NCBI RefSeq assembly: GCF_947387515.1 | Contig: NZ_CANDOB010000003.1 | Span: 1 to 64,000 of the forward strand | Source of the DNA: Alkalihalobacillus sp. CinArs1 | GTDB taxonomy: Bacteria > Bacillota > Bacilli > Bacillales > Guptibacillaceae | Direction of reading: 5' to 3' | Length of the DNA stretch: 64,000 nt | Shown here: in pieces, positions 1 to 64,000 of the stretch | Numbering within the stretch: position 1 is the stretch's first letter | Layout: each line of letters opens with the position of its first letter | Program-made: the position numbers and the translations under genes | Notes under the pieces: model-generated | What the model saw: only the letters and a program-made list of their open reading frames with translations | Databases searched by the model: none | What the model was told of the DNA's origin: nothing

Positions 1-74
1 GCCCGTTGGTCAAGCGGTTAAGACACCGCCCTTTCACGGCGGTAACACGGGTTCGAATCCCGTACGGGTCACCA
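1..74 (+). tRNA. tRNA-Glu (TTC), missing its first base
   Basis: Cloverleaf tRNA with the anticodon loop CTTTCAC (anticodon TTC, glutamate) and the T-arm GGTTCGAATCC. The acceptor 3' strand ACGGGTC (64-70) is followed by the discriminator and an encoded CCA (71-74). The 5' acceptor strand starts one base short, so the first G lies just outside the window. The 3' end is duplicated about 110 bases downstream (see the repeat at 166-189). Confidence 0.96.
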
Positions 75-165
75 TTTCAAAGAAGCTTACGGGCTTCTCA
101 CCCAAGGGTTCCCCTGCAGAAGTTCTCTCGAAGAAGAGAAATCAGCAGGACTAGCTAACGCGTCG

Positions 166-189
166 GAATCCCGTACGGGTCACCATTTC
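166..189 (+). repeat. duplicate of the tRNA-Glu 3' end
   Basis: These 24 bases are identical to 55-78, which cover the tRNA T-arm 3' half, acceptor strand, CCA and four bases beyond. Similarity fades upstream of 166, so no second tRNA body is present. The 87-base spacer holds two hairpins: AGAAGC/GCTTCT (81-98), and CCTGC...GCAGG enclosing TTCTCT/AGAGAA (113-149). A core repeat at a tRNA 3' end is what integrative elements use as att sites. It could equally be a remnant of a deleted tandem tRNA. Confidence 0.8.
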
Positions 190-220
190 TTATAATAATT
201 TTAATTGATTATGAAGCGAC

Positions 221-247
221 AGCACACTCAAAGAGGTGCTTTTTTTG
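221..247 (+). terminator. terminator after tRNA-Glu
   Basis: AGCAC/GTGCT stem extended by CT/AG past a bulged A, loop CAAAG, then a run of seven T. It lies downstream of the tRNA and the duplicated tail and would end the tRNA transcript. Confidence 0.8.
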
Positions 248-313
248 TTGTCCAAATGAACCTCTCACCTAAGAAGGGCATACAGTGTCTATATCAAGTG
301 AGAAGGGATGGAA

Positions 314-649
314 ATGATGTACAGTGAAGAACATGAGCACATCGCATACCACATTCATACCTATGAGGCTCCTCGTCAACAACAACCAGTGATGCAGCCA
401 CCTTCTAGTCCACCATCAACAACACCACAAATGCCTATGTCAGCACAAGCAGGAACGCAGGCAGTAGACCCGTTTGCGATCAGAGGGTGTTTATACCGCT
501 ACACGTATATATGGATGAAAGGTGGAAATCGCTTCTGGTTCTGGCCAGTTTTTGTTGGCAGAAGATCTGTATCTGGATTTCGATGGACTGGAAGAAGATG
601 GGTATATACAGGCATTGATCTTAATCGAATCGAAATGTTTACTTGTTAA
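314..649 (+). CDS. conserved Bacillaceae small protein, function unknown
   Basis: About 111 residues. The N-terminal half is low complexity, rich in Gln, Pro, Ser and Thr. The C-terminal half (about 60-111) is a compact aromatic module containing GNRFWFWPVFVGRRSVSGFR and ending in a cysteine. I recognise this module from small Bacillus proteins of unknown role but know no established function. An in-frame ATG lies at 308, but the AGAAGGG ribosome site (301-307) abuts it, so the ATG at 314 or 317 is the likelier start. No signal peptide or membrane segment is visible. The reverse-strand ORF over this region is a shadow. Confidence 0.7.
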   Translation: MMYSEEHEHIAYHIHTYEAPRQQQPVMQPPSSPPSTTPQMPMSAQAGTQAVDPFAIRGCLYRYTYIWMKGGNRFWFWPVFVGRRSVSGFRWTGRRWVYTGIDLNRIEMFTC

Positions 650-655
650 GTGGAT

Positions 656-677
656 GAGCGCTTTTAACGAAGCGCTC
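656..677. terminator. hairpin downstream of the small conserved protein
   Basis: Perfect 8-bp inverted repeat GAGCGCTT / AAGCGCTC with a 6-base loop. It lacks a strong T-run on either strand, so it may be a weak terminator or an mRNA-stabilising hairpin. Confidence 0.5.
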
Positions 678-777
678 AAAATATGTAACAGAATAGTTAA
701 AAAATTATCTGGCATTTTCGTCGTCTTCATGGGACAATGTAAGAAATCTTTTATTTGAGAAAGTCAGGTGTAGACGA

Positions 778-1428
778 TTGCGCTTTCCGTTATGGTCAAG
801 AAAGCTTTTTGTAGCATTCATTGCTGTAATCACGCTTGGTACAGTTATACCAACAGAATATTTACAAGATCTTAAACCTGCACAAAAGACTGAAGCTAAC
901 TACCAAAAAGACGTTTCACACGTTGTTGAAACGGACGAGCCTCCTCAACTATCATATGAAGAAGTCGAGAGTGAACCCCTACGATGGCCTGAGATTGCAG
1001 AACGCTCTTCATCATCTGAGGTAGTAGAAGAATTCATTACATATGCTTCACTACAAACTGAAGAATTAGGAATAAGAAAGTTTGGCGACACGATTGCTAA
1101 CCGTGTTGGGTCCGAATACATAAATTTAATCGTTCCGAAAGTAAGCGAGGTCATTACATCTAAAGTCGAAGAACTAGATGTTGATTTCGTTCGTTCACTT
1201 CGTTTGACTGATAAACCATCTGGTGGCTATGGTGAACGTATCATGCACGTGTACAACGAGAAAACAGGGAATGACTTGATGAGGTTTCATGTGAGAAGAG
1301 ACCATCCACCTCAGGATGGGTACTGGTTTAACTTCCATTATCATGACGAAAAAGATAACTTTAGTGAGCATCATGAAGTTGGGAAAATTTATTGGGATAA
1401 AAACACTCCGCCAAAATGGCTCTCATAA
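778..1428 (+). CDS. ypjP: YpjP-like protein
   Basis: 216 residues, TTG start at 778 after AGGTG. An N-terminal hydrophobic segment (about residues 9-26, LFVAFIAVITLGTV) suggests a signal anchor or secretion signal. The rest is acidic and soluble, with a C-terminal block rich in aromatic and His residues (DGYWFNFHYHDE, then GKIYWDKNTPPKW) that I associate with the YpjP family. In B. subtilis ypjP sits directly upstream of a thymidylate synthase-dhfr pair. Here that pair also lies downstream (3861-5137) but five genes intervene, so the synteny is loosened. No biochemical role is known for the family. The assignment rests on the C-terminal pattern and on context. Confidence 0.7.
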   Translation: MRFPLWSRKLFVAFIAVITLGTVIPTEYLQDLKPAQKTEANYQKDVSHVVETDEPPQLSYEEVESEPLRWPEIAERSSSSEVVEEFITYASLQTEELGIRKFGDTIANRVGSEYINLIVPKVSEVITSKVEELDVDFVRSLRLTDKPSGGYGERIMHVYNEKTGNDLMRFHVRRDHPPQDGYWFNFHYHDEKDNFSEHHEVGKIYWDKNTPPKWLS

Positions 1429-1449
1429 TGAGGCATGCGGGGTGTTTCT
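1401..1449 (+). terminator. long-loop hairpin at the end of ypjP
   Basis: AAACACTCCGC (1401-1411) pairs with GCGGGGTGTTT through 11 bp with one G-T wobble, ending in TTTCTG. The 5' arm lies inside the end of the ypjP coding region and the loop is about 27 bases. Confidence 0.5.
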
Positions 1450-1476
1450 GTTTGATTGGAAGGGGAATGAATAGAG

Positions 1477-1698
1477 ATGGAACTCGTTCAATGTATAAGA
1501 GATGTATTTGAAGAAGATCCTTTAACAGGTACTGAAAATGAAAGGAAATTATTTAAAAAAGGAAATTTTTATCCAGCCTATCAGGATGATCACGAGAACT
1601 GGATAACAGTTGATGACGAAGGGGAGCATCATATCATTGCTAGTGGTGAGTCACCAATAGAGGATTTCTGGTTTTTGTATCGTTTTAGAATCGCATAA
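1477..1698 (+). CDS. small hypothetical protein
   Basis: 73 residues, acidic, with several Trp/Tyr/Phe residues (KGNFYPAY, NWITVDDEG, DFWFLYRF). No signal peptide or membrane segment. The ATG at 1477 is preceded by AAGGGG, at a rather long distance. It is followed at once by a perfect palindromic terminator, which supports an independent gene. The alternation of short polar and aromatic stretches resembles a small SH3-like beta barrel, but I do not recognise a family and assign no function. Confidence 0.6.
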   Translation: MELVQCIRDVFEEDPLTGTENERKLFKKGNFYPAYQDDHENWITVDDEGEHHIIASGESPIEDFWFLYRFRIA

Positions 1699-1702
1699 GT
1701 AA

Positions 1703-1724
1703 ACGCTGCTCAATTGAGCAGCGT
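1703..1724. terminator. palindromic terminator between convergent small genes
   Basis: Perfect 22-base palindrome ACGCTGCTCAA/TTGAGCAGCGT. On the plus strand it is followed by a T-rich stretch. It separates the plus-strand gene ending at 1698 from the minus-strand small gene ending at 1729. Confidence 0.8.
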
Positions 1725-1728
1725 CGTA

Positions 1729-1848
1729 TTACTTCTTTTTAGGGCGCGCTTGTTGCGGGCCTCTTTTTTTATTCATTTGGAGAGCATCCTCACCGCTTTT
1801 AGTACCCTGAGCCCCTGTTTTGGGATCGTAGCCATTGCGACTTTTCAT
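1729..1848 (-). CDS. 39-residue basic small protein
   Basis: Minus-strand ORF starting MKSRNGYDPKTGAQG and ending in RPKKK, 39 residues and highly basic. It has an excellent ribosome site (AAAGGAGG, eight bases before the ATG) and its stop abuts the palindromic terminator, so I regard it as a real gene. A CATAGTA sequence about 25-30 bases upstream of the start on the minus strand fits the -10 element of forespore sigma-G promoters, but I see no convincing -35. Length and composition recall small spore proteins, yet no GPR cleavage motif is present. Function unknown. Confidence 0.6.
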   Translation of the reverse strand: MKSRNGYDPKTGAQGTKSGEDALQMNKKRGPQQARPKKK

Positions 1849-1902
1849 TGAGCAATCCTCCTTTTAGGTGTCACTCAATACTATGCCCAGACCAAACTCA
1901 AA

Positions 1903-2139
1903 TTAAAACATAGGATTTTCTTCAATAAATTGATATACGTTACGTACGAGTTCATCTGAAGATGTAGCAGTAACGCGCTCTCCGTTAACGAGACAATACA
2001 TCTCCTGACTACATAACGTACAATGCCCTAGACAAGAATATTCTAATACATCTAGATCATGGTCTTTTTCAAGTATTTCCATCGCTTTATGTGAACCGCT
2101 TGATAGGTTGCTCATACAAAACTCTACGATAGGATTCAT
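1903..2139 (-). CDS. yuzB: YuzB-like protein (DUF1450)
   Basis: 78 residues with the family layout: an N-terminal NPIVEFCMSN segment, the central cysteine-rich block CLGHCTLC (about residues 36-43), and a C-terminal YQFIEENPMF. The cysteines could bind metal or take part in thiol chemistry, but no function is established. The ATG is preceded by GAGGTGATA. It is divergent from the thioredoxin reductase gene at 2338, which is also cysteine-based redox chemistry; a functional tie would be inference. Confidence 0.85.
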   Translation of the reverse strand: MNPIVEFCMSNLSSGSHKAMEILEKDHDLDVLEYSCLGHCTLCSQEMYCLVNGERVTATSSDELVRNVYQFIEENPMF

Positions 2140-2337
2140 GCTATTATCACCTCAATGCTGATTGCAAGTTCTACACTTGTTCATTTTATCAAGAAGGAAT
2201 GGTAATGAACAACCTTTTGCAATTGAGCAGAATAATAAGCAATATTCAGTAAATACGATATACTAAATGCGTATAGAGGGTTTATTTCTTTAAAATAAGG
2301 AAAAATAAAATAATGAAGCTTATAGAGGAGGGTCATT

Positions 2338-3279
2338 ATGAATAAACCAGTTATCGTAGGAACGGGACCAGCAGGTTTAACCGCTGCAATTTATTTAGCA
2401 AGAGCAAATATGGAGCCTCTCGTTATCGAGGGTCCAGAGCCGGGTGGTCAATTAACCTTGACGACAGATGTAGAAAACTTTCCTGGGTTTGCTGATGGAA
2501 TACTTGGCCCAGAGTTAATGGAAAACATGAAGAAACAAGCATTACGCTTCGGTGCTCGAATTGAAAGAGGCTGGGTTAAGGATATCGATTTTTCAAAAAG
2601 ACCTTATACTTTAAAAACCGATACGCTTGGTGATGTAGAAGCAGATGCGGTATTGATTTCGACTGGTGCTTCGGCAAAGTTATTAGGAATACCAGGAGAA
2701 TCCGAGAATATGGGTAGAGGTGTAAGCACTTGCGCGACGTGTGATGGGTTCTTCTTTAGAAATAAGAAGATCGTCGTTGTTGGCGGAGGAGACTCTGCGA
2801 TGGAGGAAGCCACTTTCCTTACTAAGTTCGCTTCGGAAGTTACGATTCTTCATCGAAGGAACGAACTCAGAGCATCAAAAATCATGCAAGAAAGAGCGCG
2901 TAATAATGAAAAGATCTCATGGAAGCTTAACTACTCACCTGTTGAAGTTGTTTCAGATGGAAAGAAAGTAAGCGGAATCAAAGTAAGAGAAAGTGATTCA
3001 GGTAATGAAGAAACGATCGAGACGGATGGAATCTTTGTAGCGATCGGTCATAAGCCAAACACTGATTTTCTTGAAGGAAAAATAGACATGGATGACAAAG
3101 GTTACATCAATGTTGAACCAGGAACTACCCGTACGAACCTTCCAGGTGTTTTTGCTTGTGGAGACGTGCAAGATTTTACTTACAGGCAGGCAATTACAGC
3201 AGCAGGCACTGGGTGTATGGCAGCGATGGATTGTGAAAGATTCCTTGAAGGAAATGCTTTCATCGATTGGAGCATGTAA
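2338..3279 (+). CDS. trxB: thioredoxin reductase, CATC active-site type
   Basis: 313 residues. The N-terminal FAD motif GTGPAGLTAAIY (about 8-19), the redox-active CATC (Cys132/Cys135), the NADPH motif GGGDSA (about 149-154) and the C-terminal GVFACGDV FAD motif are all present. It would transfer electrons from NADPH to thioredoxin in the cytoplasm. Canonical Bacillus TrxB carries CAVC and sits near hprK/lgt. This protein has CATCDGFFF and a C-terminal YRQAITAAGTGCMAA block more typical of TrxB from other phyla. It may therefore be a second, laterally acquired reductase. The AGAGGAGGG ribosome site fits the ATG. A shared terminator follows. Confidence 0.9.
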   Translation: MNKPVIVGTGPAGLTAAIYLARANMEPLVIEGPEPGGQLTLTTDVENFPGFADGILGPELMENMKKQALRFGARIERGWVKDIDFSKRPYTLKTDTLGDVEADAVLISTGASAKLLGIPGESENMGRGVSTCATCDGFFFRNKKIVVVGGGDSAMEEATFLTKFASEVTILHRRNELRASKIMQERARNNEKISWKLNYSPVEVVSDGKKVSGIKVRESDSGNEETIETDGIFVAIGHKPNTDFLEGKIDMDDKGYINVEPGTTRTNLPGVFACGDVQDFTYRQAITAAGTGCMAAMDCERFLEGNAFIDWSM

Positions 3280-3286
3280 TAAAGAA

Positions 3287-3313
3287 ACGGAGGGATCCCC
3301 CTCCGTCTTTTTT
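3287..3313. terminator. bidirectional terminator trxB / hsp20
   Basis: ACGGAGGG/CCCTCCGT, 8-bp stem with the 4-base loop ATCC, followed by T7 on the plus strand. It lies between the convergent trxB and small heat-shock genes. Confidence 0.9.
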
Positions 3314-3759
3314 TATTCGATATCTAAATAGTTTATGGTATCTTTTATTCGATCTTTCTTAGGTATCATGACTTCGAGGATACCGTTCTCATATTTCCCC
3401 TTCACATTCTTCATTGAAAAGGAATAGGGCAGTTTGATCAATCTGCTAGTACTCGAATACGCTCTTTCCTGTTTATAGTACTTTTGTTTATCATTCCGTT
3501 CTTCTTGAAAGCTGTCTGATTCAATGGAAATACGGATGCTATCTCCTAATGGCTCTACTTTAATTTGTTCTTTTGATACGCCAGGAAGTTCAGCTTCAAC
3601 TATAAAAGCAGAATTCGTTTCATATAGGTCGACACGAAATGCCTGGTGTGGAAGTAAATTAGAAAATGGATCCTTAAAAAAATCATCGAATGTATTCAAC
3701 CAATTTTGAAGATTAGGATCCTGAAGAATCTTTGGAAGTTTGTCTCCTTTTCCCATCAC
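3313..3759 (-). CDS. small heat-shock protein, Hsp20/alpha-crystallin family
   Basis: 148 residues. An alpha-crystallin domain spans about residues 42-146, with the beta-strand pattern FRVDLYETNSAFIVEAELPG, the KYENGILEVMIPKK motif near the C-terminus and the preceding RLIKLPYSF. The N-terminal arm (1-40) is short. ATP-independent holdase chaperone by family. Bacillus genomes also use this fold for spore coat proteins such as CotM/CotP, and the sequence alone does not separate the two roles. The start is GTG at 3759 or the ATG one codon later; AAAGGA lies 6-9 bases upstream. Confidence 0.85.
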   Translation of the reverse strand: MMGKGDKLPKILQDPNLQNWLNTFDDFFKDPFSNLLPHQAFRVDLYETNSAFIVEAELPGVSKEQIKVEPLGDSIRISIESDSFQEERNDKQKYYKQERAYSSTSRLIKLPYSFSMKNVKGKYENGILEVMIPKKDRIKDTINYLDIE

Positions 3760-3860
3760 ATATCATCCTTTCCTTAATTTCTCATATAACATATGATGTG
3801 TGAATGAGAACGTTCCAGTGGTACAATAACAATTAGCAAATGTTTGGGAGGGAAGCATAG

Positions 3861-4655
3861 ATGAAAACATACTTACAATTATGCGAAGAAATACTACATA
3901 ACGGTACAAAGAAGTCTGATCGAACGGGTACTGGTACTATTAGCGTTTTTGGTCACCAGATGAGATTCGATTTGCAAGAAGGCTTTCCTGCGTTAACTAC
4001 GAAAAAGCTTCATTTACGATCGATTATCCATGAATTACTGTGGTTCATTAATGGAGATACCAATGTAAAATATCTTCAAGATAATGGCGTCCGCATTTGG
4101 AACGAATGGGCGGATGAAAATGGAGAACTAGGACCTGTATACGGTCACCAGTGGAGGTCTTGGACTGGAGCTGATGGTGACACGGTAGATCAACTTCAAA
4201 ACGTAATCAATCAAATTAAAACGAATCCTAATTCTAGACGAATGATCGTTACGGCATGGAATCCTTCACAAGTGGATGAGATGGCGCTTCCTCCATGTCA
4301 TTGTCTCTTTCAATTTTATGTAGCTGATGGAAAACTTTCATGTCAGCTCTATCAGCGCTCAGCAGATGTCTTTCTTGGCGTACCATTCAACATCGCATCC
4401 TACGCCTTACTCACGATGATGATGGCGCAGGTATGTGATTTAGAGCCTGGAGAATTCATCCATACTCTTGGAGATGCACACATTTACAATAATCACCTTG
4501 AGCAGGTTGAATTACAGTTAACAAGAGATCCAAGACCATTACCTAAAATGAAAATTAACCCTGAAGTTAAATCATTATTCGATTTTTCATTTGAAGACTT
4601 TGAACTTACAGAATATGATCCGCATCCACACATAAAGGGAGAGGTATCTGTATGA
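3861..4655 (+). CDS. thyA: thymidylate synthase (ThyA type)
   Basis: 264 residues, the standard length of the ThyA/ThyB class. It methylates dUMP to dTMP using methylene-tetrahydrofolate. The catalytic Cys146 lies in [12 protein letters not shown]. The N-terminal SDRTGTGT phosphate-binding segment and the C-terminal [12 protein letters not shown] also match. The ATG follows GGGAGGGAAGC. Its stop overlaps the dfrA start by four bases (ATGA), giving the usual pairing of dTMP synthesis with regeneration of the dihydrofolate it produces. Confidence 0.98.
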
Positions 4656-5137
4656 TTTCTTTTTTACTTGCAATGGATGAAAATCATTTGATCGGTAAGA
4701 ACAATGATTTACCGTGGCATCTACCAGCTGATCTTGCATACTTTAAAAAAATGACGCTGCAAAAATCAATCGTAATGGGTAGGAAAACGTTTGAATCCAT
4801 TGGGAAGCCTCTACCAGGAAGAGAAAGTTACGTGATTACAAGGCGTGAGCTTTCCATCAAAAACGTAACAATTCTACATTCTATCGAAGAATTTCTAAAA
4901 ATGGCTGAAGAAGATAACGAAAAGGAATGGTTTGTAATCGGAGGTGCTGAGATTTACCGTCAGCTCTTGCCTTACGCCGATCGGCTTTACATCACAGAAA
5001 TTCATAATGAATTTCAAGGCGATGCATACTTCACTGATTTAAAGAGTGAGGATTGGGTTGAGAAATCTAGAGATATAAATAAGAAGGATGAGAAGAATCC
5101 TTACGATTATGATTTTGTTATTTATGAAAGAAGATAA
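4652..5137 (+). CDS. dfrA: dihydrofolate reductase
   Basis: 161 residues. Reduces dihydrofolate to tetrahydrofolate with NADPH. The N-terminal [20 protein letters not shown] with W in [11 protein letters not shown], the NADPH-binding [17 protein letters not shown] and the [15 protein letters not shown] segment are typical. Translationally coupled to thyA through an ATGA overlap. A strong bidirectional terminator follows at once. Confidence 0.97.
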
Positions 5138-5143
5138 AAAGCG

Positions 5144-5171
5144 AAACGCCGGTTCCTACGAACCGGCGTTT
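5144..5171. terminator. bidirectional terminator dfrA / ferredoxin
   Basis: AAACGCCGGTTC/GAACCGGCGTTT, a 12-bp perfect stem with the loop CTAC. It sits between convergent genes and has T-rich flanks on both strands. Confidence 0.92.
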
Positions 5172-5177
5172 TACTCT

Positions 5178-5501
5178 TTATTTCTCTGGGCGAGGACCAG
5201 GATCATCAAGACCCGAGCTTTCGATCGTCATAGCTGGCTTAACTTCACAGTCACCGTTTACTCGGACTTGACATGAGAGGCGTAGGTTCTCTTCTACACC
5301 CTTTCTTTTAAAAGCTTCTTTTTCGATATCAGTAAGTTCTCCAAAATCGCCATCTAGCACTTCAACGCGACACGTTGTGCATTTAGCTTTACCACCACAT
5401 CGATGAAGAATATGTACATCGTTGTCTTCAAGCGCAAGTGTTAGCTTCGTTCCTTCCTCTACATCAAATGTTCCATAATCTGGTACAGTAACTTTTGCCA
5501 A
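5178..5501 (-). CDS. 2Fe-2S ferredoxin, plant/adrenodoxin fold
   Basis: 107 residues. Cluster ligands are visible as CGGKAKCTTC (Cys35, Cys41, Cys44) plus Cys77 in LRLSCQV. The CxxxxxCxxC spacing is that of [2Fe-2S] ferredoxins. Electron carrier in the cytoplasm; the partner is not evident. AAGGAGG ribosome site before the ATG. It is monocistronic between a terminator and the divergent DUF2203 gene. The C-terminal tail DDPGPRPEK is short and disordered. Confidence 0.9.
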   Translation of the reverse strand: MAKVTVPDYGTFDVEEGTKLTLALEDNDVHILHRCGGKAKCTTCRVEVLDGDFGELTDIEKEAFKRKGVEENLRLSCQVRVNGDCEVKPAMTIESSGLDDPGPRPEK

Positions 5502-5670
5502 GAGAAATTCCTCCTTATTTTATAATGTTCCCCTCACTATCCATCATAGCGGATTTGTAGAGCTATTTATAGGGTTTACAACAAAAAGCAAAAATACGTC
5601 GAATTATGCTTAAAGATGTCAAGTAAGGGTAAATACATACTATTGAATAATCGGATGGAGGAGAACTCAC

Positions 5671-6078
5671 ATGAACAAGAGATATTTTACAGAGCACGAA
5701 GCGAATGAGACGATTCCTAAAGTAAAGCGAGAGCTGGCAGGTCTTAAGAGCGTGACTCAATCTTTTGGTGAACAGTATGAACAGCTAGAGCAGCATAAGA
5801 AAACCTTGTTATATCGTCACAAAACAAAAGTAGATGAAGATATTCTATTCAAAAAAGAGTCTAGAATGGAATTTATGGAATTAGAGGCTCAAACGTTTAT
5901 TAGAAACTTACTCAGTTTCGGAGTGAAGATCATCGATATCGAAAATGGTTTGATTGCATTCCCAGCTGTTTTAAACGGTGAAGAGGTGGAGCTTTATTGG
6001 AAAGAAGGACAGGAAAACGTGACGCTTAACCCTCAGGTATCGTTGCTAGAACGATCGAAGGAAGACGACCGTGTTTGA
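5671..6078 (+). CDS. DUF2203-type protein
   Basis: 135 residues. The N-terminus YFTEHEANETIPKVKRELAGL followed by a long helical segment (about 10-80), then a small strand-rich part reading GLIAFPAVLNGEEVELYW, matches my memory of the DUF2203 family, which has no assigned biochemical role. GGAGGAG precedes the ATG. It stands alone between the divergent ferredoxin gene and the SASP-like gene. No membrane segment. Confidence 0.75.
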   Translation: MNKRYFTEHEANETIPKVKRELAGLKSVTQSFGEQYEQLEQHKKTLLYRHKTKVDEDILFKKESRMEFMELEAQTFIRNLLSFGVKIIDIENGLIAFPAVLNGEEVELYWKEGQENVTLNPQVSLLERSKEDDRV

Positions 6079-6165
6079 GGGTTTCTTATTTGAAATTTCA
6101 CATACCGTACTAAGTATAAGAATATAACATTCAGAACACCTTATTACTAGTGGAGGTGAAGAAAA

Positions 6166-6282
6166 ATGAAAAATCCAAAACAAGCTCATAAGCACGAAAC
6201 TGAGTTTGCAAGTGAACTTTCTGCTGACCAAAACAACAACAAAAAACATAAAAAAAACAAGAAGCAAAAAAAGAACGCGTAA
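6166..6282 (+). CDS. SASP-like 38-residue spore protein
   Basis: ATG at 6166 after GGAGGTGAAG. The 38-residue product begins MKNPKQAHKHETEFASELSA and ends in a Lys/Asn/Gln-rich tail. TEFASE is the recognition sequence of the spore protease GPR, as in gamma-type and minor small acid-soluble spore proteins. I infer a forespore-expressed SASP that is degraded at germination to supply amino acids. It is short, very basic and followed by a terminator. I did not find a convincing sigma-G promoter upstream. A 26-codon ORF at 6337-6417 downstream has no ribosome site and is not called. Confidence 0.75.
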   Translation: MKNPKQAHKHETEFASELSADQNNNKKHKKNKKQKKNA

Positions 6283-6296
6283 GCAATACTATAAGG

Positions 6297-6326
6297 AGGC
6301 TGTCGAGAAGATCTCGAGAGCCTTTC
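6297..6326 (+). terminator. terminator after SASP-like gene
   Basis: AGGCT/AGCCT plus TCGAGA/TCTCGA stem with single mismatched bases between the two blocks and the loop AGA, followed by TTT. The T-run is short. Confidence 0.7.
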
Positions 6327-6481
6327 GCTATGCAATATGACAAACCGTGATCTTCAATTCAAAGTACGAGAGAGTGATGAGCAACTCACACTTCATCCAG
6401 TGATTGTTGTGAATTAGTTCCTTTCTAAAGACAAAAAGGGTAAAATAGAAAGCAGACTATAGAGAGAAAAGGATGAGTGTC

Positions 6482-8365
6482 ATGAGCTTGCTTCAGGCTG
6501 AGAATATTACCAAATCTTATGGAGAAAAAACTCTTTTCGATGAAATATCTTTTTCATTAGAAGAACGACAGAGGATTGGTTTAATAGGCGTAAATGGAAC
6601 GGGAAAATCATCGCTTCTTAAAATCTTAGCTGGGCTCGAATCAGCAGACAGTGGGAGTTTATTTCATGCAAATTCATTTCAAGTGGAATATCTTCCACAA
6701 GATCCAGTTTTTCATGAAGGAAAAACGATTCTTGAAACGGTTTTTGACAGTGATATACCATTGTTTAATGCAGTTAGGAACTATGAAGTAGCACTTCAAA
6801 ACGTAACTGATAATCCAGAAAATACAGGTTACCAAGAGCGTCTTCTTACGGCTCAAGAGGAAATGGATCGATTGGATGCATGGGATTTTAGTACGAAAGC
6901 GAAGACGATCCTTACAAAGCTTGGATTAACGAAATTTGAATCTAATGTGAATACACTATCTGGTGGGCAACAAAAACGAGTGGCTTTAGCAAAAGCTTTT
7001 ATTCAACCAGCAGATTTATTGATTTTAGATGAACCAACAAACCATATCGACCACGATACGGTCGAGTGGTTAGAACAATACCTTTCTACATATTCAGGAA
7101 CACTGTTGTTGGTAACACATGATCGATATTTTCTAAATCGTGTTACGAACCGTATTTTTGAGCTTGATAAGGGACGTTTGTTTGAATATGGAGGGAATTA
7201 CGAAACATTCTTAGAACAAAAAGCTTTACGAGAAGCAAGAGAACAAAAAGAAGCTCATAAACAAAACAAATTGCTACAAAGCGAATTAGAATGGTTAAAA
7301 CGCGGGGCAAAAGCTAGAACCACGAAACAAAAAGCGAGAAAGCAGCGAATTGAGACCATGCAGGAAGCACCAGAACACAAGACTGACGGTAACGTTGAAA
7401 TGGCGATTGGTTCTAGCCGACTAGGGAAGAAAGTTATCGAAGCAGAAGATGTTACTAAAATGTTCAACGATCATTATATTACAAACGATTTTAGCTACCT
7501 TGTTCTTCCTCAAGATCGCATCGGAATCATTGGCGCTAACGGGTCTGGTAAAACGACGTTGTTAAACATGCTAGCGGGACGGATAAAACCAGATAGCGGC
7601 ACAATCGATATTGGAACAACTGTGAAGATCGGTTTTTACACTCAGCAAAACGAAGGACTAGATGAATCTTTAAGAGTGATTGAATACATTCGAGAAGGGG
7701 GCGAACAAATACGCCTTCAAAAAGGTGGGAGTATTACTGCCTCACAAATGCTAGAACGCTTCCTTTTCTCACCAGAGCTGCAGTGGACGTATGTATCCAG
7801 GCTTTCTGGTGGAGAGAAAAGAAGACTCTACTTGCTTCGAATCTTGATGGAAGAGCCTAACGTTCTTTTCTTAGATGAGCCAACAAATGACCTCGATGTA
7901 CAAACACTTTCAGTTTTAGAGGATTATTTGTCCGATTTTCCTGGCGCGGTTATTACGGTTTCACACGATCGATACTTTTTAGATAAAGTTGCAGAACAGC
8001 TTTTTGTATTTGAAGGAAACGGTGTGATCGATCACTATTATGGTTCATACACTGACTTTTTAGATGTGAAGAAAAGAGAAAAAGAGCTTGAAGCTGAAGA
8101 AAAGAAGGTTGCAACCACCAAAGTAGTAGAGAAAGAGGACAAACCGAAGAAAAATAAGATGTCCTATAACGAAAAGAAAGAGTGGGAGACCATTCAACAA
8201 ACGATTGAAGAAATCGAATTGAAGATTGAGAACGTAAAGGAAGAGATCACAAAATCCGGCAGCGACTTTGAGAAAGTAGATACATTATACAAAGAAGAGC
8301 AAGCCTTAACGATGGAGCTAGAAGAAAAAATTGAACGCTGGTCGGAACTATCTGAAAAGATTTAG
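6482..8365 (+). CDS. yfmR: ABC-F family ATPase, YfmR/Uup type
   Basis: About 627 residues from the ATG at 6482, which sits nine bases after AAGG; the upstream ATG at 6473 is too close to it. There are two ABC domains with no membrane segments: Walker A GVNGTGKSS and GANGSGKTT, signatures LSGGQQKRVA and LSGGEKRRLY, and Walker B LLILDEPTNH and VLFLDEPTND. A charged linker lies between them and a C-terminal coiled-coil region (last ~80 residues, rich in Lys and Glu) follows. ABC-F proteins act on the ribosome, and the YfmR/Uup branch relieves stalled translation; this is family knowledge. Residue pattern and length are closest to B. subtilis YfmR. No antibiotic-target-protection role is implied. 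Monocistronic, followed by a strong terminator. Confidence 0.92.
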   Translation: MSLLQAENITKSYGEKTLFDEISFSLEERQRIGLIGVNGTGKSSLLKILAGLESADSGSLFHANSFQVEYLPQDPVFHEGKTILETVFDSDIPLFNAVRNYEVALQNVTDNPENTGYQERLLTAQEEMDRLDAWDFSTKAKTILTKLGLTKFESNVNTLSGGQQKRVALAKAFIQPADLLILDEPTNHIDHDTVEWLEQYLSTYSGTLLLVTHDRYFLNRVTNRIFELDKGRLFEYGGNYETFLEQKALREAREQKEAHKQNKLLQSELEWLKRGAKARTTKQKARKQRIETMQEAPEHKTDGNVEMAIGSSRLGKKVIEAEDVTKMFNDHYITNDFSYLVLPQDRIGIIGANGSGKTTLLNMLAGRIKPDSGTIDIGTTVKIGFYTQQNEGLDESLRVIEYIREGGEQIRLQKGGSITASQMLERFLFSPELQWTYVSRLSGGEKRRLYLLRILMEEPNVLFLDEPTNDLDVQTLSVLEDYLSDFPGAVITVSHDRYFLDKVAEQLFVFEGNGVIDHYYGSYTDFLDVKKREKELEAEEKKVATTKVVEKEDKPKKNKMSYNEKKEWETIQQTIEEIELKIENVKEEITKSGSDFEKVDTLYKEEQALTMELEEKIERWSELSEKI

Positions 8366-8372
8366 TAAAGAG

Positions 8373-8400
8373 AACCACCTGGAAACAGGTGGTTTTTCTT
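8373..8400 (+). terminator. terminator after yfmR
   Basis: AACCACCT/AGGTGGTT, 8-bp stem, loop GGAAAC, then TTTTCTTTTT. Confidence 0.92.
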
Positions 8401-8425
8401 TTTAGTAAATTTTGAGAATTCGTGA

Positions 8426-8444
8426 TATAATTATTCAGAAAGTT
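8426..8444 (+). promoter_or_regulatory. -10 element with overlapping CodY-like box for the dpp operon
   Basis: TATAAT at 8426-8431 has no clear -35. ATTATTCAGAAAGTT (8430-8444) matches the CodY consensus AATTTTCWGAAAATT at 12 of 15 positions and covers the end of the -10 and the expected transcription start. The B. subtilis dpp operon is CodY-repressed, so repression during amino-acid sufficiency is a reasonable inference here. Confidence 0.65.
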
Positions 8445-8470
8445 AAGAATTGAGTGGAAGGAGGGAAAGA

Positions 8471-9292
8471 GTGAAGCTATATTTATCAGTCGATATGGAA
8501 GGGATTTCTGGGATCGTAGATGATACGTTTGTGGATTCATCTAAACACAATTATCGTCGCGGCCAAGAGTTGATGACGCAAGAAACAAACCACGTAATTG
8601 AGGCTGCTCTAGCAAGTAGAGTGGAAGACGTGATTGTAAACGACAGTCATTCCAAGATGAACAACCTTTTAGTAGAAAAGCTACATGAAGATGCAAAACT
8701 TATTTCTGGAGATGTAAAACCGTTTTCCATGGTTGAAGGATTAGACCATACATATGACGGGGCAGGATTCATAGGCTACCATGCTCGGGCATCATTAAAA
8801 GGAATCATGTCTCATTCAATGATACATGCAGTAAAAAATTTCTATATTGATGACATAACCGTTGGAGAACTAGGGTTGAATGCGTTCGTAGCTGGGTACT
8901 ACGGCGTTCCTGTTTTATTAGTAGCTGGAGATGACAGAGCGACAGCAGAAGCAGAAGCGCTTATTCCAAACGTTACCACTGTTACAGTAAAAGAATCCAT
9001 TTCGCGTTCATCCGGATTAGTTCCATCACCCAACAAAACTGGCAAACTACTAAGGGAGCAAACGACTGCTGCCATCGAAAGTCGTCATCGAGTAGATCCT
9101 TTAGTTCCTCCAAAGAAACCGATCTTCCGTATCGAATTTACGAATTATGGACAGGCCGAATGGGCGAGTATCATGCCAGGAGCTGAGATTGAAACTGGTA
9201 CAACAGTAAAGTTTCAGGCAAAAGATATGCTAGAAGCCTACCAAGCTATGCTTGTCATGACAGAACTAGCATCAAGAACGACATTTAGTTAG
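8471..9292 (+). CDS. dppA: D-aminopeptidase DppA (M55)
   Basis: 273 residues from the GTG at 8471, six bases after GGAGGG; this start gives the family N-terminus KLYLSVDMEGISG. Zinc ligands and catalytic residues fall exactly at family positions: Asp8, Glu10, His60, His104, Glu133 and the His115 nucleophile candidate in GIMSHSMIH. DppA is a self-compartmentalising zinc peptidase that removes N-terminal D-amino acids such as D-Ala from short peptides in the cytoplasm. First gene of a murein-peptide uptake and recycling operon. Confidence 0.96.
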   Translation: MKLYLSVDMEGISGIVDDTFVDSSKHNYRRGQELMTQETNHVIEAALASRVEDVIVNDSHSKMNNLLVEKLHEDAKLISGDVKPFSMVEGLDHTYDGAGFIGYHARASLKGIMSHSMIHAVKNFYIDDITVGELGLNAFVAGYYGVPVLLVAGDDRATAEAEALIPNVTTVTVKESISRSSGLVPSPNKTGKLLREQTTAAIESRHRVDPLVPPKKPIFRIEFTNYGQAEWASIMPGAEIETGTTVKFQAKDMLEAYQAMLVMTELASRTTFS

Positions 9293-9307
9293 AAAGTAGG
9301 GATTTTA

Positions 9308-10237
9308 TTGGCGAAATACGTTGCAAATCGATTATTCGCCATGCTAATTACACTGTGGATTATCGTGACGATTACATTCTTTTTAATGCATGCCATTCCT
9401 GGATCACCATTTAACCAGGAACGTAATACTAGCGAAGCTGTTCAACGAAATCTTGAAGCACACTACCATTTGAATGAACCAGTATTCGTTCAATACTTTA
9501 TCTATTTAAAATCACTTGCAACGTTAGACTTTGGACCTTCTATCAAACAATCATCAACTTCTGTAAATGAGATGATTGGTAGGGGATTCCCTGTTTCAGC
9601 GGAGTTAGGAATGCTGTCATTAGCGATTGCAGTTATTTCGGGAGTGATCCTCGGGATATTTGCTGCTTTAAAGCATAATGGCACGATCGATTACATAGCA
9701 ATGACGTTTGCAGTTATAGGAATATCCGTTCCAAACTTTATAATGGCTACATTACTCATTCAACAGTTAGCTGTAAACTGGGAGATCTTCCCTGTGGCCA
9801 CTTGGTCTTCACCAATGCATATGGTGCTTCCTGCAGTTGCGCTTGCTACAGGTCCTATGGCGATCATTGCTCGTTTAACCCGGTCGAGCATGATAGAGGT
9901 TTTGAATCAAGATTATATACTGACAGCAAAAGCAAAAGGAATGTCAACGTATCAGATCGTAATCAAGCATGCGATGAGGAATGCACTACTACCTGTCATC
10001 ACGATTTTAGGTACGCTAGTCGCAGGTGTACTGACAGGAAGCTTTGTTATCGAGAAAATTTTTGCAATTCCAGGTATGGGTAAATACTTTATCAATGGGA
10101 TTAATGATCGAGATTACCCAGTTATCATGGGAACAACGGTGTTTTATAGTGCGTTTTTAATCATGATGTTATTTATCGTAGATATCGCTTACGGCATTCT
10201 CGATCCTAGAATTAAGCTTCACAAGAGGGGGAATTAG
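9308..10237 (+). CDS. dppB: dipeptide ABC transporter permease DppB
   Basis: 309 residues, TTG start at 9308 after GTAGGGA. Six transmembrane segments are apparent. The first is at about residues 10-28, followed by a large external loop, and the EAA-type cytoplasmic loop that docks the ATPase lies in the fifth-sixth region (LTAKAKGMSTYQIVIKHAMR). It begins MAKYVANRLFAMLITLWIIV, as in the OppB/DppB family. It pairs with DppC to form the membrane channel for dipeptides and murein tripeptides. Two codons separate it from dppC. Confidence 0.95.
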   Translation: MAKYVANRLFAMLITLWIIVTITFFLMHAIPGSPFNQERNTSEAVQRNLEAHYHLNEPVFVQYFIYLKSLATLDFGPSIKQSSTSVNEMIGRGFPVSAELGMLSLAIAVISGVILGIFAALKHNGTIDYIAMTFAVIGISVPNFIMATLLIQQLAVNWEIFPVATWSSPMHMVLPAVALATGPMAIIARLTRSSMIEVLNQDYILTAKAKGMSTYQIVIKHAMRNALLPVITILGTLVAGVLTGSFVIEKIFAIPGMGKYFINGINDRDYPVIMGTTVFYSAFLIMMLFIVDIAYGILDPRIKLHKRGN

Positions 10238-10239
10238 AG

Positions 10240-11190
10240 ATGTCGTTACCAGAAAAAACAAACAAAGGTACGCCCTATACACCTGACGACTTGTTCGTGC
10301 CTCTTGAAAACTCTTCATACAATGTCGATCATATTGCAAAGCCGTCTGTCTCTTATTGGAAGGATGCATGGATTCGCTTAAGACAAAATAAGTTATCGAT
10401 GGCAGGATTAATCGTATTGATCCTATTAATCTTGATGGCCGTATTTGGACCGATCATCTCACCTTATTCGTATGACCATCAAGTTCTTACGAATGGGAAC
10501 CAGGCACCATCTTCCGAACATTGGTTTGGCACCGACAACCTTGGCAGGGACATGTTTACACGAACATGGAATGGAGCAAGAATATCGTTGTTTGTAGGGT
10601 TTATGGCTGCATTTATCGATTTCATTATTGGTGTAGCTTACGGTGGCTTTTCAGGATACAAAGGTGGACGCGTAGATAATTTTATGATGAGAATCATCGA
10701 AATCCTTTATGGTCTTCCATATCTCTTGATGGTTATTCTACTGATGGTCGTGATGGGACCAGGATTATTTACTATTATCGTGGCTTTGACCGTTACAGGA
10801 TGGGTCGGAATGGCGAGGATCGTTCGAGGACAAGTATTGCAGTTAAAAAACTCTGAACATGTTCTAGCATCTCGAACGTTTGGAGCTAGTGCAGGTCGTG
10901 TTATCAGGAAGAACCTGCTTCCAAACACTATGGGACCGATCATAGTTCAAATGACCTTAACTGTTCCTACAGCAATATTTGCCGAAGCCTTCCTGAGTTT
11001 TCTTGGGCTTGGCGTCCAAGCTCCAATCGCGAGCTGGGGAGTCATGGCGAATGACGGACTATCTGCCATACTGTCAGGACATTGGTGGAGATTATTCTTT
11101 CCTGCATTTTTCATTTCATTAACGATGTTTGCTTTTAACGTTTTAGGAGATGGATTACAGGATGCATTAGATCCAAAGCTAAGAAAATAA
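10240..11190 (+). CDS. dppC: dipeptide ABC transporter permease DppC
   Basis: 316 residues. A cytoplasmic N-terminal extension (about 1-55) is followed by the first membrane segment (SMAGLIVLILLILMAVFGPI), an external loop with HWFGTDNLGRDMFTR, and the permease core with the EAA-type loop VLASRTFGASAGRVIRKNLL. Typical OppC/DppC layout and length. The gene ends in LDPKLRK. In B. subtilis the next gene is the ATPase dppD. Here the solute-binding gene follows after 61 bases that contain a small hairpin. Confidence 0.95.
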   Translation: MSLPEKTNKGTPYTPDDLFVPLENSSYNVDHIAKPSVSYWKDAWIRLRQNKLSMAGLIVLILLILMAVFGPIISPYSYDHQVLTNGNQAPSSEHWFGTDNLGRDMFTRTWNGARISLFVGFMAAFIDFIIGVAYGGFSGYKGGRVDNFMMRIIEILYGLPYLLMVILLMVVMGPGLFTIIVALTVTGWVGMARIVRGQVLQLKNSEHVLASRTFGASAGRVIRKNLLPNTMGPIIVQMTLTVPTAIFAEAFLSFLGLGVQAPIASWGVMANDGLSAILSGHWWRLFFPAFFISLTMFAFNVLGDGLQDALDPKLRK

Positions 11191-11251
11191 TAGGATAGTA
11201 GAGTGCTCATTATGAGCGACTTTTCTATAAACTAGTTTAGGGGGAAACGAA

Positions 11252-12883
11252 ATGAAAAAAATAGTCACCATGTTTCTTTCGCTTCTTCTTCTTATTGGAA
11301 TTGTAGGCTGTACAACAACGCAAGACAGCTCTAGTAATTCGAATAGTGGAAGTGAAGGAGATAGCCAAGAACAAAGCTCAAAAATTCTTAAATTAAACAA
11401 TGGAGCAGAGCCTACGTCATTTGATCCACCGATCGGGTTTGATAGTGTATCATGGAATGCACTGAATAACTTGATGGAGGGTATGACGAGGCTCGACGAT
11501 AATGATGAGCCACAACCGGCTACTGCAAAAGAGTGGGACGTTTCAGAAGATGGAAAAACCTATACGTTCAACATTAGAGAAGACGCAAGTTGGTCGAATG
11601 GGGAGCCTGTAACTGCACAAGATTTTGAGTTTGCGTGGAAACGACTTGCTAACCCAGATACAGCATCACCAGCTGCTTTTCTTGCTTACTTTATTGAAGG
11701 AGCAGAAGCTTACAATACTGGCGAAGGTTCCGCTGAAGATATGATGGTAACAGCCGTTGATGAAAAAACACTTGAAGTACAACTTACTAGCCCTGTTGGG
11801 TTCTTTCCAACTTTAATTTCAAACCCTGCTTTCTTCCCTGTTCATAAAGAAACAGTAGAACAAAACCCTGAATGGCATACAGAAGCAGATAGCTATGTAA
11901 GTAATGGTCCATTCAAACTTTCAAAATGGACTCATGAAACGGAGTTTGTTTTCGAGAAGAACGAAGAATATTGGGACGCAGAAAGTGTAAACCTTGACGA
12001 AGTTCATTGGGCGATGGTCGATGATACAAATACAGAGTATCAAATGTATAAGACAGGAGATCTTCATACATCCGACGTACCTGCAGACTTGAGTGAACAG
12101 TTATTCGACGAAGGAAAAGCACAAGTAGAAGACCAGTCTGGAACGTACTTCTATCGCTTTAATACTGAAATGGAACCGTTCCAAAATGCAAACATTCGTA
12201 AAGCATTCGCAATGGCTGTCGATCAGCAGCAAATTGTAGAATTCGTAACAAAAGGACAAGAAAAACCAGCTAAAGGATTTGTTGCATACGGATTTGAAGA
12301 TCCATCAGGAGGAGACTTTAGAGAAGTCGGAGGAGATCTGGTTTCTACCGATGCAGCAAAAGCGAAAGAACTGCTTGAAAAAGGAATGGAAGAAGAAGGG
12401 TATGACACACTTCCTGCTGTAACACTTACTTATAATACGAGTGATTCTCATAAGAAGATTGCTGAAACACTTCAACAAATGTATAAAGAATCGCTAGGAG
12501 TAGATGTGGAACTTGCGAACCAGGAATGGAACGTCTTCTCAACAGAGCAGAAAGCATTAAAACTGCAATTCTCCCGTAGTTCGTTCCTTGCTGACTACGC
12601 TGATCCAATTAACTTCTTAGAAAGCTTCCAAACGGGGCATTCTATGAATCGAACTGGGTGGAGCAATGACGAGTTTGATAGCTTGATCGAACAAGCAAAG
12701 AATGAAACAGATGAAGAAAAGCGATTTGAATTGATGCACGAAGCAGAATCGATTTTATTCGATGAAATGCCAATTTTCCCAATTCACTTCTACAATCATG
12801 TTTATTTACAAAGCGAAGATGTAACAGGAATCGTTAGACACCCTGTTGGTTATATGGAGCTTAAAACGGCAGATATCAAATAG
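11252..12883 (+). CDS. dppE: dipeptide-binding lipoprotein DppE (SBP family 5)
   Basis: 543 residues, ATG after AGGGGG. A lipoprotein signal ends at Cys20 (LLLIGIVGC), so the mature protein would be anchored to the outer face of the membrane. The mature start is Ser/Asn/Gln-rich, then the family-5 pattern appears: LNNGAEPTSFDP, WDVSEDGKTYTFNIREDASW, SNGPFKLSKW, and KAFAMAVDQQQIV. It captures extracellular di/oligopeptides for DppBC. A strong terminator-like hairpin follows before ykfB. Confidence 0.94.
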   Translation: MKKIVTMFLSLLLLIGIVGCTTTQDSSSNSNSGSEGDSQEQSSKILKLNNGAEPTSFDPPIGFDSVSWNALNNLMEGMTRLDDNDEPQPATAKEWDVSEDGKTYTFNIREDASWSNGEPVTAQDFEFAWKRLANPDTASPAAFLAYFIEGAEAYNTGEGSAEDMMVTAVDEKTLEVQLTSPVGFFPTLISNPAFFPVHKETVEQNPEWHTEADSYVSNGPFKLSKWTHETEFVFEKNEEYWDAESVNLDEVHWAMVDDTNTEYQMYKTGDLHTSDVPADLSEQLFDEGKAQVEDQSGTYFYRFNTEMEPFQNANIRKAFAMAVDQQQIVEFVTKGQEKPAKGFVAYGFEDPSGGDFREVGGDLVSTDAAKAKELLEKGMEEEGYDTLPAVTLTYNTSDSHKKIAETLQQMYKESLGVDVELANQEWNVFSTEQKALKLQFSRSSFLADYADPINFLESFQTGHSMNRTGWSNDEFDSLIEQAKNETDEEKRFELMHEAESILFDEMPIFPIHFYNHVYLQSEDVTGIVRHPVGYMELKTADIK

Positions 12884-12886
12884 TTT

Positions 12887-12920
12887 AAAGAGCCGGGTGC
12901 GTTTGCGCCCAGGCTCTTTC
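12887..12920 (+). terminator. terminator between dppE and ykfB
   Basis: AAAGAGCC/GGCTCTTT outer stem with an inner TGCG/GCGC-type pairing. It may be partial, since the functionally related ykfB and ykfC follow in the same direction. Confidence 0.8.
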
Positions 12921-12961
12921 TTATGAAGTTGCAGACAATCATATGCAAGGAGAGAATCGTG

Positions 12962-14062
12962 ATGAAAATAACTAATATCGAAACATTTGCTGTATGTGCA
13001 CAATTAAAAAAACCTTTTAAAACAGCACTTCGAACGGTTACTACAGCAGAATCTGTCATTGTGAAAGTTACTGCAGAAGATGTAATTGGTTGGGGAGAAG
13101 CACCACCTACCGTTGCGATCACAGGTGAAAGTAAGGAAAGTGTGATTTCATCGATCAACAATCATATTTCACCTAAATTGATTGGATTAGAATTATCTTC
13201 TTACGAGACCATCTTTAAAGTCTTGCACACTTCTTTAGTAAGAAATACAAGTGCAAAGGCTGCTGTTGATATGGCTATTTATGACCTTCTTGCGAAACAG
13301 TCCAATCTACCTCTCTATCAATATCTAGGCGGGTTTCGAGATTTGCTTGAAACAGACTACACAGTAAGCGTGAATTCTCCTGAAGAGATGGGAGATGATG
13401 CCTCTCAATATGTGAGTGAGGGTTTTAACATATTAAAAGTAAAAGTAGGCAAGGATACGATCGAACGTGACTTAGAAAGGATTAAAGAGGTACAAAATCG
13501 CACAGGTAATAAGGCAAGTATCAGATTAGACGCCAATCAAGGCTGGACAGCTAAAGAAGCGATTTACGCGATAACGAAATTAGAGCAAGAAGGAATTAAT
13601 CTCGATCTTGTTGAACAACCTGTTCCTGCCCATGACATCGAAGGGCTTAAAAGAGTGACGGATTCTGTGAATACTCCAATCATGGCTGATGAGAGCGTTT
13701 TTTCAGCGCGAGATGCGTTACAGGTAGTTTCGATCCGTGCAGCTGACTTGATTAATATTAAGCTAATGAAAGCAGGTGGAATCCATCAAGCTTTAAAGAT
13801 AAATGCCATAGCGGAGAGCGCTGGGATAGAGTGTATGGTTGGAAGTATGATCGAATCAAAACTAGGAATTACTGCAGCGGCTCACTTTGCTGCAAGTCAG
13901 AAAAATATTACGCGTTTCGATTTTGATGCCCCCCTAATGTTTAAGGAAGAGAATGTTGATGGAGGGGTAGCGTACAACAAAAGTATGATAACATTTAACT
14001 CATACACAGGATTAGGTATACATTCAGTTAAACAAGGGGGTTTACAAATTGGAATTAACTAG
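12962..14062 (+). CDS. ykfB: L-Ala-D/L-Glu epimerase YkfB
   Basis: 366 residues from the ATG at 12962, after AAGGAGAG. The in-frame upstream extension to 12923 runs into the terminator and is rejected. Enolase-superfamily muconate-lactonizing subgroup: catalytic lysines in LKVKVGKD and NIKLMKAGG, and metal ligands in RLDANQG, DLVEQPV and MADESV. It epimerises L-Ala-D-Glu from cell-wall peptides so that it can be degraded. Overlaps ykfC by 14 bases. Confidence 0.95.
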   Translation: MKITNIETFAVCAQLKKPFKTALRTVTTAESVIVKVTAEDVIGWGEAPPTVAITGESKESVISSINNHISPKLIGLELSSYETIFKVLHTSLVRNTSAKAAVDMAIYDLLAKQSNLPLYQYLGGFRDLLETDYTVSVNSPEEMGDDASQYVSEGFNILKVKVGKDTIERDLERIKEVQNRTGNKASIRLDANQGWTAKEAIYAITKLEQEGINLDLVEQPVPAHDIEGLKRVTDSVNTPIMADESVFSARDALQVVSIRAADLINIKLMKAGGIHQALKINAIAESAGIECMVGSMIESKLGITAAAHFAASQKNITRFDFDAPLMFKEENVDGGVAYNKSMITFNSYTGLGIHSVKQGGLQIGIN

Positions 14063-14951
14063 AAAAACAGTAAGTGCTACAGTAGCCACTTTGTGGTCTA
14101 ATCCGGAAAGCGCTAGAACCGTGGATGAAAAAGCGATACATAACCCAGTAGATCTAGAAGGATGGTTAGATCAACTTTCCTATTCATCGAGCCTTGCACT
14201 ATGCGATGAAAACCGAGTTCAATCTCAGGTCCTTTATGGGGATGAGGTATTGATTTTAGAAGAAAAAAATGACTGGTCTCATGTTATCGTTCCTTCTCAG
14301 CCATCATCGAAGGATCCAAGAGGCTACCCAGGCTGGATTCCTACAGAGCAACTATCAGAAGAAATTTATGATGGCGATGGAGTATATGTATCAATAATAA
14401 AACATGGTGCTGCGGTAACCAATCAAGGTGATGATAAGATGCATCTAAGCTATCAAACGAGACTTCCTCTAATTGATCACACTATTGATGAATATAGAGT
14501 TTGGACACCACATGGTGATAGTTTGATCAAAAAGGAGCACTCAGAATTAGTTGAAGTAAATGGTGATGTTGGAAATGGAGATGAGCTAGTAAAAAACGCA
14601 GAAAAATTTATTGGACTTCTTTATCTCTGGGGAGGGATGTCCTCTTATGGCTATGATTGTTCAGGTTTTAGTTATAACATGGCACGTTCGATCGGTTGCA
14701 CCATCCCAAGAGACGCTCATGATCAGATGAAGTCAGGTGAGCGCGTACAGGATGGAAATTGGGATGTGGGAGACTTATTATTCTTCGCTTATGAGAAAGG
14801 AAAAGGGAGTGTTCACCATGTCGGGATGTATTATGGTGATGGAAAGATGATTCACTCTCCAAGTACAGGCCGCATAATCGAAATAACACCATTAAAGGGA
14901 ACGATCTACGAAGAGGAGCTCTGTGGTGTTAGGAGATATTGGGGAAATTGA
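14049..14951 (+). CDS. ykfC: gamma-D-glutamyl-L-diamino acid endopeptidase YkfC (NlpC/P60)
   Basis: 300 residues, TTG start at 14049 eight bases after AGGGGG. N-terminal SH3-like region (about 1-170, with GDEVLILEEKNDWSHV and GYPGWIPTEQL), then an NlpC/P60 domain. Catalytic Cys is in YGYDCSGFSY, His in VHHVGMYYG, and the third polar residue in MIHSPS. No signal peptide, consistent with a cytoplasmic enzyme that cuts imported murein peptides at the D-Glu/diaminopimelate bond after YkfB/DppA processing. TGATG coupling to the next gene. Confidence 0.95.
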   Translation: MELTRKTVSATVATLWSNPESARTVDEKAIHNPVDLEGWLDQLSYSSSLALCDENRVQSQVLYGDEVLILEEKNDWSHVIVPSQPSSKDPRGYPGWIPTEQLSEEIYDGDGVYVSIIKHGAAVTNQGDDKMHLSYQTRLPLIDHTIDEYRVWTPHGDSLIKKEHSELVEVNGDVGNGDELVKNAEKFIGLLYLWGGMSSYGYDCSGFSYNMARSIGCTIPRDAHDQMKSGERVQDGNWDVGDLLFFAYEKGKGSVHHVGMYYGDGKMIHSPSTGRIIEITPLKGTIYEEELCGVRRYWGN

Positions 14952-15745
14952 TGTTAGATTTCAGTATGATCTCAAACAAAGTAAAAGACTGTTTCATTGG
15001 TCTTGAAGGTAATCATTCAATTCTTATCAAAGGTCCAGATGGTGATATCACATTACAATCCGAACAGCCTGTATCATCTGCTAGCATAATAAAAATACCT
15101 ATTATGATTGAAGCATTATATCAAGCAGACAATGGACGGATTCATTTAGACGATACGATCATGGTAGAGAACCATAATTGTGTTCAGGGATCAGGGGTGC
15201 TGTCTCACCTTTCTATACAGGATGGATGGAAGGTTTCGGATCTTATCATATTGATGATCATCTCCTCTGATAATACAGCAACAAACCAGTTGATCGATCT
15301 ACTAGGGATTTCCTCTATCAACAGTACGATGAGAAAATTAGGGTGTTACCATTCTACATTGATGAGAAAGATGATGGATCATGAATCTTTGAAATTAGGA
15401 AAAGACAATTTGATGTGTGCTAGCGACACAGTGACATTGTTACAGGCAATTCATTCTGGCAACATGTTATCAAATGAGTCGAAAGAATGGGCATTATCAG
15501 TATTAACAAAACAACAATTTCAAGATAAGTTTCCTTCAAAGATTGCTCATCTTTCAGAAGGGGAACTCGCTCATAAAACAGGCGAATTAGAAGGAATCGA
15601 GCATGATGTAGGAATATTATTCACTCAGCATGGCCCTGTTTTCTACGCGTTTTTAACAGCTGGACTGATAGAAAATCGATATGGAAGAGACGCAATCGCA
15701 AATGCAGGCAGATTGCTATACGATTACTATAGTGAAAAAGTATAA
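14951..15745 (+). CDS. class A beta-lactamase-fold serine hydrolase, cytoplasmic
   Basis: 264 residues from the ATG at 14951, which overlaps the ykfC stop; an in-frame TTG at 14939 is possible. The three class A motifs are visible: SIIK (Ser45/Lys48), SDN (106-108) and KTG (209-211). There is no signal peptide, and I see no ExxLN omega-loop motif needed for beta-lactam deacylation. A resistance enzyme is therefore unlikely. Its place at the end of the dpp-ykf operon, where B. subtilis has the LD-carboxypeptidase ykfA elsewhere in the cluster, suggests a peptidase acting on murein peptides. That role is inference. Confidence 0.82.
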   Translation: MLDFSMISNKVKDCFIGLEGNHSILIKGPDGDITLQSEQPVSSASIIKIPIMIEALYQADNGRIHLDDTIMVENHNCVQGSGVLSHLSIQDGWKVSDLIILMIISSDNTATNQLIDLLGISSINSTMRKLGCYHSTLMRKMMDHESLKLGKDNLMCASDTVTLLQAIHSGNMLSNESKEWALSVLTKQQFQDKFPSKIAHLSEGELAHKTGELEGIEHDVGILFTQHGPVFYAFLTAGLIENRYGRDAIANAGRLLYDYYSEKV

Positions 15746-15746
15746 T

Positions 15747-15787
15747 AAACGAAGAGACACCGTCAAATCGACGGTGTCTCTTCGTTT
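15747..15787. terminator. very long bidirectional terminator
   Basis: AAACGAAGAGACACCGTC pairs perfectly with GACGGTGTCTCTTCGTTT (18 bp, loop AAATC). It separates the plus-strand serine hydrolase from the minus-strand ykuD-type gene. Confidence 0.95.
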
Positions 15788-16280
15788 AAGTACCTATTTC
15801 TACTCGCGTTCCAATAGGAACCGTTCTAGAAAGCTCTTCAACGTCTTCATTATACATTCGGATACATCCTCTAGATACATAGTTACCTATTGATGAAGGG
15901 TCGTTGGTACCATGTATACCATAGTGTTTTTTTGAAATGCTCATCCACATCGTACCATATGGCCCACCTGGATTAGGCGCTTTATTGATGATGATGTACA
16001 AACCTTTTGGGGTTTCATGAAGCATACGACCGACACCAACAGGGTATACCTTAACAATGGCACCATTTTTGTAAAGTGATAGTTTACGGGTAGAGAGTGA
16101 TACATAAATCGTATAGGGAATAGTAGAAGGATCAGGATACCCAGGAATCAAGATGATTTGACCTGGATAGATAAGGTTAGGATTAGGTAAAGTATTTACT
16201 TGTAATATTTCCCAAAGGGGGACGCGGTAATCTTCCGAGATGCTTGTTAGAGTTTCACCAGGACGAACAGTGTGCTTCAA
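15786..16280 (-). CDS. ykuD: L,D-transpeptidase, LysM plus YkuD domain
   Basis: 164 residues, the size of B. subtilis YkuD. A LysM peptidoglycan-binding domain (about 2-48, [13 protein letters not shown]...[10 protein letters not shown]) is followed by the YkuD catalytic domain with the signature HGT (His123) ... SRGCIRM (Cys139). It forms or edits 3-3 peptide cross-links in peptidoglycan. No classical signal peptide is visible, as for B. subtilis YkuD, which is found in spores. The start is preceded by AAGAGGTGAA. Confidence 0.95.
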
Positions 16281-16325
16281 GATAATTCACCTCTTGTAGG
16301 AATAGTCGACAAAGGAGCGAATGTA

Positions 16326-16844
16326 TTGAATATCGTAATTATCGCAGACACTCATCTACCAAAGAAAAAGAAAAGCTTGCCTTTTAAACTTGTGAAGGAG
16401 CTTGAAGACGCTGACTTCATCATCCACGCGGGTGACTGGCAAACAATCGATGTATACGAAGAATTAATACACTATGCGCCAACTACAGGAGTATATGGGA
16501 ACGTCGATGATAACCAGATTAAAGAAAAGTTCGATTTGAAAAGCATCGTTGAGATAGGATCATTGCGAATCGGGATTACTCATGGACACGGACGTCGTAA
16601 AACAACTGAAAAACGTTCCGTGGAATTATTTGAAGGTGATGGGGTAGATATCGTCATCTTTGGTCATTCGCATATCCCTGTTCATAAAGAATATGATGGG
16701 AAAATCGTTTTTAATCCTGGCTCCCCAACCTATAAACGAAGACAACCAAAGTATTCTTTTGGGAAACTAGAGTTATCAGAAGATGGGTGTTTCACACTTG
16801 AGCATGTATTTTTTGATGAAAGCGAATCGGAAGCATCGAAATAA
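16326..16844 (+). CDS. calcineurin-like phosphoesterase, YfcE/MJ0936 type
   Basis: 172 residues from the TTG at 16326, eight bases after AAAGGAG. The longer in-frame ORF from 16272 would overlap the divergent ykuD start and is unlikely. Metal-binding motifs are in order: ADTH (early), HAGDW, GNVDD, THGHG and GHSHIP. Small single-domain phosphodiesterase of the YfcE/MJ0936 type; length matches B. subtilis YsnB, but the neighbourhood differs. Natural substrate unknown. Confidence 0.88.
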   Translation: MNIVIIADTHLPKKKKSLPFKLVKELEDADFIIHAGDWQTIDVYEELIHYAPTTGVYGNVDDNQIKEKFDLKSIVEIGSLRIGITHGHGRRKTTEKRSVELFEGDGVDIVIFGHSHIPVHKEYDGKIVFNPGSPTYKRRQPKYSFGKLELSEDGCFTLEHVFFDESESEASK

Positions 16845-16898
16845 TTGAACAAATCTTCATGTAACTGTATAATGTTTGTATAACAATTGTACGACTTT
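16845..16898 (+). promoter_or_regulatory. crt promoter with three 11-bp-period TGTATA-type repeats
   Basis: Sigma-A promoter TTGAAC (16845-16850), 17-base spacer, TATAAT (16868-16873). Direct repeats TGTATA, TGTATA and TGTACG start at 16866, 16877 and 16888, exactly 11 bases apart. The first overlaps the -10 and the others cover the start site. Direct repeats of this kind with 11-bp spacing are what tetrameric CarH/LitR (B12-dependent, light-sensitive MerR-family) repressors bind at carotenoid promoters. No such regulator gene lies in the window. Confidence 0.7.
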
Positions 16899-16927
16899 TT
16901 GCGGATGAGCTGGAAGGGGAAGTTTTC

Positions 16928-18433
16928 ATGAGTAAAAACAAAAGAGTCATTGTAATAGGTGCTGGGCCAGGCGGACTGACTGCAGCTATGTTATTAGCCA
17001 GTAAAGGATATGCAGTGACGATATATGAGAAACAATCATTTGTAGGAGGACGTACATCCTCGTTCGAGCGTCAGGGTTACGTATTCGATAGGGGTCCAAC
17101 CTTTCTTAATATGCCGCATATACTAGAAGAAGTTTTTGAGCAATCAGGTCGTAATGTTCATGACTATATAGATTTAGTTGAAGTAGATCCTATGTATGAG
17201 TTGAAATTTGGTCATATGTCATTTTTCCCAACACGTAAGAGAGAAGAAATGGTCGAACAAATTGAAAACTTATTCCCTGGTAACGGTGAAGGGTATAGAA
17301 GGTTTATGAAAGAAGAAAAAGAGAAGTTCGAGGCTCTTATGCCAATTTTACAAAACAAGCACGATTCGTTATTTGATTATGGAAGGTGGCGGTTTTTAAA
17401 AGCGTTACCTAAGCTTACCGTAACGGATAGCGTTTATGAACGCCTGTCCACATATTTTGATGATGAGCGTCTTCGCCTCTCGTTTACGTTCCAAGCGAAA
17501 TATCTTGGTATGTCACCATGGGAGTGCCCTGGAGCGTTTACCATTTTATCGTATATGGAGCATGAATATGGTATTTTCCACCCGATCGGAGGCGTGAACC
17601 AAATATGTAAAGCGATGGCAAGGGTCATCGAAGAAGAAGGCGGTTCCATCCATACCGGAACAGCAGTTAAAAGCATTCTTATCGATGGATCAAGTGTACA
17701 AGGTGTTGAACTTGCAGATGGAAGAAAGGAATATGCTGACGAGGTTATCGTTAATGCTGATTTTGCACACGCCGTAAATCACTTATTTCCAGAAGGAAAA
17801 GGAAAACGATACTCCCCTAAAAAGATGGAACGGAAGAAATATTCTTGTTCAGCATTCATGCTTTACCTAGGTGTTAACAAATCTTATGATTTATCACACC
17901 ATACAGTTGTATTTTCTGGTGATTATAAGAAAAATGTCGAGGAAATCACTAAACAAAAAATGCTTTCAGAAGATCCTTCTATTTATATTCAGAATGCTAG
18001 CGTAACGGATAAAACGTTGGCACCTGAAGGGAAATCTTCTATCTATATTCTAGCTCCAGTCCCGAACAACTTTAGTTTAATAGATTGGGAGAAACATAAA
18101 GATGATTTCAGAAGGTTAGTATTAAACCAAATAAAAGAAAAAACAGGCTTTAACGATCTTGAAGATCATATTGAGGTAGAAGAAATGTACACACCTACTG
18201 ATTGGGAGTACGACATGAACGTTTACAAAGGTGCGACGTTTAATCTTGCTCATAACCTCCCTCAGATGATGTTCTTCAGACCTCCAAACCAGTTTAAAGA
18301 ATTCGAACACTGTTGGCTTGTAGGTGGTGGAACACACCCAGGAAGTGGTCTTCCTACGATTATGGAATCGGCAAGGATCACTACGAATCTTCTACATCAA
18401 GAAAACATCCAGCAAGAAAGGAGCGGCACATGA
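16928..18433 (+). CDS. crtN: CrtN/CrtI-family carotenoid desaturase
   Basis: 501 residues, ATG after GGAAGGGGAAG. An N-terminal dinucleotide fold (IVIGAGPGGLTAAMLLASKG, then FVGGRTSSFERQGYVFDRGPT) and a C-terminal GGGTHPGSGLPTIMESA motif typify carotenoid desaturases. By position with crtM I infer a 4,4'-diapophytoene (dehydrosqualene) desaturase introducing conjugated double bonds, membrane-associated and FAD-dependent. The C-terminal motif (THPGSGLP) is of the desaturase rather than the CrtP oxidase type. Overlaps the next gene by ATGA. Which steps each paralogue catalyses cannot be read from sequence. Confidence 0.88.
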   Translation: MSKNKRVIVIGAGPGGLTAAMLLASKGYAVTIYEKQSFVGGRTSSFERQGYVFDRGPTFLNMPHILEEVFEQSGRNVHDYIDLVEVDPMYELKFGHMSFFPTRKREEMVEQIENLFPGNGEGYRRFMKEEKEKFEALMPILQNKHDSLFDYGRWRFLKALPKLTVTDSVYERLSTYFDDERLRLSFTFQAKYLGMSPWECPGAFTILSYMEHEYGIFHPIGGVNQICKAMARVIEEEGGSIHTGTAVKSILIDGSSVQGVELADGRKEYADEVIVNADFAHAVNHLFPEGKGKRYSPKKMERKKYSCSAFMLYLGVNKSYDLSHHTVVFSGDYKKNVEEITKQKMLSEDPSIYIQNASVTDKTLAPEGKSSIYILAPVPNNFSLIDWEKHKDDFRRLVLNQIKEKTGFNDLEDHIEVEEMYTPTDWEYDMNVYKGATFNLAHNLPQMMFFRPPNQFKEFEHCWLVGGGTHPGSGLPTIMESARITTNLLHQENIQQERSGT

Positions 18434-19866
18434 ACATAGGAATTATTGGTGGCGGAATCGGTGGCATGTTGTCTGCTCTCATGCTTGCTAGAAAAGGACA
18501 CAACGTTACGATACACGAAAAAGCTAACGTTCTCGGTGGTAGACTCGCATTTGTCGAAAGGGAAGGTTTCAAGATCGACAAAGGACCAACGATCGTACTA
18601 TTGCCAGAAATGATCTATGAGTTTCTAAATAAAGCGGGAGTTGATAGAGAAGAAGTGGAAATGATCCGCTGCGATCCACTTTATCGAATGATATACCCTG
18701 ATGGTTCTTCATTCACCAAAACGAGTGATATTCAAAATCAGGTAGAAGAAATTAGGTCGATGTTTCCTGGAGAGGAAGAAGGGTTTTTACGCTACCTAGA
18801 TGATATGAGAGTAAGATTTAATAAAGGAAAAAAAGCTTTTCTAGAAAAGTCTTTTATTCATAAGAGAGAATTTTTTACTTTTAAAAATATGAAGCTCCTC
18901 TTAGAACTAAAAGCTCATCAAAACGTTCGCTCACAAGCTTCCCAATATTTCAAAGACGAGCGTTTACAGGATGCATTCTCACTACAAACGCTATACATCG
19001 GTGGCGATCCATCTGGATCTCCAGCGCTCTATTCACTAGTACCTTTTAGTGAGTACGAGCATGGTATCTGGTATATCAAAGGCGGGTATGCCAGCCTCAT
19101 ATCCCTATTAGAAAAACATATTCAAAAAGAAGGGATTACCGTTAACTTTGGCTCTGCAGTTGAAGAGTTTATAATAAATCAGAACGATTGTAAAGGATTC
19201 CGAGCCTTAGATGGTGAATTTTATTATGATAAGGTAGTTTTTAACGGTGATTTTCCAATGATTCATAATTTGATTAAAGCTGAGAAGCCACCGAAGAAAA
19301 AGTATACACCATCATCAGGTTGCTTGCTCCTTTATCTTGGACTCGACCGAATTTATGAAGAAGTCGATGTCCATCAATTTTTCATGACGGATGAGTTTAA
19401 AGCTCATATGAAAGACGTCTTCAAAAACCGATCGATTTCAAAGGATCCAGCGATCTACACGTTCCACCCTTCAAAAATAGACCATTCTCTTGCCCCTCCA
19501 GGTAAAGGTGTCCTCTATGCACTAATCCCGGTGCCTTCAGGTACTGCTACTAACTGGGAAGAAAAAGATTCATTAGCAAATGAAATCATCGGAGTACTAG
19601 AAGAAAGAGGCTTCCCACATTTGAAGGAAGCAATCGAATGGATGGAAATTCGGACCCCACTTGATGCAGAAGTGGAAGGATTATTTGAAGGGGGCAGTTT
19701 TGGAATAGCACCAACGTTAACACAGTCTGGTGCATTTCGTCCTCAGGTTAAACCATTAAATTACAAAAACCTATATGCTGTAGGAGCATCTGTACACCCA
19801 GGCGGTGGAATACCTATCGTGATGCAAGGTGCCGATCTCTTAGTAAAAGAAATAGAAAGGGTGTGA
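18430..19866 (+). CDS. second CrtN/CrtI-family desaturase
   Basis: 478 residues from the ATG at 18430 (GGAGCGGCAC upstream, ATGA overlap with the previous gene); the ORF upstream of this is a shadow. Same architecture: IGIIGGGIGGMLSALMLARK, VLGGRLAFVEREGFKIDKGPT and a C-terminal ASVHPGGGIPIVMQGA. It is clearly a paralogue of the first desaturase but divergent. The pair may act as two desaturases, or the second could add the 3,4 double bond in a CrtD-like step. That division is inference. Confidence 0.86.
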   Translation: MNIGIIGGGIGGMLSALMLARKGHNVTIHEKANVLGGRLAFVEREGFKIDKGPTIVLLPEMIYEFLNKAGVDREEVEMIRCDPLYRMIYPDGSSFTKTSDIQNQVEEIRSMFPGEEEGFLRYLDDMRVRFNKGKKAFLEKSFIHKREFFTFKNMKLLLELKAHQNVRSQASQYFKDERLQDAFSLQTLYIGGDPSGSPALYSLVPFSEYEHGIWYIKGGYASLISLLEKHIQKEGITVNFGSAVEEFIINQNDCKGFRALDGEFYYDKVVFNGDFPMIHNLIKAEKPPKKKYTPSSGCLLLYLGLDRIYEEVDVHQFFMTDEFKAHMKDVFKNRSISKDPAIYTFHPSKIDHSLAPPGKGVLYALIPVPSGTATNWEEKDSLANEIIGVLEERGFPHLKEAIEWMEIRTPLDAEVEGLFEGGSFGIAPTLTQSGAFRPQVKPLNYKNLYAVGASVHPGGGIPIVMQGADLLVKEIERV

Positions 19867-20709
19867 GTGAAAATGCTGGAGCAATCGTATAAACATTGTG
19901 AATCGATTATAAAACATCATTCAAAAACATTTTATAAAGCTTTTTCCTTGTTACCCTCAAACAAAAAGAAAGCAGTCTGGGCCGTTTATAGTTTTTGTAG
20001 GAGAGTCGATGATATTGTAGATGAAGGCACTGATCCAGAGAGAGAATTGACTGAGTTCAGATCTCAATTCGCTCGGTTTTTGAACGGTGAGAGATTGGTG
20101 AATGACCCTATGTGGATTGCTCTCCACGATGTTTTTCAGAAATTTAAGATGGACCATCAACCTTTTCAAGATATGATTGTAGGACAGGAGATGGATCTCT
20201 ATAAATCTAGATACAAATCGTTGAGTGAACTTGAACATTATTCGTATCACGTTGCCAGTACCGTTGGATTGATGCTTCTACCGATTTTAGCACCGAAAAA
20301 GGTTGAGTCACTTTCAGATGGCGCGGTTTCTTTAGGCATCGGGATGCAGATTACAAATATATTAAGAGACATTTCTGAAGATCTTGATCGAGATCGTATT
20401 TATATTCCGACTGATGAAATGAACGCTAGCGGTGTATCATCGGCAGATCTTTTTAATCGAAAGGTAACGCCAGAATTCATTGAATTGTGGGAGAAGCTAG
20501 CTGCTCGAGCGGAATATCACTATGAGAATGCTTTTGCTACGATCGACCTTTACCCTCTCGACGCCCGTCTCCCAGTTAAAAGTTCAGCACTTTTCTACCG
20601 AGCGATTCTGAAATCGATTCGAAAAAAAGAGTACAATGTATTTGATCAGCGCGCATATGTGACAGATGACGAAAAAGAAGAACTATTATCTGCAATAAGT
20701 GGAAGTTAG
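19867..20709 (+). CDS. crtM: squalene/phytoene synthase family, probable C30 synthase CrtM
   Basis: 280 residues; GTG at 19867 directly after the previous stop, or ATG at 19873. The two Asp-rich substrate motifs are present: RRVDDIVDE (about 46-54) and RDISEDLDRDRIYIP. The conserved YCxxVAxxVGL-type segment appears as YSYHVASTVGLMLLP, without the usual Cys. It condenses two prenyl diphosphates. In Bacillaceae clusters with CrtN-type desaturases this is normally two farnesyl diphosphates giving dehydrosqualene (C30). C30 rather than C40 is inferred from context. A terminator follows. Confidence 0.9.
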   Translation: MKMLEQSYKHCESIIKHHSKTFYKAFSLLPSNKKKAVWAVYSFCRRVDDIVDEGTDPERELTEFRSQFARFLNGERLVNDPMWIALHDVFQKFKMDHQPFQDMIVGQEMDLYKSRYKSLSELEHYSYHVASTVGLMLLPILAPKKVESLSDGAVSLGIGMQITNILRDISEDLDRDRIYIPTDEMNASGVSSADLFNRKVTPEFIELWEKLAARAEYHYENAFATIDLYPLDARLPVKSSALFYRAILKSIRKKEYNVFDQRAYVTDDEKEELLSAISGS

Positions 20710-20716
20710 ATGGTAG

Positions 20717-20746
20717 AACCCTCACTGAAGACGTGAGGGTTTTTTT
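20717..20746 (+). terminator. terminator after crtM
   Basis: AACCCTCA/TGAGGGTT stem, loop CTGAAGACG, then T6-7. Confidence 0.92.
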
Positions 20747-20830
20747 GGTTGTTATATTCTTATTATTCTGAAGGTGGTAAACTTTAGTTTATTAAGATAT
20801 CAGATCATTTCATTTAGAAGGGAGAAGGCT

Positions 20831-22012
20831 ATGAATCAACTATTTAATAAGCTTGAAGATTTATATAGTGAGATGGTAGAACTGAGAAGACATTTTCATC
20901 AATATCCGGAGCTTTCATTTGAAGAAGTTGAAACTCCCAAACTTATAGCGAACTATCATCGAGAGTTAGGTCATGATGTCAGAGAGCACGTTGGTGGTAG
21001 AGGAGTAGTTGCAACGTTAAAAGGAACGAAGCCTGGTAAAACCGTTGCTTTGAGAGCCGATTTTGATGCGCTGCCAATCCAGGAAGAAAATGAGGTTCCA
21101 TATAAATCCAAGGTGGATGGTGTGATGCACGCTTGCGGTCATGATGGACATACGGCTATATTACTTTGTTTAGCAAAAGCGCTAAATGCGATACAGAATG
21201 AGTTAGAAGGGACCATCGTCTTTATCCATCAGCATGCAGAGGAATATCAGCCTGGTGGTGCGATCGCAATGATTGAAGATGGTTGCTTAGAAGGGGTAGA
21301 TGTCGTGTTCGGAACACACCTGAGGGCTACAGAGGAAATGGGAAAGATCATGTATAAAGAAGGTCCGTTTATGGCTGCTGCTGACCGGTTCGAGATAGAA
21401 ATTATCGGACGAGGTGGTCACGGTGCACAGCCACATTTAACAAAGGACAGTATCGTGATCGCTTCGCAATTAGTAGTCAACTTACAGCAGTTAGTATCCA
21501 GAAGAGTAAACCCCCTGGATTCTGCTGTACTATCAGTTGGAACATTTGATGCACGGAACGCATTCAATGTCATCGCTAATAATGTTCAACTAGTAGGGAC
21601 GGTGAGGACATTCAAAAAGAACGTAAAAGAGTTAATGGAAAAAGAGATCGAAAGGGTGGTTAGAGGGACATGTTTAGCGGCGGATGTCGACTATAAGCTT
21701 AACTATGTTCATGGCTATCCTGCACTAGTCAATCATAAAACTGAAACAGAGCTATTGAAGAACTATGCAAAGCTGGTTCCTGATGTAAAAGAAGTAACTG
21801 AACACGAAGCTCAAATGGGTGGAGAAGACTTCTCTTATTATTTGCAGCATGTGCCTGGTACCTTTTTCTTTACAGGTGCTTTAAACCAAGATGCAGAACA
21901 AGTATACCCTCATCACCATCCTCGTTTTTCATTTGATGAAAGGGCGATGTTAATCGCAGCTAAAGTTATGGCGACGGCCGCTTTATCGTATAGTAAATCC
22001 CAACGAAGCTAA
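20831..22012 (+). CDS. M20 family amidohydrolase / N-acyl-amino acid hydrolase
   Basis: 393 residues from the ATG at 20831 after GGGAGAAGG. Metal and catalytic motifs of the M20D group: RADFDALPIQEENE, HACGHDGHT, HQHAEEYQPGGA, and a dimerisation domain with GRGGHGAQPH. Cytoplasmic metal-dependent hydrolysis of N-acylated amino acids or of indole-type amide conjugates by family; the substrate is not determinable here. It stands alone between the crtM terminator and the TetR-ABC operon and is not obviously part of carotenoid synthesis. Confidence 0.9.
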   Translation: MNQLFNKLEDLYSEMVELRRHFHQYPELSFEEVETPKLIANYHRELGHDVREHVGGRGVVATLKGTKPGKTVALRADFDALPIQEENEVPYKSKVDGVMHACGHDGHTAILLCLAKALNAIQNELEGTIVFIHQHAEEYQPGGAIAMIEDGCLEGVDVVFGTHLRATEEMGKIMYKEGPFMAAADRFEIEIIGRGGHGAQPHLTKDSIVIASQLVVNLQQLVSRRVNPLDSAVLSVGTFDARNAFNVIANNVQLVGTVRTFKKNVKELMEKEIERVVRGTCLAADVDYKLNYVHGYPALVNHKTETELLKNYAKLVPDVKEVTEHEAQMGGEDFSYYLQHVPGTFFFTGALNQDAEQVYPHHHPRFSFDERAMLIAAKVMATAALSYSKSQRS

Positions 22013-22021
22013 ATAAAAATC

Positions 22022-22036
22022 GCGCCTCGCGCAATT
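22022..22036. terminator. short GC hairpin between convergent genes
   Basis: GCGC/GCGC with the loop CTC, flanked by AT-rich sequence on both sides. Weak but well placed between the M20 gene and the tetR-type gene. Confidence 0.45.
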
Positions 22037-22041
22037 TTATT

Positions 22042-22680
22042 TTAGACTCTTTTCAACGCTCCGTATTTAATGATATCGATATATTCATCTAACTCGGGTT
22101 CGATTTTTTCAAGTATTTCTGAAAAGCTCATTGCTTTTTCTTGATATGCTTTTAGGTTTTTTTGAGCGATTTGGTCTAGAATCGTCATCGTGAGATTGAT
22201 CACTTTATCTGGGGTTGCATTTTCCTTAAGAAGACTTCGATCAATAAGCTTTTCAAGGTATTGGTCACTATACACGTCGATGTTTTTCTGAAGCATGGAT
22301 CGAATTTCTTCTTCCATACCTTGAGGAGGGTTAAGAAGTGTTTGTGTGACAAGCTCAGTTTCTTTTAAATAATGAAATTGAACGCGCTTTTTAATTAAGA
22401 CAACTTCTTTTACTCGGTTAAAGAAATCCTCTGACTCGACATGTTGTAATTCGGCCATTATGTTGTCCCCAATCAGCTTTCGGCAATAGTCGACAACATA
22501 GATGAAAAGGTTTTTCTTGTTTTTAAAATAATGATACAAGATTCCTTTCGAAATTCCTGCACGTGCCGTGATTGTATCCGTCGACGTTTTTTCATATCCA
22601 GTATCGGCAAACTCTTCTATACAAATGGTGAGAATTCGCTTTTTCTTATCATCTGCCAGTTTTTCGAAATTTGAATACAT
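22042..22680 (-). CDS. TetR-family repressor of the ABC-2 exporter operon
   Basis: 212 residues. N-terminal helix-turn-helix (about 15-55: ILTICIEEFADTGYEKTSTDTI, then AGISKGILYHYFKNKKNLF) with a divergent all-helical ligand domain. AAGGAGGTAA ribosome site. Last gene of the minus-strand operon ATPase-permease-regulator. Two palindromic sites lie in the operon promoter (24414-24463), so autoregulation with a transported or sensed ligand is inferred. Confidence 0.9.
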   Translation of the reverse strand: MYSNFEKLADDKKKRILTICIEEFADTGYEKTSTDTITARAGISKGILYHYFKNKKNLFIYVVDYCRKLIGDNIMAELQHVESEDFFNRVKEVVLIKKRVQFHYLKETELVTQTLLNPPQGMEEEIRSMLQKNIDVYSDQYLEKLIDRSLLKENATPDKVINLTMTILDQIAQKNLKAYQEKAMSFSEILEKIEPELDEYIDIIKYGALKRV

Positions 22681-22697
22681 ACAGATTACCTCCTTTC

Positions 22698-23504
22698 CTA
22701 TACGGCGATATCTTTCTTACGATAATAGCTAAATGTACCCCAAATGCTTAAAACGATAACGATTAACATAATGCCAACGTATAAGGAATTCAGCGATTCG
22801 TTAGAAATAATATCTGCTGGGTCAATGTATTTGAATAGGCTAAAATACGTTAGGAATTCCAAACCATCCGTTATACCTGACACCACACTAAGAAAATACG
22901 AAATTAATACAAGACCAAGGGAAACAGAAGTTATTGTTCTCGCTTTCTTCATGATTGCGGATAATAAAAGGGCTATAGCTGCGAACGTGATGTGCATGAG
23001 TAGTGTTCCAATGATCAATAGCCCGAATGTTTTTAAAGGAACATCTTCATCTGCAAATTGAAACCCGACTATACAAACTAACATAATAACGACATTGAGA
23101 ATCACGATATTCGTCAAGACAGCTAGTAGCTTTTCTGCGATTACTCGAGCTCTTGTAATCGGTTTTGATAGTAAAAATTCAACCGTTTTCTCATTTTCTT
23201 CTTTTGCAATCATATTCGACGCAAGCATGACTGCAAAAATACTACCAAACAATGTTGTCATGAAATGAATTTGCATCCCGTAGAAGCCGAGTAGTGAGCC
23301 AATATTAAGTCGATCCATTCCAAAAGCTTGCTTAAATGAATCCGGGTAAGCACTTAACAAGTCATTCATTGTCTGTTGATCTTGGGTAAACTGAGGATAG
23401 ATACTGAGCGTCATCAAGATAATTCCAGCTAAAATGATGGACCAAATCAAAAGTGACTTCATATTTTTCTTCATCTCACGGTTATAGATCATCATTTGGT
23501 TCAC
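22698..23504 (-). CDS. ABC-2 type transporter permease
   Basis: 268 residues with six hydrophobic segments: an N-terminal LLIWSIILAGIILMTLSIY, then four clustered in the middle and a last one near the C-terminus before YYRKKDIAV. The ABC-2 pattern includes a cytoplasmic ENEKTVEFLLSKPITR loop contacting the ATPase. It works with the ATPase encoded seven bases upstream as a drug, peptide or lipid exporter. The substrate cannot be read from sequence. Confidence 0.9.
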   Translation of the reverse strand: MNQMMIYNREMKKNMKSLLIWSIILAGIILMTLSIYPQFTQDQQTMNDLLSAYPDSFKQAFGMDRLNIGSLLGFYGMQIHFMTTLFGSIFAVMLASNMIAKEENEKTVEFLLSKPITRARVIAEKLLAVLTNIVILNVVIMLVCIVGFQFADEDVPLKTFGLLIIGTLLMHITFAAIALLLSAIMKKARTITSVSLGLVLISYFLSVVSGITDGLEFLTYFSLFKYIDPADIISNESLNSLYVGIMLIVIVLSIWGTFSYYRKKDIAV

Positions 23505-23511
23505 TCACCTT

Positions 23512-24384
23512 TCATTCGTAATAGTGCATGAATACTTCATCAAGAGAAGGTTCTTGGATGAGAACATCGATAATATCGAGAGTTGCTAGATGGTTTAAGA
23601 GCACGTTCATGTCTCCACGATAAAGGAACGTTGTGTTCTTATCATGAGTTTGTTTATCTTTGACACCTTCAAAAGGGAATTGAACGTCTTCACCATTCTC
23701 TATAGTGAGACTAATTTTCTTAAGACTATTTTTGATTAAGGTTTCAACTTTCTCCACAGTAACTAACTTGCCATCTTTAATGATGGCTACGCGATCGCAC
23801 ATTTTTTGAACTTCACTAAGAATGTGAGATGAAAAGAAGATCGTTGCTCCTTTTTCCCTTTCTTTAGAAATCAATTCAAAGAATGTGTTTTGCATCAGTG
23901 GATCGAGACCACCGGTAGGTTCGTCAAGAATGAGAAGTTTAGGTTCATGGAGGATCGCTTGAATGATTCCAACTTTTTTGCGATTACCAAAAGAAAGATC
24001 CTCCATCTTCCTGTTTAAATCCAACTGAAGCTTTTCAGCAAGTTCATAGATTCGATTCGTATTTTTGTAATGATGAAATTTAGCAGAATACTGCAGCAAA
24101 TCGATTGCTTTCATATCATCGTAATAATGAACTTCTGAAGGAAGATAACCAACAATCTTCTTAATTTCCTTCGAGTCAGACACGATATCTTTACCGAAAA
24201 TTGTCGCAGTTCCACCTGTCGGCTGTAGTAAATTCAATAGCGTACGTATCGTTGTACTTTTACCCGCTCCGTTCGGACCGATAAATCCAAAGATTTCTCC
24301 TTCATGAATCGTAAGTGATACATTCTCAATCCCACGGCTTTTCTTGTAAAATTTTGAAAGATTCTTTAATTCTACCGCTTCCAT
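23512..24384 (-). CDS. ABC transporter ATP-binding protein
   Basis: 290 residues from the ATG at 24384, after GGAGGAG; the longer ORF runs into the operator region. Walker A GPNGAGKST, Q-loop, signature LSFGNRKKVG and Walker B LLILDEPTGGLDP, then a switch His in FFSSHILSEVQ. The C-terminal domain (about 215-290) is typical of ABC-2 exporter ATPases. First gene of the TetR-controlled operon. Confidence 0.93.
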   Translation of the reverse strand: MEAVELKNLSKFYKKSRGIENVSLTIHEGEIFGFIGPNGAGKSTTIRTLLNLLQPTGGTATIFGKDIVSDSKEIKKIVGYLPSEVHYYDDMKAIDLLQYSAKFHHYKNTNRIYELAEKLQLDLNRKMEDLSFGNRKKVGIIQAILHEPKLLILDEPTGGLDPLMQNTFFELISKEREKGATIFFSSHILSEVQKMCDRVAIIKDGKLVTVEKVETLIKNSLKKISLTIENGEDVQFPFEGVKDKQTHDKNTTFLYRGDMNVLLNHLATLDIIDVLIQEPSLDEVFMHYYE

Positions 24385-24413
24385 GATATTTGCTCCTCCC
24401 CCGCAAACCATAG

Positions 24414-24463
24414 TTGACTCTGAAGTCAATTTCAGAATACACCTCATTGACTACTTAGTCAAT
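24414..24463 (-). promoter_or_regulatory. promoter with two palindromic operators for the TetR-ABC operon
   Basis: On the minus strand TTGACT, 17-base spacer, TATTCT (plus coordinates 24457-24462 and 24434-24439). Palindrome TTGACT-N4-AGTCAA lies at 24414-24429 and ATTGACT-N4-AGTCAAT at 24446-24463. Their centres are 33 bp apart, about three helical turns. One contains the -35 and the other sits just downstream of the start site, the expected layout for TetR repression. Confidence 0.85.
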
Positions 24464-24551
24464 AACATGTTTTGATATGTACCTATTATTAGATCAGTGA
24501 TAAAATTGGTTGTATGATGAGGGAAAATGGGATAATAAGGAGGGGATCTTA

Positions 24552-24755
24552 ATGACTAAATTTCCTACGACAACGTGCCCAAAATGCGGTGGAACAGATC
24601 TTGGAAAAGGAAAGCATTCAGGGTATGCCGTCATGACTCCGATGAGAAGAAAACTGAGTTTAGGGTCGGAAATTGAACACCTATTATGTACGGATTGTGG
24701 TTTTATCATAGAAAGCTATGTGAAGAACCCAGAAAAATTTAAAAACACCCTTTAA
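24552..24755 (+). CDS. zinc-ribbon small protein
   Basis: 67 residues from the ATG at 24552, after AAGGAGGGG. Two Cys pairs, CPKCGG (N-terminal) and CTDCGF (about 20 residues from the C-terminus), form a probable zinc ribbon. Between them lies a basic stretch (MTPMRRKLSLGSE). Such short zinc ribbons often bind nucleic acid or protein partners, but no specific role is known. It is divergent from the TetR-controlled operon and convergent with the carotenoid oxidase gene. Confidence 0.8.
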   Translation: MTKFPTTTCPKCGGTDLGKGKHSGYAVMTPMRRKLSLGSEIEHLLCTDCGFIIESYVKNPEKFKNTL

Positions 24756-24772
24756 CCTTATTACATAATAAT

Positions 24773-24811
24773 AAAAAAGCATGGAAGCGTCGGCGCCTCC
24801 ATGCTTTTTTA
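24773..24811. terminator. bidirectional terminator zinc-ribbon gene / crt oxidase
   Basis: AAAAAGCATGGA-GCG / CGC-TCCATGCTTTTT with loop TCGG and one mismatched base per arm. A/T runs on both sides serve both convergent genes. Confidence 0.92.
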
Positions 24812-26299
24812 GTTGTAAGACACTCTAGAGTCTTTTTTTGCGTGTTTCGATATGATATGATTCGCAACATTATTTCCGCTGATGACCACCATAGGTGATC
24901 CACCACCAGGATGAGTGCTTCCACCTGCGAAGTAGACGTTCTTTATGTCTTTTGAACGGTTTGAAGGACGTAAAAAGCTATTTCGGAGAGTGTTGGAGGA
25001 TATACCATATAAAGCTCCTCGATAAGCATTAAAGCGGTCCTTGATTTGAGATGGACCGATAACTTTCTCAACTACTTTTAGTTTTCGAATAGGAAGCCCA
25101 TGTTTTTCAAGTTTGTCATAGATCCGTTCTTTGTACGCTTCTTCAGGCATCTCATGATGATTAGAAAGAGGCGGTGCATTAACAAGAATGAAGAGGTTAT
25201 CACCATCAGGCGAAACATCAGGATCTGAATGAGAAGAATTTGAAATATAAACTGTAGGATCTTCAGGCCATATTCCGTTAAACAACTCTTTGAACTCTTT
25301 TTGGTAGTCTTCTGAGAAATACACTTGGTGGTGTACTAAATCAAGTCTTGAAGACAGCCCTACCATTATGACAAATGCGGAAATAGAAGGGGATAGGCTT
25401 TGAATTCTTGTGTCTCGAAATGATGGTCGCTCAGACTCTTTGACGAGAGAAGGGTAAACTTCTAATAGATCACCGTTGATGATGACTTCTTTTATCTTTT
25501 GCACCTTACCGTCAACCGTTTCGATCATTTCTGCTCGACCATTACTAACATGTACTGTCTTCACTGGGGTTTCCAAATGAATTGTAACCCCTAGTTCTGA
25601 TGCTAGTTTTTCCATCCCGCGTGCAAGTGAGGTGTTTCCACCTTTCACATAATATACGCCTTGTACCATTTCTAAATATCCAATCATCGCAAACGTTGCG
25701 GGTGATAAAAAAGGTGATGAACCTATATAGGTTGCATAGCGATTGAACGCTTTTAAGATTAGAGGGTGTTTAAAATATCGTTCATGAAAATGATTCATTT
25801 TCTCTAAAGGTCTTACCTTTAGCATGGATTGAAAAAGGGAAGGGGACAAGTAGTCCTTCCATGAAAGAAACATCCTCGGGAAAAATGACGATTTTGATAG
25901 TCGGTATAATCGATCGACTTCCTCAAGATATGTTTGATAGTTTTTAGCTGCATATGAATCTAGCTTTTCAAACTGGTCGACCATATCTTGTGGATCTGTA
26001 CTCATCATGAATGAACTGCCATCATGATCAATGTTTCTAGTGTGCCGTTCAATTTTTATCCAATCAAAGTAATTCCTTGGGTCAACACCGGCTTCTTCAA
26101 ATACGGAATCAAAGACTTCAGGCATCGTCATCGTATTTGGACCGAAATCAAAATGGTATGTTCCTAACGATACCGGCATCATCTTGCCGCCAGCGTATCC
26201 GTTTTTTTCATACACATCGACTTTGTATCCTTCACTTGCTAATTTAATCGATGCAGCAAGTCCTGCGAGTCCTGCACCTACGATTGCAATTTGTTTCAT
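24809..26299 (-). CDS. CrtP/CrtN-family C30 carotenoid oxidase or desaturase
   Basis: 496 residues from the ATG at 26299, which overlaps the glycosyltransferase stop (ATGA). N-terminal FAD fold (IAIVGAGLAGLAASIKLASEG, YAGGKMM) and a C-terminal GGSTHPGGGSPMVVISG motif. GGSTHPGGGxPMV is closer to CrtP/CrtNb-type diapocarotenoid oxidases than to plain desaturases, so terminal methyl oxidation is a reasonable guess. Last gene of a four-gene minus-strand carotenoid operon. Confidence 0.82.
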   Translation of the reverse strand: MKQIAIVGAGLAGLAASIKLASEGYKVDVYEKNGYAGGKMMPVSLGTYHFDFGPNTMTMPEVFDSVFEEAGVDPRNYFDWIKIERHTRNIDHDGSSFMMSTDPQDMVDQFEKLDSYAAKNYQTYLEEVDRLYRLSKSSFFPRMFLSWKDYLSPSLFQSMLKVRPLEKMNHFHERYFKHPLILKAFNRYATYIGSSPFLSPATFAMIGYLEMVQGVYYVKGGNTSLARGMEKLASELGVTIHLETPVKTVHVSNGRAEMIETVDGKVQKIKEVIINGDLLEVYPSLVKESERPSFRDTRIQSLSPSISAFVIMVGLSSRLDLVHHQVYFSEDYQKEFKELFNGIWPEDPTVYISNSSHSDPDVSPDGDNLFILVNAPPLSNHHEMPEEAYKERIYDKLEKHGLPIRKLKVVEKVIGPSQIKDRFNAYRGALYGISSNTLRNSFLRPSNRSKDIKNVYFAGGSTHPGGGSPMVVISGNNVANHIISKHAKKDSRVSYN

Positions 26300-27417
26300 G
26301 AGTAGGTTCTTCCTTTCCAAACATATCCTTTTTGTTTTATCCCTTTCATCATCGAATTGATCAGAAGACACATAAATGCTAGTGAACTAATCGGCATCAT
26401 GAATGAGAGTAGAATGGACTGATTGGTTTTCCAATCGACCCAGGCTTTTTGGAGCGTGATCAATATGTAAGGAATGAAAAGAGAGTACATTGGCTCACCT
26501 ATCGTATAGCTTACAACCCCTATGATCAGCAGTACGGCAGGCAAGAAGTAAAAACAGCCGTAAAAGAGAAATAGAATACTAACGAGCAAACGAGACCGAC
26601 CGAGTCCTGGAAACAAGTTTTTTGTAAACCCTTCCCACACATCTTTGTTAGAACGATACATATAGCATGTTGTAAATTTGGTAACATTCGCTAAAATCGA
26701 GCGATATCCATTTACCTTAAATGTACGTGAAAGGTGAACGTCGTCGATTAAACTGTTTTGGATGGAGCGATGTCCACCGACACGCTTGTAAGCCTTGTGA
26801 TCGACTAAGATAAATGCCCCATGAGCAGCAGTGAAAGCTGGTCTTGTTGTATGGTTTGCTGGTAAAAGGGGCAGATGGAAGTTAACGACGAAATGCTGAA
26901 GGGGTACGAGTAATTTCTCTAATAATAATGATACTGGAAATGCGGGAAATCCAGATAGCATAGATGCCTTCGTTCTCCTAAGCATTTCGAGCGATGCTTG
27001 AATCGTGTCCTTATGTAGACGCATATCAGCATCGATAAAAAGTAGATAGCTTCCTTTAGCTCGTTCACTTAGTTGGTGACATGCAAACACTTTACCATTC
27101 CAGGAAGGAGGAAGTTCTTCACCCTCAAGTATCGTGAACCGATCATCACGTTTTGTATGTTTTGTGAGTAGAGGTAATGTATGATCCTCAGAGTTATCAT
27201 TTAATACTAGTACTTCAATGTTGGGATAAGAAAGTGCTTTTAAATTCGTGATAAGATCGACTACATTTTCTTCTTCATTACGAAGAGGGATAAGGACGGA
27301 AACGAGTTCCTCCTTACCCCTGGTTGCTTTTTCGTTACGCAGACTTGGCATGAACAGCGAATTTATGATAGTCCATAGAAGGAAGCTCGCTAGTATGAGA
27401 ATATAACTAATCACCAT
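26296..27417 (-). CDS. GT2 glycosyltransferase, CruG/CrtQ-like
   Basis: 373 residues. N-terminal membrane segment (VISYILILASFLLWTII), a GT-A domain with VLIPLRNEEENV, the metal-binding FIDADMRL (DxD) and an acceptor-side SLIDDVHLSR motif, then three or more C-terminal membrane segments. Its adjacency to the CruF-like gene (start and stop share one base, TAATG) mirrors the cyanobacterial CruF/CruG pair, in which the hydroxyl added by CruF is glycosylated. It is therefore a probable carotenoid glycosyltransferase at the membrane. The sugar is unknown. Confidence 0.85.
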   Translation of the reverse strand: MVISYILILASFLLWTIINSLFMPSLRNEKATRGKEELVSVLIPLRNEEENVVDLITNLKALSYPNIEVLVLNDNSEDHTLPLLTKHTKRDDRFTILEGEELPPSWNGKVFACHQLSERAKGSYLLFIDADMRLHKDTIQASLEMLRRTKASMLSGFPAFPVSLLLEKLLVPLQHFVVNFHLPLLPANHTTRPAFTAAHGAFILVDHKAYKRVGGHRSIQNSLIDDVHLSRTFKVNGYRSILANVTKFTTCYMYRSNKDVWEGFTKNLFPGLGRSRLLVSILFLFYGCFYFLPAVLLIIGVVSYTIGEPMYSLFIPYILITLQKAWVDWKTNQSILLSFMMPISSLAFMCLLINSMMKGIKQKGYVWKGRTYS

Positions 27418-28229
27418 TAGACGATCACCTTTTCAGAAGAAGACAGCTCAAAGTTTTTTATACTTTTTCGATATGCATACAAGAAAGCATAAGTAGGTAT
27501 ACCAGTAATCGTTACAGCAAACCAGAGCTGATCTAGAATGCCTAAGAAAATAAAAAAGCCCATCACCATTCCAAATAGGGCGACCATACGATGCTTCCAA
27601 AATAAGAAACGTTCTTGAGATTGTGGAGAAATCCTGATATAAACGGGATATAGCAGGACATGAAAGAAGAAAGAAACAAAAAACCATCCCGAAAAATTTT
27701 GTAACGGAACTTGATAATAAAAACTGTCTCCTTCCCAACCCCAGTAACCCTTCACAAGGTATGCAACAGGATCGATTATCAAATCGATCAGAACTGCAAT
27801 AAGTGCTCCTATTAGGGAATATGCAAACCATTTTAGTAGTGAGTCATTCATTTTCTTCAAAAACTGAGCAGAAAGAACATGGGTAACAGCTACGACCATC
27901 ACCCATGCAAATCCAATTCCGATCGGAACCTCAGCGATTTTATAGCCAAAGTCTCCTGAATAGTTGTATTGACCAAAGATCCATCCGTAATGAACACCAA
28001 GTGATTCCGCTGCCATGCTCATGATAAATATGAAGATGCTGATCGACGTTCCTAGAGTCTTACCGAACGTTCGAATAAAATAAAATGTAGCTAACACGCC
28101 ACAAAGAATGAGGAAGAAAGCATTTGCCCATTCAAGAAATGGAGGTAGGATGTCGAATCCAACGAGGATGATTCCACATCCATACCAAAATAGAAATAAA
28201 TTAAAGACGATTTTATCTAGTTTGAGCAT
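27417..28229 (-). CDS. CruF-like carotenoid biosynthesis membrane protein
   Basis: 270 residues with about seven to eight membrane segments and conserved polar patches: AAESLGVHYGWIFGQYNYSG and LIIDPVAYLVKGYWGWEG. These are hallmarks of the CruF/carotenoid synthesis family, whose characterised members hydrate the 1,2 double bond of acyclic carotenoid ends. I infer addition of a tertiary hydroxyl for the next gene to glycosylate. Good ribosome site GAAGGGAT. Third-party work on pigmented Bacillus describes 1-hydroxylated, glycosylated C30 pigments, consistent with this content. Confidence 0.8.
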   Translation of the reverse strand: MLKLDKIVFNLFLFWYGCGIILVGFDILPPFLEWANAFFLILCGVLATFYFIRTFGKTLGTSISIFIFIMSMAAESLGVHYGWIFGQYNYSGDFGYKIAEVPIGIGFAWVMVVAVTHVLSAQFLKKMNDSLLKWFAYSLIGALIAVLIDLIIDPVAYLVKGYWGWEGDSFYYQVPLQNFSGWFFVSFFFHVLLYPVYIRISPQSQERFLFWKHRMVALFGMVMGFFIFLGILDQLWFAVTITGIPTYAFLYAYRKSIKNFELSSSEKVIV

Positions 28230-28246
28230 GTAATGAAGATCCCTTC

Positions 28247-29752
28247 TTAGCCAGTTTGTTCTTCAGATAGTTTAAGGTCTTCAGCGATTAAATCAGCTGT
28301 TAGCTGACCTGATAATGTTACCATCGGTACGCCTCCACCAGGGTGAGTCGATCCACCGACAAAGTAGAGGTTCTCTACAAGGGAGCTTCTAGAAGGAATC
28401 TTGAAGCCGCCGTTGACTTTGCGATCAGTAGCAACCCCGTAGATCGAACCACCGTTTGAACCATATAATTCACGGATGTCATCAGGAATAAATTGATATT
28501 CAAATACGATCGATTCCCTGAGACCTTCCATTCCCATACGTTCTAGTTTGTCGAGAACAGTTTCTCGGTATCTCCCTCGGTATTCTTCGAAACTCTCTCC
28601 GGCTTGAAGTGGAGGAACATGAGTCAACACGAAAAGATTTTCTTTGCCTTCAGGTGCTTGCGAAGGATCCGATTTAGAAGAAATACCAATGTATACTGTT
28701 GGATCATCAGCCGGAACACCCTCGTCGAAAATTTGCTGAAACTCACGCTTAGGATCTTCTGAGAAGAAGAAGTTATGGTGTTGAAGCTGATCGAACGTCT
28801 TATTGACACCAAGTAGTAGGACGAGACCTGATACAGTAGGAGTGTACTTCTTCAGTTCTTGCTTCACTTTGTCAGCACCAGGTTCTTGCTTCAATAAAGT
28901 ATCGTGAGCTGGAATGCCCTCAAGGTTACTAACGATCAAATCTGCTTCCATCACATGACCACTAGATAATCTCACGCCAACCGCTTTCTTATCCTTTGTC
29001 ATGATTTGAGTAACTTCTGTGTTCACTTCAACATCAACATCTAACTCTTCTAGGAGTTTCAACATCCCTTTGGCAATGTTATACATGCCACCCTCGACGT
29101 AATAGATTCCGAGCCCAAGTTGCACATAGACTAGCTGTGATAAAATTGCAGGAGAATGGTATGGAGATGACCCGATGTACATGACAAAGAAGTTGAACAG
29201 TTGACGAAGATGCTTGTCTTTTAAATACTTTTCTGTTGCCTGATTCATCGATTTCATTGGATCCATCGCGAGCAAGTCCTTAAACGAGTGAAGCTTTTGC
29301 ATATCTTGTATTCCAGAAAGGCTCTTGCTATAAAAGCTTTTTAAGCTCAGGTCAAACATTGATTTGCAATAATCTAAATAAGAAAGGAAGTTGGAATAAT
29401 CTTTCTCTGATTGTTTATGTACCTCTGAAAGCATAACTGCTAAATCACTCGTTACATCGATCTCAGCACCATCTTCAAAAAACGTTCTCCACTGAGGCTC
29501 AATACGTGTAATCTTCATATAATCACTTACATTTCGATCAGCACTTTTAAACAGTCTTTCTAAAACCCATGGCATCGTGAGAATGGAAGGTCCTGTATCG
29601 AAGGAAAAGCCTTTTCCAGAACGTTTGTTAAGTTTCCCGCCTGGTCGTTCATTTTTTTCGAGTACCGTTACATCATGACCATCTGCGGCTAAGCGAATGG
29701 CTGCAGATAATCCACCTAGTCCTGCACCGATTACAATTGCTTTTTTTCCCAT
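28247..29752 (-). CDS. CrtP/CrtN-family C30 carotenoid oxidase
   Basis: 501 residues, ATG at 29752 after GAGGAGGAG. N-terminal AIVIGAGLGGLSAAIRLAADG and RPGGKLNKRSGKGFSFDTGPS, C-terminal GGSTHPGGGVPMVTLSGQ. The C-terminal motif is of the CrtP/CrtNb kind. First gene of the minus-strand operon with the CruF-like, glycosyltransferase and second oxidase genes. A role in oxidising a diapocarotenoid end toward aldehyde or acid is inferred, but desaturase activity cannot be excluded. Confidence 0.85.
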   Translation of the reverse strand: MGKKAIVIGAGLGGLSAAIRLAADGHDVTVLEKNERPGGKLNKRSGKGFSFDTGPSILTMPWVLERLFKSADRNVSDYMKITRIEPQWRTFFEDGAEIDVTSDLAVMLSEVHKQSEKDYSNFLSYLDYCKSMFDLSLKSFYSKSLSGIQDMQKLHSFKDLLAMDPMKSMNQATEKYLKDKHLRQLFNFFVMYIGSSPYHSPAILSQLVYVQLGLGIYYVEGGMYNIAKGMLKLLEELDVDVEVNTEVTQIMTKDKKAVGVRLSSGHVMEADLIVSNLEGIPAHDTLLKQEPGADKVKQELKKYTPTVSGLVLLLGVNKTFDQLQHHNFFFSEDPKREFQQIFDEGVPADDPTVYIGISSKSDPSQAPEGKENLFVLTHVPPLQAGESFEEYRGRYRETVLDKLERMGMEGLRESIVFEYQFIPDDIRELYGSNGGSIYGVATDRKVNGGFKIPSRSSLVENLYFVGGSTHPGGGVPMVTLSGQLTADLIAEDLKLSEEQTG

Positions 29753-29809
29753 ACTTTTCTCCTCCTCAGTGTAAATAAGGTCTATACGTCGACTTTTTTC
29801 ACATGCGGC

Positions 29810-29837
29810 TGTATAGTGTAAGTATAACCTTTGTGAA
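29810..29837 (+). promoter_or_regulatory. 11-bp-period repeats in the divergent crt intergenic region
   Basis: TGTATA, AGTATA and TGTGAA start at 29810, 29821 and 29832, again exactly 11 bases apart, between the divergent carotenoid units. The middle repeat is TATACT on the minus strand, a good -10 for the minus-strand operon, though its -35 is poor. Weaker than the set at 16866 but in the same spacing, so a shared CarH/LitR-type regulator is plausible. Confidence 0.5.
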
Positions 29838-29938
29838 AGTAAGATGACAGTCTTGGTGTGTTCTCTGCTCTAAAACGTATGACTGAACTATTACCTTAAA
29901 TGAAAGACTGTAAACAAATAATGAAAGTTGGGTAGCCC

Positions 29939-30457
29939 ATGCAAGTATTTCATCTATCGATTGCCGGTTTGATCGTAACTAACGTTTTTGCGTGGCTTGC
30001 CATACATGTTTGTATCTCTTATTTCTGTTTGAGAGTCCCTGATTCCTTCTATGAGTCCTTCATAGTAAGGAATCGTATAAAAAGCTTTGAAGCTAGTTTA
30101 TATGAAAGTTTGAAAATCAAGTATTGGAAAACGATTTTACCGGATGGTGGCGGCGTTTTTAGAGGGGGTTTTAGAAAAAAAGAACTTAAAGCGCTTACGG
30201 TTGCGTACGTTAGCAAGTTCATTGTTGAAACGAAACGAGCGGAAATCAATCACTGGATTCTAATACCGCCTTCACTATTATTTTTCTTCTGGAACCCGCC
30301 TCTAGTAGGTTGGATTATGGTCGGGTATGCACTCGTTGTAAATATCCCTTTCATCATGATTCAACGGTACAATCGGAACAGACTTGAACTACTTTTACCT
30401 AAATTAAAGAAAAAAGAACAACGTAGGAGGTCTACCGTTGAAACCTATGGAACATGA
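29939..30457 (+). CDS. crtO: CrtO-type glycosyl-carotenoid acyltransferase
   Basis: 172 residues with an N-terminal membrane segment and a second hydrophobic region near 100-130. VETKRAEINHWI and VNIPFIMIQRYNRNRL closely parallel the conserved blocks of staphylococcal CrtO, which esterifies the sugar of glycosyl-diaponeurosporenoate in staphyloxanthin synthesis. Predicted to attach a fatty acyl chain to the glycosylated carotenoid. The ribosome site is weak. It overlaps the IPP isomerase gene by 20 bases. This gene is strong evidence that the pigment is both glycosylated and acylated. Confidence 0.88.
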   Translation: MQVFHLSIAGLIVTNVFAWLAIHVCISYFCLRVPDSFYESFIVRNRIKSFEASLYESLKIKYWKTILPDGGGVFRGGFRKKELKALTVAYVSKFIVETKRAEINHWILIPPSLLFFFWNPPLVGWIMVGYALVVNIPFIMIQRYNRNRLELLLPKLKKKEQRRRSTVETYGT

Positions 30458-31481
30458 TCTTACAGAAAAACGAAAGAATGAACATATCGACATATGTCTT
30501 ACTGAAGAAGTAGAAGGGCGAGGTATTACAACCGGACTCGAGAAGTTTAGATTTAAACACCAAGCTCTGCCTGAGATTGCTTTTGATGAGATCGATCTCT
30601 CAACTTCATTTCTAGGTAAAAAAGTATCTTCGCCTTTTTTAATCAGTTCGATGACTGGTGGTACGAAAAGGGCATGGGAGATCAACAAGCGGCTTGCGAA
30701 ATCAGCTGAAAGAGAAGGATGGGCTCTCGGTGTAGGATCAATGCGGGCAGCGATTCAAGAAGACCGATCAGCTTATTCTTTCGAAGTAAGGAAATACGCT
30801 CCTACGATCCCCATCTTCGCAAATATTGGAGCTGTACAGTTAAACTATGGATTTACTATAGATGAATGTAAAAAAGCAATCGAGCTTGTTGATGCAGATG
30901 GTCTTATTCTTCACGTAAATCCGCTCCAAGAAGTGTTTCAGCCTGAAGGAGATACCAATTTTAAAGAACTATTGCCTAAAATTGAAAGTGTCGCGAAGGC
31001 ACTCGATGTTCCGGTCGGGATTAAAGAAGTAGGAATGGGAATCGATGGAGATACTGCAAGGCGGTTGGTAGAAAGCGGAGTAGGCTTTATTGATGTAGCT
31101 GGTGCAGGTGGAACATCATGGATTCAGGTCGAGAGCTATCGTTCACATCAGAGTATGAGAGAACAAGCAGCTGAAGCGTTTCAAAGTTGGGGGAACGCTA
31201 CCGCTGAATGTTTGATCGAAGTTCGAAATGAACTCCCACAAGCGCCGATCATTGCAAGTGGCGGTCTTAAAAACGGTGTTGATGCCGCCAAAAGTATTGC
31301 CTTGGGGGCTGATCTTGCAGGGTTTGGCCGAGCACTTCTTCATAGCGCAGTAGACGACAGTGAAGAAGCGTTATTAGACCAGCTGAGACGAATTCAGTTC
31401 GAACTACAAACTGCTATGTTTGGAATTGGCGCGTCTTCGATCGCGCAACTCAAAAAAACAAATTTGCTTCGTCAATCGTAG
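30438..31481 (+). CDS. fni: type 2 isopentenyl-diphosphate delta-isomerase
   Basis: 347 residues, TTG at 30438 after AGGAGG. FMN/NADPH-dependent interconversion of IPP and DMAPP, the prenyl units for the C30 backbone. Family motifs include RKNEHIDIC, SSMTGGTKRAWEIN, LHVNPLQEVFQPEGD, and the FMN-binding DVAGAGGTSW and IASGGLKNGVDAAK. Its location inside the pigment locus, coupled to crtO, suggests co-expression to raise precursor supply. Confidence 0.95.
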   Translation: MKPMEHDLTEKRKNEHIDICLTEEVEGRGITTGLEKFRFKHQALPEIAFDEIDLSTSFLGKKVSSPFLISSMTGGTKRAWEINKRLAKSAEREGWALGVGSMRAAIQEDRSAYSFEVRKYAPTIPIFANIGAVQLNYGFTIDECKKAIELVDADGLILHVNPLQEVFQPEGDTNFKELLPKIESVAKALDVPVGIKEVGMGIDGDTARRLVESGVGFIDVAGAGGTSWIQVESYRSHQSMREQAAEAFQSWGNATAECLIEVRNELPQAPIIASGGLKNGVDAAKSIALGADLAGFGRALLHSAVDDSEEALLDQLRRIQFELQTAMFGIGASSIAQLKKTNLLRQS

Positions 31482-31506
31482 CCGGAGAATTTACTCCGGC
31501 TTTTTG
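31480..31506 (+). terminator. terminator after fni
   Basis: AGCCGGAG/CTCCGGCT stem, loop AATTTA, then T5. Confidence 0.9.
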
Positions 31507-31555
31507 TATAGCACCCTTTTCCGAGCACAAACTAACCGGAAAGGGGGAGTGAAAA

Positions 31556-32959
31556 ATGGATTGGCTTTCGATCGTACCGTTCTTGGTCGTGATTCTCGTA
31601 GCGATGAAGACGAAACTCGTTATACCTGGGTTAATAGCAGGGTTGCTAACAGCTTCATTCATACATAAGCCTCAACCTATAGAAGGACTCGAGCAGTTTT
31701 ATCAATTTATTATGAGTGGTTTAAAAGATGAGAGCAACATTAAAATCATCATCTTTTTATACATGTTTACTGGTCTCATCGGAATGATGAAATATACTGG
31801 TGGAATAAAAGGCTTCGTTCGATTCGCTTCTGGAAAAATCACTTCGAAAAAAGGAGCGTTATTTTTAACATGGTTATCAACGCTCGGGACGTTTAGTGCT
31901 CCGAGCTTTCGCATCGTTACGGTTGCCCCGATTATGAAAGCACTCTTGAAAAAAGTGAAGATGACCCCTCAGGAACTTGGCTTTGTGATTGAAACCACAG
32001 CAACTCCAGTAATTGTTCTAATGCCGATTGCGACTGCGTTCGTTGGCTATATGTCCTCTGTTGTCGACCTTTCTTTAAGAGGACAGGGTCTTGAGGGAGA
32101 TGGCTACAGATTGTTTTTGCAAAGCATTCCGTACAATTTTTTCTCAATATCGATTCTTATCATCGGATTTTATTTAAGTTTCTTTCATCATACGAAGATC
32201 CCGGCTACTGATGCAGGGAATATGGAGAAAGAAATCGATGACAAATGGGAAGATTGTCATCCTGTTGTTTCAAAAGATCTTCCGGCAAAACCTATGAACC
32301 TTTTGCTGCCACTAGGAGGAGTAATTTTCCTAACGCTTTTAATCACATATTGGAGTGGGTATGAGAAAGGGTTCAAAAGCCCAGTACAGGCATTCATCGA
32401 AGCAGATGTATTAGATGCGATGGTCTTCGCTCTAATGACAACCGTTTTGTTAACGTTTCTATTTTATTTATTTCAGAGGTTCTCATTAAAAAACCTTGTC
32501 ACGTTCTTTATTGAAGGCGGTAATGATATGATGTCTGTCATCGTATTACTAACGATCGTTTGGGGACTTGCTTCTTCTGCTGAAGCATTAGGATTTTCTC
32601 AGTTTGTAACGAAGAACTTAAACTGGATTCCTGCATTATTCGTGCCACCGGTGTTATTCCTGGTGGGGGCATTCATTTCATACTTCATTGGCTCTTCATG
32701 GGGGACTTGGGGAATTCTTATGCCTTTAGGAGTCTCTCTCGGTGCTACCACAGGAACTTCATTGCCACTCGTGATCGGTGCTGTGTTTGCTAGTGGAACG
32801 TTCGGTGCTTTTTCGTCACCACTTAGCGATAATACGAATACAATAGCCAAGATACTTAAGTTGAACACGATGGCTTATGCTTCCTTTAAGCTAAAACCTG
32901 CACTGATCGGTGCTAGCGTATCAGCAATCGGATATTTTTTAATTTCTTTGTTCGTTTAG
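31556..32959 (+). CDS. NhaC-type Na+/H+ antiporter family protein
   Basis: 467 residues with about eleven to twelve hydrophobic segments. The duplicated NhaC-type motifs are visible as LSTLGTFSAPSFRIVTVAPIM and SSWGTWGILMPLGVSL, followed by ASGTFGAFSSPLSDNTNTIA. It would exchange Na+ (or a charged solute such as an amino acid) for protons across the membrane, fitting a halotolerant or alkalitolerant lifestyle. AAGGGGGAG ribosome site. No terminator is clear before the S-box promoter downstream. Confidence 0.88.
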   Translation: MDWLSIVPFLVVILVAMKTKLVIPGLIAGLLTASFIHKPQPIEGLEQFYQFIMSGLKDESNIKIIIFLYMFTGLIGMMKYTGGIKGFVRFASGKITSKKGALFLTWLSTLGTFSAPSFRIVTVAPIMKALLKKVKMTPQELGFVIETTATPVIVLMPIATAFVGYMSSVVDLSLRGQGLEGDGYRLFLQSIPYNFFSISILIIGFYLSFFHHTKIPATDAGNMEKEIDDKWEDCHPVVSKDLPAKPMNLLLPLGGVIFLTLLITYWSGYEKGFKSPVQAFIEADVLDAMVFALMTTVLLTFLFYLFQRFSLKNLVTFFIEGGNDMMSVIVLLTIVWGLASSAEALGFSQFVTKNLNWIPALFVPPVLFLVGAFISYFIGSSWGTWGILMPLGVSLGATTGTSLPLVIGAVFASGTFGAFSSPLSDNTNTIAKILKLNTMAYASFKLKPALIGASVSAIGYFLISLFV

Positions 32960-32981
32960 CACACTAATGCAAGCTTTTCTA

Positions 32982-33010
32982 TTGACACCTACTGTTACAA
33001 CCTTTAATAT
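32982..33010 (+). promoter_or_regulatory. promoter of the S-box leader
   Basis: TTGACA (32982-32987), 17-base spacer, TAATAT (33005-33010). It would start transcription about 30 bases upstream of the riboswitch P1 stem. Confidence 0.8.
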
Positions 33011-33040
33011 TGTCATTAACTTAATAATCCTTTTCAAGGA

Positions 33041-33208
33041 TCTTCTTATTCAGAGAGGTGGAGGGACTGGCCCTTTGATACCTCGGCAACGGATTCCTAT
33101 AAATGTTATACGGGAGCACCGTGCCAATTCCTGCGGCGAAAGTCGGAAAATAAGAAGAGGCGATCGGTAAATCCAAACCCTCTTCTGTTCGGGCAGATGA
33201 GGGTTTTT
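33041..33208 (+). ncRNA. SAM-I (S-box) riboswitch with terminator/antiterminator
   Basis: P1 is a perfect 10-bp helix (TCTTCTTATT 33041-33050 with AATAAGAAGA 33149-33158). The S-box core AGAGGTGGAGGGACTGGCCC and CGGCAAC follow. The switch can be traced: AGAAGAGG (33153-33160, P1 3' strand) can pair with CCTCTTCT (33179-33186) as antiterminator, or the latter joins the terminator AAACCCTC/GAGGGTTT (33175-33206, T-run). SAM binding stabilises P1 and so favours termination. It controls the FbpA-MsrA gene. Confidence 0.95.
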
Positions 33209-33254
33209 TATATGCACTCCTCATCATACAAACTACTTCAAGGAGTGAATGGAA

Positions 33255-33902
33255 TTGCAGAAAACGTCAGACAAAAAACAAATGATAATCAACCATCTTC
33301 TAGGAAAAGGTATCTATAAGGAACAAGGCAAACAGCTTTACATGTTAACTCTGAGTGAGCTCGAGAAGGTATATACAGAGAAAGCTGTTCAAAATAGCAA
33401 CAACACTTGGAGAAATGGAGTGGAAAGAATGGAAAAAGCGGTATTTGCAGCAGGATGTTTTTGGGGAGTAGAAGCACTATTTCAGCAGCTGAACGGTGTC
33501 GTGTCTACTTCAGTAGGATTTACAGGTGGAAGTACGATCGATCCTTCTTATGAAGAAGTCTATAAAGAACTTACTGGTCATGCTGAAGCGGTGCTTATCG
33601 AATATAATCCAGCGATTATTACGTATGAGGAACTGCTCCAAGTTTTCTTTGATAATCATAATCCCACATCTTTGAACCGTCAGGGTGAAGATGTTGGTAC
33701 TAGGTATCGTTCCGCTATTTTTTATAACTCAGATTCGCAAAAGACTTCAGCAGAACTTGCACTGAACGAGCTTACTGAAGCAAAACGTTTTAAGAAACCA
33801 ATCGTAACTCAAATTGTTCCTGCAACGAATTTTTATAAAGCAGAGGAGTACCATCAGAGCTACTTAGCAAAGCGTGGACAGTCTTCTTGTAAAATTTCAT
33901 AA
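33255..33902 (+). CDS. msrA: FbpA-like domain fused to methionine sulfoxide reductase A
   Basis: About 215 residues from the TTG at 33255, nine bases after AGGAG; an in-frame ATG at 33249 is too close. Residues 1-45 (KKQMIINHLLGKGIYKEQGK, QLYMLTLSELEKVY) match the Fur-regulated basic protein A family. From about residue 59 a complete MsrA follows: active-site GCFWG, a GHAEAV segment, and a C-terminal Cys in QSSCKIS. MsrA reduces methionine-S-sulfoxide. A second start, ATG 33429 with GGAG eight bases upstream, could give MsrA alone (157 residues). It lies under the S-box riboswitch. Confidence 0.88.
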   Translation: MQKTSDKKQMIINHLLGKGIYKEQGKQLYMLTLSELEKVYTEKAVQNSNNTWRNGVERMEKAVFAAGCFWGVEALFQQLNGVVSTSVGFTGGSTIDPSYEEVYKELTGHAEAVLIEYNPAIITYEELLQVFFDNHNPTSLNRQGEDVGTRYRSAIFYNSDSQKTSAELALNELTEAKRFKKPIVTQIVPATNFYKAEEYHQSYLAKRGQSSCKIS

Positions 33903-33909
33903 TTTAAAA

Positions 33910-33940
33910 AAGAGGCTTTCCCTTTGTGGGAAGCCTCTTA
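33910..33940. terminator. bidirectional terminator msrA / membrane hydrolase
   Basis: AAGAGGCTTTCCC pairs with GGGAAGCCTCTT (one bulge), loop TTTGT, with A/T-rich flanks on both sides of the convergent genes. Confidence 0.88.
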
Positions 33941-33947
33941 TATTTTA

Positions 33948-36185
33948 TTATCGGTTAACGCCAATGTGATCTAAGAATATTTTTCCTCTTTCTGATTGAT
34001 CAAATTGAAATGTTATGGAGGTAAGGGTATCTGGTTCAAACGTGTTGTTTTGTTCAATAAATGTACTCATCGGTATGTTGAACGTTTGAAGGACCGGTTC
34101 TGTAAGGGCTCCGAATCGCGCTTCTTCATAGAACTTCGTTTTTGTGTGCTGAATCGGTAGCACAGGATGCATACTCATCACATCGCTCAATTTGACACTA
34201 GCAGATTCCCCGTTTTCAGATGTGGCTGTTATTGTGAAATCCACAAAAACTTCTTCTTCTACTTCAGATACATTCGCCGCTGCAAACGTTAAGGAGCTAT
34301 CTTTCTTAAACGCGTAAGGATCTTCTAACGCTTTGGTAAACGAAAGCTTGTATGAACCATTCCTAGAGTAGTCGTGATTCCATTTAAGGTAAACGCCGTG
34401 ATTATCTCTCACTTTATTTCTTCTATAGTCTAATTCACCTTCATACCATTGCAATAGGCCGTTTCCTTGCAATTCAATATAAGGGGTCGAAGCTGTATTG
34501 ACGTCAACATCCTCTTCGAATGTACTAAAAATATGATAAGAAGTATCTTCATATTTACTAATGTACGTTGTTGAAGGGAGCCAATCTAACGCATAGCGGT
34601 AATCTTCCAGCATAGGTCGGTAGGAGTTGTCGTTATTCAAGGTAGCTTCTAAAAATCCAGAAACGTATGTTTTTGCAATCTGCCTCTGTTCCTCTCCGCT
34701 GATCAAAGGCTGTTTGTTCAATAAAAGAGTGAATGGAAAGTAAGTATCGTTATCACCCCAAGTTGTATTAAACTGACCATGGTTAGCTCGGTCGATGTAG
34801 AGTGCAGACTTGATCACATCTTCACTACCTGTTAACTCGATGCCATTGAATTGTCGATCTCCCTCAAATTCAGACAGGTCACTATCATATGATCCATGCA
34901 GAATTAAGTAATTTACATCGTTCAATTCAATTTTTCGATCAGCTAACGTATGATAGTCAGTCGGAGCGATCGCAATAACGCTTTGTATATTGTATTGATA
35001 GTCAAACGACTTGTAGGCGTTATTTGGATAGCGATCTAAGCGATTGAACTTCGCAGCTAAAATTGCAGCCTGACCTCCTCTTGAATGACCAGTCAATGCA
35101 ATTCTTTCAAAGTCCACTTTCTTATAAAATGGCGTTCCCTCTTCTTCAGAAAGCTTCTCAATTTCTTTTAGATGTTCGAGGAGAAGCCATGCTCTTCCGT
35201 TAATATCGCCCCCTAATCCACCTGACCATGATGAATTCAAAAAATTCTCGTCTACAGAGACAGTTATGAACCCTCTACTTGCAAGCAGTTCTCCTAAATA
35301 GCTATACCCTTCATCTGAGAATTCTTCCATTTTATGATTGCCATGGACGATTAAGACGAGAGGGAATTTCCCTTTATCGTCAGGCATCCATACTCTGCCG
35401 TTTAGTGGAAGGTTCGTATCAGAAAACCCCCAAAACCATTCACGTATTGAAGACCATTCTCCAATTAGTGCTGACCCATTAACAGAGGATGTTTCAATAT
35501 CGACGTTCTCTCTAAACACATCTCTGTGTTTATCAGTTCCGCTTCCATATGTAAACGTCTTAATATTGTAAGGTCCTGTTAGAGACGGATTTTCACTTAC
35601 TGGTGAAAAAGATTCCTGCTGAACATCTAACCGTTCTTCAACAATTCCTGGAGTGAAAAGCCAGTAGAAGAACATTCCAGTTATTAGGGTGCCAAGGGCG
35701 AGCATAAAAATAGAAGAAGGTCTCTTAAATCCATGTACCAGTGGATAACCAAATAATCCACCGATGAGTAGGCCTGCACCAGCAAGAAAATAAGCAAGTG
35801 GAAGGATGTTTTCAAAAGCTTTAAATTGATCGAGTGTATAGATGATCACTCCAACCGAAACGATTGCAGCGGATATAAAGAACACCGGTAGTTTGATGAT
35901 AAACCTCATTATGAGTCTCACGATAAAGAAAGTGGCAAACGTACCTAAAACACTAAGGAGGGAGAAGATGAGTATATCGATTCCTTTACCGAGTCCAGTA
36001 TGGAAATCAAAACCTATCGAAAAGATGAGGAACATCGTCATAAACAATGCACCGTAGGATGCTCCTTTCCACGTTCGACTAATAAAGGTGTTGATATGAA
36101 CTTTTAATTTAGAAAGAAAAACTCCTATTTTATTTCGTTTGTTATGTACCGTGCTGCGTCTTTCGAAGTCATGCTGTTGTTCCAA
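33948..36185 (-). CDS. multi-domain membrane alpha/beta hydrolase
   Basis: 745 residues, TTG start at 36185 after GGGAGGG. Five hydrophobic segments lie in the N-terminal part (about 42-60, 69-97, 100-118, 126-148, 157-177). An alpha/beta-hydrolase domain follows (about 260-510) with the nucleophile elbow GHSRGG (Ser368), an LILHGSYDSD segment carrying a likely Asp, and RANHGQF carrying the His. The last ~200 residues are strand-rich with repeated VEEEVFVDFTIT-like stretches and a terminal jelly-roll look. The orientation probably places the hydrolase outside the cell. Substrate and role unknown; no neighbour hints at one. Confidence 0.8.
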   Translation of the reverse strand: MEQQHDFERRSTVHNKRNKIGVFLSKLKVHINTFISRTWKGASYGALFMTMFLIFSIGFDFHTGLGKGIDILIFSLLSVLGTFATFFIVRLIMRFIIKLPVFFISAAIVSVGVIIYTLDQFKAFENILPLAYFLAGAGLLIGGLFGYPLVHGFKRPSSIFMLALGTLITGMFFYWLFTPGIVEERLDVQQESFSPVSENPSLTGPYNIKTFTYGSGTDKHRDVFRENVDIETSSVNGSALIGEWSSIREWFWGFSDTNLPLNGRVWMPDDKGKFPLVLIVHGNHKMEEFSDEGYSYLGELLASRGFITVSVDENFLNSSWSGGLGGDINGRAWLLLEHLKEIEKLSEEEGTPFYKKVDFERIALTGHSRGGQAAILAAKFNRLDRYPNNAYKSFDYQYNIQSVIAIAPTDYHTLADRKIELNDVNYLILHGSYDSDLSEFEGDRQFNGIELTGSEDVIKSALYIDRANHGQFNTTWGDNDTYFPFTLLLNKQPLISGEEQRQIAKTYVSGFLEATLNNDNSYRPMLEDYRYALDWLPSTTYISKYEDTSYHIFSTFEEDVDVNTASTPYIELQGNGLLQWYEGELDYRRNKVRDNHGVYLKWNHDYSRNGSYKLSFTKALEDPYAFKKDSSLTFAAANVSEVEEEVFVDFTITATSENGESASVKLSDVMSMHPVLPIQHTKTKFYEEARFGALTEPVLQTFNIPMSTFIEQNNTFEPDTLTSITFQFDQSERGKIFLDHIGVNR

Positions 36186-36274
36186 CGTTACCCTCCCTTT
36201 CTCGTATCATTTCTTCATTATATCAAAGACGACTTTTGTTTAAGGTCATATTTATTAGAAAAGAGGGATATGGG

Positions 36275-36496
36275 ATGAAAAGAATTGAGGTCACAAGTTT
36301 TGTTACAGGAAAACTTAATAAAGGTAACATCGATCTTTATAGAAATAAAGTGAAAATTGGTGAACTCAATATCAAAACAGCTGTTTATCAAGTAGATGCT
36401 TCATATGTTGTTGAAGATCACCGCATCTATGTTTTAGAAAAAGAACCAGAAGACATTAAACAATTCGTGTTCGATTGTGATTTAGGCTGGTGTTAA
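36275..36496 (+). CDS. small hypothetical protein, possibly YusG-like (DUF2553)
   Basis: 73 residues from the ATG at 36275 after AGAGGGA; the ORF start at 36236 lacks a ribosome site. Beta-strand-rich: KRIEVTSFVTGKLNKGNIDL and YVVEDHRIYVLEK, ending in CDLGWC. The opening and the Cys-rich end remind me of the YusG/DUF2553 group, but I am not certain. A good terminator follows, supporting a stand-alone gene. Confidence 0.6.
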   Translation: MKRIEVTSFVTGKLNKGNIDLYRNKVKIGELNIKTAVYQVDASYVVEDHRIYVLEKEPEDIKQFVFDCDLGWC

Positions 36497-36501
36497 AAAT
36501 G

Positions 36502-36526
36502 CTGCTGGCGTTCCAGCAGTTTTTTT
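36502..36526 (+). terminator. terminator after the YusG-like gene
   Basis: CTGCTGG/CCAGCAG stem, loop CGTT, then T7. Confidence 0.92.
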
Positions 36527-36599
36527 ATGCCCACAACGATTACGTGGTAAGCTATACTGAGATAAGGAAAGATTTCATGAAGAAGAAGGGATGTTTAGA

Positions 36600-38747
36600 T
36601 TGGAAGCAGTATGTATTATTGCGGAAAAGCCAGACCAAGGCTCAAGATTAGCCGCTCCTTATCCCTCTGAAAAAAAACAAGGATACATCTACATTAAACC
36701 TACACCTGATTTTCCGGGTGGTGCTTATGTAACGTGGGCAGTAGGACATCTCTGCGAATTAGTCCCTCCTGAAACCTATAAGTCAGAATGGAAGAAATGG
36801 TCGTTACAGACTTTACCGATGATTCCAGAGCAATTTCAATATCAAGTTACAAAAAGTAAATGGAAGCAATTCAATGTCATAAAAGACATCGTACATAGGA
36901 AAGACGTAGGATCCATTATTCATGCAGGTGATGCCGGTCGCGAAGGTGAGTTGATCGTGAGGACGATCTTGAATCAGGTTCGCAGCAAAAAACCGATGAA
37001 GCGACTATGGATATCATCTTTAACGGAAAAAGCTGTTAAAGAAGGGTTTAGAGCTTTACGGAGTGAAAGTGATACACGGAACTTGTATTTCGAAGCTTAT
37101 GCACGTTCTTGCGCAGACTGGGTTGTGGGAATCAACGCATCGAGGGCATACACGCTTTTATTTAAACAGAAAGGAATCCAGGATGTCTTTTCAGCTGGAA
37201 GAGTTCAAACGCCAACTTTAGCTTTAGTTGTTAAGCGTGAAAAAGAGATCGCAAACTTCAAATCTGAACCGTTTTGGGAAGTTAAAGGGACATTCGATTA
37301 CAATGGTCAAAAGGTAGTCGGAAAGTGGATAAAAGAAGATAAGACGAGAATCGATACTCCGGAGATGGCTAATGCGATCGCCTCTTTTTGTCTCAATAAA
37401 CCATGCCGGGCCAGTGATGTAAAAAAAGAAAGGAAACAATATAAACCTCCTTATCTATTTCAGTTATCGTCACTCCAATCTGCAGCGAACAAGAAGTATA
37501 AGTTCTCACCGAAAAAAACACTCGATATCGCACAGAAACTTTACACAAAAGGGATGATATCGTACCCGCGAAGTGATTCGAGTTTTGTAACGACAGAGGA
37601 AGCTGCAGAATTTCCGTCAATTCTCTCTAAACTCCAGAAGCAAGACGCATATAAAGAGTTTTTTCCATTAGCAAAACAATCCATCATGAACGATAAGCGA
37701 TATGTGAATGCCTCAAAAGTGAGTGATCACTACGCGATCATTCCAACGGAGCAGGTTCCTAAACTAGAAAAGCTATCTGGTGAGGAGTCAAAAATCTATG
37801 ACCTTATCGCAAGAAGCTTACTCGCTGCACATGAAGATGTCGCAATCGTCGATTATACGACATTAACGACTTTAGTAGATGATCGTGCAGAATTTGTATC
37901 TAAGGGACAAGTGAAAGTTCAAGAAGGATGGCATAAGGTCATAAACTCAACGCAAAAAGACGAAGTTCTACCTCAAATCGACAAAGGGCAGGCTGGGACT
38001 GTATTATCTATGGATGTAGTAGAGGGCAAAACGCAGCCTCCAAAACGATTTACAGAGGGTCAGCTCATTACGATGATGAAAACAGCAGGAAAACATCTTG
38101 AAGATGAATCGTTAGAAAAAGTGCTTAAAGACACAGAAGGGCTTGGAACGGAAGCCACCCGTGCGGGCATAATAACGATGCTGAAAGATCGAAAATATAT
38201 CGAAGTCGTCAAAAACCAGGTTTCAGCAACGGAAAAAGGAATATTACTCATCGACTCGATCGGGGAAGCAGTACTTGCAAGTCCAGAAATGACTGCAAAA
38301 TGGGAGCAGAGGTTAAAAGAGATCGGAAGTGGACACGCTTCACCTCAAGCTTTCATGGAATCAGTTAAGAAGCTAGCTGCAAAATTAACAGAAGATGCGA
38401 TTCGATCTTCAGAGTCATGGGATACAAAAGGAATTACAATCGAACCCTCGACAACTTCAAAGAAAGCTCTTGGAAAAAAGGTTGGAATGTGTCCACTATG
38501 TGGCGCGGATGTTATTGATAAAGGGAAATTATATGGATGTAGCGGTTATTCCAAGAACAAATGCCCATTTACGTTATCAAAACGAATCCTTGGAAAACAA
38601 GTTTCACAAGCAAATGCTAAGAAAATACTTAAAGATGGTAAATCGAATATAATAAAAGGGTTAAAAGGCAAGAAAGGATCTTTTGACGCTGCATTGGTAT
38701 GGAATGCGGCTGATAAGAAACTAACTTTCGAGTTTGATAGAAAATAA
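36600..38747 (+). CDS. topB: DNA topoisomerase III
   Basis: 715 residues if started at the TTG at 36600, about ten bases after AGAAGGG; the ATG at 36591 is one base from it. The toprim domain has IIAEKPDQGSRLA and HAGDAGREGEL. The catalytic Tyr is in MISYPRSDSSF. Domains of the type IA gate follow (VFSAGRVQTPTLALV). A C-terminal zinc-finger-like region with CPLCGADVIDKGKLYGCSGY and a further Cys completes it. It relaxes and decatenates DNA through single-strand passage. Bacillus TopB length is similar. No neighbouring partner gene is apparent. Confidence 0.95.
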   Translation: MEAVCIIAEKPDQGSRLAAPYPSEKKQGYIYIKPTPDFPGGAYVTWAVGHLCELVPPETYKSEWKKWSLQTLPMIPEQFQYQVTKSKWKQFNVIKDIVHRKDVGSIIHAGDAGREGELIVRTILNQVRSKKPMKRLWISSLTEKAVKEGFRALRSESDTRNLYFEAYARSCADWVVGINASRAYTLLFKQKGIQDVFSAGRVQTPTLALVVKREKEIANFKSEPFWEVKGTFDYNGQKVVGKWIKEDKTRIDTPEMANAIASFCLNKPCRASDVKKERKQYKPPYLFQLSSLQSAANKKYKFSPKKTLDIAQKLYTKGMISYPRSDSSFVTTEEAAEFPSILSKLQKQDAYKEFFPLAKQSIMNDKRYVNASKVSDHYAIIPTEQVPKLEKLSGEESKIYDLIARSLLAAHEDVAIVDYTTLTTLVDDRAEFVSKGQVKVQEGWHKVINSTQKDEVLPQIDKGQAGTVLSMDVVEGKTQPPKRFTEGQLITMMKTAGKHLEDESLEKVLKDTEGLGTEATRAGIITMLKDRKYIEVVKNQVSATEKGILLIDSIGEAVLASPEMTAKWEQRLKEIGSGHASPQAFMESVKKLAAKLTEDAIRSSESWDTKGITIEPSTTSKKALGKKVGMCPLCGADVIDKGKLYGCSGYSKNKCPFTLSKRILGKQVSQANAKKILKDGKSNIIKGLKGKKGSFDAALVWNAADKKLTFEFDRK

Positions 38748-38752
38748 CATGA

Positions 38753-38780
38753 GCACGCTCCTTTTCGAGGGGGGGGGGCT
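38753..38780 (+). terminator. degenerate terminator with a 10-G run after topB
   Basis: GCACGCTCCT-TTTCGA followed by ten G (38769-38778). The first 21 bases from 38752 match 39175-39195 at 19 of 21 positions, but here the 3' arm is replaced by the G-run, so the stem is weak. See the finding on paired flanking hairpins. Confidence 0.55.
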
Positions 38781-39006
38781 TCAGGCTATTGATAAATTCT
38801 ATAGAGGTATGTCTAAAGGAATAGGAGTGAATTGCGAACGCCCCTTTCCAATGGACGGTGAGCAACCTCACACTCGTCTCGCTTGAATCGAGAAGTCTTC
38901 CGCACCTCGTTCTCGTAAGGTTAATTATCCAAATTAAGAAGTTCATTGAATTGATATGTTTTGTAAGTATAATCGTTCGGAAAGTTTATATTGTTTGAAT
39001 GTTTTT
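38781..39006. other. non-coding segment with several small hairpins
   Basis: No plausible gene with a ribosome site. From 38820 to 38925 the sequence forms small hairpins: GTGAG/CTCAC (38858-38871), CTCG/CGAG (38878-38892), CGAGAA/TTCTCG (38889-38915). The ORFs on both strands are shadows. It may be a second repeated element or a structured RNA. The remaining part is AT-rich and shows nothing. Confidence 0.45.
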
Positions 39007-39136
39007 TAGTAGGAGCGAATACCTCATGACTCCCGTGGTCCAACGGGCGTTCGAGACACGAAGGGGACGGTTTTTGTCCGCTTTGATGCTCGGGCGTTCG
39101 TCCACAGGAAAGCATGAGGTATTCTTGCTCCTACGT
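39007..39136 (+). repeat. 130-nt structured repeat, copy 1
   Basis: Gap-free 130-base element, 118 of 130 bases identical to 62985-63114. Ends GTAGGAGC...GCTCCTAC close a 20-bp stem (39009-39028 with 39113-39134, one 2-base bulge). Within the stem two base pairs change together between copies: T-A to G-C (39020/39121) and C-G to T-A (39016/39127). The interior holds a GGAC/GTCC hairpin around TTTTT. It is either a structured RNA or a MITE-like element with long terminal inverted repeats. Confidence 0.85.
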
Positions 39137-39175
39137 CATTGGGATCATCATACGTCAGGTTTTCTACAAATTGAA

Positions 39176-39206
39176 GCACGCTCCTCATCGAGGGGCGTGC
39201 TTTTTT
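39176..39206 (+). terminator. intact terminator after the repeat
   Basis: GCACGCTCCTC/GAGG-GCGTGC stem with loop ATC and one unpaired G, then T6. Its 5' half duplicates the degenerate hairpin at 38752-38778. Confidence 0.9.
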
Positions 39207-39245
39207 ATTGTTTATAAAATAATTTTTAAAATATCTAAAAACCTA

Positions 39246-39280
39246 TTGTATATATATTCTTGTTTATGTATAATCATTCA
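39246..39280 (+). promoter_or_regulatory. argC promoter with tandem ARG-box-like sites
   Basis: TTGTAT (39246-39251), 17-base spacer, TATAAT (39269-39274). Two 14-base ARG-like cores (consensus TGnAT-N4-ATnCA) start at 39247 (TGTATATATATTCT, 9 of 10 defined positions after dropping N) and 39267 (TGTATAATCATTCA, all positions), 20 bp apart and covering the -35 and -10. Arginine repression by an AhrC/ArgR hexamer is inferred. Confidence 0.8.
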
Positions 39281-39308
39281 ATAACAAAGATTTAAGGGAG
39301 TTGAAGTA

Positions 39309-40346
39309 GTGAAAGCAGGTATTGTAGGTGCAAGTGGATATAGCGGACTAGAATTGATACGAATATTGCTTCAACATCCGCACATAAAAATTGATACGAT
39401 CGTATCTCCATCGAATACAGAAATGAGAGTAGAAGAAGTGTTTCCACATCTTAAAGATCTTGTCATAGAGGAGTTCGATTCCCTTCAATGTGAGGAGCTT
39501 GCCAATAAGGTAGACGTCGTCTTTTTTGCTACTCCTGCCGGTGTTAGCTCTGAGTCTATCCCAACGTTGCTCAAATTAGGTGTTCCATGTATAGATTTAT
39601 CTGGAGATTTCAGATTGAAGGGTGAAGGAACATACGAAGAGTGGTATAAACATACATCACCACCAAAAGAGGTGTTAAATAAAGCCGTGTACGGTTTGCC
39701 GGAATTCTATCGTGAAGACATTTCCACAGCAGCTTTAATTGCGAACCCAGGCTGTTATCCGACTGCGACCTTACTTGGTATTCTGCCAGTCCTAAAACGA
39801 AAGTGGGGTAACCCGGCTACGTTAATCATAGATGGCAAATCAGGGTTATCTGGTGCAGGACGAAAGATTAGCCAAACAACACATTATTCTGAAGTTAACG
39901 AGAACATATCGGCTTATAAACTAGGGAAACATCAGCACATCCCAGAGATTGAACAAATTTTGTCAGATCAAATTGACATGGATAGTCGTGTTACTTTCTC
40001 AACTCATCTAATCCCATTAACGAGGGGGATGATGTGCAGTATGTACATTGATTTAACTGAATCGAAAACAACAAGTGACATCATTGAACTATATCGCTCT
40101 TATTATGACGATCATCCTTTTATCCGAATTATGCCTGAAGGAAAGTGGCCAACACCAAAAGGAGTATCTGGATCGAACTATTGCGATATTGGATTTTCAG
40201 TAGATCCTAGAACAAATCGCTTAACCGTCATTTCAGTAATCGATAACTTGATGAAAGGTGCAGCAGGGCAGGCAGTACAAAATATGAATCTACACTTCGG
40301 ATTACCTGAAAAAGCAGGTTTAGAACTTACGCCTGTATTCCCATGA
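39309..40346 (+). CDS. argC: N-acetyl-gamma-glutamyl-phosphate reductase
   Basis: 345 residues, GTG start at 39309. Nucleotide-binding GIVGASGYSGLEL at the N-terminus, the catalytic Cys in IANPGCYPTAT and the conserved SGLSGAGRK segment. It reduces acetylglutamyl phosphate to the semialdehyde with NADPH, the third step of ornithine synthesis. First gene of argCJBD-carAB-argF. Confidence 0.97.
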   Translation: MKAGIVGASGYSGLELIRILLQHPHIKIDTIVSPSNTEMRVEEVFPHLKDLVIEEFDSLQCEELANKVDVVFFATPAGVSSESIPTLLKLGVPCIDLSGDFRLKGEGTYEEWYKHTSPPKEVLNKAVYGLPEFYREDISTAALIANPGCYPTATLLGILPVLKRKWGNPATLIIDGKSGLSGAGRKISQTTHYSEVNENISAYKLGKHQHIPEIEQILSDQIDMDSRVTFSTHLIPLTRGMMCSMYIDLTESKTTSDIIELYRSYYDDHPFIRIMPEGKWPTPKGVSGSNYCDIGFSVDPRTNRLTVISVIDNLMKGAAGQAVQNMNLHFGLPEKAGLELTPVFP

Positions 40347-40371
40347 TTCTAAATTGAAAGGATTGAAAGAT

Positions 40372-41604
40372 GTGACGATAGCAGTTAAAGAAGAAGGGCA
40401 GTTTACTATTTTAGAAAACGGTACAGTGACTTCTCCAAAAGGATATGAAGCAGGAGGGTTTCATGCAGGATTTAAGCGAAAACGTAAAGACCTAGGATGG
40501 ATAACCTCACATGTTCCAGCAGTCGCTGCAGGTGTATTCACGATGAATACCTTTCAAGCCCCTCCGCTCAAGGTTACTCAAGAAAGCCTACTTGGTGGAA
40601 CCTTACAAGGGATCGTGGTCAATTCAGGGAATGCGAACGCATTTACAGGTAAGAAAGGCTTAGAAGACGCATACGAAATGAGAAAACAGTTTGCGAACAT
40701 CATGAATTTGAAGGAAACAGAAACAGCCGTTACTTCTACTGGCGTTATCGGTGAATACTTGCCGATGGATGCCATTCTTAATGGAATTAATAGAATACCA
40801 GACTATAAGAATTCAACGAATGGTAACCAGTTTGCTGAGGCGATTGTTACGACTGATAAAGTTACGAAAGAAGTAGCGGTAACATGTGAGATTGATGGAA
40901 AAGAGGTCACGATCGGAGGAGCAGCCAAAGGCTCTGGAATGATCAAACCCAATATGGCGACCATGCTGGCATTTGTTACGACAGATGCAGCTGTGGAACA
41001 GAAGGCATTACAATCTGCTCTAAATGACATAACGAATCGAACCTATAATATGATCACTGTTGACGGCGAAACGAGTACGAACGACATGGTGCTCTTAATG
41101 GCGAACGGAAAAGCAGCTAACGTGCCGTTAAATAAAAACCATTCAGACTGGTCAACATTTGTTGCCGCTCTAGAATATGTCAGCCAGCAGCTAGCAAAAA
41201 TGATCGCGAAGGACGGAGAGGGAGCGACTAAGTTAGTTGAAGTTCATGTGAGTGGGGCGGAAACAAAAGAAGGTGCCAAAGCGATCGCAAAATCGATCGT
41301 AGGATCTAACCTCGTCAAGACTGCAATTCATGGTGCCGATGCAAACTGGGGAAGAATCGTATGTGCGATCGGTTATAGCGGTGAAACAGTTGAGGAAGAA
41401 TCACTATCCATATCGATCGGACCGATCAACGTCGTCGATCACGGAATCACAACAGCTTTCAGTGAAGAGAAAGCAAAGGAATACTTAGAAAGTGAAACGA
41501 TTGAGATTCATGTCGATCTTCATAATGGGAACGAAAAAGCCGTTGCTTGGGGGTGTGACCTTTCTTATGACTACGTCAGAATCAATGCATCATACCGAAC
41601 GTGA
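40372..41604 (+). CDS. argJ: bifunctional ornithine acetyltransferase / N-acetylglutamate synthase
   Basis: 410 residues from the GTG at 40372, about ten bases after GAAAGGA; in-frame TTG codons at 40354 and 40363 are alternatives. The self-cleavage site lies in [11 protein letters not shown], where the protein splits before Thr into alpha and beta chains. It transfers acetyl from acetylornithine to glutamate, recycling acetyl in the pathway. Overlaps argB. Confidence 0.96.
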
Positions 41605-42409
41605 GAAAAGCTATTTTGTCATTAAATGTGGAGGCAGTGTTCTAAGTGAACTACCAGAAAGCTTTTATCATGACATCGTAAAATTAAAGGAAATCTATGG
41701 TGTTCATCCAGTCATCGTCCATGGAGGCGGTCCGGAGATCTCATTGATGCTCGAGCAAGCCTCGATCGAGACACAGTTCGTAGATGGAATGAGAGTAACT
41801 TCTGAAGAGATGGTGGATATCGTTGAAATGGTCCTAAGTGGAAAAGTAAATAAGTTACTAGTTAAAAAGATTTACCAAGCTGGTGGGAAGGCAGTAGGAA
41901 TAAGCGGAGTGGACGGAGCATTGTTTCAATGTGAGATCATCGACCGAGCACTCGGTCGGGTTGGGAAAGTCAATAAGGTAGATAGGACACTGATAACCCA
42001 GCTTTCTGAAGGTGGCTATATTCCGATCGTTTCACCAATCAGTATGGACCAAGGCGGAGAAACACTAAATATCAATGGCGATGAAGCAGCATCTGCCGTA
42101 GCCAAAGCATTACGAGCCCCTATTTGCCTTGTCAGCGATATACCAGGAATTTATGAAACAGTGAACGGAGAGAACGTTGTTTATCCGTGTCTAGATGAAG
42201 AAAAAATTATGGAATTGATCGAAAGTGGCGTTATTTTCGGAGGGATGATTCCTAAAGTAAAAAGCGCATTAGCAGCGTTATCTGAGGAAGTCAGTTCTGT
42301 CATTATTTTAAATGGAAAAGAAGAGCAAGCGTTACAAAAAGCCGTCGAGAATCGCTCGATTGGCACCCGAATCGTACGGAAGGAGCTAGAGGATGTCGCA
42401 TCAAACTAA
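41567..42409 (+). CDS. argB: acetylglutamate kinase
   Basis: About 280 residues if started at the ATG at 41567, inside the argJ end; the ATG at 41585 is another possibility. Amino-acid-kinase fold: KCGGSVLSEL, VHGGGPEIS, NINGDEAASAVA and GGMIPKVKSAL. It phosphorylates N-acetylglutamate, the second committed step. Roughly 15-20 residues longer at the N-terminus than B. subtilis ArgB, hence the uncertain start. Overlaps argD by 17 bases. Confidence 0.95.
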   Translation: MTTSESMHHTEREKSYFVIKCGGSVLSELPESFYHDIVKLKEIYGVHPVIVHGGGPEISLMLEQASIETQFVDGMRVTSEEMVDIVEMVLSGKVNKLLVKKIYQAGGKAVGISGVDGALFQCEIIDRALGRVGKVNKVDRTLITQLSEGGYIPIVSPISMDQGGETLNINGDEAASAVAKALRAPICLVSDIPGIYETVNGENVVYPCLDEEKIMELIESGVIFGGMIPKVKSALAALSEEVSSVIILNGKEEQALQKAVENRSIGTRIVRKELEDVASN

Positions 42410-43559
42410 AGTTACAGAAAGCCTTATGAAAACATACAATCGCCTTCCATTAACCGTAGAAAAAGGGTTCGGAAGCTACCTTTACGATACGGAGGGGAAG
42501 AAGTATCTTGATTTCACATCGGGTATTGCCACTTGTAATCTTGGCCATCAGCCTTCATTCGTAAAGAAAGCGATAGAGGAGCAGCTTAATATGCTGTGGC
42601 ATTGTTCAAATCTCTACAACATCCCAAAACAAGAAGAGCTCGCAAATCTTCTTACTCAGAATAGCTGTTTTGACGAAGCGTTCTTCTGTAATAGTGGAAC
42701 AGAAGCAAATGAAGCAGCGATCAAACTTGTAAGAAAGTGGAGCGGAAAAGAAGCAATCGTGACCTTTTCAAATTCCTTTCATGGTCGAACGTTAGGATCG
42801 TTATCGGCGACTGCACAACCGAAGCTTCAGCAAGGATTCGGATCCATGCTTGAAGGGTTTCATTATCTACCATTCAATGATTATGAAAGCCTCACAATGA
42901 TCGAAGAGCTAAAGCCCGCCGCTGTGATGTTTGAACTCGTTCAAGGTGAAGGAGGCGTTAGACCAGCAAACAAAGATTGGATCGATCAGCTCGTTGCTAC
43001 TTGTAAAAAGCATCATATCCTTCTCGTTGTGGATGAAGTCCAAACTGGTATCGGTAGGACGGGGACGCTATTTGCACATGAACAGTATGGGTTTGATCCG
43101 GACATTATCACACTTGCAAAAGGTCTAGGATCTGGATTTCCGATCGGAGCTATGTTAGCAAAATCGGAAATCGCGACGGCCTTTGGCCCAGGAACTCACG
43201 GAAGCACATTTGGTGGCAATCCATTAGCAAGCGCGGCTGGGGTTGCGACAGTGATTGAAGTGATGGACCTTTTGGAAAAAGTGAAAAGCGTTTCAGAAAC
43301 TCTTATGAGTGAATTACAACCATTCACGAAATACCCGGCTGTACATGAGGTAAGAGGGAAAGGGCTGCTTCTTGGAATCGAAGTAGATCATGCAGCTTCA
43401 TTCATCAAGGCACTTCGAGAAAAAGGCGTACTTGTTTTACCAGCTGGGCCGAATGTAATCAGAATTTTACCTCCATTAAATGTAAGCTGTGAAGAAATAA
43501 ATGAATTTATATTCGTATTGAAGCAAGTATTTGAACTGCAAGGAGAGGATCACAAATGA
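42393..43559 (+). CDS. argD: acetylornithine aminotransferase
   Basis: 388 residues, ATG after AAGGAGCTAGAGG. Class III PLP enzyme: GTEANEAAIKLVRK, SFHGRTLGSLSAT, VVDEVQTGIGRTG and the PLP lysine in TLAKGLGSGFPIG. It converts acetylglutamate semialdehyde to acetylornithine. Stop overlaps the carA start by ATGA. Confidence 0.97.
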   Translation: MSHQTKVTESLMKTYNRLPLTVEKGFGSYLYDTEGKKYLDFTSGIATCNLGHQPSFVKKAIEEQLNMLWHCSNLYNIPKQEELANLLTQNSCFDEAFFCNSGTEANEAAIKLVRKWSGKEAIVTFSNSFHGRTLGSLSATAQPKLQQGFGSMLEGFHYLPFNDYESLTMIEELKPAAVMFELVQGEGGVRPANKDWIDQLVATCKKHHILLVVDEVQTGIGRTGTLFAHEQYGFDPDIITLAKGLGSGFPIGAMLAKSEIATAFGPGTHGSTFGGNPLASAAGVATVIEVMDLLEKVKSVSETLMSELQPFTKYPAVHEVRGKGLLLGIEVDHAASFIKALREKGVLVLPAGPNVIRILPPLNVSCEEINEFIFVLKQVFELQGEDHK

Positions 43560-44635
43560 AGAAAGGATATCTCGTTCTAGAAAACGGTGCTGTGTTCGAA
43601 GGCGAACTAACGAATGATGAAGGAGAGGCTTTTGGAGAAGTAGTTTTTAATACGAGTATGACTGGTTATCAAGAAATTGTTTCTGATCCTTCCTATGCAG
43701 GACAGATCATTGTTTTTTGCTATCCGCAGATCGGAAACTATGGATTAAATGAGCTGGATAGTGAAAGTGAGGGGCTCTACTTACACGGAGTCGTCACAGG
43801 TGAACAGTGTGATATCCCTAGTCATTACTTATCTAAGAACTCATTTTCAAATGGACTCGAGGAAAAAAAGATTCCTTCCCTTACCGGTGTTGATACGAGA
43901 GCTATAGTAAAGCTGCTTCGAGGACATGGGACGATGAAGGGGAAGATCACATCACAAGCTCCCAATGAGATCGAAGAAGATTGGACCTATGACAATGTGT
44001 TTGTCCCGTTCGTTTCCACTAAAGAGACAAAGCATTATCCTGCTGATGGTCCTCACGTGATTTTGATGGACTATGGATATAAGAAATCGATCTTAACATC
44101 CTTACTTGATCTAGGATGTTGTGTAACGGTTATCCCATATAACACTAGTTACGAATCCATCACTGCTCTAAAACCAGATGGCATTGTGTTAAGTAACGGA
44201 CCAGGTGATCCGAAAGACTTATCAGATCAGTTCCAAACCATTAAAAAGATTAGTGAACAATACCCAACATTCGGGATCTGTCTTGGTCATCAACTTCTCG
44301 CGCTTTCACATGGTGCACAAACGAGAAAGCTTCTTTTTGGACACAGAGGTTCAAATCACCCTGTTAAGCATACAGAGACAGGGAAAGTTTATATCACTTC
44401 TCAAAACCACGGCTATGAAGTGGTAAGTGAAAGCCTTGAAAAAACCAATTTCACCGTATCGTTTACTAATATAAATGATGAAACCGTAGAAGGGTTAAAA
44501 CACAACAAGCTCAGCATCCAATCGGTTCAATTCCACCCCGAAGCACATGCTGGACCTTCTGATACCGCGTTTCTGTTCAACTCATTTTTACAGCAAATTT
44601 CACAAACAGGAGAACATCACTATGCCTTTACGTAA
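43556..44635 (+). CDS. carA: carbamoyl-phosphate synthase small subunit, arginine-linked
   Basis: 359 residues. N-terminal domain with GEVVFNTSMTGYQEI, then a class I glutamine amidotransferase domain with the nucleophile in GICLGHQLLA and His/Glu in VQFHPEA. It supplies ammonia to CarB. Its place between argD and carB, not in a pyr operon, marks the arginine-specific isoform. Overlaps carB by 14 bases. Confidence 0.96.
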   Translation: MKKGYLVLENGAVFEGELTNDEGEAFGEVVFNTSMTGYQEIVSDPSYAGQIIVFCYPQIGNYGLNELDSESEGLYLHGVVTGEQCDIPSHYLSKNSFSNGLEEKKIPSLTGVDTRAIVKLLRGHGTMKGKITSQAPNEIEEDWTYDNVFVPFVSTKETKHYPADGPHVILMDYGYKKSILTSLLDLGCCVTVIPYNTSYESITALKPDGIVLSNGPGDPKDLSDQFQTIKKISEQYPTFGICLGHQLLALSHGAQTRKLLFGHRGSNHPVKHTETGKVYITSQNHGYEVVSESLEKTNFTVSFTNINDETVEGLKHNKLSIQSVQFHPEAHAGPSDTAFLFNSFLQQISQTGEHHYAFT

Positions 44636-47600
44636 AGAACTGAAAAAAGTCGTTATTATAGGATCTGGTCCAATCGTGATCGGTCAAGCTGCAGAATTTG
44701 ATTACGCTGGCACACAGGCGTGTCTGGCACTTAAAGAAGAAGGAATCGAAGTTATTCTTATCAACAATAATCCAGCAACCATCATGACCGATTCTTCAAT
44801 TGCAGATCGCGTTTATATGGAGCCAATGACACTTGAATATGTAGAAGAAGTATTGATGAAGGAACAACCCGATGGACTAATCGGAACACTAGGCGGCCAA
44901 ACAGGGCTTAACCTTGCCGTTAACTTATATGAAAAAGGAATATTAGAAGAACACAATGTCGAGCTGCTTGGAACTTCAGTCGAGTCGATTCAAAATGGTG
45001 AGGATCGCGAAAGATTCAGACAGATGATGATCGACATCGGAGAGCCGGTTCCTGAATCAAAGATCGCTCTTTCAAAAGAAGACGCGTTAACGTTCGCATC
45101 GGAAATCGGTTACCCGATTATGGTGCGACCAGCCTATACACTTGGCGGTGAAGGGGGCGGTTTTGCTGCGAATGATCAGGAATTAGAAGAAATCGTGGAG
45201 AGAGGCCTATCCCTTAGCCCAATACATCAAGTGTTGATCGAGAAAAGTATGCTTGGATGGAAAGAAATCGAATATGAAGTGATGAGAGATAAAAATGATA
45301 CGTGCATGATTGTCTGTAACATGGAAAACATGGATCCGGTCGGAATTCATACCGGTGATTCAATTGTCGTCGCACCTTCACAGACGCTAAACGATTATCA
45401 GTATCAAATGCTAAGAGACGTTTCGTTAAAAGTCATTCGAGCACTGGACGTGATCGGCGGTTGTAATATTCAAATCGGTTTACATCCAGAATCGAACGAT
45501 TACCACATTATTGAGGTTAACCCTCGGGTGAGTCGTTCCTCAGCACTTGCATCAAAAGCAACAGGGTATCCCATCGCCCGTATGGCAGCAAAATGTGCGA
45601 TCGGTTACACCTTAGATGAATTGCCAAATCCAATAACAGGGAACACGTTCGCAGCATTCGAACCCGCTCTAGATTATCTTGTCGTCAAGCTACCAAGATT
45701 TCCATTCGATAAGTTTCCTGAAGGAGATCGCGTGTTAGGTACACAAATGAAAGCAACAGGCGAAGTGATGGCAATTGATCGTAACTTTGAAGGGGCGCTC
45801 AATAAAGCGATCCGCTCACTAGAGATCGGACGTTATGCCTTAACTGGTGAACACTATCAAAACTTACAGAATGAAGAATTACTAAAGAGCTTAACAACGC
45901 CTACAGATGAAAGATTATTCCTTATTGGAGAAGCGTTCAAAAGAGGGCTGAGCATTGAAGAGGTAAGAAACCACACGTCGATCGACACATGGTTCCTCGT
46001 AAAAATTAAAAAGGTCGTCGATACAGAATTGAAATTGAAACAAACGACTGAACCGTATACAGAGCTGCTTGTTCAATCGAAGAAGCTAAATATTAGCGAT
46101 GAGTTTATTGCTGAGGCGATCGGTAAAACAATCGATATCGTGCGTACTCAGTGTAAAAAAGTAGGAATCGAGCGAGGAATGAAGCAGGTGGATACTTGTG
46201 CAGGTGAGTTTGAAGCCGTCACACCGTATTTCTACTCAACGTACCTTGGAAAAGATGAAGCGGAGAATCAGCCTGATGCATCCATTCTTATTCTTGGGTC
46301 AGGTCCAATCCGAATCGGTCAAGGAGTCGAATTCGATTATTGCTCTGTGCATGCCACTCTCGCAGTTAAAAAATTCGGTTACCGCGCTGTCGTTATGAAC
46401 AACAACCCAGAAACTGTGAGCACAGATTACTCTATTGCTGATCGTTTATACTTTGAACCACTTGCAATCGAAGATGTGCTAGCTGTTATTGAGAAAGAAA
46501 ACATTGTGGGAGTAGCTGTTCAGTTCGGCGGTCAAACAGCAGTCAACCTTGCGGAGGAACTGCATGAAAGAGGTATTCCAGTCCTCGGTACGCCTGTTGA
46601 GAACATTAATAAAGTGGAAGACAGAGATCAGTTTTATAAGCTTTTGGATTCCTTAACCATTCCTTATGTTGAAGGGAAAATGGCATATGACCCTGAAGAA
46701 ATGGAACAGTTAGCAGCTGATTTAACGTTCCCAATCATCGTTAGACCTTCCTACGTAATCGGTGGACAGAATATGTTTATTTTTAGAACGATGGATGAAC
46801 TGAAGCGATATACGAAAAAACTTGGCTCAAGTTCAAAGAAAATGTGGCCGTTTCTATTAGATCGATTCGTTGAAGGCACGGAGTGTGAAGTAGACGTCAT
46901 TTGTAATGGCGAAGAGATCGCGATTCCAGGTATTATGGAGCACCTTGAACGTGCCGGCGTTCACTCTGGAGATAGTACCGCTATCTATCCACCAATCTCG
47001 TTAACGGATGAACAAAAACAAGTAATCACCACCTATTCAGAAAAGCTATCGAAGGCACTTCAATGCAGTGGACTCATGAACATTCAATTTGTCATTAGCG
47101 AAGATACTATCTACGTGTTGGAAATCAATCCACGAGCTTCGAGAACGGTGCCGTTAATGAGCAAAGTGACGAATGTTCCAATCGTTGAATGGGCGATCGA
47201 AGCGCAGTTAAACAACGGAAGTAAGCTTCCTGAACAAGGATTATTGAAAGAACAGCCGTATTACACCGTTAAGTTTCCAATATTCTCAAACGGTAAGTTA
47301 AAAAACGTGGATCATGTGCTAGGGCCTGAGATGAAATCAACTGGAGAAGTGCTCTCTGTCGCTTCAACGGTTACGGAAGCACTGAGTAAGGCGATTATCC
47401 CTACAGTTAAATCTAGCCTTCCAAAAGCAGTTCTATGTTCAATCAATAACGAAACGAAAGACGCCGCTCTTCTGCTACTTGATGAGCTCACAAAAAAAGG
47501 CGTCACATTATATGCAACTCCTGGTACACATAACTTTCTAGTGAGCGAAGGCGTTCAGTCTATAGAAGTTGAGAAGAATCTAACAGCGATTGAACAACTG

Positions 47601-47813
47601 ATCAGCAAGGAGGTTGAAGCAATTATTTCGATTCCAACTATCGGACGTGAGAAAAATCGCTTAGGTTTCCAAATCAGAGCGTTAGGTACACGTTACAAGA
47701 TTCCATGCTTCACACACTTAGACACACTTCAATTGATTACGTTAGGCGAACAACAGAAAACAAGCGTTACATCTATTCAAGAATGGCACGATCTTAAGCA
47801 AGTTACACAATAG
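44622..47813 (+). CDS. carB: carbamoyl-phosphate synthase large subunit, arginine-linked
   Basis: 1063 residues from the ATG at 44622 (after GGAGAACATCACT); the ORF start at 44547 lies inside carA. Two homologous ATP-grasp halves, each opening with VVIIGSGPIVIGQAAEFDY and ILILGSGPIRIGQGVEFDY, and a C-terminal MGS-like regulatory domain of about 140 residues (KGVTLYATPGTH). It makes carbamoyl phosphate from bicarbonate, ammonia and two ATP. Confidence 0.97.
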   Translation: MPLRKELKKVVIIGSGPIVIGQAAEFDYAGTQACLALKEEGIEVILINNNPATIMTDSSIADRVYMEPMTLEYVEEVLMKEQPDGLIGTLGGQTGLNLAVNLYEKGILEEHNVELLGTSVESIQNGEDRERFRQMMIDIGEPVPESKIALSKEDALTFASEIGYPIMVRPAYTLGGEGGGFAANDQELEEIVERGLSLSPIHQVLIEKSMLGWKEIEYEVMRDKNDTCMIVCNMENMDPVGIHTGDSIVVAPSQTLNDYQYQMLRDVSLKVIRALDVIGGCNIQIGLHPESNDYHIIEVNPRVSRSSALASKATGYPIARMAAKCAIGYTLDELPNPITGNTFAAFEPALDYLVVKLPRFPFDKFPEGDRVLGTQMKATGEVMAIDRNFEGALNKAIRSLEIGRYALTGEHYQNLQNEELLKSLTTPTDERLFLIGEAFKRGLSIEEVRNHTSIDTWFLVKIKKVVDTELKLKQTTEPYTELLVQSKKLNISDEFIAEAIGKTIDIVRTQCKKVGIERGMKQVDTCAGEFEAVTPYFYSTYLGKDEAENQPDASILILGSGPIRIGQGVEFDYCSVHATLAVKKFGYRAVVMNNNPETVSTDYSIADRLYFEPLAIEDVLAVIEKENIVGVAVQFGGQTAVNLAEELHERGIPVLGTPVENINKVEDRDQFYKLLDSLTIPYVEGKMAYDPEEMEQLAADLTFPIIVRPSYVIGGQNMFIFRTMDELKRYTKKLGSSSKKMWPFLLDRFVEGTECEVDVICNGEEIAIPGIMEHLERAGVHSGDSTAIYPPISLTDEQKQVITTYSEKLSKALQCSGLMNIQFVISEDTIYVLEINPRASRTVPLMSKVTNVPIVEWAIEAQLNNGSKLPEQGLLKEQPYYTVKFPIFSNGKLKNVDHVLGPEMKSTGEVLSVASTVTEALSKAIIPTVKSSLPKAVLCSINNETKDAALLLLDELTKKGVTLYATPGTHNFLVSEGVQSIEVEKNLTAIEQLISKEVEAIISIPTIGREKNRLGFQIRALGTRYKIPCFTHLDTLQLITLGEQQKTSVTSIQEWHDLKQVTQ

Positions 47814-47826
47814 GAAGGATGAGAAT

Positions 47827-48789
47827 ATGATTCAAACATATGAACAGAAAATTGAAGAAAGCTTAAAAGGAAAAGATTTCTTAACGATCAATGAGTTATC
47901 AACTGAAGAACTATTATATATCCTAAAAGTCGCAGAAGAATTAAAAGACTTACAAAAACAAGGCATTCCACATGAAGAGCTAAAAGGAAAGGTCCTTGGG
48001 ATGATTTTCGAAAAGTCTTCAACGAGAACTCGCGTCTCATTTGAGGTAGCGATGCTGCAACTAGGAGGGCACGCCCTCTTTCTAAGTTCAAAAGATATTC
48101 AGCTAGGGCGAGGGGAGTCAGTTGTTGATACAGCGAATGTGTTAGCTGGCTATCTCGATGGCGTGATGATTCGAACGTATGCACACGATACGATTGAACA
48201 GTTCGCAGAAGCATCCGAGATTCCGGTAATTAACGGACTCACAGACCTCCATCATCCAGCTCAAATCCTAGCAGACCTTCTTACGATTGTAGAGAAGAAA
48301 GGGTACTTAAAAGGCCTAAAAGCAGCTTATTTTGGAGATGGAAACAACGTTGCACACTCTTTAATTGAAGGAGCAGCAAAAGTAGGAATGCATTTTACAA
48401 TCGCATGTCCAGAGGGATATGAACCAGATGAAACGATCTTGTCGCAAGCGAAAGAAACTGCACAAGAAACAGGTTCTATTATTGAAGTGACGACAGATCC
48501 AGAAGTCGCGATCCAAAATGCTGATGTGATCATAACCGATGTATGGGCGAGTATGGGGCAAGAATCTGAACAAGAAGAACGTGAAGGTGTGTTCGAACCT
48601 TATCAAGTGAATGAAGAGCTATGTATAAAAGCGAATGAAAATTACATCTTTATGCACTGTCTTCCAGCACACCGCGGAGAAGAGGTTACAACAGGCGTTA
48701 TAGACGGTCCACATTCCGTTGTATACCAGGAAGCAGAAAATCGTCTGCATGCCCAAAAAGCACTTTTAAAAATTTTATTAAAAAATTGA
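47827..48789 (+). CDS. argF: ornithine carbamoyltransferase
   Basis: 320 residues. Carbamoyl-phosphate motif SSTRTRVSFE, ornithine-side HCLPAHRG and the HPAQILADL segment. It converts ornithine and carbamoyl phosphate to citrulline. Last gene of the first arginine operon; no terminator is obvious before the argG promoter 17 bases on, so some read-through into argGH is possible. Confidence 0.97.
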   Translation: MIQTYEQKIEESLKGKDFLTINELSTEELLYILKVAEELKDLQKQGIPHEELKGKVLGMIFEKSSTRTRVSFEVAMLQLGGHALFLSSKDIQLGRGESVVDTANVLAGYLDGVMIRTYAHDTIEQFAEASEIPVINGLTDLHHPAQILADLLTIVEKKGYLKGLKAAYFGDGNNVAHSLIEGAAKVGMHFTIACPEGYEPDETILSQAKETAQETGSIIEVTTDPEVAIQNADVIITDVWASMGQESEQEEREGVFEPYQVNEELCIKANENYIFMHCLPAHRGEEVTTGVIDGPHSVVYQEAENRLHAQKALLKILLKN

Positions 48790-48805
48790 TTTTTTTTGAT
48801 GCAAT

Positions 48806-48840
48806 TTGAATAAATATACGTTAGTATATATATTAATACA
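48806..48840 (+). promoter_or_regulatory. argG promoter with tandem ARG-box-like sites
   Basis: TTGAAT (48806-48811), 17-base spacer, TATATT (48829-48834). ARG-like cores start at 48807 (TGAATAAATATACG) and 48827 (TATATATTAATACA), each one mismatch from TGnAT-N4-ATnCA and 20 bp apart. The placement over -35 and -10 is the same as at argC. Confidence 0.75.
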
Positions 48841-48859
48841 GAGATAGGGAGTGGATCAC

Positions 48860-50077
48860 ATGAGTAAAGAGAAACTGATTCTTGCTTATTCCGGAGGGCT
48901 AGATACCTCAATTTCAATCAAATGGCTTCAAGAGAAATACGACTATGAAGTGATTGCTCTTGGACTTGATGTTGGTGAAGGTAAAGATCTAGAAACCATT
49001 AGAGAAAAAGCGCTGAACGTTGGCGCTTCGAAAGCATATATGATCGAAGGTAAAGAATTACTTGCAGAAGAATATCTGCTACCAGCACTAAAAGCAAACG
49101 CACTATATGAAGGGAAATACCCGCTGTCTTCCGCTCTTTCACGTCCTTTAATTTCGAAACTTCTTGTAGAAGTAGCAGAAAAAGAAGGCGCAACAGCCGT
49201 CGCACACGGATGTACTGGAAAAGGAAATGACCAGGTGCGTTTCGAAGTTTCCATTCAAGCGCTGAACCCGAACCTAAAAGTGATTGCTCCAGTTCGTGAA
49301 TGGGGCATGACACGTGATGAACAGATTGCCTATGCAGAAGAAAAAGGGATTCCGGTTCCTGTAAAGCTAGATAACCCGTTTTCAATCGATGCGAATATCT
49401 GGGGTCGTGCATGTGAGGCTGGAGTACTTGAAGATCCTTGGGCGGAAGCACCTGAAGCAGCATTTGATTGGACGGCACCACTCGAAATGACGCCTGATAA
49501 ACCTGAATACATCGAAATCGACTTTGAAGAAGGCCGCCCAGTCGCATTGAATGGTGAGCAATTAGGGTTCGTCGACTTGATCGAAAAACTAAACATCATC
49601 GGTGGAAAGCATGGAATCGGCCGTATCGATCACATCGAAAATCGTCTTGTTGGGATCAAATCAAGAGAGGTGTACGAAAACCCAGGTGCATTGATCTTGA
49701 TCAACGCTCATAAAGAGCTAGAGTTCTTAACACACACACGTGAAGTATCTCAGTTCAAAACAACGATCGATCAACAAATGTCGAAGCTGATTTACGACGG
49801 TTTATGGTATTCACCGCTTCGTCAAGCGCTAGAAGGCTTCATTAACGAAACGCAAAAAGTAGTGAGTGGGAAAATACGTATCAAACTACACAAAGGAACG
49901 AATACAGTCGTTGGACGTAAATCAGAGAACTCCCTTTACAACGAACAGTTAGCTACTTATCTTAAGGGAGACATGTTCGATCATGAAGCAGCGGTAGGAT
50001 TTATTAAGTTGTGGGGCTTACCAACGAAAGTAAACGCTGAAGTTCACAAAAAGCAAAAGCAAAAAGTCCATCAATAA
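48860..50077 (+). CDS. argG: argininosuccinate synthase
   Basis: 405 residues from the ATG at 48860, eight bases after AGGGAG; the GTG at 48851 sits inside that site. ATP-pyrophosphatase motif AYSGGLDTS, plus [14 protein letters not shown]. It joins citrulline and aspartate. Followed after 12 bases by argH. Confidence 0.97.
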
Positions 50078-50089
50078 GGAGATGTTAGT

Positions 50090-51481
50090 GTGTCTAAGTT
50101 ATGGGGAGGACGCTTTACCAAACAAACCAATAAACTCGTTGAAGAATATACAGCTTCCATTCAATTTGATAAGGAACTAGCAGAAGAAGATATCGAAGGC
50201 AGCCTAGCCCATGTTCAAATGCTTTCAGAGTGCGGTGTGATTACAGAGGGCGATATGAAAGAGATTAAGCGCGGTTTATCGATCGTCCTCGAAAAAATTC
50301 AGTCTGGCCAATTTGAATATGATGTTTCTCATGAAGATATTCATATGAATATCGAGAAAGCTTTAATCGATGAGATTGGACCTGTAGGTGGGAAACTTCA
50401 TACGGGTAGAAGCAGAAATGATCAAGTTGCAACAGATATGCATATGTATCTTGTGAAAAAAGTGAAGCAGTTTATTAAGCATATTGAGCTTGTTCAAGAA
50501 GCCATCATCACCCAGGCTGAAGAGCATGTGGAAACCGTATTGCCGGGGTATACGCACCTGCAGCGTGCACAGCCGGTTTCATTTGCTCATCACATTCTCG
50601 CGTACTTTTGGATGTTCGAACGGGATAAAGAACGATTTCAGGATAGCTTGAAGCGTGCGAATATGCTGCCCCTCGGAGCTGGAGCTCTTGCTGGAACGAC
50701 TTTTCCAATCGATCGACAGCGTTCCGCTGAGCTTCTCGGTTTCGATGCTGTTTATCCAAACAGTATGGATGCTGTCAGTGATCGCGACTTTATTCTGGAA
50801 TTCTTATCGAATGCCTCCATGCTTATGATGCACATGTCTCGCTTATCAGAAGAATTGGTGATTTGGAGCAGCCAGGAATTTCAGTTCATCGAACTCGATG
50901 ATTCTTTCTGTACAGGGTCCAGCATCATGCCGCAAAAGAAAAATCCGGATGTTCCGGAATTGCTAAGAGCAAAGACAGGTCGCGTCTACGGAAATCTATT
51001 CAGTCTTCTTACCGTCTTAAAAGGACTGCCGCTTGCTTATAACAAAGACATGCAAGAAGACAAAGAAGGAATGTTTGATACAGCGAAAACGCTAGATGGC
51101 GCACTTCAGCTTCTCGCACCGATGATCGCGACCATGACAGTGAAGAAAGAAAACATGAAACAAGCAGTTAATGAAGATTATTCGAATGCAACCGATATAG
51201 CCGATTACCTTGTTAACAAAGGGATGACATTTAGAGAGTCACATGAAATGATCGGAAAAATCGTTCTCCATTGTATTCAGCAAAACAAGTACCTGCTGGA
51301 TCTTAGTCTTGATGAGTACAAAGAGTTTACAGACTTATTTAGTGAAGATGTTTTTGAAGTCTTAAAACCATATAACGTGATGAGTGCAAGAAAAAGCTAT
51401 GGTGGTACATCTCCAGAGCAAATCGTTCAACAGCTGGGCTTAGCAAAAAAACACCTAAGTGTTGAAGAACCCATCACATAA
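50090..51481 (+). CDS. argH: argininosuccinate lyase
   Basis: 463 residues, GTG at 50090 after AAGGAGATG. Fumarase/aspartase superfamily: [30 protein letters not shown] and the signature [12 protein letters not shown]. It releases arginine and fumarate. Ends the arginine set. Confidence 0.97.
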
Positions 51482-51763
51482 AGAAAGGGCCCTACCCTTA
51501 TGGATAAGACCCTCTTGAAGAAGGAAGGTTAGCTTTTGCTAATAAAGCGATGGGGTAAAACGGTAATTGTCTTTTGGAGACACCTCTTTCTAATGAAAGT
51601 AGTTAGAGCCTTGTTTTCCCAACAGAGTTGTTCAACGCGACCATCTCCCTAGATAAGTTAGCCGTAATTCCTTTTGCACTTTTAACTTCCCTCTTCAAAA
51701 TATATGATGCACACATTGTTGGTTTTATATACAATCCATTTCAACTTTTTTAATTTTATTTCA
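51482..51763. other. intergenic region without a recognisable gene
   Basis: About 280 bases. I see short hairpins (TTAGC/GCTAA at about 51527-51542; AAGGG/CCCTT just after argH) and no ORF with a ribosome site. No terminator with a T-run is evident for argH. The rest is AT-rich and unremarkable. Possibly an untranslated leader or decayed gene. Confidence 0.4.
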
Positions 51764-51792
51764 GAATAGAGTAAGGTACGCGAGAGATACTA
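51764..51792 (+). promoter_or_regulatory. possible sigma-G (forespore) promoter
   Basis: GAATA (51764-51768) fits GnATR, and GATACTA (51786-51792) fits CATnnTA at all but the first base. The spacer is 17. It lies about 30 bases upstream of the small gene starting at 51824. Confidence 0.5.
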
Positions 51793-51823
51793 TTCATGAA
51801 AGTTGGAAAGGAGGAGATTTCTT

Positions 51824-51961
51824 TTGGGAAGAGGGAAAGCATTCGACCATAAGAAGAAAGGCATGCAGCGAAAACGTCCTCAGCACGCAGATGAAACAGC
51901 ATTTCCTAATGAAGCCTCTACCGGTCACAAAACGGTTAAAAATGAAGAGCGTGAAGAATAA
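51824..51961 (+). CDS. 45-residue small protein, probably spore-associated
   Basis: TTG start at 51824, eight bases after AAAGGAGGAG; product begins MGRGKAFDHKKKGMQRKR and ends in an acidic ERE tail. Highly charged, no Cys, no membrane segment. A sigma-G-like promoter upstream and a clean terminator downstream support a real, forespore-expressed gene. It lacks the GPR motif of classic SASPs, so its class is unknown. Confidence 0.65.
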   Translation: MGRGKAFDHKKKGMQRKRPQHADETAFPNEASTGHKTVKNEEREE

Positions 51962-51962
51962 T

Positions 51963-51987
51963 CCCTGCCCTTGCAGGGGTTTTTTTC
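51963..51987 (+). terminator. terminator after the 45-residue gene
   Basis: CCCTGC/GCAGGG stem, loop CCTT, then T7 after one G. Confidence 0.92.
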
Positions 51988-52054
51988 GTGTTGAGCTAAA
52001 CGGAGTAATCCCTTACACTTATTATAAGAAAAAAATGTAAAAGGGGGATTATCT

Positions 52055-52927
52055 TTGGAATCGATCGGTTTAGTATTAGAAGGCGGCGGTATGAGGGGTG
52101 TATATACTGCTGGCGTACTCGAATACTTCATGGAGAACGAGCTTTATTTTCCTTATGTGATCGGTGTTTCTGCCGGAGCTTGTAACGCAGCATCTTATCT
52201 CTCAAGGCAGCCAGGGAGGAATAGAAAGGTCACCATCGACTATGTGAATCACCCTGAATATCTGTCTTATAAAAATTTAATAAGAAAGAAACAGCTTTTT
52301 GGAATGGATTTGATTTTTAATGACATACCAACTGAACATGTACCGTTTGATTTCGACACCTTCGCATCCACTACTGAGAAATTTATAGTTGGTACGACCG
52401 ATACATACACTGGTGAACCCGTTTATTTTCAAAATGAAAAAGCACCTGATCAGCTCCTTTCGATTTTAAGAGCTTCTAGTTCATTACCTTTTATGGCTCC
52501 TCCAGTGAGAGTACAGGATAAACTATTGTTGGACGGTGGAATTGCAGATCCAATACCGATCTTTAAATCTGAACGTGATGGTAATCATTTGAATGTCGTC
52601 GTACTAACACGGAATGCAGGGTATCGAAAGAAACGGTCCAAGTTCTCGTGGGTCATCAAACGACTGTATAAAAGAAATCCGAAGCTTGCCTTAGCCATCA
52701 ATTCTAGGTATGAACGATACAATCGAACACTCGAGCATATTGAGTCAAATCCCGAACACTATTATGTCATCCAACCATCTACACCGTTAGCAGTGGATCG
52801 TATCGAACGTTCAAAAGAAAGGTTATCCCTTCTGTATGATCAAGGATATGAAGATGCGAAACAGCATCATGCAGCACTTCAAAAATGGATCGCTAGACCA
52901 TTACACGCTGGAATTACTAGTATCTAA
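52055..52927 (+). CDS. patatin-like phospholipase / acyl hydrolase
   Basis: 290 residues, TTG start after AAGGGGGA. Oxyanion motif LEGGGMRGVYTAG, nucleophile elbow GVSAG (Ser near residue 40) and the catalytic Asp in DGGIADPIP: the Ser-Asp dyad of patatins is complete. Single domain with a basic C-terminal half. Cytoplasmic or membrane-peripheral lipid acyl hydrolase by family; substrate unknown. Stands alone. Confidence 0.92.
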   Translation: MESIGLVLEGGGMRGVYTAGVLEYFMENELYFPYVIGVSAGACNAASYLSRQPGRNRKVTIDYVNHPEYLSYKNLIRKKQLFGMDLIFNDIPTEHVPFDFDTFASTTEKFIVGTTDTYTGEPVYFQNEKAPDQLLSILRASSSLPFMAPPVRVQDKLLLDGGIADPIPIFKSERDGNHLNVVVLTRNAGYRKKRSKFSWVIKRLYKRNPKLALAINSRYERYNRTLEHIESNPEHYYVIQPSTPLAVDRIERSKERLSLLYDQGYEDAKQHHAALQKWIARPLHAGITSI

Positions 52928-53008
52928 GCATACTCAAGACGTCCTTAAGGTTTTGAAATGTTTATTCCTGGGAATGTATCCTCCATCAAGACGTAGGAGG
53001 TATTGCAA

Positions 53009-54457
53009 TTGAAACGGTATCAGCTATATATAAACGGAGAATTTACGAATAGTAAAAGTGAAGAAACGATCGATGTCATCAACCCAGCGACGGAAGAAAC
53101 CATTTCACAAATTCAGCTTGGGGATGAAAAGGATATCGAACGTGCCATTTCGGCTGCAAAAGCATCTCAAAAAGAGTGGGAAGCGAAAACCTCGATTGAA
53201 CGAGCCGATTACTTATATAAAATTGCAGATAAAATAGAAGAAGCTAAAGATTCGTTTATCACGATGCTCACTGAAGAAAACGGAAAGACGGTAGACGCTT
53301 CGAAAGCTGAAGTAGAGCTTACGATCGATTATTTTAGATACATGGCAGGATGGGCGAGAAGATATGAAGGAGAAGTACTTCCTAGCGACCGCCCGAATGA
53401 GAACATCATGGTCTTCAAAAAGCCAATTGGCGTTGTTGGGGGAATCGTACCATGGAATTTTCCGATGTTCATCTTCGCTAGAAAAGTAGCTCCAGCTTTT
53501 GTAACCGGGTGCCCGATCATTATTAAACCTAGTCAGTATACTCCAAACACTGCATGTGAACTCACTTCAATCATCCATGAAGTCGGTTTACCAAAAGGAG
53601 TCTTCAACCTCGTGACTGGTAAAGGATCTGATATTGGAAATCCGCTCGCATCTTCACCTGATGTTGCGATGATCAGTTTAACCGGGAGTTATCCAGCAGG
53701 ATCAAAAGTGATGGAGGCAGCAGCTAAAAATATCACGAAAGTCAACCTGGAACTCGGAGGAAAAGCTCCTGCAATCGTTACAAAGCATGCGAATATCGAT
53801 TTAGCAGTTGAGAAAATCACGACTTCTAGAATTACGAATAACGGCCAGGCTTGTACGAATGCTGAACGGGTATATGTCCACGAAGACGTTGCAGATGAAT
53901 TTATTGAAAAAATCACTCAGTCCTTTAAAGATACAAAGGTAGGCAACTCTTTGGATGAAGAAGGATGCGATATCGGTCCATTGGTTAACAAAGAACAGCT
54001 TGAATCAGTTGAGAAAATGGTGAACAATGCTGTTGAAGCAGGTGCAGTAGTGAAAACGGGTGGAAAGAGAATAGACCGAGAGAAAGGCTATTATTTTGAA
54101 CCAACCGTGTTAACGGACGTTTCTCAAGATATGGAAATCATTCAAGAGGAAATTTTCGGTCCTGTCCTACCAATCGTAATCTACAGCGATTTCGATTATG
54201 TTCTTGAAGCGGCTAACGATACACGCTACGGTCTTTCATCTTCTATCTTCAGTGATAATATTCATGAAGTGATGAGAGCTTCTAATGAGCTTAAGTATGG
54301 TGAAACGTACGTTAATCGTGAAAACTTTGAAGCTGTTCAAGGGTTCCACGCAGGCATGGGGCAATCTGGAATCGGTGGTGCGGATGGAAAACATGGTCTA
54401 AACGAGTACCTTAAGACGCATGTCATTTACATGGAATACGATCCAAATACGAAATAA
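53009..54457 (+). CDS. aldA: NAD-dependent aldehyde dehydrogenase, AldA-like
   Basis: 482 residues from the TTG at 53009, eight bases after AGGAGG; the TTG at 53003 is too close. ALDH motifs: VPWNFPMF, LELGGKAPAIV with the catalytic Glu, NNGQACTNAERVYV with the nucleophilic Cys. The sequence resembles E. coli lactaldehyde/glycolaldehyde dehydrogenase AldA throughout, including GQSGIGGADGKHGL-type ending. Oxidation of a short hydroxyaldehyde is likely, but not certain. Monocistronic. Confidence 0.9.
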   Translation: MKRYQLYINGEFTNSKSEETIDVINPATEETISQIQLGDEKDIERAISAAKASQKEWEAKTSIERADYLYKIADKIEEAKDSFITMLTEENGKTVDASKAEVELTIDYFRYMAGWARRYEGEVLPSDRPNENIMVFKKPIGVVGGIVPWNFPMFIFARKVAPAFVTGCPIIIKPSQYTPNTACELTSIIHEVGLPKGVFNLVTGKGSDIGNPLASSPDVAMISLTGSYPAGSKVMEAAAKNITKVNLELGGKAPAIVTKHANIDLAVEKITTSRITNNGQACTNAERVYVHEDVADEFIEKITQSFKDTKVGNSLDEEGCDIGPLVNKEQLESVEKMVNNAVEAGAVVKTGGKRIDREKGYYFEPTVLTDVSQDMEIIQEEIFGPVLPIVIYSDFDYVLEAANDTRYGLSSSIFSDNIHEVMRASNELKYGETYVNRENFEAVQGFHAGMGQSGIGGADGKHGLNEYLKTHVIYMEYDPNTK

Positions 54458-54463
54458 CAGAAG

Positions 54464-54488
54464 ACCGGAGACTTTCTCCGGTTTTTTG
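54464..54488 (+). terminator. terminator after aldA
   Basis: ACCGGAG/CTCCGGT stem, loop ACTT, then T5-6. Confidence 0.92.
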
Positions 54489-54568
54489 TTATTAACGAAT
54501 CATTTGAAGGATAGATAACAGAGCGCTTATAATATAGGTGTAAAGTCATTAATGAAAAGAGGGAGAAT

Positions 54569-55684
54569 ATGATCGATTCTCGTATTAAGAAATTAGCAGA
54601 AAATCTTGTTCACTATTCTACAAGAATTGAAAAAGGTGAGCATGTTTTAATCGAAGCATTTAATATCGATAATTCACTTGTTCGGAGCTTAGTAAAAGAG
54701 GTACATAAAGCAGGCGGCTTTCCACACGTGAACCTTCGAGACAATCAGATTATACGTGAACTATTATTAGATGCGACCGAGGAGCAAATCGAGGCTTGGA
54801 CTACACATGATCTTCGCCAGATGGAAGGCATGGATGCTTATATCGGTATTCGCGGCGCGGACAACATCAATGAGTTTGCTGATGTACCTGAAGCAAAAAT
54901 GGCATTGTTTAATCAGGTATATAAAACAAAGGTTCATAGTAATCAACGAGTTAAACATACGAAGTGGGTTGTAATGAGATATCCTAACCCATCTATGGCT
55001 CAGCTCTCTAGTATGAGTACAGAAGCATTTGAAGATTATTATTTTAATGTTTGTACGATGGATTACGCGAAGATGAATGAAGCGATGGATGCACTTGTGG
55101 ACCGAATGAATCGTGCAGATTCTGTAAGAATCGTTTCACCTGATACGAATTTAAGCTTTTCCATCAAAGATATACCAGCAATTAAATGTGCAGGGCAACT
55201 GAATATCCCTGATGGAGAAGTATTTACCGCCCCTGTCGTGGATAGTGTTAATGGCGTGATCACGTACAATACACCATCTCCATACAATGGGTTCGTTTTC
55301 GAAAATGTTCAGCTAACGTTTGAAAATGGAAAGATTATCGATGCGACAGCGAACGATACAGAACGATTGAACAGCATACTCGATACTGATGAAGGTGCTA
55401 GGTATATCGGTGAATTCGCAATCGGAGTTAACCCGTATATTCGCGAGCCGATGAAAGATATCTTGTTCGATGAAAAGATCGACGGATCGTTCCACTTTAC
55501 TCCAGGGCAATCTTATGACGAAGCACCAAACGGAAATGATTCAGCAGTTCACTGGGACATGGTGCTGATTCAAAGACCTGAATATGGTGGAGGAGAAATT
55601 TGGTTTGATGATGAATTGATAAGAAAAGATGGTAAGTTTGTACCAGACTATCTCAATGGATTAAATCCTGAAAATTTAAAGTAA
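54569..55684 (+). CDS. M29 family metallo-aminopeptidase
   Basis: 371 residues. The family's metal ligands are visible: the first Glu in IPDGEVFTAPV, the second in YIGEFAIGVN, and later His/Tyr/Asp residues in FHFTPGQSYDE and SAVHWDMVL. It releases N-terminal amino acids in the cytoplasm. The length is shorter than the 410-residue AmpS type and fits the shorter M29 branch. Own terminator. Confidence 0.92.
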   Translation: MIDSRIKKLAENLVHYSTRIEKGEHVLIEAFNIDNSLVRSLVKEVHKAGGFPHVNLRDNQIIRELLLDATEEQIEAWTTHDLRQMEGMDAYIGIRGADNINEFADVPEAKMALFNQVYKTKVHSNQRVKHTKWVVMRYPNPSMAQLSSMSTEAFEDYYFNVCTMDYAKMNEAMDALVDRMNRADSVRIVSPDTNLSFSIKDIPAIKCAGQLNIPDGEVFTAPVVDSVNGVITYNTPSPYNGFVFENVQLTFENGKIIDATANDTERLNSILDTDEGARYIGEFAIGVNPYIREPMKDILFDEKIDGSFHFTPGQSYDEAPNGNDSAVHWDMVLIQRPEYGGGEIWFDDELIRKDGKFVPDYLNGLNPENLK

Positions 55685-55691
55685 GATAAGG

Positions 55692-55718
55692 AAGCGCATC
55701 TACGGATGCGCTTTTTTA
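55692..55718 (+). terminator. terminator after M29 aminopeptidase
   Basis: AAGCGCAT/ATGCGCTT stem, loop CTACGG, then T4-5. Confidence 0.92.
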
Positions 55719-55792
55719 CGTACAAATGACCAATCACATTCCTGGTAGTTTGAATATAAATAAACAAATCTACTTAAGAGGAAGTGCCTTTA

Positions 55793-55999
55793 ATGGAAAT
55801 ACATTGTGATGGATGTACAAAGGAGATGAGAGACTGGGAGACCATTCATATGGTGAAATTCGATAAGTGGTATGTTGGTCATTTTAACTGCTTATTGAAT
55901 TTGAAAAAGAAACTTAATTTAAACAGACCGATTAAATGGGATAAATTAGAAGGAACAAAAGATAATCAAAAAGGAACGGATGGAAAAACGCAATCATAA
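55793..55999 (+). CDS. small Cys-containing hypothetical protein
   Basis: 68 residues from the ATG at 55793, about nine bases after AGAGGAAG; the in-frame GTG at 55784 overlaps that site. CDGCTKEM at the N-terminus gives a CxxC, and a single Cys follows in GHFNCLL. This could hold a metal with additional ligands, but three Cys plus His residues is only suggestive. The C-terminus is charged and probably disordered. I do not recognise the family. Confidence 0.6.
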   Translation: MEIHCDGCTKEMRDWETIHMVKFDKWYVGHFNCLLNLKKKLNLNRPIKWDKLEGTKDNQKGTDGKTQS

Positions 56000-56034
56000 T
56001 GATTCGATTTGTATTTTATAGAGTATCATTATGA

Positions 56035-56067
56035 CTAAAAAAGCTGTCGAGGATTCCTCGGCAGCTT
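56035..56067 (-). terminator. terminator of the Crp/Fnr gene
   Basis: AAGCTGTCGAGG/CCTCG-CAGCTT stem with the loop ATT and one mismatch. The T-run is on the minus strand (A6 on the plus strand at its left), so it mainly serves the minus-strand regulator. Confidence 0.85.
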
Positions 56068-56088
56068 AAGTTTGTAGATTTCTGATCT

Positions 56089-56778
56089 TTACTCTCCATT
56101 TTCACTTAAATAATTGTTAGCTTTTTCAGCATGTATGGCGAAAGTTAACGGGTTCTTCTTTATGTATCCAGCTTTTTTCAAGTCTCCTATTGTGGCACTG
56201 ACAGTTTCTCTAGTAGAACCGATCATCGTAGCCATGTCGTAATGTGTAAGCTTGATCTCGATCGTTTGCCATTCGTTCTTACGCTTTCCAAATTTCTCAC
56301 TAAGTTTTAATAGTAAAGACAACACCCGATATTTTACACTTCTGAGTGCAATGTTTTCACTCATTTCATAAATTTCTTTTAAGCGTGAAGACAGTATTTC
56401 AATGAATTTTATGGCGAGCTTGGGGTTTTCTGAGAGCAAAGTTTCAAATTGTTCTTTTCCGATAATACATAAATAAACGTCTGTCATCGCTTCAACATAA
56501 ACAGAATCATCACTTAGTGAGAAACTAGAGGTTTCTCCAAAAATGTTGCCATCTCCAAGAATATCGACCGTTAATTGTTTTCCGCTATCATTGGAGCGAT
56601 ACAAACGTACATTTCCTTGTTTCAATAAAAATAACGCTTTCATCGGCTTTGTAGGTCCTACGATGATGGTTCCTTTTTTAACTGGCTTCATATCGCTAAC
56701 ACGATCGATCTGTACTAAATCATTCATTTCCATTTCATCAAATAAGTTTATCTGGGAAAGCATCGTCAATTTATCCAT
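56089..56778 (-). CDS. Crp/Fnr-family transcriptional regulator
   Basis: 229 residues. An N-terminal cyclic-nucleotide-binding-type beta barrel (about 12-120, with GDGNIFGETSSFS) is followed by a long dimer helix and a C-terminal winged helix (about 165-225; THYDMATMIGSTRETVSATI is the recognition unit). Only one Cys is present, so an Fnr-type Fe-S cluster is unlikely, and the usual cAMP ligand residues are not evident. The signal is unknown. GAAGGTGAT precedes the ATG. Confidence 0.9.
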   Translation of the reverse strand: MDKLTMLSQINLFDEMEMNDLVQIDRVSDMKPVKKGTIIVGPTKPMKALFLLKQGNVRLYRSNDSGKQLTVDILGDGNIFGETSSFSLSDDSVYVEAMTDVYLCIIGKEQFETLLSENPKLAIKFIEILSSRLKEIYEMSENIALRSVKYRVLSLLLKLSEKFGKRKNEWQTIEIKLTHYDMATMIGSTRETVSATIGDLKKAGYIKKNPLTFAIHAEKANNYLSENGE

Positions 56779-56887
56779 AAGATCACCTTCAGTTCTTAAA
56801 TCAAGTCATTTTCACGAGTAAGATAGCTTACATTATCATAAATCGTATACCGTTATACTCTAATTGTTAGGAGGGTACTTGTCTAAC

Positions 56888-57130
56888 ATGGAACATATTC
56901 GATTATACACGATAACAAGTTGCATTGAATGTGAGAAAACAAAAAGACTCCTTAAGCAGTCAGGTATTTCCTTTGATGAAGTGAATGTCCTTGAACAGCC
57001 AGAAAGACAAGAAGATCTCTATCAATTGGCCGGAGAATTCCTTGTACCGCTGCTTGTCTATAACAATAAAGTGTGCTCTGAGTTCACTTTAATACAGAAT
57101 CACTCGAATGTTGAGATGAACTTTTTATAG
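56888..57130 (+). CDS. glutaredoxin-like protein
   Basis: 80 residues from the ATG at 56888 (AGGAGGG 12 bases upstream; a TTG at 56879 is in frame but only three bases away). Thioredoxin fold with the dithiol CIEC in ITSCIECEKTKRLL and a cis-Pro in FLVPLLVYNNK. The CxxC is not the usual CPYC or CPPC. Likely a small thiol-disulfide reductant of the NrdH/glutaredoxin type; partner unknown. Upstream of, and possibly co-transcribed with, the SGNH gene. Confidence 0.8.
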   Translation: MEHIRLYTITSCIECEKTKRLLKQSGISFDEVNVLEQPERQEDLYQLAGEFLVPLLVYNNKVCSEFTLIQNHSNVEMNFL

Positions 57131-57173
57131 GTGCGATGAATATAGTAAATCATCTTTGGAAAGAGGTGATGGT

Positions 57174-57788
57174 TTGTCGCATCTTCTTTATTCGGCTATT
57201 GGAGATTCTATTACATTAGGTACAGGCACAATCCTTTTTTCACCGACTTTTCCAGATTACTATCGTTCGGCTATCTTTGATAAGTTAGAAGAACATGTTC
57301 TCCTAACAAAATATGCAAGAAATGGAGCAACTACTCGCGACGTTAGAGACTGGCTAGAGCAATCGTTACCGATCGAACATGCCAATGTTATTACGATTAC
57401 GGCCGGTGGAAATGATTTGATCGATGCAGCTGAAGAGTTTGCTATAAATAAGGAAGAAGTTGTTTTCCAGAAAGCGCTCGAAGTATGCTGTACAAACATG
57501 AATTGGATTGTAAGCCACCTATCGATGACAGTAAAGAAGCCTGCTATGATTCGAATCGTTAATTTGTATAATCCTTATCCCCATCTTTCATTCGCAAAAG
57601 ATTGGGTCAATCGATTTAATCAAAATCTAGTAACATGTACAAAGAATAATGATGTAAAAGTGGCAGATGCTTATCGTTTGTTTGAGGGCAATGAAGAACG
57701 GCTTTTGTCCTTTGATGGCATACACCCTAATGAATGTGGCCACATGGTTATTTCTGAAGCACTCGTTTACACTGGTATCTCTTTATAG
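57174..57788 (+). CDS. SGNH/GDSL-type hydrolase
   Basis: 204 residues from the TTG at 57174, after AAAGAGGTGAT. Block I GDSITLG (Ser), block III GGND and block V DGIHPNECGH (Asp/His) make the full SGNH catalytic set. No signal peptide, so cytoplasmic. Acyl-ester hydrolase of unknown substrate; Bacillus relatives are YpmR/LipC-like. It follows the glutaredoxin-like gene by about 40 bases. Confidence 0.88.
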   Translation: MSHLLYSAIGDSITLGTGTILFSPTFPDYYRSAIFDKLEEHVLLTKYARNGATTRDVRDWLEQSLPIEHANVITITAGGNDLIDAAEEFAINKEEVVFQKALEVCCTNMNWIVSHLSMTVKKPAMIRIVNLYNPYPHLSFAKDWVNRFNQNLVTCTKNNDVKVADAYRLFEGNEERLLSFDGIHPNECGHMVISEALVYTGISL

Positions 57789-57870
57789 AAAACTGTAATC
57801 ACAATTACAGACAAATGATCTTATTGTAAGTTATACTAGCCTATAGTAACGAGTAAAGGAGAAGATTTAC

Positions 57871-58185
57871 ATGCAACAAATCGAATCAAAACAATCTTAT
57901 GATAATCTAATCAATGATTCTAAAGTGACGATTTTAAAATACGAAGCGAATTGGTGCCCGGACTGTAAACGCCTTGACTTATTTATCGACGATATCATCA
58001 AAGAACATAGCGATAAACAATGGGCACAAATTGATATTGAGCAATTCCCTGAAATAACAGAGGAAAATGAAGTAATGGGTATTCCAAGTCTCCTCGTTTA
58101 TAAAGATGGAAAAAAAGTTGGGCATCTTCATAGTGCCAACACAAAGAATCCAGATCAAGTAAAAAATTACTTATCTGACTTTTAA
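57871..58185 (+). CDS. thioredoxin-family protein
   Basis: 104 residues, ATG after AAAGGAGAAG. Active site WCPDC (about residues 28-32) in place of the canonical WCGPC, and the cis-Pro in MGIPSLLVYKDG. WCPDC is seen in thioredoxin-like proteins that act as specialised reductases rather than general Trx. Own promoter region and a strong terminator. Confidence 0.88.
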   Translation: MQQIESKQSYDNLINDSKVTILKYEANWCPDCKRLDLFIDDIIKEHSDKQWAQIDIEQFPEITEENEVMGIPSLLVYKDGKKVGHLHSANTKNPDQVKNYLSDF

Positions 58186-58187
58186 TA

Positions 58188-58226
58188 AACAGCCTGTCGA
58201 GGCAATCTCGACGGGCTGTTTTAATT
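58188..58226. terminator. bidirectional terminator thioredoxin-like / small gene
   Basis: AACAGCC-GTCGAG/CTCGAC-GGCTGTT stem with one mismatched pair and loop GCAAT, then TTTAATTTTTT. It lies between convergent genes. Confidence 0.92.
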
Positions 58227-58451
58227 TTTTGTCAAGATATACTCGACCGTTCCGTCCTGTAATGAATGTACATGTGATATGACATAACCGATGCTGAGGT
58301 ATGTCGATAATGCTTCACTGCAAAGATGACTTACAGGTTCTGTAGGTGCATGGAGGCTAGGATAAAATCCTACAACTTTGTTTAAGGGAGTACACCTTAG
58401 TAAAACGACGTGAGTGCCTTGCCATGCGGTTCCAATCTGATTTCGTTCCAT
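58221..58451 (-). CDS. small hypothetical protein
   Basis: 76 residues from the ATG at 58451 after GGGAGGGA. No signal peptide or membrane helix; contains one or two Cys and several His (SHLCSEALSTYL, SHVHSLQDGT). It is unrelated in any way I can see to the neighbouring thioredoxin-like protein or riboswitch. No family recognised. Confidence 0.6.
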   Translation of the reverse strand: MERNQIGTAWQGTHVVLLRCTPLNKVVGFYPSLHAPTEPVSHLCSEALSTYLSIGYVISHVHSLQDGTVEYILTKN

Positions 58452-58541
58452 TCGATTCCCTCCCTGATCAAGCTTTAGCAAGATCATACATGATTAGTTT
58501 ATGATGCAGAAGATAAAGTGTTAGAATCGATACAAAATATA

Positions 58542-58569
58542 TTGAATTATTGCTAAAATATAGTATAAT
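58542..58569 (+). promoter_or_regulatory. promoter of the c-di-GMP riboswitch transcript
   Basis: TTGAAT (58542-58547), 16-base spacer, TATAAT (58564-58569). The leader from here to the start codon is about 200 bases. Confidence 0.7.
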
Positions 58570-58659
58570 TGTATAAACTATTAAACTTTCTCATTTTTTA
58601 GTCCCGTTTTACTATTGATTTAGCACTGCCGTTACATTGTAGTGCGTGTCTGTTCTAAC

Positions 58660-58768
58660 TCTCCAGAAAAAGGCAAACCATTCTAAAGAATGGGACGCAA
58701 AGACACAGGTCTAATGTTGAGAACATTCAACGATGACGGCTGGTCCTCCTGGAAATATCAAAGGAGGA
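58660..58768 (+). ncRNA. cyclic-di-GMP-I (GEMM) riboswitch with SD-sequestering hairpin
   Basis: The aptamer core matches the GEMM-I consensus: GGCAAACC (58672-58679), P2 CCATTC-TAAA-GAATGG (58678-58693) with a GNRA-like loop, GACGCAAAG (58694-58702), and a P3 arm containing GTTGA/TCAAC (58716-58731). CCAG/CTGG (58663-58666, 58740-58743) can close it. Directly downstream TCCTCCT (58744-58750) pairs with AGGAGGA (58762-58768), the Shine-Dalgarno of the next gene, so control is at translation. Whether ligand turns it on or off cannot be read. Confidence 0.92.
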
Positions 58769-58778
58769 GAGGGTGGCC

Positions 58779-58940
58779 ATGATTAAAACCAGGCCAGAAC
58801 AAGCACTTGATCAAGAGTGGGTAATGCTGATGAAAGTTGCACGAGAAATCGGGTTGAAAAAAGATGAAATCCGAGCATTTCTCGACCGCAAAAAAGATCC
58901 AACACCTGTGCGTATACAAAAACGGAGGGCTATCGATTGA
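58779..58940 (+). CDS. SinI-like anti-repressor
   Basis: 53 residues, ATG at 58779 after AAAGGAGGAGAGG. ALDQEWVMLMKVAREIG followed by KKDEIRAFLDRKK is the SinI dimerisation helix pair that binds SinR and frees biofilm matrix genes. The DQEW signature is intact. It is too short for a SinR fusion (no HTH domain). No sinR lies beside it. Expression under a c-di-GMP riboswitch would tie second-messenger level directly to matrix derepression. Confidence 0.88.
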   Translation: MIKTRPEQALDQEWVMLMKVAREIGLKKDEIRAFLDRKKDPTPVRIQKRRAID

Positions 58941-58957
58941 TAGCTCTTTTTTTTTAG
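58925..58957 (+). terminator. terminator overlapping the sinI-like stop
   Basis: GAG-GCTATC/GATAGC-CTC stem, then T9. The 5' arm lies inside the last codons. Confidence 0.88.
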
Positions 58958-59026
58958 AAGTAAAAAATCTGATGTGTGTAAACAGTTAGGCAACTGGGTA
59001 GTCTATGAATACTGAGTAGATTGCGC

Positions 59027-59056
59027 TTGACTTTAAGTGAAACTTTTTTGTATCAT
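59027..59056 (+). promoter_or_regulatory. promoter of the glyQS T-box leader
   Basis: TTGACT (59027-59032), 18-base spacer, TATCAT (59051-59056). Moderate match, correctly placed before the T-box Stem I. Confidence 0.65.
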
Positions 59057-59084
59057 ATGTGATATCAATTACATATATAAGCTA

Positions 59085-59288
59085 ACAACTGTGAAGGACA
59101 GATAGTAGCTAGGTAACCCTTTTTATAGAGATTCGGGGACGGTGGAAGCCCGAAAAAGGTCTAGTGAAACGGCGGTCTGGAGTTGATACCGTAAAGTGGA
59201 TGTGTTCTTTCACATCAACTGGGGTGGAACCGCGGGTGCATACGCTCTCGTCCCCGGACAAATTTTTGTCCGAGGACGGGAGCTTTTT
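59085..59288 (+). ncRNA. T-box leader, glycine specific
   Basis: The T-box sequence TGGAACCGCGGG is at 59225-59236. Stem I begins near 59091 (GTGAAGGACAG...GTCTGG) with the specifier GGC at 59171-59173 in GAAACGGCGG, read by tRNA-Gly(GCC). The terminator GCTCTCGTCC...GGACGGGAGC with T5 spans 59244-59288; it competes with the antiterminator formed with the T-box sequence. Uncharged tRNA-Gly would promote read-through into glyQS. Confidence 0.95.
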
Positions 59289-59323
59289 ATGTTGTTAGAC
59301 AATGATAAAAAGGAGAGATTTAG

Positions 59324-60706
59324 ATGAGTATTTCGATGGAACAAATCGTTGCCATTTCAAAGCACAGAGGATTTATTTTCGCTGGTTCCGATATTTACGG
59401 AGGTTTAGCGAACACTTGGGATTACGGTCCATTAGGTGTAGAACTTAAGAACAACATCAAAGCAGCGTGGTGGAAGAAGTTCGTACAGGAGTCTCCTCAC
59501 AATAGCGGACTGGATGCGGCAATTTTGATGAACCCTAAAACTTGGGTTGCATCTGGTCACCTAGGAAATTTCAACGACCCATTGATTGATTGTAAGAGCT
59601 GTAAAACACGTCATCGTGCAGATAAGCTGATTGAAGATGCACTTTCTGAAGAAGGCAACGAAATGATTGCTGACGGATTATCGTTTGAAGAGATGGAGCG
59701 GTTGATTGAAAATCATAACATTAAGTGCCCAGAGTGTGACAGTCAAGACTTTACAGAGATTCGTCAATTTGACCTCATGTTTAAAACACAGCAAGGGGTA
59801 ACGACTTCAAGTACAAGCGACATTTATCTTCGCCCTGAAACAGCACAAGGTATTTTCGTGAACTTTAAAAACGTGCAGCGTTCGATGAGAAAGAAAGTGC
59901 CTTTTGGAATTGCACAAGTCGGAAAAAGCTTTAGAAATGAGATTACACCTGGTAACTTTACATTCCGTACGCGTGAATTTGAGCAAATGGAGTTAGAATT
60001 CTTCTGCAAACCTGGAGATGAACTAGAATGGCACCAGTATTGGAAAGATTTCTGTAAGAACTGGCTATTGAATCTTGGCGTTGATCAAGATAATATCCGA
60101 CTTCGTGAGCACGCTGAAGATGAGCTCTCTCATTATAGTAATGCAACTACAGATATCGAGTACAAATTCCCATTCGGTTGGGGTGAACTATGGGGAGTTG
60201 CTTCAAGAACAGATTATGATTTGAAAAAGCACATGGAACATTCGAACGAAGACTTTACGTACCACGATCAGCAAACAGGCGAGCGCTATGTTCCTTATTG
60301 CATCGAACCATCATTAGGGGCAGACCGCGTTACACTAGCATTCTTAATCGAAGCATATGAAGAGCAAGAATTAGAAGATGGCACGTCTCGTAGTGTCATG
60401 CATTTCCATCCTGCTTTAGCACCGTTTAAAGCAGCAGTATTGCCACTTTCAAAGAAATTATCGGATGAAGCTAGGGAAGTTCACGCTGAACTTGCGAAGT
60501 ATTTCATGGTGGATTACGATGAAGCTGGATCGATCGGTAAACGTTACCGCAGACACGATGAAGTAGGTACACCATTTGCGATTACGTTCGATTTTGATTC
60601 CCTTGAAGATAAGCAAGTAACTGTACGAGACCGAGATACAATGGAACAACAAAGAATGCCAATCTCTGAACTAAAGAACTTTTTAGAGGAAAAAACTCAG
60701 TTTTAA
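59324..60706 (+). CDS. glyQS: glycyl-tRNA synthetase, alpha2 (single-chain) type
   Basis: 460 residues, ATG at 59324 after AAAGGAGAG. Class II motifs: motif 1 region [13 protein letters not shown], motif 2 [20 protein letters not shown], motif 3 GADRVTLAF. Two zinc-binding-type Cys pairs (CKSC and CPEC) lie in the insertion. It charges tRNA-Gly. This is the archaeal/eukaryotic-like dimeric enzyme rather than the alpha2beta2 type used by many bacteria. Regulated by the T-box. Confidence 0.96.
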
Positions 60707-60712
60707 TGAAAG

Positions 60713-60735
60713 AGCCGCTCGATCGAGCGGCTTTT
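60713..60735 (+). terminator. terminator after glyQS
   Basis: AGCCGCTC/GAGCGGCT stem, loop GATC, then TTTCTTT. Confidence 0.9.
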
Positions 60736-60764
60736 CTTTAGGATTAACGTAAAGGAGTGAAGTC

Positions 60765-61331
60765 GTGAAGATTTTATGGGATTTTGATGGCACGTTATTC
60801 GATACGTATCCAGCTTTTGTTAGTATTATGAAACGGTTTGTTCCTGAACATGTTTCAAATGAAGAGATATTGAAAGAGTTAAAAGTTTCATTTCGACATG
60901 CAACAAATGTATTTGGATTAACAATGGAACAAGTTGAAGAATTCAGAGTGTTAGATAACGCCCTTTCTCCTGATAAGAAGCCTCCTTTTGAAGGTGTTAT
61001 GGAAATTCTGAACAAATCAGACCTTAATGTCATCATGACTCACAAACCAAGGGAAGAAGTCATCACCATTCTTCAGCATTTTAATATGGAGAATCTTTTT
61101 GCCGATCTTGTAGCAGGCGATGATGGATATCCAAGAAAACCAGACGCAGCTTCTTATCGTTATTTACATAACAAGCATGAATTAGATTTAGCAGTGGGTG
61201 ACCGTTTATTAGATATCATTCCAGCGAAAGAAGTTGGGATGAAAACATGTTTATTTCAAAATACTGCAGTTGGAGCAGACTTTTATGTAGAAGATTACAA
61301 ACAACTCAAGCAATTATTGTGGTCTAAGTAG
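60765..61331 (+). CDS. HAD-superfamily hydrolase
   Basis: 188 residues. Motif [11 protein letters not shown] with both nucleophile-side Asp residues, motif II Thr in VIMTHKP, motif III Lys in RKPDAAS and motif IV GDRLLDI. Phosphatase or mutase of the PGP-like group; substrate unknown. AAAGGAG ribosome site and GTG start. Convergent with nothing; an MFS gene follows after about 30 bases. Confidence 0.9.
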
Positions 61332-61360
61332 ACCAAATATTGTTCTCAAGGGAGTGGACC

Positions 61361-62761
61361 ATGATGGGTAAGCAACAACGTTTTCTCCTTCTAACATTCC
61401 TCCTAGGAGTATTCTTAGGCGCATTAGACTCAGGTGTGATTTCACCTGCTTTAACCACATTGGTTAAAGAACTCGATATCGATTTGAAATTTACTGTATG
61501 GGTCGTTACGATCTACACCCTTGTTTACGCAGTCAGTATGCCGATTATCGGTAAGCTGGCAGATCTTTATGGTAGGAAGCGAATATTCCTTGTTGGGATA
61601 TTCCTGTTAGCTCTCGGTTCTCTTATTGCAGGTATAAGTGGGTCACTCCTACAGCTTTTAACAGGAAGAGCGATTCAAGCAGCAGGAGCTGGAGGTATTA
61701 TTCCTATTGCAAACGCTGTTATCGGGAGTAGTTTTCCTAAAGAGAAGAGAGGAATGGCGCTCGGATTGATAGGAGCCATGTTCGGAATCGCTTCTATTCT
61801 CGGACCTGCTGTAGGAGGATTTTTAGTTGCTCACGTAAGCTGGCGATGGATTTTCTTCATGAATATCCCCATTGCTTTCATCATCTTTCTTATGGCATTA
61901 AAGCTGCCGTTAGAAGAACAAAAGGGATACCGTTCGAGGCTTGATTGGAAGGGAGCTCTTTTCCTATCCGTCATTATTGTTTCGTTATTACTCGGATTGA
62001 CAAATCTGGATACGAATAACCTTATCGAATCTTTTACAACGTTAACAGTATGGCCGTTATTACTCTTTAGTATTGTTTTAGTTTATCCATTATTAACGAT
62101 AGAAGCTTCGCATAGTGATCCAATCATCAACATTTCATATTTCCGTAATCGAAATATTGTCTTAGCGTTGTTAATCTCAACGATTACCGGAATAGGGATC
62201 ATAAGCATGATCTTTATCCCTTCTTTTTCAGAGCTGCTTTTGGGGCTTTCAACCGGAAGAGGGGGGTATGTCATGGTTATCCTAGCTCTTGCTTCTGGAT
62301 TCGCTGCACCGATCGGAGGTGTTTTACTCGATAAATGGGGAGCAAAACAAGTTGTGCTCACTGGCTTTAGTTTGAGTTTAATAGGGGCACTCATTTTTAG
62401 TTTCCTAGCAAACGGATGGCTAATGCTTATCATAGGTATGATTTTTTCTGGGGTCGGCATAGGATTTACAATGGGTACTCCTCTTAACTACATTATGTTT
62501 GAGCTCACGTCAGAGAAAGAAGCAGGTGCAAGTCAATCTCTCGTTAGTTTGTTCCGTTCGATCGGAACATCGCTTGGCCCAGTGATATTAGCAGGGTTCA
62601 TTGCAGTTTCAGCAAGTGATAAAACGATTGTTTCCATAGAAAAAAGTACAGTACTAGCCGGGTATGAGAGAATGTACCTAGCAAGCGTAGTAATATTTCT
62701 ACTTGGAATGATACTAGCGTTCTTCTTGAAGCTTCCATCTAAGAAAAGTGAGACTTTGTAG
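61361..62761 (+). CDS. MFS transporter, DHA2 (14-TMS) type
   Basis: 466 residues from the ATG at 61361, six bases after AAGGGAG; a longer in-frame TTG start (61340) overlaps that site. About 14 hydrophobic segments. Motif [12 protein letters not shown] is in the loop after TM2, and motif C-like LGPAVGGFL is in TM5. Proton-coupled multidrug or solute exporter by family; the substrate is not known. No divergent regulator is adjacent. Confidence 0.88.
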
Positions 62762-62799
62762 CATAAAAATCGAACGTGCTAAGTCGTAAAAAATATAAA

Positions 62800-62823
62800 G
62801 GGTGAGACAAAAATGTCTCATCC
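62800..62823. terminator. weak hairpin after MFS gene
   Basis: GGGTGAGAC/GTCTCATCC with the loop AAAAAT and one G-T wobble. It lacks a T-run. It is the partner of the stronger hairpin at 63151-63178 (23 of 28 bases alike). Confidence 0.7.
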
Positions 62824-62984
62824 TCGTATTGTTGAAGTGTCTTAAGAGCTATCTTCAAATAGATTGTAGTGATTTGTTCAATAGAATGTATAAAGGGATT
62901 TTTGGAAGAATACAACTCCAACTAAAGGAAAGAGAAATTGTTAGCTTATTAGGTCGGGGAGTTTAACTTGAGAACTATGTATTC

Positions 62985-63114
62985 TAGTAGGAGTGAAGAC
63001 CTCATGACCCCCGTGGTCCAACGTGCGTTCGAGACTCGGAGTGGACGGTTTTTGTCCGCTTTGAGGCTCGGGCGTTCGTCCACAGGAAAGCATGAGGTCT
63101 TCAAACTCCTACGT
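62985..63114 (+). repeat. 130-nt structured repeat, copy 2
   Basis: See copy 1 (39007-39136), same orientation and length, no gaps. Closing stem 62987-63006 with 63091-63112. Compensatory pairs here are G-C (62998/63099) and T-A (62994/63105). The 2-base bulge reads AA in place of TT. Between MFS gene and LysR gene; no gene with a ribosome site in 62762-63216. Confidence 0.85.
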
Positions 63115-63150
63115 TATCAGAACCTCAAAATTCTGGCTACTTTATCACCT

Positions 63151-63185
63151 AAGGATGAGACTTCAATGTCTCATCCTTTTTCTAT
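63151..63185 (+). terminator. strong terminator after the repeat
   Basis: AAGGATGAGAC/GTCTCATCCTT, 11-bp stem, loop TTCAAT, then TTTTCTATTT. Confidence 0.92.
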
Positions 63186-63216
63186 TTGATGGTGCAATAT
63201 GTATCCGATGTCCTAT

Positions 63217-64000
63217 TTATTGGCCAAAGCGGTTAAGAACTTCATAAAAATGGGTAAGAAATTCAAAAAACTTCCTTTCGGATGGAGCGAGATCTCTTCC
63301 GACTGGAATAATTACCCCAACTGTTCTCGTTACATTGGGCTCGGATAGTTCAATCTTGACCGTTTCCGGGGGTAATTGTTCAGAAAGCGTGATTTCAGGC
63401 AGCAAGCTCACTCCAAGGCCTGCCGCAACAAGGCCTTTAATCGTATCGATGTCTTCCCCTTCAAACGCGATACGTGGTTTAAAGCCCACTTGCTGACATG
63501 CTGAAGTAACGAGATGATGTAACGCATATCCAGAACGAAACAGTACAAAAGGATCGTTCTTCAGTTGGCCGAGCCTGACCATTGGATTGTCAGCTAACGG
63601 ATGATTAAACGGAAGGAGGGCGAGAAGCTTCTCTGTAAAGAATATATGACCTTCTACATCTGTACGATCTTTCGGGACAGGAGAGACGAAAGCTAGATCG
63701 ATTTCGCCTTTACTGACTGCCTCAGTTAATTCTTGTAAGGAACCTTGACGAAGTTGAAACCCAACGCTTGGATGCTCATTCCTAAATGCAGAAATTACAG
63801 TGGGGAGGGTTTTTGCTGCAAGACTGTTTGGAAATCCCACACGAATGGTTCCAGTTTCGGGGTTTAAATATTCATGAACAGCTTGTGTCGCTCTTTCAAT
63901 TTCTGCAATAGCAGTCTCAGCATGATCTTTAAAAATGTGTCCTACTTGCGTCAACTTTACGTTTCTTCCTTCACGAAAGAACAGCTGAACACCAAGTTCT
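63217..64000 (-). CDS. LysR-family regulator, GltC-like (partial, runs off the window)
   Basis: 261 codons visible; the reading frame continues open to 64000 with ELGVQLFFREGRNVKL, the end of the LysR winged helix, so the N-terminal HTH lies outside the window. The apparent start at 63954 is internal. The substrate-binding domain begins about residue 36 of the visible part (GTIRVGFPNSLAAKTLPTVI) and contains EGEDIDTIKGLVAAGLGVSLLP. This pattern is very close to B. subtilis GltC, the activator of glutamate synthase, though the neighbouring gltAB cannot be seen. Confidence 0.88.
   Translation of the reverse strand, partial: ELGVQLFFREGRNVKLTQVGHIFKDHAETAIAEIERATQAVHEYLNPETGTIRVGFPNSLAAKTLPTVISAFRNEHPSVGFQLRQGSLQELTEAVSKGEIDLAFVSPVPKDRTDVEGHIFFTEKLLALLPFNHPLADNPMVRLGQLKNDPFVLFRSGYALHHLVTSACQQVGFKPRIAFEGEDIDTIKGLVAAGLGVSLLPEITLSEQLPPETVKIELSEPNVTRTVGVIIPVGRDLAPSERKFFEFLTHFYEVLNRFGQ

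Follow-up and report, generated by a model that had tools for sequence, protein, structure and literature searches.

Tandem 11-bp repeats at two carotenoid promoters of Alkalihalobacillus sp. CinArs1 as likely operators of a CarH/LitR-type photoreceptor, with mgsR as a probable further target

The control of carotenoid (crt) genes by CarH/LitR is an already known system. According to the excerpts of PMC9304148, the CarH repeat is an 11-bp unit, nnnnTnnACAn, which overlaps the -35 or the -10 element and is present in three copies in Thermus and in four in Bacillus megaterium. The motifs Wx9EH and ExHx2Gx41SxV/Tx22-27GG are said to define the homologues of CarH (excerpts of PMC8156234). Here, we analyzed a stretch of 64,000 nucleotides from the genome of Alkalihalobacillus sp. 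CinArs1 (henceforth designated as the window) together with the rest of this genome, the other members of the genus, and further genomes of the order.

The first of the two crt operons in the window and the elements preceding it are as follows.

16845..16873, plus strand: sigma-A-type promoter P1, TTGAAC (16845-16850), a 17-bp spacer, and TATAAT (16868-16873)
16866..16893, plus strand: putative operator O1, three units spaced by 11 bp that span the -10 box of P1 and its start region
16928..18433, plus strand: phytoene-desaturase-family gene (TIGR02734), first gene of crt operon 1
18430..19866, plus strand: second phytoene-desaturase-family gene of operon 1, with its ATG at 18430
19867..20709, plus strand: phytoene/squalene-synthase-family gene with a GTG start, last crt gene of operon 1
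20715..20743, plus strand: terminator-like hairpin after operon 1

The units of O1 are TGTATA (16866-16871), TGTATA (16877-16882), and TGTACG (16888-16893), the letters and the exact 11-base period being just as an earlier, sequence-only reading of this DNA had described them. That reading had also placed the repeats on a consensus sigma-A promoter, which is correct for the -10 box of P1 (six of six positions) but not for the -35 box, which is merely fair (only four of six). The first two units of O1 fit TGTnnA in full and the third (TGTACG) only in part, and O1 lies about 35 bases before the ATG (16928) of the phytoene-desaturase-family gene. As the published nnnnTnnACAn is the reverse complement of nTGTnnAnnnn, O1 contains the same repeat on the other strand, and the assignment of these direct repeats to the CarH/LitR type thus agrees with what the excerpts of PMC9304148 describe.

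The alignment of 13 related crt clusters gave 23 invariant columns out of 28 in O1, as opposed to 12 out of 82 in its flanks (9/40 upstream and 3/42 downstream). TGTATAATGTTTGTATAA followed by TGTNCGA was kept in all of the 13 crt promoters of the genus. In none of the 13 does the third unit, which is TGTACG in this genome and TGTGCG in 12 relatives, have the final fixed base of a complete TGTnnA unit. In 12 further genomes of the genus, this operator likewise precedes an orthologue (79-90% identical) of the gene that opens operon 1. The repeats might alternatively be promoter sequence only, namely a -10 box accompanied by chance TGTA words. Unit 1 indeed includes the -10 box TATAAT, and this part would be conserved in any case. 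Moreover, TGTA-N7-TGTA-N7-TGTA matched the 4.03-Mb genome once, at O1, while the reversed control pattern matched twice. The bare triple-TGTA pattern is therefore not impossible by chance, and we regard conservation and cross-prediction as weightier than rarity. Nevertheless, units 2 and 3 are downstream of the -10 box and conserved in 13 of 13 whereas the flanks are not, and the motif recurs at O2, litR, and mgsR (see below) at differing promoter positions and in either orientation. Chance words around a -10 box are thus a scarcely credible source of the repeats.

A scan of the window for the operator with up to 3 mismatches allowed yielded 3 matches (0.64 expected), and one of them, at 29810, belongs to the second crt operon.

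24809..26299, minus strand: fourth phytoene-desaturase-family gene, operon 2
26296..27417, minus strand: glycosyltransferase family 2 gene, operon 2, HpnB/CruG-like (below cut-off)
27417..28229, minus strand: carotenoid biosynthesis protein gene (PF04240), operon 2, CruF-like (below curated cut-off)
28247..29752, minus strand: phytoene-desaturase-family gene, first gene of crt operon 2
29810..29837, plus strand (opposite to operon 2): operator O2, TGTATA, AGTATA, and TGTGAA, over the core promoter of crt operon 2
29939..30457, plus strand: glycosyl-4,4'-diaponeurosporenoate acyltransferase-like gene (PF18927), on the other side of the O2 region and transcribed divergently from operon 2

O2 is a crt operator in the window additional to the one that the sequence-only reading had pointed out. 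It is made of two full units and one partial unit, is located between crt operon 2 and the divergent acyltransferase-like gene, and is conserved in 13 of 13 genomes. Separately, a GTTTA-N15-GGTAAT-type pair, which we take to resemble a sigma-B promoter, was noticed upstream of crt operon 2 (window 29860-29925, minus strand) and is conserved in 12 relatives. The pair suggests stress control of crt operon 2 beside the light switch.

We searched the genome for the regulator with the Pfam model B12-binding_2; a control search of B. subtilis with this model gave no match. Two proteins were detected in the genome, and one of them has a MerR domain and is encoded on another contig than the crt genes.

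G000:C1, about 81.7-82.6 kb: litR, encoding a 303-aa MerR + B12-binding_2 + B12-binding protein

The sequence-only reading had expected the regulator gene outside the window, which proved right, and had named the absence of carH/litR from the genome as part of what would speak against it; the homologue was looked for and is present. The N-terminal DNA-binding domain of LitR matched PF13411 (MerR_1; 8.2e-16, residues 6-73), and the C-terminal domains matched PF02607 (B12-binding_2; 1.3e-15) and PF02310 (B12-binding; 6.8e-14). The best PDB relatives by sequence are the CarH chains 3whp and 5c8d, with E-values of 1.6e-27 and 2e-27. Both CarH motifs are found in LitR: Wx9EH as W142...E152-H153, which is invariant in the nine aligned proteins out of the 13 of the genus and in 9/9 proteins outside the genus, and the longer motif through E187, H189, G192, S234, T236, and G263-G264. 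In the SignatureFinder set, GxxW, EH, and GxxxP are present, and the position of GxxH reads DEYH (G in 7 of the 9 aligned LitR proteins of the genus). The best NCBIfam family is TransRegCarH (NF052513), but the score of 138.1 bits is below the curated cut-off of 400. Judging from its motifs and domains, LitR is predicted to be a CarH-type protein, albeit no equivalog by the NF052513 model.

The neighbours of litR are a metallophosphoesterase gene and a mecB-like gene, and the locus is distant from the crt genes. LitR was found in 13 of the 14 genomes of the genus (missing in G012), and 13 of 14 were also found to possess a close orthologue of the gene that opens crt operon 1 (missing in G006). 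G006 (L010, L077), in which no crt cluster was detected, nevertheless retains LitR and the operator of litR; this genome has a distant crtI-family gene, clustered with enoyl-CoA-hydratase-like, flavin oxidoreductase-like, and other biosynthetic genes. Three cobalamin riboswitches and two Cob_adeno_trans (adenosyltransferase) genes in the genome of CinArs1 imply that cobalamin metabolism is present. The second B12-domain protein (G000:C7, L002; 217 aa) was excluded as a DNA binder, as it possesses no MerR domain. Similar short B12-domain matches exist in most genomes of the genus, and the protein is possibly another B12-based sensor.

The promoter of litR carries, on the reverse strand and over its -35 box, two full units (CTTATACAAAGTTTACACAAAC in CinArs1), and TTATACAAAGTTTACACAAAC is invariant in the litR promoters of 13 of 13 genomes. 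A three-site pattern applied to the 14 genomes matched 46 times (13 P1, 13 P2, 13 litR, and 7 others) against 4 matches of the reversed control, with the proviso that the pattern was drawn from the P1, P2, and litR sites of this genome; these three sites account for 39 of the 46. The published rule, namely three full TGTnnA units, gave 54 matches in the 14 genomes as opposed to 8 in the control.

Some repeat matches were set aside. In nine genomes of the genus, 3 or 4 TGTnnA units spaced by 11 bp were found at a small ORF between a gerA-type operon and T-box/argS (L207-L215; about 5000-5080 in L205). The small ORF had no Pfam or NCBIfam match. The first unit of its promoter is TGTCGA, TGTCAA, or TGTTGA in 7 of 9, words that we take to be close to the Spo0A box, and we thus keep this promoter only as a candidate. 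We also discarded the triple matches of the type TGTGGATAA..., which presumably represent clusters of DnaA boxes, and a match in G002 located before a ParM-like gene.

One site was common to all 14 of 14 genomes of the genus: TGTACA-N5-TGTTTA-N5-TGTATA, located upstream of an Spx/MgsR-family gene (mgsR). These repeats overlap a possible sigma-A promoter (TGTACA-18-TATAAT) and a possible sigma-B promoter (GTTTAA-14-GGGTA), and the whole region is conserved, so that the genus by itself proves little. The overlap leaves room for a narrower reading, in which LitR controls crt and itself, and the repeats at mgsR are promoter boxes instead of LitR sites. The exclusive induction by sigma-B and the positive autoregulation of B. 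subtilis mgsR are in line with this reading (excerpts of PMC7235348).

We searched 61 genomes of the order for MgsR and examined the repeats in 18 non-genus genomes with an orthologue of at least about 50% identity; the best matches of the other 41 non-genus genomes were weaker and Spx-like. Of these 18 genomes, which belong to other families, 14 carry the repeats at mgsR: 13 have three canonical units in which the 12 fixed bases are complete, and the promoter of G066 has four units, the best three of which keep 11 of 12 fixed bases. The mgsR promoters of G053 and G056 have 12 of 12 fixed bases but untypical letters, and no repeats were seen in those of G050 and G059 among the 18. In the 13 promoters, the units are oriented oppositely to those of the genus, yet all of the 12 fixed positions are kept, and this argues against mere promoter boxes.

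The unit matrix built from these 13 non-genus promoters, which were chosen for the 12 fixed bases and left free in the other columns, gives TTGTATAACTT. Over the 64-kb window, this mgsR matrix ranked O1 first (28.9) and O2 second (15.4), followed by an unrelated locus at 5.0. The best sites in 50 mononucleotide shuffles of the window averaged 6.7 with a maximum of 15.7, and the O2 score of this genome falls within that maximum. In the reverse test, the matrix of the crt and litR sites of the genus was run on the 18 mgsR loci, and in 15 of them the mgsR site scored higher than anything in 20 shuffles, which also disfavors promoter boxes as the sole explanation. We regard the narrower reading as rather unlikely, and mgsR as a likely third class of target, judged by sequence and additional to what the sequence-only reading had covered. 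On the side of this genome (G000) and its nearest relative (G001), two-unit sites, TGTATAAGAATTGTACA (L248, position 169) and TGTACAAGGATTGTATA (L249, position 172), lie about 150 bp before a gene of the Spx family. The site at this spx paralogue is a weaker hint in the same direction as mgsR.

The mgsR matrix was also applied to 12 named non-genus litR loci (17-21 kb). The litR promoter was the top three-unit site in four (L116-L119; Bacillus sp., a Bacillaceae bacterium, and Domibacillus) and the top two-unit site in L120, while no such site was found at litR in 7 of the 12, namely Shouchella L121-L123 and L125-L127 and the Domibacillus MAG L124. These seven loci speak against a universal autoregulation of litR.

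We then compared the occurrence of LitR with the state of the repeats. LitR was sought at the syntenic recQ-ypbG-litR-mecB-gudB region in 12 of the 18 MgsR-bearing non-genus genomes, and was found in 8 of 12 (50-59% identical), or 8 of the 9 in which the locus was readable. LitR is absent from G056 at an intact ypbG-mecB junction, and the locus was not found in G018, G049, and G069 among the 12 genomes read. The states of the litR site and the mgsR site agree in 8 of the 8 LitR-bearing genomes of the order (6 with both and 2 with neither; Fisher one-sided 0.036). The six litR sites keep 7 or 8 of 8 fixed bases, being mostly non-significant against shuffles when taken singly. In G056, LitR-free at the place mentioned above, the crt + litR matrix detected no mgsR site above shuffles. 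LitR is apparently intact in G050 and G059, yet the repeats are missing at both litR and mgsR.

Among the genomes of the genus, G012 had no LitR match at 1e-25, and a DNA search with the 3.9-kb litR region, run without a positive control, found nothing in it. This genome retains the P1, P2, and mgsR operators, although the crtN DNA of G012 and G013, its neighbour, shares only 91% identity. A recent (natural) loss of the repressor, an assembly gap, and another binder are possible accounts.

The last account can be generalized: these sites may be bound by a different regulator of this order that recognizes direct repeats of 11 bp, for example one of the OmpR type or another MerR protein, with litR and crt being merely among its targets. 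Repeats spaced by 11 bp are also employed by members of the OmpR family, PhoP and WalR among them. All operators are kept in G012 despite the missing litR, and G050 and G059 possess LitR without the mgsR repeats. On the other hand, the WalR box, TGTWAH, requires A at position 5, where most of the units found here have T, C, or G. The repeat equals the CarH repeat in the excerpts of PMC9304148, and litR itself bears the repeat pair in its own promoter in this genus, G014, and six genomes of the order. The agreement of the site states in 8 of 8 genomes also disagrees with a foreign binder. Altogether, we consider control by such a regulator improbable.

Our proposal is built on what was observed directly (the sites, their conservation and shared letters, the litR gene, its signature motifs, and the sites of autoregulatory type) and, for B12 binding, AdoCbl-dependent repression in the dark, and release by light, on analogy to the studied CarH proteins. 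The O1 repeats would be the operator of LitR, a repressor of the CarH/LitR type whose gene lies on a separate contig of this genome. In the dark, LitR with adenosylcobalamin would assemble along a single face of the 11-bp tandem repeats and thereby block RNA polymerase. The parts covered would be the -10/start region at crt operon 1, the core promoter at operon 2, and, at litR itself, the -35 box. These operator positions suit a repressor. Light would split the carbon-cobalt bond of cobalamin and the LitR oligomer would drop off, whereby the pigment genes and litR could be transcribed. The same LitR would probably control mgsR as well, both in this genus and beyond it, in many further families of the order. 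What counts against LitR, besides G012, is that the third unit of O1 and one unit of O2 are partial and that litR has only two units, whereas the studied operators have three or four. Further points on this side are the O2 score within the shuffle maximum, the seven non-genus litR loci with no such site, and the Glu next to the motif Trp (see below). We regard it as very likely that the CarH/LitR photoswitch controls both crt operons, and its control of mgsR as probable. For much of the order, we lean slightly towards LitR being the light/B12 input to the Spx/MgsR regulators: mgsR would be repressed in the dark and released in the light, light would prime the thiol/oxidative stress response, and the pigment operons would have joined the regulon in this genus. 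Under the same reading, LitR perhaps also represses an spx paralogue in this species.

If this is true, the B12 light sensor, which the literature consulted reports for pigment genes, also feeds the stress regulator MgsR in a large part of this order of bacilli. Stress control would then receive light signals by two routes, this one and the blue-light path to sigma-B, and the supply of cobalamin is predicted to set stress readiness in the dark. The natural promoters and their regulator may also serve for light-switched expression in Bacillaceae. No report of CarH/LitR control of mgsR was found in the literature searched, the coverage of which did not extend to the full target list of B. megaterium CarH/LitR and thus limits the claim of novelty.

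Among the closest described systems is CarH of B. megaterium (LitR of B. megaterium QM B1551), a Gram-positive MerR-B12 photoreceptor of carotenoid genes with tandem nnnnTnnACAn repeats over -35 or -10. The excerpts of PMC9304148 give four repeats (or three and one pseudorepeat) for B. megaterium, whereas we found three at crt and mgsR and two at litR. CarH of Thermus thermophilus is similar in the domain order, Wx9EH, the B12 motif, and three tandem 11-bp repeats. One of the Thermus repeats includes the -35 box, whereas the operators described here cover the -10 box and start, the core promoter, or the -35 box depending on the gene. In illuminated Thermus CarH, the His after the motif Trp is the upper ligand, and the corresponding position of the LitR studied here is occupied by Glu. 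Finally, B. subtilis shares MgsR as a redox-sensitive regulator of the Spx type within the sigma-B response. Its mgsR is exclusively sigma-B dependent and autoregulated in the excerpts of PMC7235348, while the mgsR promoter of CinArs1 bears three CarH-type repeats.

Follow-up and report, generated by a model that had tools for sequence, protein, structure and literature searches.

A repeated 130-nt hairpin of Alkalihalobacillus sp. CinArs1 is a module of an IS1182-type MITE found between duplicated terminator hairpins

The stretch of DNA analyzed in our study, hereafter the window, comprises 64,000 nucleotides of Alkalihalobacillus sp. CinArs1 (GCF_947387515.1, contig NZ_CANDOB010000003.1, positions 1 to 64,000). 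It contains a 130-nt repeat in two copies, one between topB and argC (39007-39136) and the other between an MFS transporter gene and a convergent gene with a LysR substrate-binding domain (62985-63114); all features are collected in Table 1. Our study confirms the preliminary description of this DNA in that the two copies are identical at 118 of 130 positions in an ungapped alignment, that both lie on the + strand in intergenic regions with a terminator immediately 3' of them, and that two of their stem pairs differ in a compensatory way (T-A/G-C at alignment columns 14-116 and C-G/T-A at columns 10-122). Each copy folds into a single near-complete hairpin (-76.8 and -78.7 kcal/mol, with z of -9.7 and -11.2). 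In the first copy, CGGGCGTTCG is present twice (39043-39052 and 39092-39101), as direct repeats that also pair with each other through G-U pairs. The earlier statement that no named RNA family matches the repeat also holds, as no Rfam family was reached for it at the gathering threshold, whether the window or full-length elements were scanned; at relaxed thresholds, the weak matches fall mainly on the terminator, and no family was assigned. Elsewhere in the window, a SAM riboswitch (33043-33156) and a c-di-GMP-I riboswitch (58662-58752) score above their Rfam thresholds.

Table 1. Genes, MITE copies and duplicated terminator hairpins at the two window sites.
Feature	Position	Strand	Evidence and remarks
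topB (DNA topoisomerase III-like), gene whose terminator was hit	36591..38747	+	Pfam PF01131
Copy 1, left target-site duplication: topB terminator hairpin without T-tract	38752..38772	.	19/21 identical to 39175-39195
Copy 1, whole MITE, 392 bp	38782..39173	+	ends CAGGCTATTGATAAA and CAATTTGTAGAAAAC match IS1182-type terminal repeats; absent from 13 relatives
Copy 1, degenerate remnant of hairpin H1 (approximate limits)	38839..38907	+	weak local alignment to H1 region of full A. algicola element
Copy 1, internal hairpin H2	39007..39136	+	fold, covariation
Copy 1, right target-site duplication; working terminator together with 39196-39206	39175..39195	.	hairpin 39172-39208, -23.8 kcal/mol, then T-tract
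argC (semialdehyde dehydrogenase family), downstream gene	39309..40346	+	Pfam PF22698, PF01118
MFS transporter gene, upstream of copy 2	61340..62761	+	Pfam PF07690
Copy 2, left target-site duplication: terminator hairpin	62799..62824	.	-16.5 kcal/mol; direct repeat of 63152-63177
Copy 2, whole MITE, 327 bp, H1 not detected	62825..63151	+	left end CGTATTGTTGAAGTGTCTTAA resembles CAGATTGTTGAGAAAGTCTTAA; ends diverged, set by eye with the help of the flanking repeats
Copy 2, internal hairpin H2	62985..63114	+	fold, covariation
Copy 2, right target-site duplication with T-tract: working terminator	63152..63177	.	hairpin, -17.7 kcal/mol
Convergent gene, LysR substrate-binding domain, downstream of copy 2	63217..63954	-	Pfam PF03466

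Conservation among the aligned copies extends well beyond the 130 nt, which represent only one module of a longer element, namely its right-hand hairpin (H2). The genome-wide search that had been proposed for further copies gave 17 hits in the window genome, some of which are the two halves of shortened copies, leaving about 14 elements. Among 14 genomes of the genus, the sole other one with clear H2 copies is that of Alkalihalobacillus algicola (G001), with 31 hits and about 28 elements. When the exact core pattern of H2 was searched in 84,980 species, a set that may have left out the window genome's own record, it was present in Alkalihalobacillus algicola AmN0-13 only. A full A. algicola copy has about 450 bp and is made up of the left end CAGATTGTTGAGAAAGTCTTAA, a first hairpin (H1), a spacer, H2 and the right end (reverse complement CAGTTTGTAGAGAAACTTG). 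Complete copies bear terminal inverted repeats, CAGATTGTTGAGAAAG / CAGTTTGTAGAGAAAC; those of the A. algicola copies, CAGATTGTTGAGAAA and CAGTTTGTAGAGAAA, are degraded in the window copies. Some copies are devoid of the apical part of H2, which was apparently lost by deletion between the two CGGGCGTTCG repeats, as in the short variants L012, L014 and L016. The orientation of the copies relative to genes was called from open reading frames, and these calls are too noisy to yield an estimate of bias.

The H1 hairpin (about 137 nt; L072 1501-1638) belongs to a very large repeat family, with matches in 75 of the 120 genomes screened from the order, more than 200 candidate places in several of them and 80-90% identity between families; Rfam gives no match for it. 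In several genomes, H1 also stands alone within elements of about 216-250 bp that have different inverted ends, AGGCTSTTTTC..TTGTTGCT (L073, L097, L207-L209), which suggests that a second type of MITE carries the same hairpin module. H1 and H2 themselves appear to be inverted relatives: two intermediates, L013 and L054, align to the reverse complement of H1 with scores of 48 and 43, where shuffles reached 29 at most, and direct alignment of H1 with H2 in the window copies remains at chance level.

At both window sites, the element has on its upstream side a further copy of the hairpin from the downstream terminator, and this copy abuts the left end of the element. The flanking repeats are AGCACGCTCCTTTTCGAGGGG and AGCACGCTCCTCATCGAGGGG for copy 1 and AGGGTGAGACAAAAATGTCTCATCCT and AGGATGAGACTTCAATGTCTCATCCT for copy 2, the latter pair (62799-62824 and 63152-63177) being identical at 22 of 26 positions, as counted by hand. 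In the 18 copies with identifiable ends, a set from which L005, L007, L008, L011, L017, L018 and L056 were excluded by hand for miscalled or rearranged ends, the two flanks aligned with each other with a score of at least 12 in 16 cases, compared with none of 306 mismatched left-right pairings. The flanking repeats of these 16 copies are mostly palindromes of 18-31 bp. Empty sites are found in the relatives. Between topB and argC, each of 13 further genomes of the genus has a single terminator and lacks the element. The element is likewise absent from the MFS-LysR site of all 13 relatives, and most of them have a single terminator there; G001 has a different downstream context, and G002 has a different, H1-containing element. 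This G002 element (L200, 3' of the MFS gene) is an H1-type MITE of the other kind, and it lies in the same gap that copy 2 occupies in the window.

IS1182-family transposases (NF033551, above the cut-off) are present in the genus beside the same ends as those of the MITE. In the window genome no IS1182 transposase was detected, and its copies are therefore probably stranded. The IS1182 elements of G001, G004 and G012 have MITE-like ends, with CAGGTTGTCGAGAAAG or CAGGCTGTCGAGAAAG at one end and CAGCTTGTAGAGGAACC at the other, and they are themselves flanked by hairpin repeats; one A. algicola insertion is split by contig ends, and a single 31-bp hairpin recurs in both parts, next to the left end on one contig and next to the right end on a second. 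One A. algicola MITE copy (L018 1501-1760) adjoins the right end of an IS1182 element, and past that end the outer terminator occurs again; this is a nested or recombined insertion.

The same pattern extends across the order, where 29 IS1182 insertions with CAG ends are flanked by direct repeats of 17-42 bp, exact or with one mismatch, every one of a different sequence. These repeats have a median folding energy of -13.1 kcal/mol, compared with -0.6 for random 24-mers, and 26 of the 29 adjoin a T- or A-tract; the length of the duplication tracks that of the hairpin, with no fixed size. A further case, L106, was read by eye and brings the total to 30 insertions, and in two insertion sequences with rearranged flanks (L108 and L109) matching hairpins were not seen. 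In a maximum-likelihood tree, support of 100/97 unites the CAG-ended transposases in one group, to the exclusion of other IS1182. This group comprises all nine that were tested together with three additional ones, namely L106 and two whose flanks are incomplete or rearranged. Other IS1182 subgroups were considered as the source and rejected, their ends being AGAGGCTGGGACA, with no direct repeat, or GAGACCAGTGAAAAA, with a repeat of 8-9 bp. The CAG-ended IS1182 insertion sequences of the order are the probable source of the transposase of the MITE. Our study has thus found dispersed non-coding copies, terminal inverted repeats, a target-site duplication, empty sites and an autonomous relative with the same ends, all of them criteria for a MITE, and the element is a non-autonomous IS1182-type MITE of about 230-475 bp with H2 as its right-hand hairpin. 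It has very probably been inserted in terminators with duplication of their hairpins.

The preliminary description had left open whether the repeat is a structured RNA or a MITE. The second proposal is borne out, and a stand-alone RNA gene with its own terminator is rejected because the terminator is also duplicated upstream and is single in relatives: the strong terminator noted 3' of each repeat is a duplicated insertion target. Many copies and target-site duplications, which had been named as signs against the RNA reading, were both found. It is nevertheless important to consider the covariation of H2, of which 96.5% of cells are paired across 25 copies, with changes on both sides at 12 of 42 pairs; none of 500 shuffles gave covariation as high, and it lies far above that of slid structures. 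The + strand of H2 gives a better fold than the complementary strand in 24 of the 25 copies and has 5.96 G-U pairs against 2.6. Such covariation and strand bias exceed what a purely inert element needs, and this counts against reading the MITE as a relic. H2 might accordingly be a functional structured RNA, either a small RNA or a stable element of the 3' UTR that protects upstream mRNAs, which was spread by the transposon but retained on account of its RNA structure, a proposal to which the numerous H1 relatives throughout the order also lend support. It has to be set against the behavior of the individual loci, where pairing is not kept (21 of 34 changes private to a single copy break a pair), against insertion sites that are not conserved between species, against the lack of strand preference in H1 and against the lack of an Rfam match. 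We regard such an RNA as improbable, with a role in the source element or in stabilizing upstream mRNAs conceivable. The earlier claim that pairing is under selection consequently holds for the source elements, since shared variants keep the pair in 55 of 72 cells, and fails for individual copies. The H2 palindrome is maintained in the active lineage and decays after insertion; because private changes mostly break pairs, it is kept in source elements rather than site by site.

Two further explanations concern the origin of these patterns rather than their function. The compensatory changes could stem from hairpin-templated correction (quasipalindrome mutation) instead of selection on pairing, and in favor of this, six of the 34 private events are double changes in which the pair is preserved. 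Private broken pairs are far more numerous, however, so that such correction would be inefficient, and the double changes are equally well explained by unsampled intermediate subfamilies; we consider this explanation unlikely, albeit somewhat less so than a functional RNA. The doubled terminator, for its part, could be a tandem pair or a regulatory device that arose by gene conversion, with the repeat inserted in between at a later time. The two hairpins are indeed often both preserved, with differences mainly in the loop, but in most copies the repeats abut the ends of the element exactly, relatives have a single terminator, and exact repeats in the same arrangement flank 30 unrelated autonomous insertion sequences. 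The autonomous elements refute this proposal as a general rule, and we give it almost no credence; it could survive only at single sites, such as the diverged copy 2.

Insertion of the MITE with hairpin duplication could be brought about as follows. An IS1182-type transposase supplied in trans would recognize a terminator hairpin, probably as an extruded cruciform, and would join the ends of the element at the base of the stem, with one joint per strand. These two joints would be far apart on linear DNA and adjacent at a four-way junction. Repair of the gaps would then double the hairpin, and the product would have an A-tract and stem on its left and a stem and T-tract on its right. The evidence for the cruciform-junction step is the geometry of the duplications, and we see its chances as about even. 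Genes reading from either side could still meet a complete terminator; the flanking genes would keep a working one, and the insertion would do little harm. H1 and H2 would have remained palindromic in mobile source elements, and the window copies would be stranded relics that at most lengthen the 3' UTR of the upstream gene.

The repeat is a relic of a mobile element rather than a new RNA gene, and its choice of target and the duplication of that target are what is unusual about it. Landing in intrinsic terminators and doubling them is a recurrent rule in many genomes, and it provides a signature by which to search for such elements, namely an identical terminator hairpin present twice at a distance of about 0.3-1.7 kb. 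It also calls for caution in RNA-discovery pipelines, as covarying repeats next to terminators can be MITEs, and it offers a test case both for transposases that read DNA structure over sequence and for duplication versus deletion within one family.

With regard to known systems, duplication of hairpins by IS1182 elements is not described in the open literature that we searched, which excluded one main review and ISfinder. ISfinder allows variable repeats in the IS1182 family. Within this family, a target that is defined by its structure and then duplicated appears to represent a variant. The CAG-ended IS1182 insertion sequences (L033, L034, L101, L103-L105, L107 and others) have the same ends as the MITE and the same terminator-hairpin duplication, and differ from it in their size of 1.5-1.7 kb and their intact transposase gene, whereas the MITE has no gene and two long hairpins. 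Families in Rfam share with H2 a conserved, covarying hairpin, but their gathering score is not reached. RUP and other foldback bacterial MITEs (reviewed in PMC10969869) are likewise short, non-coding and intergenic, with terminal inverted repeats and tens of copies; their target and duplication are short and fixed, whereas here a complete terminator of variable length is duplicated. It has been reported that IS1272 and TnSha1, both of the IS1182 family, have 16-bp terminal repeats and target hairpins without sequence preference, several of these being transcription terminators, and that IS1272 removes its target hairpin wholly or partly without target duplication (PMC4923244, PMC5678879). The transposase family and the hairpin targets are the same in our case, but the ends are CAGnnTGTnGAsAAA, and hairpin replacement of the IS1272 type was not found, the whole target hairpin being doubled instead of removed. 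The IS1182 clade with these ends and the MITEs derived from it may target intrinsic-terminator hairpins by structure and duplicate the whole hairpin, with no fixed length and with working terminators left on both sides, and the deletion by IS1272 would then follow if the same cruciform junction were attacked on its two remaining strands, a generalization that we hold to be evenly balanced between true and false.
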